50,064 bases of DNA from Pirellulales bacterium (lineage in GTDB: Bacteria; Planctomycetota; Planctomycetia; Pirellulales; JACPPG01). Made by a program: the position numbers and the translations under genes. The notes below the pieces were generated by a model. That model worked only from the letters and a program-made list of their open reading frames with translations, did no database searches and had not been told where the DNA came from. The stretch is taken from contig DASZWQ010000144.1 in the NCBI GenBank assembly GCA_035546535.1, positions 1 through 50,064 on the forward strand, given 5' to 3'. Below, piece by piece: positions 1 through 50,064 of this stretch (positions are counted from its first letter, which is position 1; each line of letters opens with the position of its first letter).

Positions 1-1
1 C

Positions 2-115
2 AAACCCAACAAACGACTCTACGAAATGCTCTGCCACTACCTCAGCGGCTGGGCCACACTCGACGAACTTGAGCAAGCTATCGCCAAACATCACGCCACA
101 GCGAAACCCCCGTAG
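2..115 (+). CDS. C-terminal fragment of an unknown protein (5' end outside the window)
   Basis: An open frame enters from the left edge and ends at a TAG at 113-115, giving 37 residues with protein-like composition (Leu, Tyr, Glu, Lys and a helical LDELEQAIAKHH stretch). The fragment is too short to assign a family. It is followed at once by a palindromic intergenic repeat, which fits a gene end. It could also be a chance frame; the composition and the position of the stop are the only support. Confidence 0.4.
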   Translation, partial: KPNKRLYEMLCHYLSGWATLDELEQAIAKHHATAKPP

Positions 116-126
116 CAAATCTTGAA

Positions 127-221
127 CCGAACACTATTGGGGGAGGGTTAGGGTGAGGGCTATTCAACGTCGAAGCCGATGGCCGATCCCCTCACCCCGG
201 CCCTCTCCCGGAGGGAGAGGG
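127..221. repeat. Intergenic palindromic repeat, left copy
   Basis: The motif CCGAACACTATTGG (127-140) is followed by a G-rich arm and, about 60 bases on, by its imperfect complement. It ends in a perfect hairpin: CCCTCTCCC (201-209), loop GGA, GGGAGAGGG (213-221). The same 9-bp stem and a 13/14 match to the 14-base motif recur at 49903-49937 on the other strand. It lies between a gene end and the convergent pncB end, so it may also help terminate transcription. Confidence 0.7.
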
Positions 222-291
222 AGTTTGCGGACAGACCGGTGGTACGATCGGGTGTTCGAACGCTTACAGCTTAAAGTAGGAAGGCTAGGCT

Positions 292-1647
292 TTATTTCGC
301 CTGCCGCAGCGCCGCAAGCTGCCGGTCCGCCTCGGCGGCGAGGGCGTGGAGTGCGGGCGAAATCTCGACCCGGTAAGGCTCTGCCTCATCCAGTTCTCGC
401 AGTCGGGCCGGTAGCATCTTCAATTGAGTCGCAACGCGCTCACGAATCATTGCCAGGCTTTCGGGTGGCGCGAGACGCTTACCGCCGCGCATCACGGGAA
501 CTAGCAAAGGCTCCCCCGCGGCGGACGCGGCTTCGGTCGTGACCACGTCGTGGTCGAGCTTGCCCGCGTTGTCGAGCGAGCGATAAATCTGCTTGCGGCC
601 GGGCCAGGTCGCCTTTCCTTCCGAGTGTTTGCGCGTGGGGCGGCCTGCGTATTCGGCCAGCTTGTAGACGAAGTCGAGATACGGGGCGTCGGCCGATACG
701 TCGCTGGCGGTGCCGACGCCAAAAGCGTCGATCGGCGCGGCCGTGGCGATCAGCTCGGCCAGCTTGAACTCGTCGAGGCCGCCACTGGCAAAGATCGTCA
801 CGCGATTCAGCCCTCCTTCGTCGAGGATCCGGCGCACGTCGCGGGCATGGGCGGCCAGGTCTCCGCTGTCGATGCGCACGCTGCGCAGCTCGATCCCTTC
901 CCGGGCGAGCACCGGCGCGAGGCGCACACACACGCGAGCGGCCTCTTCGGTGTCGTAGGTGTCGAGGAGATACGTGACCTGCCGCGGCAAGGAGCGGGCA
1001 AAGGTCACAAGCGCACTGGCATCGTCACCAATGGCCTGCACCAGCGAATGAGCCATCGTGCCGAAAAGCGGAATCTCGAAATCGCGCCCGGCGGCGACGG
1101 TGGCCGTGCCGGCAAAGCCTGCGATATACGCGGCGCGCGCGGCCAGAATGCCCGCCTCGGCGCCGTGCGAGCGGCGAAAACCAAAATCAACGAGCGGCTT
1201 TCCTTGCGCGGCCAGCACGGAGCGCACGGCTTTCGAGGCGATCAACGTCTGAAAGTGTACGAGGTTCAAGAGCCGCGACTCGACGAATTGTGCCTGTTCG
1301 ATCGGCGCCGTGACACGCAACACCGGCTCGTCTGCGAAAAAAATCGTTCCCTCGGGCAGGGCGTCGACGTCGCCGGTGAAGCGCCAATCGGCCAGACGCT
1401 CGACGAATTCGGACTGCAAATGTCCGCACTTGGCGAGCCAATCCAACTCCTCTCGGCTGAATCGCAAAGACTCCAGCAGTTCGAGCGCTTGCTCCAAACC
1501 TGCGGCAATGAGGAAATTTCGACTGTGCGGCAACCGGCGCACGAAGAGGTCGAACACAGCCACATCGCGCAAGCCGGCGCGATGGTAGCATTGCAGCATG
1601 GTCAACTGGTAAAGGTCCGTGGCCAGGGCGTTGGAAATCGGTTGCAT
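292..1647 (-). CDS. pncB: Nicotinate phosphoribosyltransferase
   Basis: Cytoplasmic enzyme making nicotinate mononucleotide from nicotinate and PRPP, the entry step of the Preiss-Handler route to NAD. The 451-residue product opens with ALATDLYQLTMLQ, characteristic of the family. It carries the LLDTYDT strand, the VRIDSGDLA motif of the active-site barrel, FASGGLDEF and the FGVGT phosphate-binding loop near residue 310. The length fits the family. It lies 52 bases downstream of larC on the same strand, so the two are probably co-transcribed. That matters because LarB builds the nickel-pincer cofactor from nicotinic acid adenine dinucleotide, which derives from this enzyme's product. The functional link is inference; the enzyme assignment is firm. 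Confidence 0.92.
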   Translation of the reverse strand: MQPISNALATDLYQLTMLQCYHRAGLRDVAVFDLFVRRLPHSRNFLIAAGLEQALELLESLRFSREELDWLAKCGHLQSEFVERLADWRFTGDVDALPEGTIFFADEPVLRVTAPIEQAQFVESRLLNLVHFQTLIASKAVRSVLAAQGKPLVDFGFRRSHGAEAGILAARAAYIAGFAGTATVAAGRDFEIPLFGTMAHSLVQAIGDDASALVTFARSLPRQVTYLLDTYDTEEAARVCVRLAPVLAREGIELRSVRIDSGDLAAHARDVRRILDEGGLNRVTIFASGGLDEFKLAELIATAAPIDAFGVGTASDVSADAPYLDFVYKLAEYAGRPTRKHSEGKATWPGRKQIYRSLDNAGKLDHDVVTTEAASAAGEPLLVPVMRGGKRLAPPESLAMIRERVATQLKMLPARLRELDEAEPYRVEISPALHALAAEADRQLAALRQAK

Positions 1648-1699
1648 GGAAGCGTGCCTCTGGCGGTTTTCTTGGCTGAAAGATTACCGTCGACCGCGA

Positions 1700-2875
1700 C
1701 TAAGCACGGGCCGCCGCCTCGAACGCTTTCTGTGCGGCCTCGAAGACGGCCTTCAGCGGCACTCCCTTTTCGTTGGCCACGCGCTGGCATGCTTCGAACT
1801 CGGGCGAGAAGCTCGGGGGCTGCCCGGCAATCCAGCCGAGCTTGCCTTCGATCGGCCCCCATTCGGTCTCGACCGTGTGTTGCCGCCGTTCGAGCTTGTG
1901 CCGGCTGACGGGCCAGCGCCGCACGCCCAGCGTGTTCGTCTCGCGAAATAGAATCCGCTCGATCTTTTCGATCTTCTCGGGGGGGCAAAGGACCGAGAGC
2001 ATGACGCCGGGCCGGTTCTTTTTCATCTGGATCGACGTCGTGTACACGTCCAGTGCGCCGGCTTCCCACAGCCTGGTCGTGCAGTAGCCGATGACTTCGC
2101 CCGTCGTATCGTCGAGATTGGTTTCCAGAACCCAGACCTGGTCGCTGCTGAGCGGATCGGCCGCCTCGCCGACGAAGACGCGCAGCAAGTTTGCCTGGTC
2201 CGCCAGATCGCGCTGGCCTGCGCCGTAGCCGACGCGCTCGACCGTCATGGTCGGCAGCGGCCCGAACGTATCGACCAGCGTGGCCAGTATGGCCGCGCCG
2301 GTGGGCGTGGTGAGCTCAGCGGCCACGTGGGACGTCGCCAGCGGAATTCCTTGCAGCAGTTCCGCGGTGGCCGGTGCGGGGATGCTCACGCGGCCATGCG
2401 CGATCTCGATGCTTCCCTGCCCGGTCGGCACCGGCGAAGCGTGAATGCGATCGACCGCGAGCAGGTCCCAGGCAACGGCGGCGCCGACGATATCGGCGAT
2501 CGAATCGACGGCGCCCACTTCGTGAAAATGAACTTTGCGGATTGTGGTGCCGTGGACCTTCGCTTCGGCCTCGCCCAGCCGCGTAAAGATGCGCTTGGCG
2601 ACATCTTTCTGCCGCTCGCTGAGGCCGCTGGCGTCGATCATGTCGGTAATGTGATGCAGATGGCGGTGGGCATGCTCGGGCTGGTGCTCGACCGTGACCT
2701 GGGTGGCGCGGAAGCCGTTCTTTTTGACTTCGGTAGCGACGAGTTGGCAGCCGGCAATGCCCAGCGATCGGACCGCCTCGTTCAAGGCTGCCAGGTCGAC
2801 GCCGGCATCGACGAGTGCCCCCAGCGTCATGTCTCCACTGATGCCACTCATCAAATCGAGATAAGCAATTTTCAC
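1700..2875 (-). CDS. larC: Nickel-pincer cofactor biosynthesis protein LarC
   Basis: LarC (DUF111 family) is the CTP-dependent nickel chelatase that inserts nickel into the pyridinium bis-thiocarboxylate mononucleotide, the last step of the cofactor used by lactate racemase and its relatives. The N-terminus MKIAYLDLMSGISGDM is the family signature. A His-rich stretch (EHQPEHAHRHLHH, residues about 63-75) and the HFHEVGAVDSIADI motif (about 117-130) are typical. The protein is one uninterrupted 391-residue frame, unlike the lactobacillar gene that needs a ribosomal frameshift between two parts. No larA, larB or larE is in the window. pncB follows on the same strand. The divergent gene upstream encodes a pseudo-receiver protein. 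Confidence 0.9.
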   Translation of the reverse strand: MKIAYLDLMSGISGDMTLGALVDAGVDLAALNEAVRSLGIAGCQLVATEVKKNGFRATQVTVEHQPEHAHRHLHHITDMIDASGLSERQKDVAKRIFTRLGEAEAKVHGTTIRKVHFHEVGAVDSIADIVGAAVAWDLLAVDRIHASPVPTGQGSIEIAHGRVSIPAPATAELLQGIPLATSHVAAELTTPTGAAILATLVDTFGPLPTMTVERVGYGAGQRDLADQANLLRVFVGEAADPLSSDQVWVLETNLDDTTGEVIGYCTTRLWEAGALDVYTTSIQMKKNRPGVMLSVLCPPEKIEKIERILFRETNTLGVRRWPVSRHKLERRQHTVETEWGPIEGKLGWIAGQPPSFSPEFEACQRVANEKGVPLKAVFEAAQKAFEAAARA

Positions 2876-3200
2876 GACAAAAATCTTTCTAGATTCGCGG
2901 CCTTGAACGCCGCTCGTAATCTCAATTCTAAAACGGTCTTCGGGCGAGCATGCTCGTTGTTTCGCCCACCCGGCCGCAATCGCGCGGATGGGTCGGTCGG
3001 CCCGGCTGCGGCTGCGATTGACGCATTTTCCCGGGACGACTACAGTTCCCTGCCGCTAGCTACGGGAATGGTTGTCCGTCTGGCGGCAGCTGGCTATTTC
3101 CTGTCCGAAATCCGTCACCAGGATACCTTGCGTGGCATCTGCTCTCAAAGGCTCGGCGAAAAACAAATTCGTGCCGCGACCCGGAGCGCTTCCCGCGCGG
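2876..3200. other. Intergenic region between divergent larC and the pseudo-receiver gene
   Basis: About 325 bases that should hold the promoters for both neighbours. I see no convincing -35/-10 pair, hairpin or riboswitch. The reading frame of the pseudo-receiver gene stays open upstream to a TTG at 3072 and a GTG at 3132, so part of this stretch could be coding. Confidence 0.4.
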
Positions 3201-4040
3201 ATGCGCGTCCTGTACGTGACGACGTACGCGCGCACCGGCGGCTGGCTGGCCGACGCGTTGGCCGCCGACAGCGCCTCGGACGTTGTGCTGGAAGAGGCCA
3301 ACGGCTTTGCCGCCGGCCTGGCCCGCTTGCGCGATGAAGTGTTCGACGCCGTGCTGGTCGGCCATCAACCGGGCGAGCTCGATGCACTGGCCCTGGCCGA
3401 GGCACTGCGTACGGCCGGCTGTGAGGAGCCGCTGGTCGTACTGGGCGAAGACGACGAGAGCGAGATGACCGCCCTGTGTTTGGAAGCCAATGCGGATGCG
3501 TACCTGCGCATCCAGGATACCACCACCCGCACGTTGATCTGGGTCGTGGCTCGGGCCATCGAGCGGCATTTCCTGCTGCGCGAGAACCGGCGCTTGACGC
3601 AAGCCGATCAGCACCGCCTGGAACTCGAGCATGGTGACGCCGCGCAACTGCTGACCGAGCAGCGCGGCCTGATCCGAGAGTTGGATACGCAAGCGGCCGC
3701 ACGAAGCGGAGCCTTCGACGAGTCCTCGACCGTCGACGATTTTCCGGCGCCGCGTGCCCCGCTGCCGCCGCAACTGGAAGCGCATTATCGCGAGTTGCTC
3801 CGGACGTACGTTCTGATGGGATCGGGCAACCTATCGGTCGAGATGCGTGCTCTTGCCCAACTGTTGGCAGCGGCCAATATTTCGCCCGCCCAGACGCTCG
3901 AGCTGCACCTCAACGCCCTGGAAAGCCTGCTCAAGGGGCTGGGAAATCGCAGTGCCCGGCACGTGATGAATCGGGCGGACCTGTTGGCGCTCGAGATCGG
4001 CGCGCAACTTTGCGAGGCGTATCGGCAGCGGGCAGCGTGA
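3201..4040 (+). CDS. Pseudo-receiver protein with RsbU-N/KaiA-C-like C-terminal domain
   Basis: Predicted cytoplasmic regulator of 279 residues from the ATG at 3201, where the receiver-like first strand MRVLYVTTYA begins; in-frame TTG 3072 and GTG 3132 are alternatives without a clear ribosome site. Residues 1-125 follow the alternating pattern of a response-regulator receiver. However, the acidic pair is TT (7-8), the phospho-acceptor position is in LVGHQPG (52-58), the Ser/Thr position is Gly 82 and the conserved Lys is Arg 103, so phosphorylation is unlikely. A charged helical linker (123-165) and a loop lead to a helical domain (about 195-275). By eye it matches the spacing of the B. subtilis RsbU N-terminal domain: YRELL..Y, ISPAQTLELH..AL, AY near the end. 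Pseudo-receiver plus such a bundle is also the layout of KaiA. The domain call is from memory and unverified. Confidence 0.6.
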   Translation: MRVLYVTTYARTGGWLADALAADSASDVVLEEANGFAAGLARLRDEVFDAVLVGHQPGELDALALAEALRTAGCEEPLVVLGEDDESEMTALCLEANADAYLRIQDTTTRTLIWVVARAIERHFLLRENRRLTQADQHRLELEHGDAAQLLTEQRGLIRELDTQAAARSGAFDESSTVDDFPAPRAPLPPQLEAHYRELLRTYVLMGSGNLSVEMRALAQLLAAANISPAQTLELHLNALESLLKGLGNRSARHVMNRADLLALEIGAQLCEAYRQRAA

Positions 4041-4058
4041 GCCGCGCGGCGCTACGTT

Positions 4059-5006
4059 TCACTTCTTCGCCGGCAGGATCACAAGCCCCGGCACGCCCAG
4101 ATCGAGGCGGAACAATCCGCCGCCGCCTGCTTCGGGCCCTAGACCGCCGGTGACGAATAGCTGGTCCATTTTGGGACCGCCAAAGGCCACGTTGCTCGTG
4201 GTCAGGTTGCCGCCGGGATAGCGAGCGATCAGCTTCCCTTCGGGGTTGAGCACTTGCACCTCACGCATTCCGTAGTGGGCCACGTACAGGTTCCCCGCCG
4301 CATCGAGGCACATGCCGTCGGGCTGGTTATCGATCTGCCCCTTGGCCTCGTCCTTTTTCGGCAAGTCGGCGAGCACACGGCGATTCGAGAGCCGGCCAGC
4401 GCCGTCGACCTGGTAAACGTGTACGCGGTTTTTCTGGCTTTCGCCGACGTACAGCAGCTTGCCATCGGCCGTGAGCGCGATGCCGTTCGGGAAGGCTAAG
4501 CCGCTATCGCAGAGGTGAGTCTTGCCCTGGGCGTCGACATAGTGGACCGTGCCGATGGGCTTCTCGGCACTCGATTCGCCGGGATCGGTGAAGTAAAAGC
4601 CGCCGTGCGGCGTATCGAGCGTGAGGTCGTTCGGCCCGCGCAGCGCGGCGCCGTCGCATTCGGTCGATGCCGGATCGAGCAGCTTGCCGTCGGCCGCCAG
4701 GTGCAAGACCGCGTGGCGGCTGGCATCGCAAACCAGGTGAGTGCCGTCGGCCAATACCTTGTGGCCGTTGGGCGCGCCGGTCACGGCCCAGTTGCGGTGC
4801 GTGCCGTCGGGCGAAAACTGGACGATCGTGTCCCCTTCGCTAATGTAGCCTTGGTCGGCATGGTCGAAGACGACGCCCTCGCAATAGTGGGGCACTTCGA
4901 AGAGTTTCTCGGCCTTGGGGGCCAGGGTGTCATCGGCGACCGAAGTGCGAGTCGCTGCCAAAACCGGCAGGGTAAGCAGCACAAGGAAGATCAATCGTCG
5001 GGGCAT
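4059..5006 (-). CDS. Exported SMP-30/gluconolactonase-family beta-propeller protein
   Basis: A 315-residue protein with a clear signal peptide (residues 1-25, hydrophobic core LIFLVLLTLPVLA, likely cut near SVA-DD). Repeated propeller blades follow, with characteristic pieces: HYCEGVVFDHADQGYISEG, GPNDLTLDTPHGGFYFTDPG, FPNGIALTADGKLLYVGES and QPDGMCLDAAGNLYVAHYG. These match the SMP-30/gluconolactonase/LRE group, whose members hydrolyse sugar lactones with a divalent metal. The Glu in CEGV and the Asn in GPND and FPNG fit the usual metal ligands. Substrate is not deducible; a periplasmic sugar-lactonase role is inference. It converges on the pseudo-receiver gene with only 18 bases between, and is divergent from the ABC transporter operon. 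Confidence 0.85.
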   Translation of the reverse strand: MPRRLIFLVLLTLPVLAATRTSVADDTLAPKAEKLFEVPHYCEGVVFDHADQGYISEGDTIVQFSPDGTHRNWAVTGAPNGHKVLADGTHLVCDASRHAVLHLAADGKLLDPASTECDGAALRGPNDLTLDTPHGGFYFTDPGESSAEKPIGTVHYVDAQGKTHLCDSGLAFPNGIALTADGKLLYVGESQKNRVHVYQVDGAGRLSNRRVLADLPKKDEAKGQIDNQPDGMCLDAAGNLYVAHYGMREVQVLNPEGKLIARYPGGNLTTSNVAFGGPKMDQLFVTGGLGPEAGGGGLFRLDLGVPGLVILPAKK

Positions 5007-5381
5007 AGTTACCGTCTAGCGATCAGGGAGGAAATCTTGGGTGCAGAACTGCCAGGAGGGGACCCCGAAGCGGCGCAGCGCGGCCCCACGCGGCATGCGT
5101 TCAGGCTAGGCGAGAGGGCACTGGACCGCAAGCGGCGCGTCGGCAGATTTGGGATCGCTTCACGCCGGCGACGCGGGGCTTCATTTGCGGCGCAAACGGC
5201 GGCTTGTGGGCCTGCGGCGCTCGGTTTAGAGTAACGGGTCTCGACGTTGTTCGCCGCGGGAAGAACGTACGCCTTCGCTCAAAAATCGCTCCTCGGAACG
5301 CTTCGTCGCGCCGCGCGCTGTTCTCGCGCGCCCGCGAGCTCAAGCGTTTGCCGTCGCCAGCGCATCGCAAGGAGTTCTGTC
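5007..5381. other. Intergenic region upstream of the ABC transporter operon
   Basis: About 375 bases between divergent genes. Promoters for the SMP-30 gene and the ABC operon should lie here. I see no convincing sigma-70 pair or operator palindrome. The only clear signal is the AAGGAG at 5369-5374 that sets the start of the next gene. Confidence 0.4.
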
Positions 5382-6428
5382 GTGACTTTCAGTAAAGCCA
5401 ATGCAAGTTCGCGCCGCGGTTTCTTGCAAGCTACGGCCGCGGCGGGTGTGGGCCTCGCGCCGCTATTGGCCGGCTGTGCGTCATCCGGACCGGCGGCAGA
5501 GCAGGGGGGGCGGAAAAAGCTGAAGGCCGCCATGGGGAACGCCGGCCTGCAAAGCACCTGGTGTAAGCTCGGCAAAGACACGGCCGAGTTGTGGGGCGAT
5601 CTGCTGGGCGTGGAAATCGTGTGGTTCGATGGCGAATTCGATCCGCAAAAGCAGCGCAACAAGCTCGACTTGATGGTCGACGGCGATTGGGATTTTTGCT
5701 GCTTTCAGGCCGTGCAAATCGATTCGCTGGAAGAGCCGGTTCGCCAACTGAAAAAGCGCGGCGTGCCGGTGATCTCGATGGATACGATGCTCGTGGATCG
5801 TGACCGCATGCGCGAGGTCGGCGTATGGTGCGAAGTCACGCCTAACCAGGAATTCATGGGCGAAAGCAGCACGCGCTACTTGCTGAAGAAGATTGGCGGA
5901 CGCGGCAAGGTGATCCACATCGGCGGATTGAGCGCGCACTCGGGCGCCATCGGGCGCCGCGACGGCTTTGAAAAGGCGCTGGCCGATTACCCGGATGTCG
6001 AAGTGGTCGGCGGTGGCGTGCGCTGGTGCGACTGGGAAAAGCAGACGGCCCGGGACACGTTCGAAACGCTGCTGGACCAGAGCCAGGAACCGATCGCCGG
6101 GGCTTTTTTTCATAGCGACGACATGGCGCTGGCTTGCCTGCCGGCCCTGGAAGGGACGCGGCATTCGAAAATGGTCGTCACCGCCGTCGACGGCCAAAAA
6201 GAGGGGCTGGCCGCGATCCGCGACGGCAAACTGGCCGCCACGACCGTCAACCCGGTCTGCTTGATTCACATGACGGCGCTCGCCCTCGGGCAGTTTATCG
6301 CTCGCAACAAGGAATCGGTCGAGAATGTCCCGCTGGAGATCATCACGCCGGGGCCACTCGTGTCGCTCGAGACGAACAATCTGGACGCGATGCTGTACCT
6401 GGCCGATCCGCGGCACTGCCTGGTATGA
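5382..6428 (+). CDS. Sugar ABC transporter substrate-binding lipoprotein
   Basis: Periplasmic binding protein of the ribose/galactose (RbsB-like, peripla_BP_4) class, 348 residues. The GTG at 5382 is chosen over upstream in-frame codons because AAGGAG lies seven bases before it and because it places a Tat-like twin-arginine signal (RRGFLQ, residues 11-16) and a lipobox LAGC (Cys 32) correctly. The mature part has the family's two-lobed pattern, for example VPVISMDTMLVDRDR in the hinge region and GAFFHSDDMALACLPALE near residue 230. The next genes encode the matching ATPase and permease and, at the end, an exported nucleoside hydrolase, so ribose or a related pentose is a likely ligand (inference). 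Confidence 0.88.
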   Translation: MTFSKANASSRRGFLQATAAAGVGLAPLLAGCASSGPAAEQGGRKKLKAAMGNAGLQSTWCKLGKDTAELWGDLLGVEIVWFDGEFDPQKQRNKLDLMVDGDWDFCCFQAVQIDSLEEPVRQLKKRGVPVISMDTMLVDRDRMREVGVWCEVTPNQEFMGESSTRYLLKKIGGRGKVIHIGGLSAHSGAIGRRDGFEKALADYPDVEVVGGGVRWCDWEKQTARDTFETLLDQSQEPIAGAFFHSDDMALACLPALEGTRHSKMVVTAVDGQKEGLAAIRDGKLAATTVNPVCLIHMTALALGQFIARNKESVENVPLEIITPGPLVSLETNNLDAMLYLADPRHCLV

Positions 6429-6489
6429 CGTGAGCGCGACGGGGAATGCGTATCTTTCTCTCCTGGTCCTTCGCAGTGCGACGACGATC

Positions 6490-8007
6490 GTGAATAGCTC
6501 GACCAGTTCACCCGCCGCCGCACCGCTCTTGGAATGTCGTGGCATTCGCAAGCATTTCGGCGGGGAAGCCGCCTTGGACGGCGTCGATTTCTCGCTTGCA
6601 AGCGGCGAGATTCATGGCCTGGTCGGCAGCAACGGCGCCGGCAAAAGCACGTTGATGAAGATCCTCGCCGGCGCGCTACCGGATCACGAGGGAAGCGTGA
6701 CCCTCGACGGCCGCGTGGTGGATCTTTCCAGCCCCCAGGCGGCGCTGCGACATGGCATCGCGATGGTCTACCAGGAACTATCGGGCATTGGACAATTGTC
6801 GGTCGCCGAGAACCTGTTCCTGGGGCGACAGCCGACGACGACGTTGGGCCGCATCGATTGGGCCAAGATGCGCCGGCAGGCGGCGGAACAACTGGCCGAG
6901 TTGGAAATCGACATCGATGTCGATCGCCGACTGGCCAGGTGCCCTCTGGTCGTGCGGCAAATGGTCGAGATCGCGCGTGGCTTGCACAGCGGCGCTCGTG
7001 TACTGATCCTCGACGAGCCGACGAGCGCCTTGAGCCCGCCCGAGACGCGGCGGCTGTTCGCGTTGCTCGCACGGCTGCGCGAGCGCGGCGTGGCCCTGGT
7101 GTTCATCAGTCATTTCATCGAGGACGTGCTGGAAATCTGCGATCGGGTGACGATTTTGCGCGGCGGGCGCGTGGTCGAGACGCGCCCCGCGGGCGAGCTC
7201 GACAAGCATTTTGTCATTCAAAGCATGTTGGGACACCGGCTCGACGCCCGCGAAGTGGGCTACGAGGAGGGCGTCGTGCTGCCACGACGCGCGGCCGCGC
7301 CGCCGCGACTGGTCGCTGAGAAGCTGTCACTGGCCGGCGCCTTTCACGACATCGATCTCGCCGTCGCGCCCGGCGAGTGCCTGGGAATCTATGGCTTCGT
7401 AGGCTCGGGGCATCAAGAGCTGGCGCATTGCCTGGCCGCCGCGCGGTGCGTCGATAGCGGGCGCATTTTGGTCGGCGGAGCAAGGCTTTCGCCCGGCAAC
7501 ACGCAACAGGCCGTCGGGCAGGGGGTGGTGCTGGTCGCCTCGGACCGTGGACAGACGCTGGTGCAGGATGCCGAGATCTATAAGAACGTGACCCTGGCCC
7601 ATTTGAAACGCCGGGCCGGAAACTGGCTGACTCGCGGTCGCGAGATCGCGATCGCCGAGCCCGTGCTGCGGCAAGTCGGCTGCCGGCCCGTGGCGCCGTT
7701 GTTGCGGGCGCGTAACTTGTCGGGGGGCAATCAACAGAAAGTCGTGATGGCCAAGTGGCTCTTGGGCCCGATTCGTGTACTCGTGCTCGATGAGCCGACG
7801 CGCGGTATGGACGTGGGCGCCAAAGAGGAGGTCATGCGTCTCGTGGCACAGCAAAAACAAGCCGGCGCCGCGATCGTGCTGGCTTCGACCGAGCCGGAGA
7901 TCGTGCTTGCGCACGCCGACCGGATCGCGGTGATGAGCCGCGGGCGGATCAGCAAGGAGTTCGCCGGCGAAAGCGTCGATAAACCGTCGCTGCTGCGCCA
8001 TGCATGA
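6490..8007 (+). CDS. Sugar ABC transporter ATP-binding protein (RbsA/MglA type)
   Basis: Tandem ATPase of about 505 residues energising sugar import. Domain 1 has an intact Walker A (GSNGAGKSTL), DEPTSAL Walker B and the switch His in FISHF. Domain 2 has the degenerate P-loop normal for this subfamily (GFVGSGHQEL) with a good signature, LSGGNQQK, and DEPTRGMDVG. Length matches RbsA when the GTG at 6490 is used. A GTG at 6430, just past the preceding stop, is an alternative; neither has a strong ribosome site and the frame stays open further upstream inside the previous gene. It is the second gene of the operon; the permease follows after 62 bases. Confidence 0.9.
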   Translation: MNSSTSSPAAAPLLECRGIRKHFGGEAALDGVDFSLASGEIHGLVGSNGAGKSTLMKILAGALPDHEGSVTLDGRVVDLSSPQAALRHGIAMVYQELSGIGQLSVAENLFLGRQPTTTLGRIDWAKMRRQAAEQLAELEIDIDVDRRLARCPLVVRQMVEIARGLHSGARVLILDEPTSALSPPETRRLFALLARLRERGVALVFISHFIEDVLEICDRVTILRGGRVVETRPAGELDKHFVIQSMLGHRLDAREVGYEEGVVLPRRAAAPPRLVAEKLSLAGAFHDIDLAVAPGECLGIYGFVGSGHQELAHCLAAARCVDSGRILVGGARLSPGNTQQAVGQGVVLVASDRGQTLVQDAEIYKNVTLAHLKRRAGNWLTRGREIAIAEPVLRQVGCRPVAPLLRARNLSGGNQQKVVMAKWLLGPIRVLVLDEPTRGMDVGAKEEVMRLVAQQKQAGAAIVLASTEPEIVLAHADRIAVMSRGRISKEFAGESVDKPSLLRHA

Positions 8008-8069
8008 GTAGCTGCTGCAAGATCATGATCTAATTCCCTGCAAATCGTCCTTGGAAGCGAACTTCGCAC

Positions 8070-9107
8070 ATGTCGCGCCCTGCTGATGAATCCAAACCGT
8101 TTTGGCGACGCCTGCCAGGGCGATTCGAGGCGCAGGATATTGCGCCGCTGGTCAGCCTGGCGGTGCTGGTGCTGTTTTTCGCGCTGGCGACACCGGCCGG
8201 CACGTTCTTGAAGCCGTCGACGGTGGTGCAAATTCTCAAGCAAGGGTCGGTATTGGCCATCGTGTCGGTCGGTCTCACGTACGTGCTGTTGTGCGCCGAG
8301 ATCGATCTGGCCGTGGGCATGGTGGCCCTGTGGACCGCGTGTCTGTGCGGTTGGCTCTTCGAGCGCCCCTTCGCCGCCGGCAAATCGGGGGCGGGTGAAA
8401 CGTCGGCATTGATCGTGGCTTTCGTGATCGCGGCGCCCTTGTTGACGAGCCTGTTATTGGGGCTCGTGTCGGGAGCGCTCACGGTGTGGTCGCGGCTCCC
8501 CAGCTTCATCATTTCGCTGGCCATGATGAACATTGCCGACGGCATGTCGCGCTGGCTGACCAAGAGCGAAAAGCTGGCGGTGCCGGCTGTTTTGAAAACG
8601 ATCGGCAATCGTGGCATCGAGATCACCGATCGCCTGGAGCTGCCCTACAGTGCTATGCTGGCTGCCGTGGTTTTTCTGATCGGGCACGTCGTGCTGCAAC
8701 ACACGCGCTTCGGACGTTACGTGTATATGACCGGCGGTAATCGCGAGGCGGCGCGCCTGGCCGGCGTGCGCACGGGGCGCATCGTGATTGCCTGCCTGGC
8801 GATCTCGGCCGTTACGGCGGGCGTGGGCGGACTGGTCAATGCGGGGCGGCTGAACAGCGTCAGTCTCGATCAAAATGCCGACTTGCTGTTGAGCGCCGTG
8901 GCCTGCGTGGTGCTGGGCGGAACCAGCCTGTTCGGCGGCTCGGGCGGGATGGGCCGCACCGTGATCGGCGTTCTTACATTCAGCGTGCTCAAGGTCGGGC
9001 TGAACCAGGTGACTTGGATCAATGACCTGGCCCGACCGCTCTTGATGGGATTGGTGCTCTTGGTGGCTTTGGTCGTTAACGGCTTGCTCTCGAAAGAAAA
9101 AACATGA
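8070..9107 (+). CDS. Sugar ABC transporter permease (RbsC type)
   Basis: Inner-membrane permease of 345 residues with eight to ten hydrophobic segments (for example LVSLAVLVLFFALATPAG near residue 30 and SVLAIVSVGLTYVLLCAEID near 65-85). The cytoplasmic EAARLAGVRTGR loop around residue 225 matches the EAARLSGI coupling motif of the BPD_transp_2 family. GGTSLFGGSGGMGRTVIGVL near residue 290 is also diagnostic of the ribose/xylose/galactose permeases. It pairs with the ATPase upstream. Its stop overlaps the start of the nucleoside hydrolase by four bases (ATGA at 9104-9107), indicating translational coupling. Confidence 0.9.
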   Translation: MSRPADESKPFWRRLPGRFEAQDIAPLVSLAVLVLFFALATPAGTFLKPSTVVQILKQGSVLAIVSVGLTYVLLCAEIDLAVGMVALWTACLCGWLFERPFAAGKSGAGETSALIVAFVIAAPLLTSLLLGLVSGALTVWSRLPSFIISLAMMNIADGMSRWLTKSEKLAVPAVLKTIGNRGIEITDRLELPYSAMLAAVVFLIGHVVLQHTRFGRYVYMTGGNREAARLAGVRTGRIVIACLAISAVTAGVGGLVNAGRLNSVSLDQNADLLLSAVACVVLGGTSLFGGSGGMGRTVIGVLTFSVLKVGLNQVTWINDLARPLLMGLVLLVALVVNGLLSKEKT

Positions 9108-10159
9108 TGCGCACCTTTGGAAGGATCTCGCTGCTTTTTGTCGCGGCGTGTTCGGCGCTCTCGATGATTGCTGCTGCACGCGCCGCCGAGCGCGCCCGGC
9201 CGATTCCGGTGATTTTCGACACGGATATCGGCAACGATATCGACGACGCGCTGGCGCTGGGCGTGATCCACGCCTTGGCCAGTCGCGGCGAGTGCCGGTT
9301 GGCGGCGGTGACGATCAGCAAGGATAATCCGCTCTGTGCCCCCTTCATTGACCTGGTGAACACGTTCTACGGACGCGGCGATATCCCGATCGGCGTCGTG
9401 CGTGACGGCAAGACGCCCGAGGATGGCAATTACTTGCGTGGACCGGTCGAAGCAAGGGACGGCGACCAGGTGCGTTTTCCACACAAGCTGCAAAGCGGCC
9501 GCGACGCGCCCGAGGCCGTGGCGTTGCTGCGGCAGACGCTCGCGAAGGAGCTCGATGGCTCGGTGGTGATGATCGTAGTCGGGTTCTCGACCAACATTGC
9601 GCGGCTGCTCGACTCGCCCGGCGATCAGGTTTCTCCCCTATCGGGCAAGGAGCTGGTGGCCAAGAAGTGTCGGCTGTTATCGATCATGGCCGGCAACTTC
9701 GGCGCGATGCCGGTGCCGGAGTACAACGTACACGTCGACGTGCCGGCGGCGCGAAAGGTATACGCTGAGTGGCCCACGGAGATCGTGGCGAGCGGATTTG
9801 AGATCGGCCTGGCGATCAAGTACCCAGCCGTGAGCATCGAGCGTGACTTTGCCTATGTGCCGCACCACCCGCTCTCGGAGGCGTATGCCCTCTACATGAA
9901 AATGCCGTACGATCGCGAGACGTGGGACCTGACGAGCGTGCTGTACGCGGTGCGGCCCGACCGGGGTTACTTCACGCTTTCCGAGCCGGGCACGATCACG
10001 GTCGACGAGAAGAACATCTCTCGATTCGCCCCGTCGGCCGCCGGTAAACACCGGTTTCTGAAAGTCGACGCGGAACAGATTGCGCGGGTGCGCGAGGCGC
10101 TGGTAATATTGGCCAGCCAACCGCCTGATACGTGCGCCAAGCCGGCTTCCGCGAAATGA
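9104..10159 (+). CDS. Exported inosine-uridine-type nucleoside hydrolase
   Basis: Member of the IUNH family, which splits the N-glycosidic bond of nucleosides to give ribose and free base. The hallmark calcium-binding cluster DTDIGNDIDDALAL sits at residues 39-52. The 351-residue product also has a signal peptide (residues 1-28, LLFVAACSALSMIAAARA), so it should act outside the cytoplasm. Many characterised bacterial IUNH enzymes are cytoplasmic, so export is worth noting. It is last in a four-gene operon with a ribose-class ABC importer and overlaps the permease by four bases. The simplest reading is nucleoside cleavage in the periplasm followed by uptake of ribose. Nucleoside preference cannot be read from the sequence. 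Confidence 0.88.
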   Translation: MMRTFGRISLLFVAACSALSMIAAARAAERARPIPVIFDTDIGNDIDDALALGVIHALASRGECRLAAVTISKDNPLCAPFIDLVNTFYGRGDIPIGVVRDGKTPEDGNYLRGPVEARDGDQVRFPHKLQSGRDAPEAVALLRQTLAKELDGSVVMIVVGFSTNIARLLDSPGDQVSPLSGKELVAKKCRLLSIMAGNFGAMPVPEYNVHVDVPAARKVYAEWPTEIVASGFEIGLAIKYPAVSIERDFAYVPHHPLSEAYALYMKMPYDRETWDLTSVLYAVRPDRGYFTLSEPGTITVDEKNISRFAPSAAGKHRFLKVDAEQIARVREALVILASQPPDTCAKPASAK

Positions 10160-10220
10160 TCGCAGCCCGTACTTGTGCGCAGCCACCCTAGACAAGTGTT
10201 CTGTCAGAGTGAAGATTAGG

Positions 10221-10305
10221 GGGTGCCATGCTCACGCTCGCGTGAGCATGTGGCTACAAACCTCTCGAGTACAGCATGGCCACGGCGAGCGTGGCCATGG
10301 CACCC
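10221..10305. repeat. 85-bp nested palindromic intergenic element
   Basis: Perfect 10-bp terminal inverted repeats (GGGTGCCATG at 10221-10230, CATGGCACCC at 10296-10305) enclose two perfect hairpins. One is CATGCTCACG/CGTGAGCATG (10227-10236 and 10241-10250, loop CTCG). The other is CATGGCCACG/CGTGGCCATG (10275-10284 and 10290-10299, loop GCGAG). It lies between two convergent genes and could serve as a bidirectional terminator. The form resembles a REP or MITE-like element; no transposase is present. Confidence 0.8.
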
Positions 10306-10334
10306 AGATCCCGCAACGAATGCACGACGGACCG

Positions 10335-11420
10335 CTAGTGCTTCTTGCGGAACTCGCTCATGAACTGGGCGAGCAGCTCGACGCCGGCTAACGGCATGGC
10401 GTTGTAGATACTGGCGCGAATACCGCCCACGGAGCGGTGCCCCTTCAGGTACCACAGGCCGCGCTCTTTGGCTTCGGCCAGGAAGGCGGTTTCGACTTCG
10501 TCATTCGGAAGTCGGTACGTGACGTTCATCAGCGAGCGGCAAGCCGGCTGGGCGTGTCCTTGGTAGAAGCCGCGGCTCTCGTCGATGACGTCGTACAGAA
10601 GCCTGGCCTTCTGTTCGTTCAGCGCGCGCATCTTGGCCAGCCCGCCAATGTCGTCCAGCAGCCAGCGGGTGACGAGCATGACGACGTAAACGGCGAACAC
10701 CGGGGGCGTGTTGAGCAGCGAGTTATTCTCGGCCAGTTGGCGGAAGCTGAGCATCGTCGGCACGTTTTCCGTGCAGGCGGCCAGCACGTCGTCGCGAAGG
10801 ATGGCCACCGTGACGCCTGCCGGTCCCGCGTTCTTCTGGGCGCACGCGTACAAGAGCCCGTACTTGTCCATCGGCAATGGGCGGCAGAGAAAATCGCTCG
10901 ACGCGTCGCACACCAGCGGCACCTTGCCGACGTCGGGCTCGTCGAGGAATTGCACGCCTTGGATCGTCTCGTTCGATGTGATGTGGACGTACGACGCCTG
11001 CGGATTGAGCTTCAGTTCGCCGGCGGCCGGCAATCGATCGAAGTTTGTTTCCTTCGAGCTGTACGCGACGCGCACCTCGCCCTCGCGGCGTGCTTCTTTT
11101 TCGGCCGTCTGTCCCCAGGTGCCGGTTACGATGTAATCGGCGGCACGCCCCGCTGCGAGCAGGTTCATGGGGATCATCGAAAACTGCAGACGCGAACCCC
11201 CTTGGAGGAAGACAACCTGGTAGTTCTCGGGCAGCGCCAGCAGCCGGCGGAGATTCTGGATCGTGGTGTCGAGGACGCCTTCGAACCACTTCGTGCGATG
11301 ACCGATCTCGAGCACCGAGACGCCCTGGCCCGGCAGCGCGAGCATGTCACGCTGAACCTCTTCGAGAACCGGCAGCGGCAGCACGGCCGGCCCTGGGGAA
11401 AAGTTATAGACGCGCTGCAT
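10335..11420 (-). CDS. serC: Phosphoserine aminotransferase
   Basis: PLP-dependent transaminase converting 3-phosphohydroxypyruvate and glutamate to O-phosphoserine; in many bacteria it also serves pyridoxal phosphate synthesis. The 361-residue protein begins VYNFSPGPAVLP, the SerC signature. It carries the PLP lysine in AQKNAGPAG (residue about 200) and ends with the RSVGGIRASIYNA segment that binds the substrate phosphate. The start at 11420 is set by GGAGGAAG four bases upstream in the minus sense and by the family length of about 360. An in-frame codon at 11465 would add an unsupported 15 residues. No other serine gene is adjacent. Confidence 0.94.
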   Translation of the reverse strand: MQRVYNFSPGPAVLPLPVLEEVQRDMLALPGQGVSVLEIGHRTKWFEGVLDTTIQNLRRLLALPENYQVVFLQGGSRLQFSMIPMNLLAAGRAADYIVTGTWGQTAEKEARREGEVRVAYSSKETNFDRLPAAGELKLNPQASYVHITSNETIQGVQFLDEPDVGKVPLVCDASSDFLCRPLPMDKYGLLYACAQKNAGPAGVTVAILRDDVLAACTENVPTMLSFRQLAENNSLLNTPPVFAVYVVMLVTRWLLDDIGGLAKMRALNEQKARLLYDVIDESRGFYQGHAQPACRSLMNVTYRLPNDEVETAFLAEAKERGLWYLKGHRSVGGIRASIYNAMPLAGVELLAQFMSEFRKKH

Positions 11421-11649
11421 TCGACTTCCTCCGATGAATGGGACACTTAGGGCGAAGGCCCGCATGGCGGACGCGCAGGAGGCGACTCACAGCCCGGCCT
11501 ACCCACCGCCCCGGCGCCTCTTAGACACGGATCCTACAGGCCGCGGTTCGCGATGCTTCTTGGCCTTGCGCTGGAGAGATTCTAGCGAATTGGAAAATCG
11601 GCCAACAGGCCCGGAGCGCACGAGGTAGCTCAGATCCGAGCGCCCTGAA

Positions 11650-12396
11650 TCATTTCAGCCAGTCCGGCGGACTCGTTACGAGATCGACTTTGGTAATCCA
11701 CCAGAAGTCCGTCCCGCGGGGTCCGCGGGCGTCGCGTTCCAGCGAGGCGCGAACCAGGACCGTTTTGAGTTCATCGTGTTCCTTGTAGGTCACGGCCCAC
11801 ACGGAAACGATGCGCTCCTTGAAGGGGTTGTAATTGTGGCCCTGCGTTTCCAGATAGCGGACCTGGGAATTCATGCCGATCTTTTCGATCGCTTGCACGA
11901 GCGGCCGCTCGGCCAGCTCACGCAGCGCCTTGAGCGCCCGTGGCTCGTCGCGGTAGTACTGGACAGGGTCGTCGCCGGGAGGCAGACGTGTTGCCGGGGG
12001 GAGCATCAGTTCCACGGCCGCTTCGAGCCTGTGCTGACGCACGTCGTCCAGCCAGGCCTGCATGACATGCCGTGCCTCGTAACGGGTGCGCAGGTTCGAA
12101 GCAAGGTAGTTGGTCGGGGCGGCCGCAGCCACGACCAATGACAACGACAGGCCCACAAGCGCCAAGGTGCGGCCGACCAGCCGCGGCGCCTGCGAGTGAA
12201 TCCGCGCCAGCGACACCAGGTTGATGATCGCTGCCACGCAAGGCAGCGTCCAAAGTACAGGATGAATAAGGGCCGTCGCAGAAATGAGTGACGCGACAAA
12301 ACCGAAGACCGCGCTGGCACTGACCGCTCGGTACTCGTGCAGCTCCGACTCTTGGTAGTGACGATCGGCCGCGTGCTGTTGCTCTAAACCTGGCAT
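11650..12396 (-). CDS. Two- or three-helix membrane protein with soluble C-terminal domain (DUF4190-like N-terminus)
   Basis: A 248-residue protein. Residues about 25-105 hold three hydrophobic stretches separated by short loops (ASAVFGFVASLISATALI, PVLWTLPCVAAIINLV, TLALVGLSLSLVVAAAAP). This pattern resembles the DUF4190 small membrane domain. The rest is a hydrophilic domain ending in FWWITKVDLVTSPPDWLK, with strands such as RIVSVWAVTYKEHDELKTVLVRA that suggest an alpha/beta fold outside the membrane. No catalytic motif is visible. It lies downstream of the CvpA-like gene on the same strand with a 127-base gap, so it may or may not share that operon. Function unknown. Confidence 0.7.
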   Translation of the reverse strand: MPGLEQQHAADRHYQESELHEYRAVSASAVFGFVASLISATALIHPVLWTLPCVAAIINLVSLARIHSQAPRLVGRTLALVGLSLSLVVAAAAPTNYLASNLRTRYEARHVMQAWLDDVRQHRLEAAVELMLPPATRLPPGDDPVQYYRDEPRALKALRELAERPLVQAIEKIGMNSQVRYLETQGHNYNPFKERIVSVWAVTYKEHDELKTVLVRASLERDARGPRGTDFWWITKVDLVTSPPDWLK

Positions 12397-12523
12397 GCTG
12401 ACAACACTCCAACCGTCGCATTGGCTCGCAATTTCGAGGAAGTACCGAAAATCGACGGTAGCCGGGCGCGGCGGGCGCTGTCAAGCAACGCACGTACCGC
12501 AACTTGGCATCGCGTGCAGATCG

Positions 12524-13147
12524 CTATTTACGCTTGGAAACCCAGACTTGCACGCCCTTTTGCATGATCGTCCGCCGCGCGGCGTACTTCACCATGAACT
12601 GGCCTTCGGGATCGAACACGTGCGCGTCCGGATTATCGGCCGGGGCGCTGCGTGAAAACGTTCCAAGCGACATCTTTTGCATGAAACCCAACCATTGCCG
12701 ATCGGGTGCCAGGCCGAAGAACATCCGCTCCTCGGGCTTGAAGCCGCCGAACAGGAAGTTCTTCGACAGCGGAGCCATGTGCAGGGTCATGGCGATGAAG
12801 CAGACCAGGACCCAACCGACCCAACCCGCGAAGAAGAAACTGCCGATCTTGTCGACCATGGCGGGAAACCTGACGCGCACGCGCGAAATCGAATCGGTCA
12901 CGATGCGCAAAGACAGGTAAAAGCCCGCGAACAGCAGCCAGATCACGGGAAAGTCGAAGACGTACACGCCGTTGGGTTGTGACGACAGACATTTGCGCAC
13001 CAGCGGCTCCCAAAAATTGGTCGCCAACAGCGCCGCCGTGACCACGTTGAACAGCACGATGGCATTGCTCCACATCCCCTCATTGCCCAAGCTGGCAATG
13101 GTGATGATGACGATCAGGGCGAAGACGCCAGGCAGGATCAGTTCCAT
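12524..13147 (-). CDS. CvpA-like integral membrane protein
   Basis: A 207-residue protein with four hydrophobic segments: residues 1-18; 29-48 around NAIVLFNVVTAALLATNFW; 65-88 around FPVIWLLFAGFYLSLRIV; and 105-128 around FFFAGWVGWVLVCFIAMTL. The layout and the DSISR..FP..VDKIGSFFFAGWVG loop resemble the CvpA (colicin V production) family; that match is from memory and only moderate. The C-terminal 80 residues are soluble and end in VQVWVSKRK. It starts four bases after the stop of the degenerate GspE-like gene, so the two are almost certainly translated from one transcript, and it may be a membrane partner of that protein. Confidence 0.65.
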   Translation of the reverse strand: MELILPGVFALIVIITIASLGNEGMWSNAIVLFNVVTAALLATNFWEPLVRKCLSSQPNGVYVFDFPVIWLLFAGFYLSLRIVTDSISRVRVRFPAMVDKIGSFFFAGWVGWVLVCFIAMTLHMAPLSKNFLFGGFKPEERMFFGLAPDRQWLGFMQKMSLGTFSRSAPADNPDAHVFDPEGQFMVKYAARRTIMQKGVQVWVSKRK

Positions 13148-13151
13148 AAGG

Positions 13152-14912
13152 CTATTCCTTGAGCACGCGCATCAACTCTTGCAGCGACGTGATTCCCTTG
13201 GCCACCAGCACGATCCCCTCTTCTTGCAGCGTGCGCATGCCGGCGCGCCGCGCCGCCTGGCGCACCGCCGCCAATTGCGGGTTTGTCGTTAACGCCTGCC
13301 GGACGTTGTCGTCGACGATCAACACTTCGAAGATCCCGGTACGCCCGATGTAGCCGATACCTTGGCACTCGGTGCACACTTCTTCCGGCTGCTGGGGCGT
13401 ACGATACAAGGCCTCGATGCGTCCGGCAGGGATGCCCAATTGCTCGAGCAACTGAGCGGTCGGCGCAAAGGCCTCTTTACACTTCGGGCACAGCTTGCGA
13501 ATCAATCGCTGGTTGACCGCCGCGACGACGGCAGGCCCGAACTGGGCCGGCGGAACCTTCAGTCGCAGCACCTGCAGCAGCGAATCGGCCACTTCCTTGG
13601 CGCGCACGCTGGTTACCACCATGCGATTCTCGTTTTGGACCTGTTCGCATAGCATGGTGGCGCTTTCGGCGTCGACCATGTCGGGCACGACGTACACGTC
13701 GGGATGCTCGCGAATGATTTTCGGCAGGACGGCCGCCGGATTCTGCCCGGCCGCGGGGTCGAACAACGTGACGACGACGTTTTCGACGTCGAGTTCCTTG
13801 GTCGCCGCGGATTCGATGCCGACGAAGCCACGGACAAAGCGGTCCATCTCGCGGATCGTGGCGGGAAACAAAGTCGACAACCCGCCGGCCGGCGGCGTCG
13901 ACACGACGATCATTCCCTGCGGCTGCGAAAGAACTGCCTTGAGGTCCTCGATCAGCTTGGGACGCATGTCGAGGTCGACCAGCCGTTCGAGCTTTTGCTT
14001 GCGTCCCTGTAATTGCAGCAGAGCCCGCTCGCCCGTTTTGGTCCCTTGGCTGAGCACCTTGCAGGTGTATTTGACTTTCTCGAACTCGGCGCCGAACGTC
14101 CCCTCCTGGCGTTTGACGCGCTGCTTGGCGTCGAGCCCGGCGATCGTTTTCATCACGGCCAGCATGGCGTCGCCGGACTCGCGATCGCGGGCCTCGGCAT
14201 CGTGCCACACGCCGTCGATCTGGTAGCGCATGGCGACCGAGGCTTGCGTGAAGTCCATCAACACGCCGTCCACGCGCTTGCCGATGACCTCCGCGACCAG
14301 CGCCTGCGTCAACGGATAGCCGATCGTCTGCCGGGCCAAGAGCAGGTTGGCCGTGTTCGTGCGTTCGTCCTTGCCCTGCGGCTTCAGATCGACCGGAGGC
14401 CCTTTGCCGCGCCGGGTGCTTTCGGCGGCGATCTTGATGCCCACGACCTTCAGATTCTCGGACAGCCAAAAGCGAATATGGCCGGGCGTGAAAACCGTCT
14501 CGTCAATCGTGACCTTGGAATTCCGATGCGCGACGTAGGCGAAAAATGGCGCCGCCCAGGCCACCAGCATGAGCGGCATATCCAGCCAAAACCACGGCAG
14601 CGTCCACAAGAGAATGAGCGCCGCGACGAACGTGAAGAAAGCCACCAGGTTCCAGCGCTTGTAATCGAGCCGCAGCGTGGTCGCGTCGCGGCTCATCCAA
14701 TCCGTGGAACGAACCCAGAGCAAAAAGATCACCCAGCAGACCAGGATCTTGATCCAGCTGAGGTAAAAGCCCGGCCCGACCGGAAAGGTCGTGATGTTAT
14801 TGGCATCCAGCCCGGGATAGCTCGGAAACGTACCGAAATCCTGGGCCGACGCGCGTTGCGCATCGGCCAAGGACCAGAGCACCGCCAGAACCAGAATGAA
14901 CAAGCGGTGCAT
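13152..14912 (-). CDS. Membrane-anchored GspE/PilB-family protein with a degenerate ATPase site
   Basis: A 586-residue protein with a signal-like N-terminus and membrane segments near 50-68, 88-105 and 110-128, followed by a GspE/PulE-type domain. The fold is recognisable: RYQIDGVWHDAE (229-240), GERALLQL (294-301), AAVNQRLIRKLCPKCKE (464-480), and the zinc site C475, C478, C513, C516 followed by GYIGRTGIFEVL. The nucleotide site is gone. Walker A reads STPPAGGLST (338-347) without Lys; the EDPVE box is replaced by text around IESAATKEL (367-374); Walker B reads HPDVYVVPDMVD (403-414); and the His box reads NRMVVTSVRA with no His. It is probably a non-hydrolysing scaffold. Its start overlaps the stop of the PilT-like gene by one base. 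Confidence 0.85.
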   Translation of the reverse strand: MHRLFILVLAVLWSLADAQRASAQDFGTFPSYPGLDANNITTFPVGPGFYLSWIKILVCWVIFLLWVRSTDWMSRDATTLRLDYKRWNLVAFFTFVAALILLWTLPWFWLDMPLMLVAWAAPFFAYVAHRNSKVTIDETVFTPGHIRFWLSENLKVVGIKIAAESTRRGKGPPVDLKPQGKDERTNTANLLLARQTIGYPLTQALVAEVIGKRVDGVLMDFTQASVAMRYQIDGVWHDAEARDRESGDAMLAVMKTIAGLDAKQRVKRQEGTFGAEFEKVKYTCKVLSQGTKTGERALLQLQGRKQKLERLVDLDMRPKLIEDLKAVLSQPQGMIVVSTPPAGGLSTLFPATIREMDRFVRGFVGIESAATKELDVENVVVTLFDPAAGQNPAAVLPKIIREHPDVYVVPDMVDAESATMLCEQVQNENRMVVTSVRAKEVADSLLQVLRLKVPPAQFGPAVVAAVNQRLIRKLCPKCKEAFAPTAQLLEQLGIPAGRIEALYRTPQQPEEVCTECQGIGYIGRTGIFEVLIVDDNVRQALTTNPQLAAVRQAARRAGMRTLQEEGIVLVAKGITSLQELMRVLKE

Positions 14913-16060
14913 CAGAGAATTCCAGGCGCGCGGACGCTAATTCCTTTGAGCGCCATCCGCAGCGCGTCGACGTTCGGTGCCACTTCGAAGGCCGTGGCTC
15001 GATCGATGAGTTCTCTATCGACGAGCCCCTTGAGACTCATGGTGAAGTCCTGCATCCCTTCCTTCTCGCACATCACGATCGCGTCGGCGAGCTTTTCGTC
15101 ATGTCCTTCCAGCAGCAATTTACGAATCGTCGGGTTGAAGGTCATGATCTCGACCGTCGGCACGCGGCCGACGCCGGGCTTGATCGAGGGCAGCAGTTTC
15201 TGCGCGACGATCCCCTTCATATTCATGGCGATGGCGCTGCGGAGAGCGGCGTGCATGTTCTGGGGGAAGAGGTCGAGGATACGGCCGATCGTCGAGGGAG
15301 CGCTCGATGCGTGGATCGTACCGAACACCAGGTGCCCGGTCTCGGCGGCGTGAATGGCCGTGAGGAACGTCTCCTCGTCACGCATTTCGCCCACCAGCAT
15401 CACGTCCGGGTCTTCGCGGACGGCGTGCTTCATGGCGATACTGAAATCCTTGACGTCCAGTCCAATCTCGCGCTGGTTGATCAGGCACTTGTCTTCGGTG
15501 AAGACGAACTCGACCGGGTCTTCGAGCGTGAGAATGTGCTTGCGGTAGTTGCGATTGATCCAGTTGAGCATCGAGGCGATGGTCGTGCTTTTTCCCGAGC
15601 CCGTCACGCCGGCCAGCAGCACCATGCCTTGATGGAACTTGCACAACTCTTCCATGACCGGCGGAAGGTACAAGCCTTCGAAGTCGGGCACGAAGTTGTT
15701 GACGCGCCGAGCCACCATGCCCATGTGCCCAAGCTGCTGCAACATGTTGACGCGAAAGCGCCATAGTTTGCCGTCGACCTCGACGGTGTGGGCGAAGTCC
15801 GCGCCGCCGGTTTCATCGAAAATGCGGCGGTTGCGCTCGTTCAACAGGGGCATGCACAGGCGGACCATCTCCTCGTCGTTGATCGGACCGCGATTCATCG
15901 GACGCAGCGTGCCGTTGACGCGCACGATGGGGGCGCGATCGACCTTCAGGTGCAGGTCGCTTCCGCTCAGCTTGACGAGCGCGCGGAACAACTTGTCGAT
16001 CTCGTATTCCTCGCGGCGGCCGAGAAACCTGTCTGCATTGGGGGGTGCTGCGGTTGCCAT
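14912..16060 (-). CDS. PilT-type twitching/retraction ATPase homologue
   Basis: Hexameric secretion ATPase of the PilT/PilU group, 382 residues, with all catalytic elements. These are the N-terminal PAS-like part (LSGSDLHLKVDRAPIVRVNG, residues 31-50), Walker A GVTGSGKSTT (151-160), the Asp box EDPVEF (180-185), Walker B DPDVMLVGEMRD (217-228) and the His box TGHLVFGTIH (241-250). IVAQKLLPS near residue 300 corresponds to the usual AQ.L motif. Soluble, cytoplasmic. It is followed with a TGATG overlap by the degenerate membrane GspE homologue. No type IV pilin, PilC or PilQ gene is nearby, so a role other than classical twitching is possible. hisF lies 42 bases upstream. Confidence 0.92.
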   Translation of the reverse strand: MATAAPPNADRFLGRREEYEIDKLFRALVKLSGSDLHLKVDRAPIVRVNGTLRPMNRGPINDEEMVRLCMPLLNERNRRIFDETGGADFAHTVEVDGKLWRFRVNMLQQLGHMGMVARRVNNFVPDFEGLYLPPVMEELCKFHQGMVLLAGVTGSGKSTTIASMLNWINRNYRKHILTLEDPVEFVFTEDKCLINQREIGLDVKDFSIAMKHAVREDPDVMLVGEMRDEETFLTAIHAAETGHLVFGTIHASSAPSTIGRILDLFPQNMHAALRSAIAMNMKGIVAQKLLPSIKPGVGRVPTVEIMTFNPTIRKLLLEGHDEKLADAIVMCEKEGMQDFTMSLKGLVDRELIDRATAFEVAPNVDALRMALKGISVRAPGIL

Positions 16061-16102
16061 GCGTGCCTCGACTTCCTCTGTTCGCCCGATTTCCGGACCC
16101 GA

Positions 16103-16882
16103 TTACGCGGAGAGCCGCACCGGGACGCCGCGCGCGTGCATCATGCGCTTTGTCTCACCAATACTATACTGGCGGAAGTGAAAGATGCTGGCGGCCAAAG
16201 CCGCGTCGGCCTTGCCGAACTGGATGGCGTCAGCCAGATGATCGGGATGGCCGGCCCCGCCGCTGGCGACGACCGGAATCCTCACCGCCTCGCTTACGGC
16301 GGCCGTGATCGGCAGATCGTAGCCGTTTTGCGTGCCGTCGGCGTCCATCGACGTCAGGACAATCTCGCCCGCCCCCAACTCTTCGACCTGCTGCGCCCAG
16401 GGGACGGCTTCCAGACCCGTGCTGACCCGACCCCCGTTGATGTGTACTTCGAATAGCTCGCGTCCGTCCCTCTGGACACGCTTGGGGTCGATGTTTACCA
16501 CGATGCACTGGCTGCCGAATCGGCGTGCCGCCTGGCGGACGAATTCCGGGTCGCGCGGGGCGGCCGAGTTGATCGACACCTTGTCGCAGCCCGCGTTGAG
16601 CAGTTGGCGAATGTCCTCGAGCGTGCGAATACCGCCCCCCACGCACAGTGGCATGAACACCACTTCCGCCGTGCGGCGCACCACGTCGAGCATGATGTCG
16701 CGCCCTTCGTGACTGGCTGTAATGTCCAAAAAGACCAGTTCGTCGGCTCCTTCGGCCTCGTAACGGGCGGCAACTTCCACCGGGTCGCCGGCGTCGCGCA
16801 GGTCGAGAAACCGGGTCCCTTTCACCACGCGACCGCGGTCGACATCAAGGCAGGGGATGACCCGCTTGGCGAGCATTTTCAC
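16103..16882 (-). CDS. hisF: Imidazole glycerol phosphate synthase, cyclase subunit
   Basis: TIM-barrel cyclase subunit of the HisFH complex in histidine biosynthesis; it joins ammonia from HisH to PRFAR to give imidazole glycerol phosphate and AICAR. The 259-residue protein has the expected [19 protein letters not shown] start with catalytic Asp near residue 12, [20 protein letters not shown] and [13 protein letters not shown] with the second catalytic Asp near residue 130, and [13 protein letters not shown]. The GTG at 16882 is taken because GGAGG lies eleven bases upstream; the ATG two codons later is an alternative. No other his gene is in the window. It leads the minus-strand run with the PilT-like and GspE-like genes. 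Confidence 0.95.
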
Positions 16883-17305
16883 GTCTACCTGTTCCTCCGA
16901 ATGGGGGGAGCGACTGCACGCCGCCCGCCAGCACCCCGGAAAAGGTCATTTTGCGCCACCCACGGCCGATGGTCAACGTCCAACCGCGAACCCTCATATC
17001 GAAGACATCCTCAAATGAGGAGAGACTTTGTGTCCGACGCCTACCACACGCCGGATACTCCTTAGGAGCCTTGCCGGCGGGTCGATTGAGAGTTTTGGCT
17101 GCGCGCCTCGCTCAGCCTTCGTTACAAAACGGCCGAATTAGGACTTGATAGGCCGTCCCCTGCTTCCAAGGACGCGGGCTCGACGTTCCCTGAAAGTCAA
17201 AGTCTCGCTATTTTTACGATCCCCTCTACGGCAGGCGGCGTAGAGACCTATTGCCCCCAGCCCGCGTACGGCGGGTCCAATTTCTCAACACGGCGGAGGT
17301 GTTCC
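16883..17305. other. Intergenic region with a structured leader before the small secreted protein
   Basis: About 420 bases between divergent hisF and the small secreted protein gene. I see no gene. Close to the plus-strand start are two hairpins: CTCTACG/CGTAGAG (17224-17230 and 17239-17245) and CCCGC/GCGGG (17261-17265 and 17271-17275). They may form a folded 5' leader. The ribosome site GGAGG lies just before the ATG at 17306. No convincing promoter hexamers were found. Confidence 0.45.
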
Positions 17306-17584
17306 ATGAAATTCGTGAAGCGTCTGTCGATCCTGTCCGGGGCAGCGTTGCTTACGCTGGGCGCCCTTTCTGTCCCGGCTGGCGCTCAGAACACGACGAG
17401 CTCATCGGTCCAGAACCAGCAGCCGCGGACCACGGCTCGCACGACGGCGCAGCAGCGCCGTAACTATCGTGCCTACTCGTACGAGCCCTCGCGCGGCGGG
17501 GACATCTCGGTGCGGGCGTCGTCACCGACCTGGCAGCGGGCCGACTCGAAGGTGAAGTTCCGCTACGGACCGGCTCCTTACTAA
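17306..17584 (+). CDS. Small secreted basic protein of unknown function
   Basis: A 92-residue product with a textbook signal peptide (residues 1-27; KRLSILSGAALLTLGALSVPAGA, cut before QN). The mature chain is about 65 residues, low in hydrophobics, rich in Arg, Tyr, Ser and Gln, and ends FRYGPAPY. No cysteines or known motif are visible. GGAGG sits seven bases before the ATG. A perfect stem-loop terminator follows 37 bases after the stop, so this is a monocistronic unit. The signal, ribosome site and terminator make it a real gene; its role, perhaps at the cell surface, cannot be inferred. Confidence 0.75.
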   Translation: MKFVKRLSILSGAALLTLGALSVPAGAQNTTSSSVQNQQPRTTARTTAQQRRNYRAYSYEPSRGGDISVRASSPTWQRADSKVKFRYGPAPY

Positions 17585-17620
17585 ACGACGAAACGCAGCG
17601 AAACTCCTGGAAAACGAAAG

Positions 17621-17650
17621 GGCCAGGCGACATTCGCCTGGCCTTTTTTT
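17621..17650 (+). terminator. Rho-independent terminator
   Basis: A perfect 10-bp stem GGCCAGGCGA/TCGCCTGGCC (17621-17630 and 17634-17643) with loop CAT is followed by seven T (17644-17650). It serves the small secreted protein gene. The A-rich stretch before it may allow weaker function for the convergent peptidase gene. Confidence 0.93.
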
Positions 17651-17687
17651 ATCTCGGTTCGGCACTGTCGAGCCAACTTAGCCTGGC

Positions 17688-18611
17688 TCATTCCATGGAA
17701 GCGACGGCCTGGCTCGGCGCCTCGCTCGTCGAGATCTCCCGCTCCACGGGCAGGCCGCGCAGATGACGCCGCCACTGCTGCTCGAGTGCCCCCACGCCGG
17801 CAATGTCATAAACCTCGCGCAGCGCCACGTCGTAGCCCTGATCGGTTGCCGTCAGCACGAACGTGACGAGTTGCTCTTTGGAACCGACGCGCATCAGAAA
17901 GTCCACGAGCGACGCGCTCTGGCCATAGAAGGCGCCCATCCGCGAGGGATGCGGATAGCTGTCGAGCGTCAAAAGCTCGGCCAGGCGGAACTCGCCGCCC
18001 GCGGCCACGGCGGCCCGCAAGTCGCGACCGTGCAAACGCTGCTTGGCGACCGGATCGGCCTGGATGGCCATACCTTCGTCAGCCCAGTGGGGAATCTGCA
18101 CGTGGGTAAAGCGGTCGGCCAGCACCACGTGGGTCATCTCATGCGGCAGGGCTTCGGTAAACCAGTCGGCACGATCGCCGCGAATGTCGATCCGCCGCAG
18201 CACCACCTGGTCTTTGTCAAAATCGATCAGCGATGAACCGGTCGTTTGCCGCGCGCCGGGCCCAACTTCCTTGATGTACCCTTCCAGCCGGCCGTGAATC
18301 ACGATCTGGCAGCGAGGGTTCCACGCCTTGCGATCCTCTTCGCAAAGCCACGACTTGCACAGCTCGGCTCGGACCTTTTCGACAGCCGCGGCCAGATCAG
18401 GACGCGACTGATAATTCGCCGGCCGGCAGATCGAGAAATTCTCGGTATCTTCGATGATCCACGAGCCCGAGCGGCGCACGGTTGGCTGGACGGCGGTCGC
18501 CGCGCATCCGGCATCGCAGGCCGCGCACCCTTCGGTTGGCGAAGCGCCGTAAGCCCGCGGGGCACAGAACAGAGAGGCCAGAACGAGCAGTCCGCAGCAG
18601 CTTCGTCGCAT
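17688..18611 (-). CDS. Exported gluzincin-type metallopeptidase (peptidase MA-like)
   Basis: A 307-residue exported protein with zinc motif HEMTH (His 157 and 161 from the chosen start) and a downstream WADEG whose Glu 179 would be the third ligand. This is the gluzincin arrangement seen in peptidase MA-like families. The start at 18611 gives a clean signal peptide (MRRSCCGLLVLASLFCAPRAYGA); an ATG at 18662 would add 17 polar residues and neither has a strong ribosome site. Several Cys in the mature N-terminus suggest disulphides. The C-terminal part is clearly related to the protein at 24928-26157, which also has HEVTH and WADEG. Substrate unknown. It lies downstream of the helicase gene on the same strand but about 340 bases away. 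Confidence 0.75.
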   Translation of the reverse strand: MRRSCCGLLVLASLFCAPRAYGASPTEGCAACDAGCAATAVQPTVRRSGSWIIEDTENFSICRPANYQSRPDLAAAVEKVRAELCKSWLCEEDRKAWNPRCQIVIHGRLEGYIKEVGPGARQTTGSSLIDFDKDQVVLRRIDIRGDRADWFTEALPHEMTHVVLADRFTHVQIPHWADEGMAIQADPVAKQRLHGRDLRAAVAAGGEFRLAELLTLDSYPHPSRMGAFYGQSASLVDFLMRVGSKEQLVTFVLTATDQGYDVALREVYDIAGVGALEQQWRRHLRGLPVEREISTSEAPSQAVASME

Positions 18612-18950
18612 CGGCGTTCCATCGGCGTCAGGGGAGTCGAACAGGCGGCTTCCTTGCTCCATCGAGCGACCACTTGACCATGGTCCTTCCTGTTCGCCCG
18701 GACGCTTAAAACAAACGCTGTGCCAGGAGGTGCAAAGGGGTACACCATGACCATTCCGATGCCATTCATGGGTAGCGACTTACGACAATCTTTTTATTTC
18801 CGGCGAGCGCCGTCCGGCGGCATAACCAGCGCTCTCTTGCCTGGGCTTTAAGCACGCTTTGCCGCGTGTTGCGACATGGGAGAGGGCGTCGAAAGGGCCT
18901 GAAAACTGCCCGAAAATCAGGGCCAGAAAACTGACGAAAACGGCCCGCGA
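18612..18950. other. Intergenic region between the helicase and peptidase genes
   Basis: About 340 bases on the promoter side of the peptidase gene. The last part may be coding if the upstream ATG at 18662 is used. I see no RNA gene, repeat or clear promoter here. Confidence 0.35.
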
Positions 18951-20933
18951 TCAAGCGTGGGCGGGAGCACGCTCGATGACCCGGCGGCAGTTAGGCAGAG
19001 AGCCCAAGAAAACCTGGCCGTACGGTTTATGAATCACCCGCGAGTCGAGGATGACGACCGTCCCCGTGTCGGACTGCGTGCGTATCAAACGGCCGAAACC
19101 CTGCTTCAGCCGCAGCGCGGCCTCGGGAAGCTGATAACTGCGGAACGGGTCGCCGCCGGCCGCTTTGATCGCTTCGGTCCGGGCTGAAAGCAGCGGGCGA
19201 TCGGGCACCGTGAACGGCAGTTTCGGGATGATCACCGTCCGCAGGGCTTCTCCCGGCACGTCGACCCCTTGCCAGAAACTGTCGGTGCCCAAGAGCACGC
19301 CGCGCGGGTCGGCCTTGAAGCGCTCGACCAGTGCCGTGCGCGAGCCGCCATCGGCTTGCGAGTAGAGCGCCAGGTTGCGAGCGGCCAGCCAGGGTGTGAG
19401 CTCGGCCGCGGCCCGGCGCAGCATGTCGTAACTGGTGAAGAGCACGAAGGCGTGACCGTCACTGCGCTCGACATAGCGCTCGATCATTGCCAGGCTCGCC
19501 CGTTCAAAGGCGTCGCGCTGCGCGTTCGGGTCGGGCATGCCGTCGACCAACACCAACTCGGCCTGGCGCTGGTAGTCGAAAGGGCTGCCCACCGACAGCG
19601 TCGGGACGCGCGTCAGCCCGACGCGCGACTTGAAGTAGTCGAACGATGATTCGTTTCCGATCGCCAGCGTGGCGCTGGTCATGATCACGCTACCGACCTT
19701 ATCGAACAATTGCTCCCGCAAGTCGGGACCGACGTCGATCGGCGCCGCGGCCAGCGACACGCGCGGGTGGCGGCCCCCGGTGACCTCGACCCAGTACACG
19801 TTGCGGTCCAGGCGTTGCTCGATCCAATCGTCGGCTTGACCGGCCAGCGCCGTCAACCGGTCGGCCGCGGCTAGAAAATCCTGCCGCTCCTCGCGCTCGA
19901 CCGCGAAATCCCCCTGGCTGCGCACCATGCGGGATAGTTTCATGAGGGCGGGGCTGAGCGGGTTCTGCACGATGCCGGGCCGCTCCACGCGGCCTCCCGA
20001 GCCGCCGTTGAAATCGCGCCACGTGCGCACCGTGTCGAAGAATTCGTCGGCCGCAAAGCGGCATTCCAGCACCTGCCGCTGGGCGTCGGCCAGTTTGCGC
20101 TCGACCAGCAGGCCCCGATTCGTGCGGTCGTTGTACAACTTGTTGAGCGCGTACTCGATATTGCCCGAGCGCAGCTCCATGCCCAGGTGGTCGCTGGCCA
20201 CGGTCTCTATGTTATGGGCTTCGTCGAAAACCACGGCGTCGTAATCAGGCAGAATGCTGGCTCCCTGGCGACGCAGCGCCAGGTCGCTGAAGAACAGGGC
20301 GTGATTCACGATCAAAATCTGGGCGCCCTGCACGCGCCGCCGTGCCTGGTAGTAAAAGCACTCGCCGTACGTCGGGCAATCGCGCCCCATGCAATTGCCG
20401 TGATCGCTTTGCGCCTCGTCCCAGACCTGGGGAAGCGGCCGATAATCAAGATCGGCGAGCGAGCCATCGGTCGTCACTTCGGACCATTTAATGAGCTTGC
20501 GCAGCGCGTCGAATTCGGCCTCTTCGCGAAAGATCGAGCCGGCGCGGCCAGCCGCGCCGCGCAACCGGCGGCGGCTCAGATAATTGTGCCGGCCCTTAAC
20601 GAGCACCGCCGAGAATTCGAGCGGGATCACGGCGTTCAGTAGCGGCAGGTCCTTCGTGATCAACTGTTCTTGCAGGCTGATCGTGTACGTCGAGATAACG
20701 ATCCGCCGGGCGATCGGCTCGTCGCCGGCGGCAGTCGCCAGAATCGCGGGCACGAGATAGGCAAAGCTCTTGCCGACGCCCGTCCCGGCTTCGACCACCA
20801 GGTGCTGTCGATTGCCAAGCGCCTGCCAGACGGCCTCGGCCATGCGCAACTGCTGCGGCCGATCTTCATAGCGCGGCAAGCGGGCCGCGATCCGTCCCTC
20901 GGGTCCCAGAATCTCGGCAGGTGTGAGGTTCAT
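18951..20933 (-). CDS. DinG/XPD-family ATP-dependent DNA helicase
   Basis: Superfamily 2 helicase of 660 residues, presumably 5'-3', acting in repair or resolution of R-loops and replication conflicts. It has the N-terminal Q-like motif RPQQLRMAEAV (25-35), Walker A EAGTGVGKS (48-56), the DEAH box VVFDEAHN (234-241) and motif VI QGFGRLIRTQSD near residue 610. Iron-sulphur cysteines Cys 181, 186 and 192 (CMGRDCPTYGEC) are present, but the position of the first ligand in E. coli DinG, within KGR.NYL(C), is Ser 120. The cluster may therefore be three-ligand or absent. It follows thiG by 45 bases on the same strand. The dinG symbol is withheld because E. coli has two members, DinG and YoaA. Confidence 0.88.
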   Translation of the reverse strand: MNLTPAEILGPEGRIAARLPRYEDRPQQLRMAEAVWQALGNRQHLVVEAGTGVGKSFAYLVPAILATAAGDEPIARRIVISTYTISLQEQLITKDLPLLNAVIPLEFSAVLVKGRHNYLSRRRLRGAAGRAGSIFREEAEFDALRKLIKWSEVTTDGSLADLDYRPLPQVWDEAQSDHGNCMGRDCPTYGECFYYQARRRVQGAQILIVNHALFFSDLALRRQGASILPDYDAVVFDEAHNIETVASDHLGMELRSGNIEYALNKLYNDRTNRGLLVERKLADAQRQVLECRFAADEFFDTVRTWRDFNGGSGGRVERPGIVQNPLSPALMKLSRMVRSQGDFAVEREERQDFLAAADRLTALAGQADDWIEQRLDRNVYWVEVTGGRHPRVSLAAAPIDVGPDLREQLFDKVGSVIMTSATLAIGNESSFDYFKSRVGLTRVPTLSVGSPFDYQRQAELVLVDGMPDPNAQRDAFERASLAMIERYVERSDGHAFVLFTSYDMLRRAAAELTPWLAARNLALYSQADGGSRTALVERFKADPRGVLLGTDSFWQGVDVPGEALRTVIIPKLPFTVPDRPLLSARTEAIKAAGGDPFRSYQLPEAALRLKQGFGRLIRTQSDTGTVVILDSRVIHKPYGQVFLGSLPNCRRVIERAPAHA

Positions 20934-20978
20934 CCGAATGCGCCGCGGGGTGCTTCCGTGCTCCGTGCGAATCGCGCC

Positions 20979-21857
20979 CTAGCGAGGCCGGGCCGGCGCG
21001 ATCGTGCCTACTTCCGGACTACTTGCCGTGGCGTACAGCTTCTTGGGAATGCGCCCAGCGAGATACGCCAGCCGACCCGCTTCGGTCGCCGCGCGCATCG
21101 CTCGGGCCATGGCCAATGGGTCAGCCGCATGCGCGATGCCGGTGTTCAAGAGCACGCCGTCCACGCCCAGTTCCATGGCGATCGTCACGTCACTGGCCGT
21201 GCCCACGCCGGCATCGACGATTACGGGATAGTCCGGGTCGCCCTCCTTGAGGTATTCCAGACAGATGCGGATGTTGTTCGGGTTGAGGATGCCCTGTCCC
21301 GAGCCGATCGGGCTGCCGGCCGGCATCACGCTCGTGGCGCCGGCCTCTTTCAGCCGCCGCGCCGTGATCGGGTCGTCAGTCGTGTAGCACAGCACCTGAA
21401 AGCCCTCGGCCACCAGCTTTTCGGTGGCAGCCACCGTGGCGATCGGGTCGGGCAACAGCGTCTTCGCGTCGCCCAGCACTTCGAGCTTGACCCAATCGGC
21501 GCCCGGGTTTTCGATCCCCAGCAGAATCTCGCGCCCCAGCCGGGCCACGCGAACGGCATCATCGGCCGAAAAGCAGCCGGCCGTGTTCGGCAACAGCACG
21601 TAGCGGCTGGTATCGATGTAATCGAGGATGTTGCGGCCGGCGGCATCGACCAGGCGCTCGCGGCGCACGGCGACCGTGATGCAATCGGTGCCCGAAAGCT
21701 CCAGGGCCTGGGCCATCAACTCATAGCTTGCGTACTTGCCGGTGCCGACGATCAGCCGGCTGGCCAGGCGATGACTGCCCAGGAGAAAACCGTCGCCCGA
21801 CGGATCTTGCTCGTCAGGCAAAGCAGGCGTGCTACTGCGCGTGGCGGTGGGGCCCAT
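20979..21857 (-). CDS. thiG: Thiazole synthase
   Basis: ThiG makes the thiazole phosphate of thiamine from deoxyxylulose phosphate, dehydroglycine and ThiS-thiocarboxylate. The 292-residue protein has [10 protein letters not shown] near residue 35, the Schiff-base lysine region [37 protein letters not shown] and [13 protein letters not shown]. The start at 21857 is fixed by GGAGGAGG eight bases upstream; a frame open to 21926 would overlap thiS. The ribosome site is formed by the last glycine codons of thiS, with only four bases between the thiS stop and this ATG, so the pair should be tightly coupled. No TPP riboswitch was recognised upstream of thiS or of the gene before it. Confidence 0.93.
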
Positions 21858-21861
21858 TCGT

Positions 21862-22128
21862 TTATCCTCCTCCCACGAGCGAGACAATCTCCACGCGATC
21901 ACCGTCGGCGAGCACGTGTTGGGCATGCTGCCCGCGGGGGATCAGTTGCAAGTTGACTTCGACGGCGATTTGTCGCGGCGGCAGGCCAAGCTCGTCGACC
22001 AGCGCGGCCAAGGTCGTGGCCGGCCCGAGAGAGCGCGGCTCGCCGTTACAGACGATCGTTACGGCGCCAGACGAGGGTGCGCGGCTCGTCGAATTCGAGG
22101 ATGCCGGGGCAGCAGGATGCTTGGTCAC
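21862..22128 (-). CDS. thiS: Sulfur carrier protein ThiS
   Basis: Ubiquitin-fold sulphur donor for ThiG, 88 residues. The core runs from [13 protein letters not shown] to [14 protein letters not shown]; the C-terminal Gly-Gly, adenylated and thiocarboxylated in the family, is present. The N-terminus carries about 22 extra Ser/Ala/Pro residues compared with the usual 66-residue protein; no alternative start codon exists near the core, so the extension is taken as real. It lies directly before thiG, and 59 bases after the membrane-anchored gene at 22188-22706. Product of one operon with thiG. Confidence 0.9.
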
Positions 22129-22187
22129 AGCGGCATTTTAGAGCCGCTGCGCGCGGGCGGTCAAGCGGCGCGAGCTGTCGTGCCGCA

Positions 22188-22706
22188 TTACTGGCCGCGG
22201 ATTGCCTGCGTGCGGAACTGCAGGACGTCGAGCCGGAAGAGTTGTCCCTTGAACTGCATCACGCTGGTCGCGAGGCCGCGCGTCCAGGGAACCGCGTAGG
22301 CCACGACGCGACCGCTGCTGGTGTCGGCGACATAGACCACCGAATTGCCGGGCTGCATCTGGCCTCCCTGGCGGCGCAGGCCCGCGCCACCGGTGACCAT
22401 CATGAACTTCGGGTTCTGATTGGCCTTCAGGCCCAGATCTTCCATGACCGAGGCTTCGAAGGCGCAGGTGAATTTGCCGGTCGTCGTGCTCAGCACGGCG
22501 CACTTCAAACTGCCCGTGATGAAATCGAGCAAGAATAGCGCTTCGAGTTCGTCATCGACCCAGCCCGTGGCGATCGAGAAGTTGTCGGTGTGGTCCGTGG
22601 CCACAGCGTGCATCGGCGCGTGAGGGAAGAATCCTCCTGCGACGAGTCCCACGACCAGCCCCACCACCAGCCACGCGACCGATTTACGGCCCAGCGACGG
22701 CGCCAT
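22188..22706 (-). CDS. Conserved-looking membrane-anchored protein of unknown function
   Basis: A 172-residue protein with one N-terminal membrane segment (SVAWLVVGLVVGLVAGGFFP, residues about 9-28) and an extracytoplasmic domain with strand-rich text: TDNFSIATGWVDDELEALF, TGKFTCAFEASV, FMMVTGGAGLRR and SVVYVADTSSGRVVAYAVPW. The last piece looks like a beta-propeller or lactonase-type blade, but only about one blade is present. The ATG at 22706 is preferred because GGGAGAGG lies six bases upstream and because it puts the membrane segment at the N-terminus; an in-frame codon at 22799 would prefix 31 polar residues. It may be co-transcribed with thiS and thiG. I do not recognise the family. Confidence 0.65.
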   Translation of the reverse strand: MAPSLGRKSVAWLVVGLVVGLVAGGFFPHAPMHAVATDHTDNFSIATGWVDDELEALFLLDFITGSLKCAVLSTTTGKFTCAFEASVMEDLGLKANQNPKFMMVTGGAGLRRQGGQMQPGNSVVYVADTSSGRVVAYAVPWTRGLATSVMQFKGQLFRLDVLQFRTQAIRGQ

Positions 22707-22944
22707 GATTGCCTCTCCCGAATAAGCGATGCGCCAGCGTTCCCTGCCGCGGCCCGCATCCCCCACTGAAGCGCATGCTACCGCGCTTGCCAAAACCACA
22801 CCAGATTGGCTTTACCGTGGGTTTTGCCCCCCGCGCGGCACTACAATCCGCCGTCACGAACGGTAAACTGTGGCGGCCAGCCCTGCCGCACGCGCGCCAG
22901 GGCCATCGTAGCGCTCGCGCACGCCCATCGCAGGAGATGCTGAC

Positions 22945-24141
22945 ATGTCGACGAACGGTCCCTTGAATCGAAAACTGCGCATGGCGCTGGTCGGAGGAGG
23001 GCAGGGGGCCTTCATCGGGCGCGTCCACTGCACCGCGGCCGTGCTGGACAATCGCGCCGCCCTGGTGGCCGGTGCCCTGTCGAGCAACCCGGAAAAAGCC
23101 AAGGCCTCGGCCCCCGATTACGACATTCCCGCGGATCGGGCCTATGGCTCGGTCCGCGAGCTGATCGAAGGCGAAAAGAAGCGCCCAGCCGACGAGCGCA
23201 TCGATTTCCTGTCGGTCGCCACGCCCAACCATACGCATTACGAGATTGCCAAGGCGGCCGTCGAGGCGGGCTTCAACGTCATTTGCGACAAGCCCATGAC
23301 GTTCGACCTGAAGCAAGCCGAGGACCTGGCCGAGACCGTGGACCGATCGGGCGTGGTGTTCGCCGTTTCGCACAACTACACCGGCTATCCACTGGTGCGC
23401 CAGGCGCGCGAAATGGTGCTGTCGGGCGAGCTGGGCGAGATCAACGCGGTGCGCTCGAATTATATCCAGGGCTGGCTGCGGACGCGCATCGAAAGCGAAT
23501 CGCAGAAGCAAGCCTCATGGCGGACCGATCCCTCGAAGAGCGGCGCGGCCGGCTGCTTCGGCGATATCGGCACGCACGCCTACAATCTGGCTCGATTTAT
23601 CACGGGCTTGTTGCCCGAGAGCATCAGCTGCAACCTGCAGACGTTCGCGCCGGGACGCAAGCTCGACGATTACGGTCACGCGGTCGTACGCTTCGAAAAT
23701 GGCGCATTGGGCACGGTCACGGCATCGCAAATCAGCCACGGCCGTGAGAACGATTTGTTCATCGAAGTCGACGGCACCAAGGGCTCGCTCGAATGGCATC
23801 AGGAAGAACCGAACAAGATGCTCTACCGCCGCAACGGCCATCCGCTGAACGTCTACACGCGCAATCCCGGCGCGCCCTTCATGAACGAAGCAGGGAATGC
23901 GGCCAGCCGCCTTCCAGGTGGGCATCCCGAAGCGTTCTTCGAAGCCTTTGCCAACGTCTATCGATTCGCCTACGACAACATGGCGCTGCGGGCGACGGGA
24001 AAAGACTTCGAGCGACGCGACACCATCTATCCCAACGTCAACGACGGCGTCGAAGGGATGTTCTTCATTCAGCAATCCGTGGCCAGCAGCCAGCAGAACG
24101 GCGCCTGGCTGCCGCTGAAACATCCGCGGGCACGGCGCTAA
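22945..24141 (+). CDS. Gfo/Idh/MocA-family NAD(P)-dependent oxidoreductase
   Basis: A 398-residue cytoplasmic dehydrogenase of the glucose-fructose oxidoreductase/inositol dehydrogenase family. It has the Rossmann nucleotide loop LVGGGQGAFIGRVH near residue 14, VATPNHTHYEIAKAA, the catalytic-lysine motif ICDKPMT near residue 115 (the EKP position) and the GDIGTHAYNLARF helix near residue 205 with the conserved His. There is no signal peptide, although many related planctomycete proteins have a Tat signal. Residues such as RTDPSKSGAAGCFGD match a subgroup annotated as dehydrogenases of unknown substrate. AGGAG lies eight bases before the ATG. A Nudix hydrolase gene follows after 25 bases. Confidence 0.9.
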   Translation: MSTNGPLNRKLRMALVGGGQGAFIGRVHCTAAVLDNRAALVAGALSSNPEKAKASAPDYDIPADRAYGSVRELIEGEKKRPADERIDFLSVATPNHTHYEIAKAAVEAGFNVICDKPMTFDLKQAEDLAETVDRSGVVFAVSHNYTGYPLVRQAREMVLSGELGEINAVRSNYIQGWLRTRIESESQKQASWRTDPSKSGAAGCFGDIGTHAYNLARFITGLLPESISCNLQTFAPGRKLDDYGHAVVRFENGALGTVTASQISHGRENDLFIEVDGTKGSLEWHQEEPNKMLYRRNGHPLNVYTRNPGAPFMNEAGNAASRLPGGHPEAFFEAFANVYRFAYDNMALRATGKDFERRDTIYPNVNDGVEGMFFIQQSVASSQQNGAWLPLKHPRARR

Positions 24142-24166
24142 ACTCCCGTCGGTTCGGAATACACGG

Positions 24167-24589
24167 ATGGACACAAATGCTCGTGCTGCGAAACCGGTGT
24201 TCGTGGCGGTGGCCGTGGTCGAAGATCGCGGCTGTTACCTGATCGGGCAACGTCCGCCGGGCGTGCCGCTGGCCGGTTTATGGGAGTTTCCCGGCGGCAA
24301 ACGGCGTCCCGGGGAATCGGCCGCGCAGGCCGCCGAACGCGAAACGCTGGAGGAAACAGGGGTCGCGGTTCGCGCGATTGGCGAGCACGAAACGGTCACG
24401 AAGACGTACGATCACGGCACGGTCGAAGTAACGTTCGTCGCCTGCCAACTCGCGGGAGAATCGCGCGAGCCGCGCGCGCCGTTTCTCTGGGTGCCGGCCG
24501 CGGAGATCGGAAACTTCGAATTCCCGGCGGCAAACCATGCGCTCGTCCGGAAGCTCGTCGCGGGCGCCTCGTCATCGTCGCCTGCCTAA
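24167..24589 (+). CDS. Nudix hydrolase (MutT-like NTP pyrophosphohydrolase)
   Basis: A 140-residue protein with a complete Nudix box from Gly 43 to about residue 66 (GKRRPGESAAQAAERETLEE, then TGV), the Mg-binding helix that hydrolyses nucleoside diphosphate derivatives. GLWEFPGGKRRPGE closely follows the MutT/(d)NTP pyrophosphohydrolase pattern, so clearing oxidised dGTP is the likely role, though Nudix substrates are hard to predict. C-terminal EFPAANHALVRKL also fits the 8-oxo-dGTP group. It follows the oxidoreductase gene closely, probably in one transcript; the pairing need not be functional. Confidence 0.88.
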   Translation: MDTNARAAKPVFVAVAVVEDRGCYLIGQRPPGVPLAGLWEFPGGKRRPGESAAQAAERETLEETGVAVRAIGEHETVTKTYDHGTVEVTFVACQLAGESREPRAPFLWVPAAEIGNFEFPAANHALVRKLVAGASSSSPA

Positions 24590-24927
24590 ACCCTCACGCA
24601 GTTGGTCGCCAGACGATCAACTCCCCAGGCCGCACACGTGCTAGCAATGCACAATTCGCGGCGCCAAGCGAAAACGGTATTGGCCGCGCGCGCCATCTTG
24701 GGTAGATTTTGCAAACTTTACAACGTTGCCTGGTGGAAGCGCGGACGTCCCGCAACGTTGATTCGCGCGTAGCAACGAAGCCACGCAAGGCTTTCGGCGC
24801 TTTTGCCCACCAGTGCATCGCGACGGCAGCGGATTTCGGCTCGCGATTTGCGTCACGGCCGACAGCCTTGCCAAGACCCAGGGATGTGGCAAGAGCTGCA
24901 ACCGCAGACCATTGAGGAGATCAGAGC
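24590..24927. other. Intergenic region before the second gluzincin gene
   Basis: About 340 bases with no supported gene. I see no terminator-like hairpin with a T-run and no clear promoter. An AGGAG site is present just before the ATG at 24928. Confidence 0.35.
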
Positions 24928-26157
24928 ATGGATGCTCGCCTCGTCCGCGCGGCCGTTATGGTCGCTGCGCTGGTGTCGTTAGGCGCCAGCTACCGCACGC
25001 CCAACTTCGTGGTCAACGCCCCGACGCAAGACATCGCGACCCAGATCGGCCAACAAGCCGAGACCTATCGACGCGATTTGGCTGTTCTCTGGCTTGGCAA
25101 GCCGCTCCCCAACTGGGCCCAACCCTGCCCGATCACGGCGCAAGTCGCCGAGCATCTGGGAGCGGGCGGCGCAACGAGCTTCATGTTCGATCATGGCGAA
25201 GTCTTCGGCTGGACCATGACGATCCAAGGCTCGCTCGAACGGATTCTCGACTCGGTGCTGCCGCACGAAGTGACGCACACGATCTTTGCCAGTCATTTCC
25301 GCCGTCCGTTGCCGCGGTGGGCCGACGAAGGGGCCTGCACCACGGTCGAACATGCCAGCGAGCGCGGCAAGCAGCAGCAGATGTTGATCCAGTTTTTGCG
25401 CACCAATCGCGGCATTCCGTTTCATTCGATGTTCGCCATGAAGGAGTACCCGGCCGACGTGCTGCCGCTGTACGCGCAGGGGCATTCGCTGGCGTCGTTC
25501 CTGATCCAGCAGGGAGGCCGGCAGAAATTCTTGAATTTCGTCGCCGCCGGACTGCAAGGCGAGCAATGGCCCGCGGCGGTGCAGCAGAATTACGGCTTCG
25601 CGAACCTGGCCGCTTTGCAGAATTCATGGCTCGACTGGGTGCGCAAAGGCAGCCCGGCCATCAGCGCGCCGAACCCGTCGGCGGATACGCAACTGGCCGC
25701 GAACGCGCCGCGCCCGCGGCCCGAGCCGAACTTGATCGTCCGCGGTCAGAGCAGCGACAGCGATGACGCCGCGCCGGCGCCTGCTGCGAACCATGCTTCT
25801 GGCGTGACGAAGGCCCCGCTCAATAATCTAGCCGGCAATCTCGTCCCGGTGACGCGGCCGCTGGGCGCCCGCAACAACGGGCCAGCCCCCGAGATGACGC
25901 TGGCGGCTAACACGCGGCTCCCTGGCCCGGCCTCTTGGCAGCAAATGGAAGACGCGGTGCAGCGTGCCAGCCAATCGCGCGATCCGTTCCAACGAGCGCC
26001 GGGCGGTGACGCCAATCGGCACGTGTTGCTCGAATGGGGCAACGACGCCAGTAATAACCAGCGAGCGGTCGGAGGATCGTCCGGTACCGCGACGGGTGGC
26101 CCGGCAGGCGCCTCGGTTTACGCGCCGCGCACGAATCAGCCGCTGGCCGCGCCGTAG
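24928..26157 (+). CDS. Exported gluzincin-type metallopeptidase with a long disordered tail
   Basis: A 409-residue protein with a short signal peptide (residues 1-20). The catalytic domain has HEVTH (His 113, His 117) and WADEG with Glu 134 as likely third zinc ligand, then GHSLASFLIQQGGRQKFLNF, which parallels the protein at 17688-18611. From about residue 240 the chain is rich in Pro, Ala, Asn and Ser with no predicted structure, about 40 percent of the length. The tail may be a linker or surface-exposed region. AGGAG lies seven bases before the ATG. It converges on cdsA. Peptidase activity is inferred from the motif only; substrate unknown. Confidence 0.75.
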   Translation: MDARLVRAAVMVAALVSLGASYRTPNFVVNAPTQDIATQIGQQAETYRRDLAVLWLGKPLPNWAQPCPITAQVAEHLGAGGATSFMFDHGEVFGWTMTIQGSLERILDSVLPHEVTHTIFASHFRRPLPRWADEGACTTVEHASERGKQQQMLIQFLRTNRGIPFHSMFAMKEYPADVLPLYAQGHSLASFLIQQGGRQKFLNFVAAGLQGEQWPAAVQQNYGFANLAALQNSWLDWVRKGSPAISAPNPSADTQLAANAPRPRPEPNLIVRGQSSDSDDAAPAPAANHASGVTKAPLNNLAGNLVPVTRPLGARNNGPAPEMTLAANTRLPGPASWQQMEDAVQRASQSRDPFQRAPGGDANRHVLLEWGNDASNNQRAVGGSSGTATGGPAGASVYAPRTNQPLAAP

Positions 26158-26255
26158 AGCGCGATCAATCGGGACCAGCTGTGCCATGCTTTTTCGCCAA
26201 AGGCGGATAAGCATGCTGCCAATGGTTTCCCCTGACACGAGTCTTGCCGATCCCG

Positions 26256-27197
26256 TCACGGCAGCACGTAGCGCGTGACGTGGAAAAAAATCGGCGCGGC
26301 GAAGCAGATCGAGTCGATACGGTCGAGCACGCCGCCGTGACCGGTGACCAGCGTGCCGTAGTCTTGCACGCCACGATCGCGTTTGATGGCCGACATCGTC
26401 AGGCCGCCGAAGAAGCCCATGGTCGTGATCAACAGCGACATGCCCGCGGCTTGCAGCGGATTGAAGGGGGTGGCCCAATAAAGCGCGGCGCCAAACAACG
26501 AGCTGCAGGCGACGCCGGCCAGAAAACCCTCCCAGGTGCGGTTAGCGCTGATCGCCGGGGCAATGACGCGGCGGCCGACCAGGTATTCGGCGGCGAAATG
26601 GAATGCGTCGCCCATCGTCACGACCAGGATGAAGAACATGAGCAGGCTGGCGTTCTCGCCGGTCGGTAGCTTCAGGTTCAATAGCGCCGGTGCGTAGCTT
26701 AAGCAGTAGACGCAGATCATCAGCCCGAACTGGATCTTGGCGCAGCGTTCCAGGTAGCGTTTGAAGTCGCCGGCCAGAGCCACCCGGACCGGCACGAATA
26801 AGAACGCGTAGACCGGGATGAAAATGCTGTACAGGCCGTACAAATCCATCCCGACCAGGATGTATTGGACGGGCGAGAAAAGAAAAATCCAAAACAGCGC
26901 GCGGTGGTCGGCGATCCGCGTCGGCGTGAGCGTAATGAATTCGCGCAGCGCCCAAAACGACAGAAAAAAGAACAGGATCACGGTGGCTGTCTGCCCAAGC
27001 AGGAAGGCGGCCGCCAGCACCGAGCACATCAGCCACCAGGCGCGGACGCGCAGATTGAACTGCTCGATCACCGCCGGATCGAAGCGCGGGTCGGTCTGCC
27101 GGCGCAGAATCTGCCCCACGCCGGTCGCAACGGCCAACAGGCCGATCACGCCCAGCACCAGGCCCCAGGTAACCGCGTCGTTGATCAGGCTGCTCAT
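26256..27197 (-). CDS. cdsA: Phosphatidate cytidylyltransferase
   Basis: Integral membrane enzyme making CDP-diacylglycerol from phosphatidate and CTP for phospholipid synthesis. The 313-residue protein has about eight hydrophobic segments and the C-terminal signature SAIKRDRGVQDY, then GHGGVLDRIDS. Two positions differ from the usual motif: Gln replaces the Lys before the conserved Asp, and GGL replaces GDL just upstream. Such variation may be clade-specific. SANRTWEGFLAGV also fits the family. The start at 27197 overlaps the plsC stop by four bases (ATGA), so the two membrane-lipid genes are translationally coupled; an in-frame codon at 27272 lies within plsC and is not favoured. Confidence 0.87.
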   Translation of the reverse strand: MSSLINDAVTWGLVLGVIGLLAVATGVGQILRRQTDPRFDPAVIEQFNLRVRAWWLMCSVLAAAFLLGQTATVILFFFLSFWALREFITLTPTRIADHRALFWIFLFSPVQYILVGMDLYGLYSIFIPVYAFLFVPVRVALAGDFKRYLERCAKIQFGLMICVYCLSYAPALLNLKLPTGENASLLMFFILVVTMGDAFHFAAEYLVGRRVIAPAISANRTWEGFLAGVACSSLFGAALYWATPFNPLQAAGMSLLITTMGFFGGLTMSAIKRDRGVQDYGTLVTGHGGVLDRIDSICFAAPIFFHVTRYVLP

Positions 27198-27886
27198 AGA
27201 TCCTTCAGCCGGCGTACGGCGTTGCGGGCACGGCGCAGGAAGTCCATCTTCGGTTCCTGGTTTTCCAGCCACATGGGCGGGCCAAAGGTAATGCAGCTCA
27301 ACAAGGGAACCGGCAAAAACTCGCCGCGCGGCAGGACGCGATTGACATTGTCGATATGCACCGGCACCAGCTCCAGGTCGGGCCGTTTTTTGGCCAGGTA
27401 ATAAAGCCCACTCTTGAACTCGTCGAGGTCCGGTCCGGTATTGCGGTGCCCCTCGGGAAAAACGATCAATGAATACCGGTCCCCCATGCTCTTGAGCATC
27501 AGATCGACCGGGCTCTGATGGACCTTGATTTCCTTACGGTCGATCAACAGCGCGTCGAAAATATTCATGGCGATGAAACGCCGCACGAACCCCTTTTCCC
27601 AATAATCTTTGGCCGCCACGGGCCGGGTCAGGTTGCGCACCTTGCGCGGCAGCGACGCCCAGAGCACGAGCACGTCCAGATGGCTCGTATGGTTGGCGAA
27701 GTAGACGCGCTGGCAGGTGTCGGGCTGGCAATCGATCCAGCGCACGCTCGCCCCGCTGATCAGCCGCGCGAGCGCGGCGAGTGACGTGCGCATCCCTTCG
27801 GTCTTCAGGTCGACATTATCTCCCCAGCCAGACGCGGAGGCGTCGGCGGCGCTGCCCGAAGCGGGTTGAAGGTTGCGATGCAGCAT
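27194..27886 (-). CDS. plsC: 1-acyl-sn-glycerol-3-phosphate acyltransferase family protein
   Basis: Membrane-associated acyltransferase that adds the second acyl chain to make phosphatidate. The catalytic HX4D motif is NHTSHLD and the phosphate-binding block is FPEGHRNTG, both correctly spaced. VPVHIDNVNRVLPRGEFLPVP matches the later family motifs. The start is uncertain. ATG 27886 gives 230 residues; ATG 27793, just before the first hydrophobic helix LAALARLISGAS, gives 199; and the frame stays open to 28018. None has a good ribosome site. It precedes cdsA with a four-base overlap, so it makes the substrate for the next enzyme. Confidence 0.85.
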   Translation of the reverse strand: MLHRNLQPASGSAADASASGWGDNVDLKTEGMRTSLAALARLISGASVRWIDCQPDTCQRVYFANHTSHLDVLVLWASLPRKVRNLTRPVAAKDYWEKGFVRRFIAMNIFDALLIDRKEIKVHQSPVDLMLKSMGDRYSLIVFPEGHRNTGPDLDEFKSGLYYLAKKRPDLELVPVHIDNVNRVLPRGEFLPVPLLSCITFGPPMWLENQEPKMDFLRRARNAVRRLKDL

Positions 27887-28144
27887 GGCGATGGTGTCGA
27901 AATCCTCAGACGATCGCAAAGTCGGCCCGTCCTGTCGAGCCTGTAATGGTTGCCGAGCGCGTAAAATCGTCGCCGCTCCGGCGACGTCCAGATGTCCGCC
28001 TGGTCGCGCCTCGTTCAAGGTCCGCCGGTGATCGTTCCAGGCTCCCGCCCCAGCGGCCGGGCGTCTCCTATGTTAGGATGCCGCGGATATTACAGTATAG
28101 GACCTTTAAATCACCTGTCCGTTTCTCGTGGGAGTTGTCGTTTG

Positions 28145-29725
28145 ATGGGCGTGCAACCGATCTTGATCGCCGGTAAATGGGAGACCGTCCCGACGTCGGC
28201 AACCTTTCAGGCCGACAACCCGGCAACGGGACAACCGCTTCCAGACGTTTATCCGGTGAGCGGCTGGCAGGACTGCGAACGGGCCCTTGCGGCGGCGGCG
28301 AGCGCGGCCACGGCACTGAGGCGTGTGCCCACGGCAAAGTTGGCGGCCTTTCTGGATCGATTCGCCGAACGCATCGAACAGCGCGCCGGTGAACTGGTCG
28401 AAATGGCCCATCAAGAAACGGCCCTGCCACGAAAACCTCGCCTGGCGGATGTCGAATTGCCCCGTACCACCAGTCAACTACGCCAGGCGGCCACGGCAGC
28501 CCGCGAAGGTTCGTGGGCCCTGCCGACGATCGACACGAAATTGAGCATCCGTTCCTGTTATATGCCGCTTGGGCCGGTGGCGGTCTTCGGTCCCAACAAT
28601 TTTCCGTTCGCCTTCAACAGCGTGGCTGGGGGAGATTTTGCCGCCGCCATCGCCGCCGGCAATCCGGTGATCGCCAAGGCGAACACGTCGCATCCGGGCA
28701 CGACCCGGCTGTTGGCCGAAGAGGCGGCGCAGGCCGTGGCGGAATGCGAACTGCCGCCGGCGACCGTGCAGCTTTTGTATCGCACCAGCCATGCCGACGG
28801 CGAGCGATTGGTGGCCGATCCGCGCCTGGCGGCGACCGGATACACGGGCAGCCGGCAAGCGGGCCTGGCACTGAAGCGGGCGGCCGACGCGGCCGGCAAG
28901 CCCATTTACCTCGAGCTATCGAGTATCAATCCGGTGGTGATTCTGCCGGGCGCGCTCGCCGAGCGAGGCGACAAGATCGCCGAAGAATTCGCTGGAAGCT
29001 GCCTGATGGACACCGGCCAGTTCTGCACCAATCCGGGCCTGGTCCTGCTTTTGGCCGGCCCGGCGACCGAGAAATTCATCGTCGACATCTCGCAACGATT
29101 CACGGCGGCACCGGCGGGAGTGCTGCTCTCGGCATCGGTCGCGCGAAACCTGGCGCAGGGAATCAAAGAACTGGCGGGCGCCGGCGCGGATATCGTTGTC
29201 GGCGGGGTCGCGGACAACACGGGCGGCTATCGTTACGCGAACACGCTTTTGAGGGTTTCCGGCGGACAGTTCCTGCAAGCGCCGGAAAAGCTGCAGACCG
29301 AGGCCTTCGGCAACGAATCGCTGCTGGTTGTGGCCCGCGATGCGAGCGAAGCCAGCGCGGTGCTCGACCATTTGGAAGGAAATCTCACCGGCTGCATTTA
29401 TTCCGACACGCGTGGCAGCGACGACGCCTTGTATACCCAACTGGCCGAGCATTTGCGCCCCAAGGTCGGTCGGCTATTGAACGATAAGATGCCGACGGGT
29501 GTCGCCGTCAGCGAGGCCATGAATCATGGCGGGCCCTATCCGGCGACCGGGCATCCCGGCTTCACGGCCGTGGGCATTCCGGCGGCTCTGCGCCGCTTTG
29601 CGATGCTGGCCTGCTTTGACAACGTGCGGTCGGCGCGCTTGCCTGGGCTTTTGCAGGACAAGAACGCGGCCGGCGCGTGGCGTTTCATCGACGGCGCTTG
29701 GACGCGGGCCGACGTCGGCAGTTGA
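28145..29725 (+). CDS. NADP-dependent aldehyde dehydrogenase, ketoglutarate-semialdehyde type
   Basis: A 526-residue aldehyde dehydrogenase. FGPNNFPFAFN (near residue 148) starts the cofactor domain, GYTGSRQAG gives the NAD(P) loop, ELSSINPVVILPGAL carries the catalytic Glu region, and DTGQFCTNPGLVL carries the nucleophilic Cys. Replacement of the usual ELGGK by ELSSIN and the overall length are typical of 2,5-dioxopentanoate (alpha-ketoglutaric semialdehyde) dehydrogenases, which act at the end of non-phosphorylative pentose, glucarate or hydroxyproline breakdown. No other gene of those pathways is adjacent. The ATG at 28145 is taken from family length and a GGGAG eleven bases upstream. Its stop abuts the convergent DUF362 gene. 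Confidence 0.9.
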   Translation: MGVQPILIAGKWETVPTSATFQADNPATGQPLPDVYPVSGWQDCERALAAAASAATALRRVPTAKLAAFLDRFAERIEQRAGELVEMAHQETALPRKPRLADVELPRTTSQLRQAATAAREGSWALPTIDTKLSIRSCYMPLGPVAVFGPNNFPFAFNSVAGGDFAAAIAAGNPVIAKANTSHPGTTRLLAEEAAQAVAECELPPATVQLLYRTSHADGERLVADPRLAATGYTGSRQAGLALKRAADAAGKPIYLELSSINPVVILPGALAERGDKIAEEFAGSCLMDTGQFCTNPGLVLLLAGPATEKFIVDISQRFTAAPAGVLLSASVARNLAQGIKELAGAGADIVVGGVADNTGGYRYANTLLRVSGGQFLQAPEKLQTEAFGNESLLVVARDASEASAVLDHLEGNLTGCIYSDTRGSDDALYTQLAEHLRPKVGRLLNDKMPTGVAVSEAMNHGGPYPATGHPGFTAVGIPAALRRFAMLACFDNVRSARLPGLLQDKNAAGAWRFIDGAWTRADVGS

Positions 29726-30778
29726 TCAGGTCACTTTGACGCTTTGCTGGACGCGCAACTCTTGCAGGTGCGGGACGTCCAGGATCTGAAACGGCGAGGC
29801 GACGCTTTCCCACGATTCGCCACGCTGTGGAATGTGCCGCGCATCAAGAGGGCCGAGGCGGCGTGCCAGCTTCAAATAGCTGATCCGGCGCGGTTCGAGG
29901 CCGATCATGCGCGCGCACGTCGCGTCGACAGCCGTTGGATTGAGCCCAATCGCGATCACGCCGAGCGATTTCGGACTGCCGAGAATTGGCCCGTCTCCTT
30001 CCATGCAATCAATGGCATCGACGATAGCGATCGTCTTGGGGAGCGAAGCGTTGATGTCGACCACCGTTTGCGGAATGCCGGCGTGGTGCAACACATTCTT
30101 CGGCCATCCGTAAACGATCCCGGGCAGCACGCCGTACATGTTTTTCATGGCTGCGGTCATGCCCACCCAATGATGCGTCTTCAGCTTGGGGAGCGAGACG
30201 ACGAGGTCAGCCTCGGCGACGCTTCGGGGAAAACAGATTTTCGACAGCGGCGAGGCGCGTCCGGCGTTGTCGGTCCAGGCGAGATCATCGTAATTGAGAT
30301 CCGCAAATTCGAGCCGCTCGGAATCCAAAGCCTCGCCCAGGCCCGATTCAAAAAGCGCCATCTGCGAATCGCGGACGTGGCCGGGCGCCTCGCCCACGGT
30401 GACCAGGGCGCCCCAGCGGCGAAACACGTCGGCTGCCGCCACGACGACCGCCGGATGCGTGGTCATATGGGGGCGCGCTTTCGAGGGTTCGACCAGGTTG
30501 GGTTTCAAAAGCACGAGCCGGCCACGGATCGTGGCGGGATCGAAACCAACGGCCAGCAATCCGTCGCGAATCGACTGCACGAGGGGGCCGTCGTAGCGCT
30601 GATGGCGAGCCAGGAAAACCGGCCGCGGTGTCGTTAAGGCATCGCGGACGAGCGGAAATGCGAGCGCGCCGGCCGTCACGGCGCCCGCGCCAACCAACAG
30701 CGCGCGGCGATCGAACTGCGCAGGTTTCACCTGGCAGGCGGGGGCTCGCTCCGGCGAGGTTTGCAGCTCAATGGTCAT
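29726..30778 (-). CDS. DUF362-domain protein with an N-terminal export signal
   Basis: A 350-residue protein. A hydrophobic signal or anchor (RRALLVGAGAVTAGALAFPLV, about residues 24-44) follows a positive stretch and has a possible twin-arginine character (DRRALLVG). The body matches DUF362: GRLVLLKPNLVEP, VVAAADVFRRWGALVTVGEAPG, ADLVVSLPKLKTHHWVGMTAAMKNMYGVLPG, and ATCARMIGLEP near the end. The role is unknown; some DUF362 proteins carry ferredoxin domains, but no CxxCxxC cluster is present here. The ATG at 30778 overlaps the end of the toroid-repeat gene by 11 bases, so the two are co-translated. A start at 30820 is possible. Confidence 0.82.
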   Translation of the reverse strand: MTIELQTSPERAPACQVKPAQFDRRALLVGAGAVTAGALAFPLVRDALTTPRPVFLARHQRYDGPLVQSIRDGLLAVGFDPATIRGRLVLLKPNLVEPSKARPHMTTHPAVVVAAADVFRRWGALVTVGEAPGHVRDSQMALFESGLGEALDSERLEFADLNYDDLAWTDNAGRASPLSKICFPRSVAEADLVVSLPKLKTHHWVGMTAAMKNMYGVLPGIVYGWPKNVLHHAGIPQTVVDINASLPKTIAIVDAIDCMEGDGPILGSPKSLGVIAIGLNPTAVDATCARMIGLEPRRISYLKLARRLGPLDARHIPQRGESWESVASPFQILDVPHLQELRVQQSVKVT

Positions 30779-31682
30779 CGATGCGCGTGAGTGCTTTCCA
30801 GGCCGCTTGAGGGACGGCAATCTGTGTGATCAAGGGGCAGTCTTCTTTGAGGGCCGCCAGCGCGAGCAAAGCCAACTCCAGCGACGACTCGCGCCGGTAG
30901 GCCCGGGCAAAGGCGTTCGCCAACCATTCTTCGGACCGTGGCAGTTCGCGCCCATGAGCCGACAGCCCGAGAATTCCGTAAGCCAACGAGGCTGGCGCCG
31001 TATCGGGGCCAATGGCCGCGAGCAAGTAATCAACGGCCGCCGCGATGCGGCCGTGCGCGTCGGCCTGACCGCAGAGTGCTAGAAGCGTGAGCCCCGTCGG
31101 CTCGACGTGGGGAAGCAAAGTCTGGCCAAGAACGATGGTGTTGCCATAATTGCAGCCGCCCGACGGCAGGAGCCGGTCATCGAGCAACCTTGCGGCATCG
31201 ATGGCGCGCGAATGCGAGGCCAGCCCGACGCTGCACAGAGCCAAGAGGCCAAGCGCCGTTGGCTCAACCCACGAGTGAGTACCGAGAACCCACGGCCACC
31301 CAGGGATGGTCGGATCGTGCTCGACGAGGGGACGAGTTTCCGACGTATCGCCGGCGCTTCGCAACAGCCAATCGATGGCCCTGCGGCTTGCTTCGCGTGC
31401 CGTGTCTTCCGGACCATGCTCGCCTGGCAAGTTCCAGGCCAACACGGCCAGTGCCGTGGGCCAGCCGGGAGCCGGTTCATCCTGCCGGATGCCTACGCTG
31501 CCGTCGGCGTTCTGCGCGATCAGTAGCCACCTGCGCGCGACATCGGCGGCATCATGACGGTTGTGCGCCGCAAGCGCCAGCGCAGCCCAAGCCGTGGGCT
31601 CCGCAGCCGGCGCCGTCCCGGGGCGATAGCACCAGGCGGACTGACATTCCAGAACGTCGAGCGCGATCGCAAGCGGGTTCAT
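30768..31682 (-). CDS. Alpha/alpha-toroid (prenyltransferase/squalene-cyclase-like) repeat protein
   Basis: A 304-residue protein built from helical repeats, each with a W/EPTA..ALLAL core: EPTAWAALALAAH (about 29-41), WPTALAVLAWNLPG (74-87), VEPTALGLLALCSVG (140-154) and VEPTGLTLLALCGQ (195-208). Such repeats form the alpha/alpha barrel of prenyltransferases, squalene cyclases and related proteins. The catalytic DXDD or QW pattern of true cyclases is not evident, so an enzymatic role is doubtful. There is no signal peptide. It overlaps the exported DUF362 gene by 11 bases, so the two probably function together. Confidence 0.72.
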   Translation of the reverse strand: MNPLAIALDVLECQSAWCYRPGTAPAAEPTAWAALALAAHNRHDAADVARRWLLIAQNADGSVGIRQDEPAPGWPTALAVLAWNLPGEHGPEDTAREASRRAIDWLLRSAGDTSETRPLVEHDPTIPGWPWVLGTHSWVEPTALGLLALCSVGLASHSRAIDAARLLDDRLLPSGGCNYGNTIVLGQTLLPHVEPTGLTLLALCGQADAHGRIAAAVDYLLAAIGPDTAPASLAYGILGLSAHGRELPRSEEWLANAFARAYRRESSLELALLALAALKEDCPLITQIAVPQAAWKALTRIDDH

Positions 31683-32307
31683 ATGAAGCTCTTCGAAAAC
31701 TCATTTCGCACTTTGTAAGCGTTGCGTCGGGCCACCTCTGTTTCGGAGGCGCGCAGCGATAACGCTTCCACGGCGCGCAAGCCTACGTCGTGATGCGCGC
31801 CGCCGGGGGGTTGTCTCCGCGCGACTCGACATAACCGGAAACCCCGGCGGCTGTGAGCGCATCCGCTGCTAATGCGCGCGGGGGACAAGGCACGGAGGAC
31901 CCGGGCGATCGCGAGAATTTGACATCCTGAAAAAGCAACCTAGGTTTGCAGTGCATGGGTGAACGCAACCGCGCAACCCTGCACGTGGAATGGGTCTCGC
32001 GACCATTCCGACGTTCCCTTCTTGAATGGATATTCTCCGCGTCTAGAACGAATCTAAAGCGTCGAAGGGCAGCGTCACGACACTTGCTGCCGGTCCAGCG
32101 TGGGCATCACGTAAGTTGCGTGTGCTTTACGCTGAAAGGTTCAAGTCATTGCGAGCGCGTCGGAACGTAATCGGCTGCGGGCCTGCACAAACAGCCCAGT
32201 GGTCGATGCCCGTCGCGATTGTCGACCACCTTTGGCAATCGGCTCGCCCTGATTTCGGCCACACACGATTCGTAGCCAAGGGCGACCAACAGGAATGGAG
32301 GATTCTC
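31683..32307. other. Long intergenic region upstream of the Flp pilin
   Basis: About 625 bases between divergent units. No frame here looks coding by composition. It holds a candidate sigma-70-like promoter at 31919-31946 pointing toward the pilin and should also carry the promoter of the toroid-repeat gene. The long distance to the pilin leaves room for a leader or further regulation. No RNA family was recognised. Confidence 0.45.
31919..31946 (+). promoter_or_regulatory. Candidate sigma-70-like promoter toward the Tad locus
   Basis: A perfect TTGACA (31919-31924) and TAGGTT (31941-31946) are separated by 16 bases. The -10 box matches the consensus at only three of six positions. It lies about 360 bases before the Flp pilin ATG, so it would give a long leader. 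Weak evidence. Confidence 0.3.
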
Positions 32308-32493
32308 ATGAAATCGCTCGCTTTGAAGGTGCAACGTTTCCTCACGTCCGAAGATGGCCCAACTGCCGTGGAATACGCGGTGATGCTGGCGTTGATCGTG
32401 ATCGTCTGCTTGACGGCGATTCAATCGATCGGCACGAACGCCAACGCGACTTTCAATAACGTCGCCGGCAAGCTCGGTGGCGGTGGTTCGTAA
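32308..32493 (+). CDS. flp: Flp-family type IVb pilin
   Basis: Major subunit of the Tad pilus, 61 residues. The prepilin site is DGPTAVEYAVML: cleavage after Gly leaves the Glu at +5 and Tyr at +6 that mark Flp pilins. The hydrophobic helix AVMLALIVIVCLTAI and a short Gly-rich tail (KLGGGGS) complete the normal form. GGAGGA lies six bases before the ATG. A strong terminator follows at 32562, so pilin mRNA can be made in excess over the assembly genes downstream. The prepilin peptidase is the next well-supported gene. Confidence 0.95.
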   Translation: MKSLALKVQRFLTSEDGPTAVEYAVMLALIVIVCLTAIQSIGTNANATFNNVAGKLGGGGS

Positions 32494-32561
32494 TCGAATC
32501 GCATCGCGCGGGGATCGCGGCGCTTGCGCGTCCGATTCCCGCCGGCTTTGCTCCCAACCCT

Positions 32562-32597
32562 CGGAATCCGCCGCCGGCGGCTTCCGGGGGTTTTTTT
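32562..32597 (+). terminator. Rho-independent terminator after the Flp pilin
   Basis: Stem CGGAA-T-CCGCC/GGCGG-C-TTCCG (32562-32572 and 32576-32586) with one internal mismatch and a GCC loop, then GGGG and seven T (32591-32597). It separates the pilin transcript from the assembly genes. Confidence 0.88.
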
Positions 32598-32651
32598 GTG
32601 ACCTAGAGTTTCCAAGGGCAAGCAGCCCAGCGGCACCAAAGAGATACAGCC

Positions 32652-32756
32652 ATGTACCCTGGCATTCCCTTCGAATTCGTTTGTGCCGAGGCGCTCTCGG
32701 CCATCCTGGCGATCATCATGGCCAGCGTGTGCCTGCTCTTCTGCATGCGCACTTGA
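32652..32756 (+). CDS. Possible 34-residue single-helix membrane peptide
   Basis: An ATG frame of 34 codons encodes a short polar start, then ALSAILAIIMASVCLLF, then CMRT and a stop. This has the form of a small membrane peptide and lies inside the Tad locus between pilin and prepilin peptidase. A weak AAAGAGA lies before the ATG. The length makes chance hydrophobicity possible, so confidence is low. Confidence 0.35.
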   Translation: MYPGIPFEFVCAEALSAILAIIMASVCLLFCMRT

Positions 32757-33067
32757 CGGTGCGCCGTGCCGCCGAACGGACACCGCGCGGCGGCTGGCTT
32801 CTGCAGGCGCGCAAATTGTTACCTTCCAGGCCGCCACGATTCTTGCGAATGCGCCTGCCACTCTGGCGACCGCCTCCCTGAGTTTTTTGACATACGATTG
32901 AGTTGAGGGTTGCCCATCGAACTACTCGATGGGACCGCTCCTGGAATTTTGGAACTCATGAGCCCTTCAGCGGACGCGACGACAGGCGAGCAGAGATCTC
33001 GCACACCTCGCTTTCGTTCGGCCGCGGAACACGATTTCCCCTCGCACGCGCACACGGAGAAACGAAC

Positions 33068-33634
33068 GTGATTGACATGGAAACGCTACGCACCGGCTTC
33101 ATCGCGAACTGGCCCAGTTGGGTCGTGACGTTCTTGCTCGTGATGGCCGCGGTCATCGACGGCTGGAAACTGAAGGTTCCCAACTGGCTGACCTTTCCGA
33201 TGATCATTGCCGGCTGGGTCTACAGCACGGCGTTCTTCGGCTGGGAAGGGCTCGGCTGGAGCCTGGCCGGAACGGCCGCGGGCCTGGCCCTGCTGTTACC
33301 GCTGTATGCCATCGGCGGCATGGGCGCCGGGGACGTGAAGCTACTGGCGGGCGTCGGCGCCTGGGTCGGCGCGACCACGACGTTCTACGCGTTTTGCGTG
33401 TCGGCCGTGGTCGGCGCCGTGATCGCGGTGTTGATGGTGCTTGTGCGGCGCGATTGGTTCAAACACCAGGCGCAATTCTGGATGATCTTCCACGAGATAT
33501 TCACCGTGCGCGATCCGAACCAGTTGTCGGCGATCGCGGCCGATCGCAAGAGCAGCATGTTGCTCTTGCCGTATGGAATTCCCATCGCCATCGGCACGAT
33601 TTTGTACTTCGCTTGGGAGGGGATGCTGCTATGA
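33068..33634 (+). CDS. cpaA: A24-family prepilin peptidase (CpaA/TadV)
   Basis: Inner-membrane aspartic protease that cleaves Flp and TadE-type prepilins. The 188-residue protein has five or six hydrophobic segments and both catalytic aspartates in context: AAVIDGWKLKVPN (Asp 31) and GGMGAGDVKL (Asp 89). The N-terminal methylase domain of PilD is absent, as in Tad systems. The C-terminus from about residue 125 has an extra soluble loop (RRDWFKHQAQFWMIFHEIF) before the last helix. The GTG at 33068 is chosen for a GGAG eight bases upstream; ATG 33077 is an alternative. Its stop overlaps the tadE start (ATGA). Confidence 0.9.
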   Translation: MIDMETLRTGFIANWPSWVVTFLLVMAAVIDGWKLKVPNWLTFPMIIAGWVYSTAFFGWEGLGWSLAGTAAGLALLLPLYAIGGMGAGDVKLLAGVGAWVGATTTFYAFCVSAVVGAVIAVLMVLVRRDWFKHQAQFWMIFHEIFTVRDPNQLSAIAADRKSSMLLLPYGIPIAIGTILYFAWEGMLL

Positions 33635-34140
33635 AGGGCCACCAAGATTTGCCAGCACTGCTAGATCAGAACTCTGCCCCCCTGATGAGAAAGCGACGAA
33701 CGAAGTCGCTCAAACTACAGAGACTCTACCGGTTGTGCCGAAAGAACCGACGAGGCTCCGCTGTCGTGGAGTTTGCCGTCGTGGCGCCGGTTTTTTTCGC
33801 CTTCACCTTGGGAATGATCGAGGTGGGACGCGGAGTCATGGTGCAGCAAATTCTGACAACGGCCTCGCGTGAGGGAGCTCGGCAAGCGGTGCTGGATGGC
33901 GCAACACAAAGCGCCGTCACGACTTTTATTACGAACTATCTGAACTCGGCTTCGGTGAGCGCAGCAGGAACAACCGTGACCTACTCCCCCTCTTTGCCTA
34001 CATCATCAGGATATTCCGGACCGGTGACCGTTACGGTATCCGTACCTTTCAGTCAAGTGAGTTGGTCGCCATCGCCAATCTTCCTTAATGGCGCGACGTT
34101 AACCGCTAGCACGACCATGCAACGCGAAGGCATCCAGTGA
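33631..34140 (+). CDS. tadE: TadE-family pilus pseudopilin
   Basis: Minor pseudopilin of the Tad pilus, 169 residues. A long positive N-terminus (about 40 residues, with many Arg and Lys) is followed by RRGSAVVEFAVVAPVFFAFTLG, where cleavage after Gly leaves the Glu at +5 as in TadE. The TadE region continues with IEVGRGVMVQQILTTASREGARQAV. The remainder is a Ser/Thr-rich strand domain. The ATG overlaps the peptidase stop by four bases. A second TadE/TadF-type gene and a TadG gene, often present, were not seen. Confidence 0.88.
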   Translation: MKGHQDLPALLDQNSAPLMRKRRTKSLKLQRLYRLCRKNRRGSAVVEFAVVAPVFFAFTLGMIEVGRGVMVQQILTTASREGARQAVLDGATQSAVTTFITNYLNSASVSAAGTTVTYSPSLPTSSGYSGPVTVTVSVPFSQVSWSPSPIFLNGATLTASTTMQREGIQ

Positions 34141-34199
34141 TGGTGCTGCGCCGTGAAACGTAAGCGCGCAGCCGGCAACAGGAGTGGCGTGGGGGGATC

Positions 34200-35252
34200 A
34201 TGCGTCCGAAATCGTTGATACTTCTGGCCCTGGCACTGACCTGCGGACTGGCGGCCGCCATCGGCATCAACCAGGTGCTGGCGAATCGCCCCGTCGATCA
34301 GGCGCCGGACATGGGAGAAACCGTACCGATCTTCGTGGCCCTCATGGACATCGGGCTGGGCGACCCGCTCACGCCGCAAGTCTTGAAACTCGAGGAATGG
34401 CCGAAAATGAAAGTGCCACCCGGCGCCTTGCTGCATCTGGAAGATGTCGAGGGCCGGCGCGCGCGCACCAAGTTCTACGCCGGCGAACCAATCATCGAAG
34501 CTAAGCTGTTCGCCAAAGGCGACCAGGGATCAGGCGCGACGGACTTGATCCCCAAGGGCTTTCGCGTCGTGTCGGTGAAAGTCGACGACGTCAGCGGTAG
34601 CGGTTTGATCCTGCCTGGCGACCGCGTCGACGCACTGGTCCACCTGGCGGACAATAGCGCCGCGGCGGGTTCCGAGGGAAACCGTTCCAGCACGCACACC
34701 TTTCTGCAAAACGTGAAGGTGTTCGCCGTCAATAACGTCTACAGCCGCGAAGCCAACGGCACCGAAGCCATCACGGCCAAGACCATCTCGTTGCTCGTGA
34801 CGCCGCAACAGGCGGAACTCGTGACGCTGGCCAACGAGATGGGGAAGATCCGGCTCGTGATGCGCAGCGCCGACGACGAAGCGCATGACGAGACGGGCGG
34901 CGTGACGCAGAGCGAATTGTTCACCGGAGGCGACCACGCCACGTCTCATAAGCAGGCGGCGGCAGAAACCCTGATGAAAATCATCGAGCCGGCAAAGCCC
35001 AAGGAGCCGCCTCCCGAGGAACCCGCCGCGCCTCCCACGAACGTCTGGAAGATGGTCGTGATCAAGGGTGACGCGGTCGATGAGGTCGAGTTCGAAGATG
35101 GCGATCGCGTGGGCGGACCCATTCAAGTGCGGCAGCTAAGCGCAGGAGTTGGCTCGACATCGGCAGGAGCCTCCGGAACGCTGCCGCTGGGAGCGACCAC
35201 AACGACCACCAGCACGCCACCCTATACACCGGCTCCGGGCGACGGCCCGTAG
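34200..35252 (+). CDS. cpaB: Flp pilus assembly protein CpaB/RcpC
   Basis: Periplasmic pilus-assembly factor of 350 residues thought to work with the secretin. One N-terminal membrane segment (LILLALALTCGLAAAIGI) is followed by a SAF-type domain (VPIFVALMDIGLGDPLTPQVLKLEEWP to AGEPIIEAKLF, about 42-103) and the RcpC domain (IPKGFRVVSVKVDDVSGSG, GDRVDALVHL, TFLQNVKVFAVN, KTISLLVTPQQAELVTLA). The last 90 residues are Pro/Glu/Thr-rich and may be a flexible tail, with a conserved-looking VWKMVVIKGDAVDEVEFED piece. Third assembly gene in the operon; the secretin follows after 170 bases. Confidence 0.92.
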   Translation: MRPKSLILLALALTCGLAAAIGINQVLANRPVDQAPDMGETVPIFVALMDIGLGDPLTPQVLKLEEWPKMKVPPGALLHLEDVEGRRARTKFYAGEPIIEAKLFAKGDQGSGATDLIPKGFRVVSVKVDDVSGSGLILPGDRVDALVHLADNSAAAGSEGNRSSTHTFLQNVKVFAVNNVYSREANGTEAITAKTISLLVTPQQAELVTLANEMGKIRLVMRSADDEAHDETGGVTQSELFTGGDHATSHKQAAAETLMKIIEPAKPKEPPPEEPAAPPTNVWKMVVIKGDAVDEVEFEDGDRVGGPIQVRQLSAGVGSTSAGASGTLPLGATTTTTSTPPYTPAPGDGP

Positions 35253-35422
35253 GCCACGACGAAACATGACACACTGGCCCGCGGTTTTCCACACCCGCCG
35301 GCCTTAAGGCAAACAATCTGAAGCACCGACACCGTCTCGGCAAAGGGCAAACCGCTGTGCAAGGATGACAGCGGGACCAAGGATGGGTCGCCGAGTTCGA
35401 TTCGAAGCAAGGAAGTTCACGG

Positions 35423-37246
35423 ATGACTATTCGGGCTTTACGACGACGTGCGGCGCCGCTGCGCGTCTTGGCGCGAAAGGCGGTCCTTTGGGCCGTCATC
35501 GCGGCGCTTGTTCTGCCGCCATCGCCACCTGCCGCGACGGCCGCCGTGGAGCCGCCGCAGGCTCAGGCCGTCGTCTTCAAGGTGCAAAACACCAACGAGC
35601 GTCTGGAGATGGTCGTCAACTCCAGCCGCATCCTCACCATGGACCAGAAGATTCCGCAGGTGCAGGCCGCGAATCAGGACCTCGTCGAGCTGACGCCGCT
35701 ATCGGCCACGCAGGTGCAACTGCTGGCAAAGAAGGCCGGCGTCACCCAGGTCAACTTGTGGGACGAGGAAAAGAAGGTTCACACGATCGATGTCATCATC
35801 TTCCCCGATGCGCGGGAGCTGGCGATGCTCTTGCAGTCGCAGTTCCCCACGACGGCGCTGCGCGTCGTGCCGACGGCCAACAGCGTGATTTTGTCGGGAC
35901 ACGTCGACGACCCGAACCAGATCAGCCGCATCGTCGCCATCGCCGAAGATTATTACCCGAAGGTGATCAACAACATCACCATCGCGGGCGTGCAACAAGT
36001 GCTGTTAAAGGTCAAGGTGCTGGAAGTTTCGCGCACGAAGTTGCGGCAACTGGGCTTTGACTTCCGGGCGCAAAGTGGCCAAAGCTTTTTTCAATCGGCG
36101 ATCAGCCAGATCTTGGGTTCGTCGTCGGGGCAGTTTACACCCCCACCCGGCCCCATTCCCGGCCTGATTTCCACGGCTTCCTCGGATACGCTGCACCTCA
36201 GCTTCGGCATCGTGAACCAGAACAGCGCATTTTTGGGCTTCCTGGACGCGCTCGAGAAGCAACAACTGGCGACGATTCTGGCTGAACCCAACCTGACGGC
36301 TTACAGCGGCCGCCCGGCCAGCTTTTCCTCCGGCGGTCAGTTCCCGGTGCCGGTGCCGCAGAGCTTGGGTACGATCTCGGTCCAATGGAAGACCTACGGC
36401 ACGCAGGTCGATTTCGTGCCGATCGTCCTGGGGAGCAACGCCATTCGCCTGGAAGTCTTTCCGCGCGTGACGGAAATCGACGAGACCCATGCCGCCGTGA
36501 TCAACGGTCAGACCGTGCCGGCCCTGAAGATTCGCGAGGCCAATACGGGCGTCGAGATGCGCGCCGGACAGACCCTGGCGATCGCCGGCTTGATTCAGAA
36601 CCGGCGCGATTACGCGAAGCGTGCCGTGCCGCTGTTAGGCGAGATTCCCTACGTGGGAGCTTTGTTTCGCAACGAAACAGGCCAGGATGAGGAAATCGAG
36701 CTGTTGATCATGGTGACGCCAGAGCTGGTCGAGGCGCTCGATCCTTGCGACGTGCCTACGGAAGGCCCGGGTACGGTGACCTCGAGCCCGACCGATTTCC
36801 AGATGTACTTCAAGGGCCACATCGAGGTACCGCGCTGCCCGGCCGACGATGCCTGCCGTCCGTCGCTATCGCCTGGCTCGTTGTACGAATTCTCCCGGCC
36901 GAAGGGCGGCGGTGGGCCCCCGGGCGATCCGTCGGGGCCGGCGCTCGCTCCGCAGGAGGGCTCTGACGAAGTGATCGAGGCGCCCGCCCCCGAGCCTGGC
37001 TCGGCGTCGCGTCGCAACACGCTGCTGCGATCGCCCCCGTCGGCCGCGGCCCGGCCACGTTCGACGTCGCAGACCGGCGAAGCAGTGCCCCGAGCGCGGC
37101 AGGTGCCGGCGAGCTACAACGGCGATAATCGCTCCGCCTCTTACAGACCGAACAATCGGACATCGCGGCCAACCACAGCGCAACGCAACGGATCGCAATC
37201 CCCGCCGGGAATCGTCGGGCCCGTGGGATATGACGTAAAAAATTAA
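35423..37246 (+). CDS. cpaC: Tad pilus secretin (CpaC/RcpA)
   Basis: Outer-membrane channel of the Tad pilus, 607 residues. A signal peptide (about 1-41) precedes the pilus-type N-terminal domain (LEMVVNSSRILTMDQKIPQV and LWDEEKKVHTIDVIIFPD), a BON-like part (LRVVPTANSVILSGHVDD, near 152) and the secretin core, including LATILAEPNLTAYSGRPASF, VPALKIREANTGVEMRAGQT and PLLGEIPYVGALFRNETGQ (about 285-435). After residue 440 comes a tail of about 165 residues rich in Pro, Ser, Arg and Gly, much longer than usual. AAGGAAG precedes the ATG. The tail may be cell-surface or disordered. Confidence 0.93.
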   Translation: MTIRALRRRAAPLRVLARKAVLWAVIAALVLPPSPPAATAAVEPPQAQAVVFKVQNTNERLEMVVNSSRILTMDQKIPQVQAANQDLVELTPLSATQVQLLAKKAGVTQVNLWDEEKKVHTIDVIIFPDARELAMLLQSQFPTTALRVVPTANSVILSGHVDDPNQISRIVAIAEDYYPKVINNITIAGVQQVLLKVKVLEVSRTKLRQLGFDFRAQSGQSFFQSAISQILGSSSGQFTPPPGPIPGLISTASSDTLHLSFGIVNQNSAFLGFLDALEKQQLATILAEPNLTAYSGRPASFSSGGQFPVPVPQSLGTISVQWKTYGTQVDFVPIVLGSNAIRLEVFPRVTEIDETHAAVINGQTVPALKIREANTGVEMRAGQTLAIAGLIQNRRDYAKRAVPLLGEIPYVGALFRNETGQDEEIELLIMVTPELVEALDPCDVPTEGPGTVTSSPTDFQMYFKGHIEVPRCPADDACRPSLSPGSLYEFSRPKGGGGPPGDPSGPALAPQEGSDEVIEAPAPEPGSASRRNTLLRSPPSAAARPRSTSQTGEAVPRARQVPASYNGDNRSASYRPNNRTSRPTTAQRNGSQSPPGIVGPVGYDVKN

Positions 37247-37328
37247 GGCGGAGAATTGCCTTCCCGGTTGCCGGGACGGCTGACGGTCCGCACCAATCGC
37301 ACGATCCACCGCGCTCGATTCATTCACC

Positions 37329-38555
37329 ATGGCCAACGTGTTACGTCTAGCGGTCGTCGATCCCAACGACGCCACGCGCGACGCCATCAAGTCGATGCTG
37401 TTGGGACTTGATCTCGTCTGGCTCGAGGCCGAATGCTCGCGCTACGAATTCTTCGCCGATGTCGTGCTGCAAACGCATCCCGATATGGGCCTGGTGTCAC
37501 TGGACCAGGATCCCGAGAAAGCGCTGCGCCTGATCGCGCGGCTGGGCGAAGAGACGCCCGAGTGCAGCATCCTGGTCGTCAGCAGTTCGACCGATGGCAG
37601 CTTGATCTTGAAAGCGATGCGGGCTGGGGCGAAGGAGTTTTTAACGCGGCCCGTGAAGATCGAGGACTTGCTCGAGGCGTTGGGCCGGATTAGCGAACGG
37701 CGGTTCGGCCGCGGCGAGGCCAAAGCACGCAGCAGTACGGTGGTTGCCGTCGCCGGCGCCACGGGAGGCGTCGGCGCGACGAGCCTGGCCGTGAATCTGG
37801 GTTGCGCGCTAGCGGCCAATGAGAAGAACTCGGTCGCGATCGTCGATCTGGACCTGTGCCTGGGCGACGCGGACGTGCTGTTGGATACGATACCCGACTA
37901 CACGCTCTTGGATGTGGCCCAAAACATCACACGGCTCGATTTTGCCTTGCTGAAACGCTCGTTGACGAAGCATTCCTCGGGCGTATTTTTGCTGCCGCGC
38001 CCGGTGCAGATGGAGGACATCTCGCACATCGCCCCCGACGATTTGCAGCGCGTGATCGGTCTCTTGAAGGCCACGTTCACGCACCTGGTGCTGGACCTGT
38101 CGAAGTCCTACAACGCGCTCGACCAGGTGGCGCTGGAGATGGCCGACCACGTGCTCCTGGTGACGCAACTCGATCTGCCCTGCCTGCGGAACGTGGTGCG
38201 GCTGATGACCTCGTTCCATGCCAATCAGGGATTGTCCGACAAGGTCAAGATCGTGCTCAACCGCGTCGGGCTGGATTGCGGTCACATCAGTTTGAAAAAG
38301 GCGCAGGAAACGATCGGCCGCGAAGTCTTCTGGCAGGTGCCCAACGACTATCGCACGATGATCGAGGTGCGCAACAACGGCGTTCCGCTCACGGATCAAG
38401 CGCCCAAGGCGGCCGTCACGCAGGCCATCGTCAACCTGGCCATCGCGCTTACGGGCGGCCCAAGCACTGACGGGGACGCGGGCGATACCAGCCGCACGGC
38501 CCTCACACGGTTGTTCAACTTCTGGCCGAAGAACAATCCCACGCCGACGAAGTAA
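37329..38555 (+). CDS. cpaE: CpaE/TadZ-family pilus localisation protein
   Basis: ParA/MinD-superfamily protein of 408 residues that in related systems places the Tad apparatus in the cell. Residues 1-125 form a receiver-like domain (LRLAVVDPNDATRDAI; Asp 59 in LVSLDQD at the usual phospho site; FLTRPV instead of FLTKPV). Residues 137 to the end form the P-loop domain: VAVAGATGGVGATSLAVN, then IVDLDLCLGDADVLL and VLDLSKSYNALD. The P-loop Lys of the GK(S/T) element is Ala 150, and the first-position Lys is Thr. CpaE/TadZ proteins are often atypical here, so this is a family trait rather than decay. Confidence 0.9.
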   Translation: MANVLRLAVVDPNDATRDAIKSMLLGLDLVWLEAECSRYEFFADVVLQTHPDMGLVSLDQDPEKALRLIARLGEETPECSILVVSSSTDGSLILKAMRAGAKEFLTRPVKIEDLLEALGRISERRFGRGEAKARSSTVVAVAGATGGVGATSLAVNLGCALAANEKNSVAIVDLDLCLGDADVLLDTIPDYTLLDVAQNITRLDFALLKRSLTKHSSGVFLLPRPVQMEDISHIAPDDLQRVIGLLKATFTHLVLDLSKSYNALDQVALEMADHVLLVTQLDLPCLRNVVRLMTSFHANQGLSDKVKIVLNRVGLDCGHISLKKAQETIGREVFWQVPNDYRTMIEVRNNGVPLTDQAPKAAVTQAIVNLAIALTGGPSTDGDAGDTSRTALTRLFNFWPKNNPTPTK

Positions 38556-38820
38556 CGCGCCCGCCTTCCGCCGGCCGCTGCATGCGTCTTCGTTCCGGAC
38601 GCCCGCGGGCAGGCCATCCCTTTGGGGTAATCGCACCACGCGGTCCCGGGGCATTCCAAGCCCTCGGGGAAAGCCTGTTTCGGCAGCCTGAGTCGCGCCG
38701 GCGTGAGCTATCCTTTTTGTGGAAATTAATCGCGATCCGCCGGCGCCGCAGGCATTCGGCCGACTTGGGCAATCCCGGCGCTGTAACCGACTCCTCTGAA
38801 AAGACCGCAGGCACACAATC

Positions 38821-40137
38821 GTGAAACCCCCTTTGACGGCAACGCGCGAGAAGACGCAAGAGAACGACTTCGAAGAACTGAAGCGCCGCATCCACGGCAA
38901 GCTCGTCGACAAGCTCGACCTGACGCGCGTCGGCGACCTGGCTGGCGATGTTTTGCGGCGCGAGATCCGGCTCGTCGTCGAGCATCTTTGCGACACCGAG
39001 GACACGCTCCTCAATCGCAGCGAGCGCGAGCGGCTGGTCGACGAGGTGCTCGACGAGACATTCGGGCTGGGCCCGCTCGAACTATTGCTCAAGGACCCGA
39101 CGATCAGCGATATCCTGATCAACGGCCCGAAGAACATCTATTGCGAGCGCAAAGGAAAGATGGAAAAGACCAACGTCACGTTTCGTGACAATGGTCACCT
39201 GATGCAGATCATCGATCGCATCGTGTCGAAGGTAGGACGGCGCGTCGACGAAGTCTGCCCGATGGTCGACGCCCGCTTGCCGGACGGTTCCCGCGTGAAC
39301 GCGATTATTCCTCCCTTGGCCCTGGATGGCGCGGCCGTCTCGATTCGCCGCTTCGGCGCCAATCCACTCAAACTCGAAGACTTGTTGAACTACAAGGCCT
39401 TTACGCCCGAGATGGTGATGCTGCTCGAGGGCGCGATCAAGGCCCGCTTGAACATCGTCATTTCGGGCGGTACGGGCTCGGGCAAGACGACGCTGTTGAA
39501 CACACTGTCGAGCTTCATTTCCAACGCGGACCGCATCGTCACGATCGAGGACGCGGCCGAACTGCAATTGCAGCAAGATCACGTGGTACGGCTGGAAACG
39601 CGGCCGCCGAACATCGAAGGCAAGGGAGCCATTACCGCTACCGACCTGGTAAAGAACGCCCTGCGTATGCGGCCCGAGCGCATCATCATCGGCGAATGCC
39701 GCGGCGCCGAGACGCTCGACATGTTGCAAGCGATGAATACCGGTCATGAAGGTTCGCTGACCACGATTCACGCTAATACGCCGCGCGACGCCGTGGCCCG
39801 TATCGAAACCATGATCACGATGGCCGGCTTCGAACTGCCATTGAAGGCCATGCGGCAACAAATCGCCAGCGCCGTGGACCTGATCATTCAGGCCAACCGC
39901 TTGCAGGGGGGGCCGCGCAAGATCACGCACATCACCGAAATCCTGGGAATGGAACAAGACACGATCGTGATGCAGGACATCTATCACTTCACGAAGGACG
40001 GCGTTGATGAAAATGGCCGGGCGCGCGGCCGCTTTCTGTCGACCGGCATTCGCCCCGCCTTCATGGACCGCCTCGAGGCTGCCGGCGTCCGTCTGCCGGC
40101 GAGCGCCTTCCGCCAGCGCGTGATGTTAGAGGATTAG
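38821..40137 (+). CDS. cpaF: Tad pilus assembly ATPase CpaF/TadA
   Basis: Cytoplasmic hexameric ATPase driving Tad pilus assembly, 438 residues. The N-terminal helical domain ends in [20 protein letters not shown] (81-100). The catalytic core has Walker [13 protein letters not shown] (Lys 222), the EDAAELQL Asp box, Walker [10 protein letters not shown], and the His box [16 protein letters not shown]. All key residues are intact, in contrast to the degenerate GspE homologue at 13152-14912. The start is GTG at 38821 with only a weak ribosome site. The gene follows cpaE after 265 bases with no apparent gene and leads the tadB-tadC part of the locus. Confidence 0.95.
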
Positions 40138-40156
40138 TCCCCGAGACCATACGACC

Positions 40157-41128
40157 ATGAACCCGACTCTGCTCATCTCGATCGCGGCCTTCGTCGGCGT
40201 GGCGGCGCTGGTCGGCGGCATCGCCATGTTCCTGCGCGAGAAAAGCGACAAGGGCATCGAGCAGCGGCTGGACGTGCTGACCGGGCTGAGCACGGCCAGC
40301 AACGTCAAGGAGAACCTGCTCAAAGGGAGCGTGCTCAGCGCGCCCTTGAATGAAAAGCCCGGCATCCTCGAAGGACTCGTCGCCCGTTATCACAAGCTGA
40401 GTCTGTTATTCGAGCAGGCCGATACGACGCTCACCATTTCGCGGTTTTTCGGCATCTCGGCCGGGCTGGCCGTGGTCGGTGCGTTGGCCTCGATGGTGGC
40501 GGGCTTTCCTGCGCCGATGACGCCCTTGGGGGCGCTGGCGATGGCAACGCTGCCGCTGTTGTGGCTGATGTTTCGCCGCGGCAAACGGATGAAGGCCTTT
40601 GCCGTGCAATTGCCCGACGCGCTGGAGCTAACGGCCCGCGCGCTGCGCGCCGGTCATAGCCTGGCGTCGGGCTTCAACCTGGTACGCGAAGAGATGGCGC
40701 CGCCGATTTCCAAGGAATTCGGCCGGGTCTTCGAAGAGCAGAACCTGGGCATTTCGATGGACGATTCGCTGTCGAACATGACCGAACGCGTCCCCAACCT
40801 GGACCTGAAGTTCTTCGCCACGGCCATCGTCCTGCAACGGCAGACGGGCGGTGACCTGGCCGAGATTCTCGACAAAATCGGCTACATCATTCGCGAGCGA
40901 TTCAAAATCTGGGGCCAGGTGCAGGCGCTGACGGGCGAAGGCCGTTTGTCGGGCGTGGTGCTGTTGGGGTTGCCGCCGGTCCTGTTTCTCGCCGTGTACC
41001 GGCTGAACCCCGATTACATCATGATGCTGTTCACCGACCCGATGGGCAAAAAGATGCTCGCCGGAGCGGTCATCCTGCAGGTGCTCGGCGCGCTGGTCAT
41101 TCGCAAAATCATCAATATCAAGGTGTAA
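40157..41128 (+). CDS. tadB: Tad pilus platform protein TadB
   Basis: Inner-membrane platform protein of the T2SS-F family, 323 residues. Hydrophobic segments lie at the N-terminus (about 1-25), 100-140 and at the C-terminus (250-323). The cytoplasmic T2SF domain runs between (LPDALELTARALRAGHSLASGFNLV, EFGRVFEEQNLG, RQTGGDLAEILDKIGYIIRER, about 152-250). It is 19 bases after cpaF and three bases before the GTG of tadC, so the three are one transcript. The family consensus ends (MLFTDPMGKKMLAGAVILQ) are well kept. Confidence 0.93.
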   Translation: MNPTLLISIAAFVGVAALVGGIAMFLREKSDKGIEQRLDVLTGLSTASNVKENLLKGSVLSAPLNEKPGILEGLVARYHKLSLLFEQADTTLTISRFFGISAGLAVVGALASMVAGFPAPMTPLGALAMATLPLLWLMFRRGKRMKAFAVQLPDALELTARALRAGHSLASGFNLVREEMAPPISKEFGRVFEEQNLGISMDDSLSNMTERVPNLDLKFFATAIVLQRQTGGDLAEILDKIGYIIRERFKIWGQVQALTGEGRLSGVVLLGLPPVLFLAVYRLNPDYIMMLFTDPMGKKMLAGAVILQVLGALVIRKIINIKV

Positions 41129-41131
41129 GTC

Positions 41132-42127
41132 GTGATCCTTGCCGACTTGATCGACTTCACGCAGATTCTGCCGCTGGCCGTATTCGGCTTGTTTGCCGTG
41201 GCCGCCTGGTGGCTGTTGGATCTGGTGGCGACGGGGCGGCCGCGCACTTTGCAGCGGCTGGACGAAATCAAGAATCCTGCGCTGCGACGCCGTGAAGCGG
41301 CGTCGTTGACCAAGAAGCAGGACGCGATGACCAAGGTGCTGGAAGCGGCTTCGCCTGCTCTGGCCGCGCCCTTGCAACCGAAAAGCGAGCTGGAAGTCAG
41401 CAAGCTGAAAATGAAGCTTTCCAACGGTGGCTTCCGCGGCGAGTCGGCGCCGACGATCTTCCTGGGTCTGAAATTCCTGGGTCTGATCATCGGCCTGTTC
41501 GGCAGCGGCACGACGATGATGATCCTCGGCAATTTCAGCCAGAAATCGACCATGACGTCGCTGTTCGTCGCCGGCGCCTTGTTTTACCTGCCCGACCTGG
41601 TGCTGAAGCTGATCGTCAGCAAACGCAAGGAAGCGATCTTCCTGGGCCTGCCTGATGCGCTCGACCTGATGGTGGTGTGCGTCGAGGCGGGGCTGGGTCT
41701 GGACCAGGCGATGCGCCGCGTTTCGGACGAGATGAAGCGGATCTACAAGGTGATCTCCGAAGAGTTCGCGCTGTCGAACTTTCAATTGCAAGTGGGTCGC
41801 TCGCGCACTGACGTGCTGCACGAGCTCGGGGTGCGCACCGGCGTCGATGATTTGCGCAGCCTTGCGTCGATCTTGATTCAAGCCGATAAATTCGGCTCCA
41901 GCATCGCGCAAGCCCTGCGCGTGCAAAGCGACTCGATGCGCACGCGGCGGCGGCAATTGGCCGAGGAAAAAGCCGCCAAGACCGCGGTAAAGCTGATTTT
42001 CCCGCTCGTGATCTTCATCTTCCCGGGCATTTTCGTCGTGCTCGTCGGGCCGGCCGCCATCACCATGGTCCGCGAAATGTTCCCGCTGATGGCCGGGGCC
42101 GGGGGCGGGCCCGGAGCCGGAAGCTGA
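41132..42127 (+). CDS. tadC: Tad pilus platform protein TadC
   Basis: Second T2SS-F platform protein, 331 residues, starting at a GTG three bases after tadB. The T2SF domain is FLGLPDALDLMVVCVEAGLGLDQAM, EFALSNFQLQVGRSR, ILIQADKFGSSIAQALRVQ (about 170-270), flanked by hydrophobic segments near 10-35, 110-150 and 285-310. It forms the membrane base on which CpaF acts together with TadB. The short spacing suggests translational coupling. Confidence 0.93.
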   Translation: MILADLIDFTQILPLAVFGLFAVAAWWLLDLVATGRPRTLQRLDEIKNPALRRREAASLTKKQDAMTKVLEAASPALAAPLQPKSELEVSKLKMKLSNGGFRGESAPTIFLGLKFLGLIIGLFGSGTTMMILGNFSQKSTMTSLFVAGALFYLPDLVLKLIVSKRKEAIFLGLPDALDLMVVCVEAGLGLDQAMRRVSDEMKRIYKVISEEFALSNFQLQVGRSRTDVLHELGVRTGVDDLRSLASILIQADKFGSSIAQALRVQSDSMRTRRRQLAEEKAAKTAVKLIFPLVIFIFPGIFVVLVGPAAITMVREMFPLMAGAGGGPGAGS

Positions 42128-42273
42128 GGCGATTGCGCAAGCCCTGGCGGTTCCTCGTTCCGGTGCCAGGAATTCGGCGGCTACCGTCCGATACCGGGAT
42201 AGGGGCCGAAATGCGCGCCCGAGCCCGGCACGGGATGCCGATGGCCGCGCGGACCACGACTGGGGATCGATCG

Positions 42274-42915
42274 ATGCGATGCTTGCTGCTGGCCGCTTTC
42301 GCCGGGTGCGCGCTTGTGCCTGCGTCCGTGTTGGCACAGAACGCCAACATGAACTGTGATGTGGTCACCGAGGATTCGGCCAAGCCCGAGCCGAACTTCT
42401 TCAAACGCGCGTGGTATTCGGTCTGCCGCGACTTCAAGCGAAACAACAATTGGCCCGACCCGTTCGTAACGGCGGATCGCGCGAACACGCGCATCCATTT
42501 CGACTTAGCGACCGCCAATGGCTGGCGCGTGCAAAACACGCTCGGCGATCACCACTTCGTCGATGACGGCACGGAATTGACCGAGGCGGGGCGCCTGAAG
42601 ATTGCTGCCATCATTGCCCAGACTCCGCTCTGCTATCGAGCGGTTTTCCTGTTGCGCGACGAGGATCCGGAAAAGACCGCCGGCCGCGTGGTGGCCGTGC
42701 AAGAACAAATCGCCGCGGTCGTCGGCGACCGTCCGCCGGTACCGATCTTCGAGACGTACGACAAGCCGCGCGGCACACCCGCTTTTTATGTCGACGAGGT
42801 GACGCGCCGCTATCAGGCCACGATTCCCGATCCGCGCTTGCCTGAGGACGACAGCAGTAGTTCGATGTCCTCGGGTTACAGCGGCGGTAGTGGCAGCGGC
42901 AGCAGCGGGCAGTAG
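42274..42915 (+). CDS. Exported protein of the Tad locus, possibly with an OmpA-like domain
   Basis: A 213-residue protein with a signal peptide (MRCLLLAAFAGCALVPASVLA). The ATG at 42274 is chosen for that signal and for GGGGA upstream; in-frame codons from 42133 would add unsupported residues. The middle part (HHFVDDGTELTEAGRLKIAA, about 92-111, then RAVFLLRDEDPEKTAGRVVA) has the strand-loop-helix spacing of OmpA-C peptidoglycan-binding domains. The usual Asp/Arg ligands for diaminopimelate are not obvious, so this is only a suggestion. The last 25 residues are almost all Ser and Gly. It lies between tadC and the TadD-like lipoprotein and is probably a pilus-linked envelope component. Confidence 0.65.
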   Translation: MRCLLLAAFAGCALVPASVLAQNANMNCDVVTEDSAKPEPNFFKRAWYSVCRDFKRNNNWPDPFVTADRANTRIHFDLATANGWRVQNTLGDHHFVDDGTELTEAGRLKIAAIIAQTPLCYRAVFLLRDEDPEKTAGRVVAVQEQIAAVVGDRPPVPIFETYDKPRGTPAFYVDEVTRRYQATIPDPRLPEDDSSSSMSSGYSGGSGSGSSGQ

Positions 42916-43220
42916 GGGCCAGCGGTTGGAAACCTTTCACGCCCTGCTTTCCACACAGGGCCGCCAATATCACGGGGCAAAGCGACACGCGCAGCAAGCT
43001 TCGGCGTCCTCACGGCGGAGCCGCGCGTTGCTCGCGACGATTGCTAGCACGTGGAAATCTGCCAGGGCTGCCGCGATTTGCCTGGTCCTCCCCGCCTAAC
43101 CCACACCCCTGTTACGTGTGTTACGTGTTCGCCAATCTGCCACTTCCTATGCAGCCGATGATTGTCGTCGGCCGATCAATATTGCGACACCGCGAGAGCG
43201 TTCTCCTCGGAATAACTGCG
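42916..43220. other. Intergenic region before the TadD-like gene
   Basis: About 305 bases. A direct tandem of the nonamer GTTACGTGT lies at 43111-43119 and 43120-43128 and could be a protein-binding site. The frame of the next gene stays open upstream to 43041, so a longer N-terminus is possible. Confidence 0.4.
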
Positions 43221-44420
43221 ATGGTTTACCAAATCTTCAAGCGTCGAGTGCGACGTTCTGAATGTGTGCGACGCCGCACCGCTGGGCCGTTATGTGCCTT
43301 GTCGATCGCTCTCGCCATGGCCGGTTTCAGCCTCGTTGGCTGCGTCAGCCCGAAGCCGGGCGACGCAGACTACGGGCAGCAACCCACCGGGTTGGCGGCG
43401 CTCAGCCCCAGCGCCATCGGGCAATCGGTCAGCAAGTCGGTAAAGGCGGGCACGGATAAAGTCAGCCAATCGCTGAAGCCCAAGCCCAAATCCGAGGAAG
43501 TCGCCAAGCGCGATTCCGCGGGCGGCTGGTGGCCGGTGAAAAAGAAGGATCCACCGCCAACCCCCGAGTTCTTCGTGGCGCTGGCGCGCGTCCACGAGCA
43601 AACCGGCGAACATGACATGGCCGCGGCGCAATACGAGAAGGCGCTCGCACTGGACAAGAATCACCTGGACGCCTTGGTAAGCTATGCCCACATGCTTGAT
43701 GGGCAAGGCCAGAAGGTGAAAGCAACGGAATATTATGTCCGCGCGGTGAAGGCCCACCCGCAGGATGCGTCGGCGGCGAACGATTTGGGCCTGTGCTACG
43801 CACGTCAGGGGAAATACGAGTTAGCGCTCGAATACCTGGATAAGGCCGTTTCGCTGCAGCCCGATCGTGAACTGTATCGCAACAACATTGCCACGGTCCT
43901 GGTCGAAATCGGCCGCCCGGACGAAGCCGTGCAACAGATCGCGGCCGTTTATGGCGAGCCGATCGCGCATTACAACGTGGGCGTATTGTTGAACCACCAG
44001 CGCAGGCCTGAGCAGGCGATCCGGCAATTCGCCATCGCGATTCAGCAGGATCCGGCGATGGAGGAAGCCCGCGAGTGGCTGGACCGGCTCAACGCCGAAG
44101 CCCCGCGCGAACAGTTGGCAAGCGCGCAGATGGTCGAAGACGAGTCGGTCGAGAGCTCGGTTCGCCCGGCCGCGCAGACCGAGCGAATTGATGGCGAGCG
44201 AGCGGACGCCAAATCGAGCCGCCGTGGCTCTCGCGTGGCCGCACTTCCGAAGCAAGGCGCCGCCTCGCGGCAGGAAGCCTACGTTCCACCCAAGCCGGTC
44301 GATTCGCCGGCGCAGCAACCCACGGCCCAGGCCAGCGAGCCTGCGGCCGTCACGCCGGCGGTCGACATGCAGACCATCCCTGCGTCGCCGTCGGGCTATG
44401 TCCCGCCCAGCCGGTACTAA
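43221..44420 (+). CDS. tadD: TPR lipoprotein of the Tad locus (TadD-like)
   Basis: A 399-residue lipoprotein from the ATG at 43221, with a positive N-terminus, hydrophobic segment and lipobox LVGC near residue 41. Residues about 105-285 contain five or so tetratricopeptide repeats: ALARVHEQTGEHDMAAAQYE, HLDALVSYAHMLDGQGQKVK, SAANDLGLCYARQGKYELAL, ELYRNNIATVLVEIGRPDEA, IAHYNVGVLLNHQRRPEQAI. The C-terminal 110 residues are Pro/Ala/Ser-rich and unstructured. TadD is a TPR lipoprotein that helps secretin assembly, and the locus position supports that role. Other in-frame starts exist upstream (43041, 43149). Confidence 0.82.
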   Translation: MVYQIFKRRVRRSECVRRRTAGPLCALSIALAMAGFSLVGCVSPKPGDADYGQQPTGLAALSPSAIGQSVSKSVKAGTDKVSQSLKPKPKSEEVAKRDSAGGWWPVKKKDPPPTPEFFVALARVHEQTGEHDMAAAQYEKALALDKNHLDALVSYAHMLDGQGQKVKATEYYVRAVKAHPQDASAANDLGLCYARQGKYELALEYLDKAVSLQPDRELYRNNIATVLVEIGRPDEAVQQIAAVYGEPIAHYNVGVLLNHQRRPEQAIRQFAIAIQQDPAMEEAREWLDRLNAEAPREQLASAQMVEDESVESSVRPAAQTERIDGERADAKSSRRGSRVAALPKQGAASRQEAYVPPKPVDSPAQQPTAQASEPAAVTPAVDMQTIPASPSGYVPPSRY

Positions 44421-44427
44421 TTTAGCG

Positions 44428-44455
44428 GGCAGAGGGCAGTAGGCAGACGGCAGTG
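44428..44455. repeat. Heptameric GGCAG tandem repeat
   Basis: GGCAG occurs at 44428, 44435, 44442 and 44449, exactly every seven bases (GGCAGAG, GGCAGTA, GGCAGAC, GGCAGTG). It sits in the 55-base gap between two convergent genes. Confidence 0.75.
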
Positions 44456-44475
44456 AAGAGACGATTCACCGTCGA

Positions 44476-46773
<2,298 letters not shown>

Positions 46774-46983
46774 CGCGAAATCTCCTGTGAGGGCGCGTAA
46801 CAACCGCGCCGGCAAGATGAAGAACGCCGGACGCGGCCTGTTTGTGTCAACTTGTTACCGCCAGCCCGACCGATCGGCCGGACATTGCCACCGGCTAAGA
46901 TAACCCAAACCGCAGCGAATGGCGAGTTCGGATTTTGTGAATCACCGGAAAGGGCAGGGGAGGGGCCGCCCGCGGAGATACCC

Positions 46984-47424
46984 CTAGGGATACGAAAACC
47001 GCTCGCCCGCCGTGCTCGGCAAATCGGTCGAGATCGGCACATTGTCGTGGCGGAGCCAGCCGACGTATTCGGCCGACGGGGGATCGGGCGGAATGTGCGA
47101 TGGGTAAACCGGTTCGCCAAAGCGGCCTTTTCCCAAAAACTGCCCGTCCACTAATCGTGGCCCGTCGATTTCCTGACGGCGAAAGCATTGTCCGTCGGGC
47201 AGGAACCATTCTTGCATGCCGCGGGCCACAAGTTGCCCGCGCCAATTGCGCTGCACGTGAAAGCGGGCCGCCAGCGTCCCGTCATCGCGCAATAGGTCGA
47301 TAACTTGCGGCCGCAGCCACCAGCCCAGGGCCGCCGCCAAAAGCGCGATCGCGAAAAGCACGGTGCGCATTCGAAATCGTACGAGAGGCATGCCGATACT
47401 CGCCAACCCGGCCGTCGCTGACAT
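46984..47424 (-). CDS. Small single-pass membrane protein with an RFRMRT-type anchor
   Basis: A 146-residue protein. RFRMRTVLFAIALLAAALGWW near the N-terminus is a form of the R-F-S-L-R-T-L-L anchor common in small planctomycete proteins of unknown role. The rest is a soluble domain with a MORN-like pattern: QRNWRGQLVARGMQEWFLPDG, DGQCFRRQEIDGPRLVDGQF, RFGEPVYPSH. The similarity is weak. The ATG at 47424 overlaps the stop of the cyclase gene (TGATG), so the two are co-translated. Function unknown. Confidence 0.65.
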   Translation of the reverse strand: MSATAGLASIGMPLVRFRMRTVLFAIALLAAALGWWLRPQVIDLLRDDGTLAARFHVQRNWRGQLVARGMQEWFLPDGQCFRRQEIDGPRLVDGQFLGKGRFGEPVYPSHIPPDPPSAEYVGWLRHDNVPISTDLPSTAGERFSYP

Positions 47425-48281
47425 CACTTTTGCGGGACCAGCGCCACGATGCGCAAAGGGCCACCGCTCCCCCCCGCGATTTTCATCGGCAGTGCGACAA
47501 CGGTAAAGCCGGTCGCAGGCAGTTCCGCCAGGTCGGCCACGTTTTCAAAGGCCGGAGTATTGTGAGAGCAGAGAACCACATGCGTGGCGAAGTTGGGCGA
47601 TTGCCCGCGATCGATGCTCGCCGTGTCGATGGCGATGGCCCGGATATGGCGCTTCTCGACCAGCCACGTGGCGGCCGCGGGATCGATGCCCGGAAAGTGC
47701 AGCTTGGCGACCGCTTCCTTGCCGGTTTCGGCGGTGCCCAGGTACTTCGCGCGATCGGGCCAGAACTGCGCCCAGCCGGTGCGGACGAGTACGATCCGTT
47801 CGTCGAGCCGGCGCCGGTGGCGCTCTTCCCAGGCTTCAAAATCGGCAATCGTCACCAGGTAATCTGCGTCCTGCCGGCAAGCGCCCGAAACATCAATCAG
47901 CGCGCCGGGCCCCATCAATCGATCAAGCGGTACCTGATCGACGGTGTGTGCATCCTTACTGAAGTGAATCGGCGCGTCGATGTGCGTTCCGCTGTGCTCG
48001 GCGGTGCGAAAACGATTGGCGCTGTAGAACCAGCCGCCGGGTGTCACGCCGAACGGACCACGCTCGAGATGAAACGGGATCTCGGTCGGCCAATAGACGT
48101 TCTGCTCGTCGAAGCGATGCGTGAGATCGACGGCGCGCACTTTCTGGTCGAGGACAACCGTCGATTCAGCGGCGGTGTCGTTCGCACGGTCCGACGCGCG
48201 CTGGCCCGCGCCTCCGGAGAGCCGGGTTCCGGCAAATAACAAAAGGGCGCCTAATGACGCGAAGCCGGCAACTCGTAGCAT
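47424..48281 (-). CDS. Exported cyclase-family protein (kynurenine formamidase-like)
   Basis: A metal-dependent hydrolase of the cyclase family (PF04199), 285 residues. An N-terminal hydrophobic signal or anchor (VAGFASLGALLLFAGTRL) precedes the domain. VRAVDLTHRFDEQNVYWP opens it and the metal motif SGTHIDAPIHF near residue 97 is intact. FPGIDPAAATWLVEKRHIRAIAIDTASID and THVVLCSHNTPAFENVADL follow the family. GAGGGA lies five bases before the ATG at 48281; an in-frame codon at 48383 would add 34 unlikely residues. Known relatives hydrolyse N-formylkynurenine or related amides. Substrate unknown. It follows fhcB by 138 bases on the same strand. Confidence 0.85.
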   Translation of the reverse strand: MLRVAGFASLGALLLFAGTRLSGGAGQRASDRANDTAAESTVVLDQKVRAVDLTHRFDEQNVYWPTEIPFHLERGPFGVTPGGWFYSANRFRTAEHSGTHIDAPIHFSKDAHTVDQVPLDRLMGPGALIDVSGACRQDADYLVTIADFEAWEERHRRRLDERIVLVRTGWAQFWPDRAKYLGTAETGKEAVAKLHFPGIDPAAATWLVEKRHIRAIAIDTASIDRGQSPNFATHVVLCSHNTPAFENVADLAELPATGFTVVALPMKIAGGSGGPLRIVALVPQK

Positions 48282-48419
48282 GTTGTCCCTCGCCAAGAAA
48301 CGCCCTTCTTGCGCACTCTGGCGCCGGCCATATCTCGCCGCGCGGCGCGTACAGAAGTGTACGTCACGCGATTCGCTGTACAAACGCCGACAAGAAGGTG
48401 GCGTTTTTCGCCCAGCGCA

Positions 48420-49742
48420 TCAGACGCGGCGGGATCGCTCTTTGGCAACCAACGGCCGGCCGTAACGCCGGAGCTGCTTGATCCGCGCTTCGAGCGCCGC
48501 GAGGATCTCGACGTCGCTTGGGTACGGCGCTGAAACAAGAGATCGTGCCGGCAGCGGCACGTCGTCCGTGCGGTACATCGTGCCGGCGGCACTGAGCCCT
48601 GGCGGCGCAGTGCGAAAGACGATTTGCGCGTAAGGGAAGGCAGCCTCGCCATGATCGAGCACGACCGTCGGAATCGCGGCCAGGTGCGCGCGGGCCGCGT
48701 CTGGCAAGTCGTACACGAGCTCGCCGCCGACGACTAACGCCGCGTCCGGCTCGCCACACGACAGCACCTCGGCCGCGGTGAACTCGCCGAGTGCGAAGCG
48801 CGGATATCCTCGCGACAGGTTCACGCCGAACGGATAACCGGTGGCCCACAAGAGCGCCTCGTCGGCGCCCGCTACGTTTCCACGTCCGCGCATCGGCAGG
48901 CAGACGAATCGCGTGAAGACGTTCATGTCGCGCACCAGCGCCATCACGGCGTCGGCGTTCACATAACGGCCACGCGTAGCGCCGAGCCCTGCGCCGTAAA
49001 ACACTACGCCGAACCGGGCCTGCTTCATCCGCTCCAGCAAGCCTTGCCAAGCTGCCAGTTCGACTCCAGTCGTGGCGGCCACCTGTTCCGCATCAAGAGG
49101 AACCTGCTGCGCGAGCGCGCGGAGAACCCACAGCGCCTCGAAATCGGCCCCTGGCTTGATCTCGAGAAACAAGTCGGCGGCCGCGGCGGTTTCAGTTTTC
49201 CGCACGTCGACCACCACGCAGGTGCGGTCCGCGCGCCCACCGGGCACAAACATGCCAGGCGGCAGCAGGCTGTATCGCTCGGCGTGCCGCGGATGGGAAA
49301 CCGCCGGGTCGGTGCCCCAGAAGATGACCAGGTCGCCACGATGGCGTACTTCGCCCAGGGTGCAGGTCACCTCGCCGACGCCCGCGAACGAAGTGCCCGA
49401 CAGTCCGTGATGGATGCTCGTCACCGAATCGACGCAGCCGCCGAGCCAATCGGCGATGGCGATGGCCACGCGTTGCGCTTCGCACGTGGCATGGCTGAGT
49501 CCGAACACAAGCGGGTAGCGCGCGCCGGCCAGGAGTTGCGCAGCATCTTCGATGGCCTGCTCAACAGGAACGGTTTCGCCAGCCTTGGTGGCCACCGGCA
49601 GCGCGGAAGGCCCGCGCAGAAACCATTCGCGTCCCAAGGGGCAGGCATGCTCCGCCGCGACGATCTGGCGGCCATCGACGGTGACCTCAATATCGTCGCA
49701 CAGGCAGCCGCACGCGGTGCAAACCGCGTCGGAAATTTGCAT
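48420..49742 (-). CDS. fhcB: Formylmethanofuran dehydrogenase subunit B homologue (FhcB)
   Basis: Homologue of FwdB/FmdB, 440 residues. In methylotrophic Proteobacteria the homologous FhcABCD complex transfers and hydrolyses the formyl group of formyl-H4MPT; Planctomycetes carry this pathway. The N-terminus has CTACGCLCDD (Cys 8, 11, 13, 15) and ACPLG (Cys 34), as in Fe-S-binding FwdB. GEVTCTLGEVRHRGDLVIFWGTDP (about 126-149) and HPRHAERY match the family. The residue that I align with the tungsten- or molybdenum-binding Cys of archaeal enzymes is His 111 (SIHHG), so dehydrogenase chemistry is unlikely. The start at 49742 has GAGGAG upstream; codons at 49796, 49769 and 49748 are in frame. fhcA, C and D are not in the window. 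Confidence 0.87.
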   Translation of the reverse strand: MQISDAVCTACGCLCDDIEVTVDGRQIVAAEHACPLGREWFLRGPSALPVATKAGETVPVEQAIEDAAQLLAGARYPLVFGLSHATCEAQRVAIAIADWLGGCVDSVTSIHHGLSGTSFAGVGEVTCTLGEVRHRGDLVIFWGTDPAVSHPRHAERYSLLPPGMFVPGGRADRTCVVVDVRKTETAAAADLFLEIKPGADFEALWVLRALAQQVPLDAEQVAATTGVELAAWQGLLERMKQARFGVVFYGAGLGATRGRYVNADAVMALVRDMNVFTRFVCLPMRGRGNVAGADEALLWATGYPFGVNLSRGYPRFALGEFTAAEVLSCGEPDAALVVGGELVYDLPDAARAHLAAIPTVVLDHGEAAFPYAQIVFRTAPPGLSAAGTMYRTDDVPLPARSLVSAPYPSDVEILAALEARIKQLRRYGRPLVAKERSRRV

Positions 49743-49902
49743 CGGCATCTCCTCAATTCTTCCGGCCATTAAACGCCCGATCGGAACGAGCGCCAAGTGA
49801 TGGTGAACCGATGCGGGCGAAGATGACGAGCAAACGCCGAAGACACCTCGCGTCGGTTATGGGTGATTAATGTGTGCAGGCTTTCTCCCGCGCGCCGCGA
49901 AT

Positions 49903-49937
49903 CCCTCTCCCTTCGGGAGAGGGCCAATACTGTTCGG
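49903..49937. repeat. Intergenic palindromic repeat, right copy
   Basis: A perfect hairpin, CCCTCTCCC (49903-49911), loop TTC, GGGAGAGGG (49915-49923), is directly followed by CCAATACTGTTCGG (49924-49937). The complement of the latter differs at one base from the 14-base motif at 127-140. It lies upstream of fhcB. The region from 49743 to the window end shows no supported gene. Confidence 0.7.
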
Positions 49938-50064
49938 CACGCTTTTTGCGCCATGGGTGGGTGTGTTATTTGTTGAAGCCATCTCAACCGAGGGAGGGCT
50001 TGCAATGACACGGAGGTCGACGCCGGCGGTGGTTGCGGGGAAGTTGCAGGGTTTCAAGTATTTC

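Follow-up and report, generated by a model that had tools for sequence, protein, structure and literature searches.

Gene content and conservation of the operon

The window, by which we mean the whole 50,064-nucleotide stretch of DNA that was analysed, carries on its minus strand genes for a PilT-like ATPase, a transmembrane GspE homologue (TM-GspE) and a CvpA-like membrane protein (Table 1). An earlier sequence-only reading had described these three genes as joined by a one-base overlap and a four-base gap, and the coordinates match this exactly; it had omitted two neighbours, a fourth operon gene after the CvpA-like gene and hisF upstream.

Table 1 Positions of the operon, its motifs and other genes in the window
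Feature	Position	Strand	Remarks
PilT-like ATPase, 382 aa	14912..16060	-	Walker A GVTGSGKST, Walker B VGEMRD, His box intact
TM-GspE pseudo-ATPase, 586 aa	13152..14912	-	
Three predicted membrane helices of TM-GspE (residues 53-79, 84-104, 108-133)	14514..14756	-	AF2 model, hydropathy
Former Walker A of TM-GspE, STPPAGGLST	13872..13901	-	Lys replaced by Leu345
Former Walker B region of TM-GspE, HPDVYVVPDMVD	13671..13706	-	Glu replaced by Asp411, preceding Gly by Pro, Arg by Val413
Former His box residue of TM-GspE	13602..13604	-	Arg437 in place of His
Tetracysteine zinc site of TM-GspE (C475, C478, C513, C516)	13365..13490	-	Retained
CvpA-like (Colicin_V family) membrane protein, 207 aa	12524..13147	-	
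Fourth operon gene, 248 aa	11650..12396	-	DUF4190-type membrane domain, then NTF2-like fold domain
hisF	16103..16882	-	Directly upstream of operon; syntenic neighbour, outside the machine
CpaF-like ATPase	38821-40137	+	Tad-type set
Two T2SSF-domain matches	40622-42046	+	Tad-type set

The same arrangement is common to dozens of genomes and loci, which rules out a chance gene neighbourhood. Both the three-gene order and the loss of Walker residues, for which a search of planctomycete genomes had been proposed, are conserved across Pirellulales, and the gene order is also kept in other planctomycete classes. The start-stop overlap is absent from 38 of 89 adjacent PilT-like/TM-GspE pairs. Upstream of the operon, hisF is present in 23/32 Pirellulales loci; in sister orders, 8/16 loci have a HisF relative, and this synteny speaks for an orthologous locus in the different orders. 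Tandem duplications, with two dead GspE copies per operon, were seen in L071 (7785-9104), L082 (7747-9054) and L083 (7728-9836); the second copy is soluble in L071 and L082, and that of L071 has a Lys in Walker A.

In most Pirellulales loci the CvpA-like gene is followed by the fourth gene, 17 of whose 27 members match DUF4190. Its model (pLDDT 92) has three membrane helices followed by an NTF2-like domain, and the best fold matches are NTF2-like proteins (E 0.005 to 0.05), with VirB8 at E 0.03. This predicted combination of membrane helices and NTF2-like domain is of the same fold class as VirB8/DotI (IcmL); however, the fold match is weak and generic, and the fourth gene has three predicted membrane helices, not one. 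We considered the match as a hint of a link to type IV secretion, but it is generic, and we assign the modelled protein to this fold class and no more, rather than filing it as a VirB8 member.

Targeted loss of the nucleotide site in TM-GspE

Residues 200-582 of TM-GspE align with positions 10-370 of the 370-position T2SSE profile (1.3e-43). The protein shares the N2-C1-CM(zinc)-C2 fold and the tetracysteine motif with GspE/PilB (TIGR02533, TIGR02538, T2SSE), and its model keeps the PilF/PilB fold, these two proteins being the top foldseek hits (TM-score to target up to 0.88). It differs from GspE/PilB in having three predicted membrane helices for N1, in the erasure of catalytic residues in Pirellulales, in scoring far below the equivalog cut-offs (174 vs 630 bits) and in forming a clade apart from the PilB1 and PilB2 of its own genome (SH-aLRT 99-100). 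Intact TM-GspE orthologues also score far under the NCBIfam equivalog cut-offs, and no NCBIfam equivalog covers TM-GspE.

The dead ATPase site described in the sequence-only reading was confirmed, with L345, D411 and R437 replacing the Walker A Lys, the Walker B Glu and the His-box His, as was the retention of the four-Cys zinc site, both Cys pairs being present. Deadness is universal within Pirellulales: not one of the 86 full-length members has the Lys, the Glu and the His of these motifs together. In 85/86 the Lys of Walker A is gone, with Leu in its place in 75, and all four zinc Cys are present in 85/86. A conserved GGLTT stands where active enzymes have GSGKT, an invariant Gly precedes the substituted residue, and the Asp-box Glu is kept in 80 percent of members, all of which would fit a non-standard site that still binds or slowly hydrolyses nucleotide. 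We consider such residual activity improbable, since substitutions affect the Lys, the Glu of Walker B, the His and, on the N2 side, the invariant Asp, His and Arg; 21 positions that do not vary among active enzymes have almost always changed, and in other lineages Arg, Val, Gln or Gly takes the place of the Lys.

The pattern of site loss was assessed at 67 sites whose invariance among 28 active PilB/GspE relatives reaches 95 percent or more; a site counted as kept if 90 percent or more of the 20 Pirellulales members sampled had it. Conserved C-terminal sites were kept in 16/17 cases vs 7/50 on the nucleotide side (Fisher 3e-9), with the boundary at residue 468 of the TM-GspE of the window picked after inspecting the site list. 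Site loss in TM-GspE is targeted to the nucleotide side, and the C-terminal half and zinc domain are kept under purifying selection. The zinc site is essential for function in Vibrio EpsE (PMC5061722), so its retention in a dead TM-GspE fits a structural role.

TM-GspE evolves faster than its PilT-like partner (within-genus dN/dS 0.09-0.25 and 0.03-0.07, respectively, by Nei-Gojobori with few species and dS near saturation), as would be expected of a decaying, functionless gene. The frameshifts that the earlier reading had named as a sign of decay are absent, however, all 86 full-length Pirellulales frames being open. These open frames and the low within-genus dN/dS rule against decay and, together with the retained zinc Cys and the order-wide conservation, make it highly improbable. 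The Pirellulales TM-GspE is very probably a functional pseudoenzyme.

A membrane module of TM domain and CvpA

In the AF2 model of TM-GspE, a further N-terminal helix (residues 2-16) precedes the three membrane helices, in line with the N-terminal signal and about three membrane segments originally described. The three-helix domain sits where GspE/PilB carry the soluble N1/MshEN domain. The third gene had been read as a CvpA-like membrane protein, and this holds at the level of the family: 23 of 24 members match Colicin_V (PF02674) at E up to 0.01 (best 2.7e-13), and the window protein alone gives a weak match (1.8e-4, below the gathering score). Like CvpA/Colicin_V, the window protein is a four-helix membrane protein; the difference lies in its strict co-occurrence with a transmembrane GspE and, in other planctomycete classes, in a long extra C-terminal region that brings the CvpA-like proteins (L187, L188, L191, L197, L198) to 350-660 aa in all.

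Among Pirellulales loci with enough downstream sequence, CvpA is adjacent to 42/44 TM forms vs 2/11 soluble forms of the dead GspE. The two TM loci without a called CvpA are L063 and L073, and the operons of the two soluble forms with an adjacent CvpA also hold a TM copy; the soluble dead forms come from two families only (f10, f16). A whole-genome profile search found no CvpA in eight soluble-only genomes and recovered it in 6/6 TM controls, and profile searches found none in 13 genomes without TM-GspE or in G163. Eleven genomes with TM-GspE have one CvpA each. In G002, CvpA was present with TM-GspE initially not known, and the DNA beside CvpA proved to encode a dead TM-GspE. CvpA is thus present in 18/18 genomes with TM-GspE and 0/22 without, a tally of related genomes in which independent events are far fewer than 40. 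Where TM-GspE lies far from the PilT-like gene, CvpA almost always adjoins TM-GspE. The TM domain and CvpA make up a single module, and their perfect co-occurrence provides a concrete candidate partner for the poorly understood CvpA family.

In some lineages the TM domain and CvpA have been lost and the soluble dead GspE still stands beside the PilT-like gene; the dead domain is therefore not merely an anchor. The initial proposal that the dead homologue anchors or regulates the live ATPase accordingly stands in part: the dead site, the membrane domain and the gene coupling agree with it, but anchoring alone is insufficient.

Intact TM-GspE in sister orders and possible repeated loss

TM-GspE genes with every motif intact occupy the same locus in sister orders (L097, L100, L101, L103, L106, L111, L115, L116, L118, L121, L122 and L127, the last with ENP as its Asp box). 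Homologues with intact Walker motifs had been named in the sequence-only reading as a finding against it, and they do occur. They rule out that the whole TM-GspE family is dead by nature, and deadness is thus derived and not a trait of the whole machine. Other copies are partly degenerate: L112 lacks the His only, L119 has lost part of its Asp box as well as the His, and L120 and L114 show more motif loss than these. In L200, which is not beside a PilT-like gene, the Lys is replaced by Arg and the His is missing. In other classes, 9 of 11 sampled TM-GspE proteins are dead and 2 intact. Partial and complete degeneration is seen again in further families and classes. Such a series of relatives with one and the same locus, active at one end, dead at the other and partly dead in between, could help to separate the parts of the ring needed for catalysis from those needed for docking.

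All lost forms fall in one clade of the TM-GspE tree, and a grouping of the Planctomycetia TM-GspE copies fails the AU test (p 0.002); long-branch attraction may account for both. The tree of the PilT-like protein, a slowly evolving linked gene, requires at least five changes, and the residue substituting the Walker A Lys differs between lineages. We tentatively propose, at somewhat less than even likelihood, a phylum-wide planctomycete membrane motor made up of an active PilT-like ATPase, a membrane-integral GspE ring and a CvpA-family partner, in which GspE became a pseudoenzyme repeatedly and independently in different lineages. If so, selection would on several occasions have made a fixed structural component out of one motor of a secretion pair.

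The PilT-like partner

The first gene encodes an intact PilT-type ATPase, as initially read: like PilT/PilU (TIGR01420), it passes the NCBIfam pilT_fam cut-off (380.2 vs 319.1 bits) and has all catalytic motifs. The Walker A Lys and the His-box His are each present in 125/125 relatives and the Walker B Glu in 124/125. The AIRNLIRE motif is needed for retraction by PilT. In the window protein, unlike PilT/PilU, it is missing and TIRKLLLEGHDEKL is in its position; the motif is absent throughout the 125 members, where a conserved TxRKLxLExxDEKL has replaced it; a further difference is the linkage to TM-GspE and CvpA rather than to PilC. PilT-like proteins are present in 286/297 Planctomycetia genomes, are ~42 percent identical to the canonical PilT of related genomes and separate clearly from it by score (>420 vs <285 bits in the genomes compared).

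Thirteen tested genomes of other families have a PilT-like gene and no detected TM-GspE, which indicates that this partner is not strictly needed, and twelve tested genomes of family f22 carry the two genes far apart. Genome G379 holds two PilT-like copies (L106/L107), one with TM-GspE and CvpA and the other alone. The lone copy is ~73 percent identical to that of the window and nearer to the Pirellulales type than its host family suggests, a possible transfer.

A dead ring as a candidate adaptor

Literature searches gave no description of TM-GspE or of the gene combination, which the sequence-only reading had likewise taken to be undescribed. Nor did the papers searched yield natural pseudo-ATPases in the PilB/GspE family, where to our knowledge none has been described. 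The Pirellulales TM-GspE belongs to the GspE/PilB superfamily, is membrane-integral and dead by nature, and is encoded in a conserved operon; our data suggest that here a dead motor has taken on a docking or regulatory role in an undescribed machine.

In the mechanism that we favor, the operon would encode an inner-membrane motor complex. TM-GspE would still form a ring and, together with CvpA, an inner-membrane platform; the erased ring, burning no ATP, could act as a docking adaptor for, or a brake on, the PilT-like hexamer, and the hexamer would do the work. The ancestral state would have been two active ATPases, still present in sister orders. Taken as a whole, we place this mechanism close to, and still below, an even chance. 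It is proposed by analogy with PilT-PilU of Vibrio/Acinetobacter, in which PilU drives retraction with a Walker-mutant PilT and not with PilT absent (PMC6821130), so that one ring can be catalytically dead yet required for the other. In that pair deadness was engineered by mutation and the two proteins are soluble, whereas in TM-GspE the dead state is natural, fixed and membrane-integral.

The adaptor proposal also draws on the gene order over dozens of loci, the loss of the TM-GspE site in all 86 Pirellulales members against invariant PilT-like motifs, the within-genus dN/dS of both genes, and the intact orthologues at the same locus in sister orders. To these it adds the selectively kept C-terminal sites and PilF/PilB fold, the 1:1 occurrence of TM domain and CvpA in the 18 vs 22 genomes, and the soluble dead GspE that stays beside the PilT-like gene after the loss of both. 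Against it stand the 13 genomes with the PilT-like gene alone, the unlinked genes of f22 and the 38/89 pairs without overlap.

Alternatively, TM-GspE and CvpA could be a membrane sensor or regulator of an ordinary pilus-like machine, with the PilT-like protein as its second PilT and adjacency reflecting co-regulation. Such a role would explain why the PilT-like gene is near-universal and survives without TM-GspE, why TM-GspE with CvpA can be unlinked from it, and why the genome has a canonical PilB/PilT/PilC/pilin-like cluster; it sits poorly with a soluble dead GspE that remains next to the PilT-like gene after TM and CvpA loss, with a gene order that holds throughout Pirellulales and is found in other classes too, and with the lack of the canonical AIRNLIRE in all 125 PilT-like members. 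We regard it as possible, if rather doubtful.

Pilus and secretion genes elsewhere

Under the adaptor proposal, the likeliest client would be the canonical pilus-like machine whose genes lie elsewhere in the genome, the alternative being a separate machine. PilC and pilins had been read as absent; none lie in the immediate neighbourhood, but one cluster on another contig of the same genome encodes PilB, PilT, PilB, PilC and three proteins whose N-termini are pilin-like. In relatives, 12-14 kb neighbourhoods, screened solely for ATPases, CvpA and the fourth gene, showed no pilus genes adjoining the operon except ordinary PilB-like genes a few kb away in L074 (793-2472) and L076 (176-1630), and hidden pilus genes next door were rejected as a candidate on these grounds. 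A plasmid search returned ordinary GspE only. The window itself holds Tad-type pilus genes at 38821-42046 (+), ~23 kb from the operon.

A canonical cluster is also seen at L148 (1434-12541), where PilB, PilT, PilB and PilC are followed by proteins with prepilin-like N-termini. Its make-up resembles Plim_0410 to Plim_0401, a type II secretion-like putative operon given as an example of conservation and essentiality in an essential-gene study of Planctopirus limnophila (PMC10632474). Judging by gene make-up, we think that Plim_0410 to Plim_0401 is the canonical cluster and not the TM-GspE operon.
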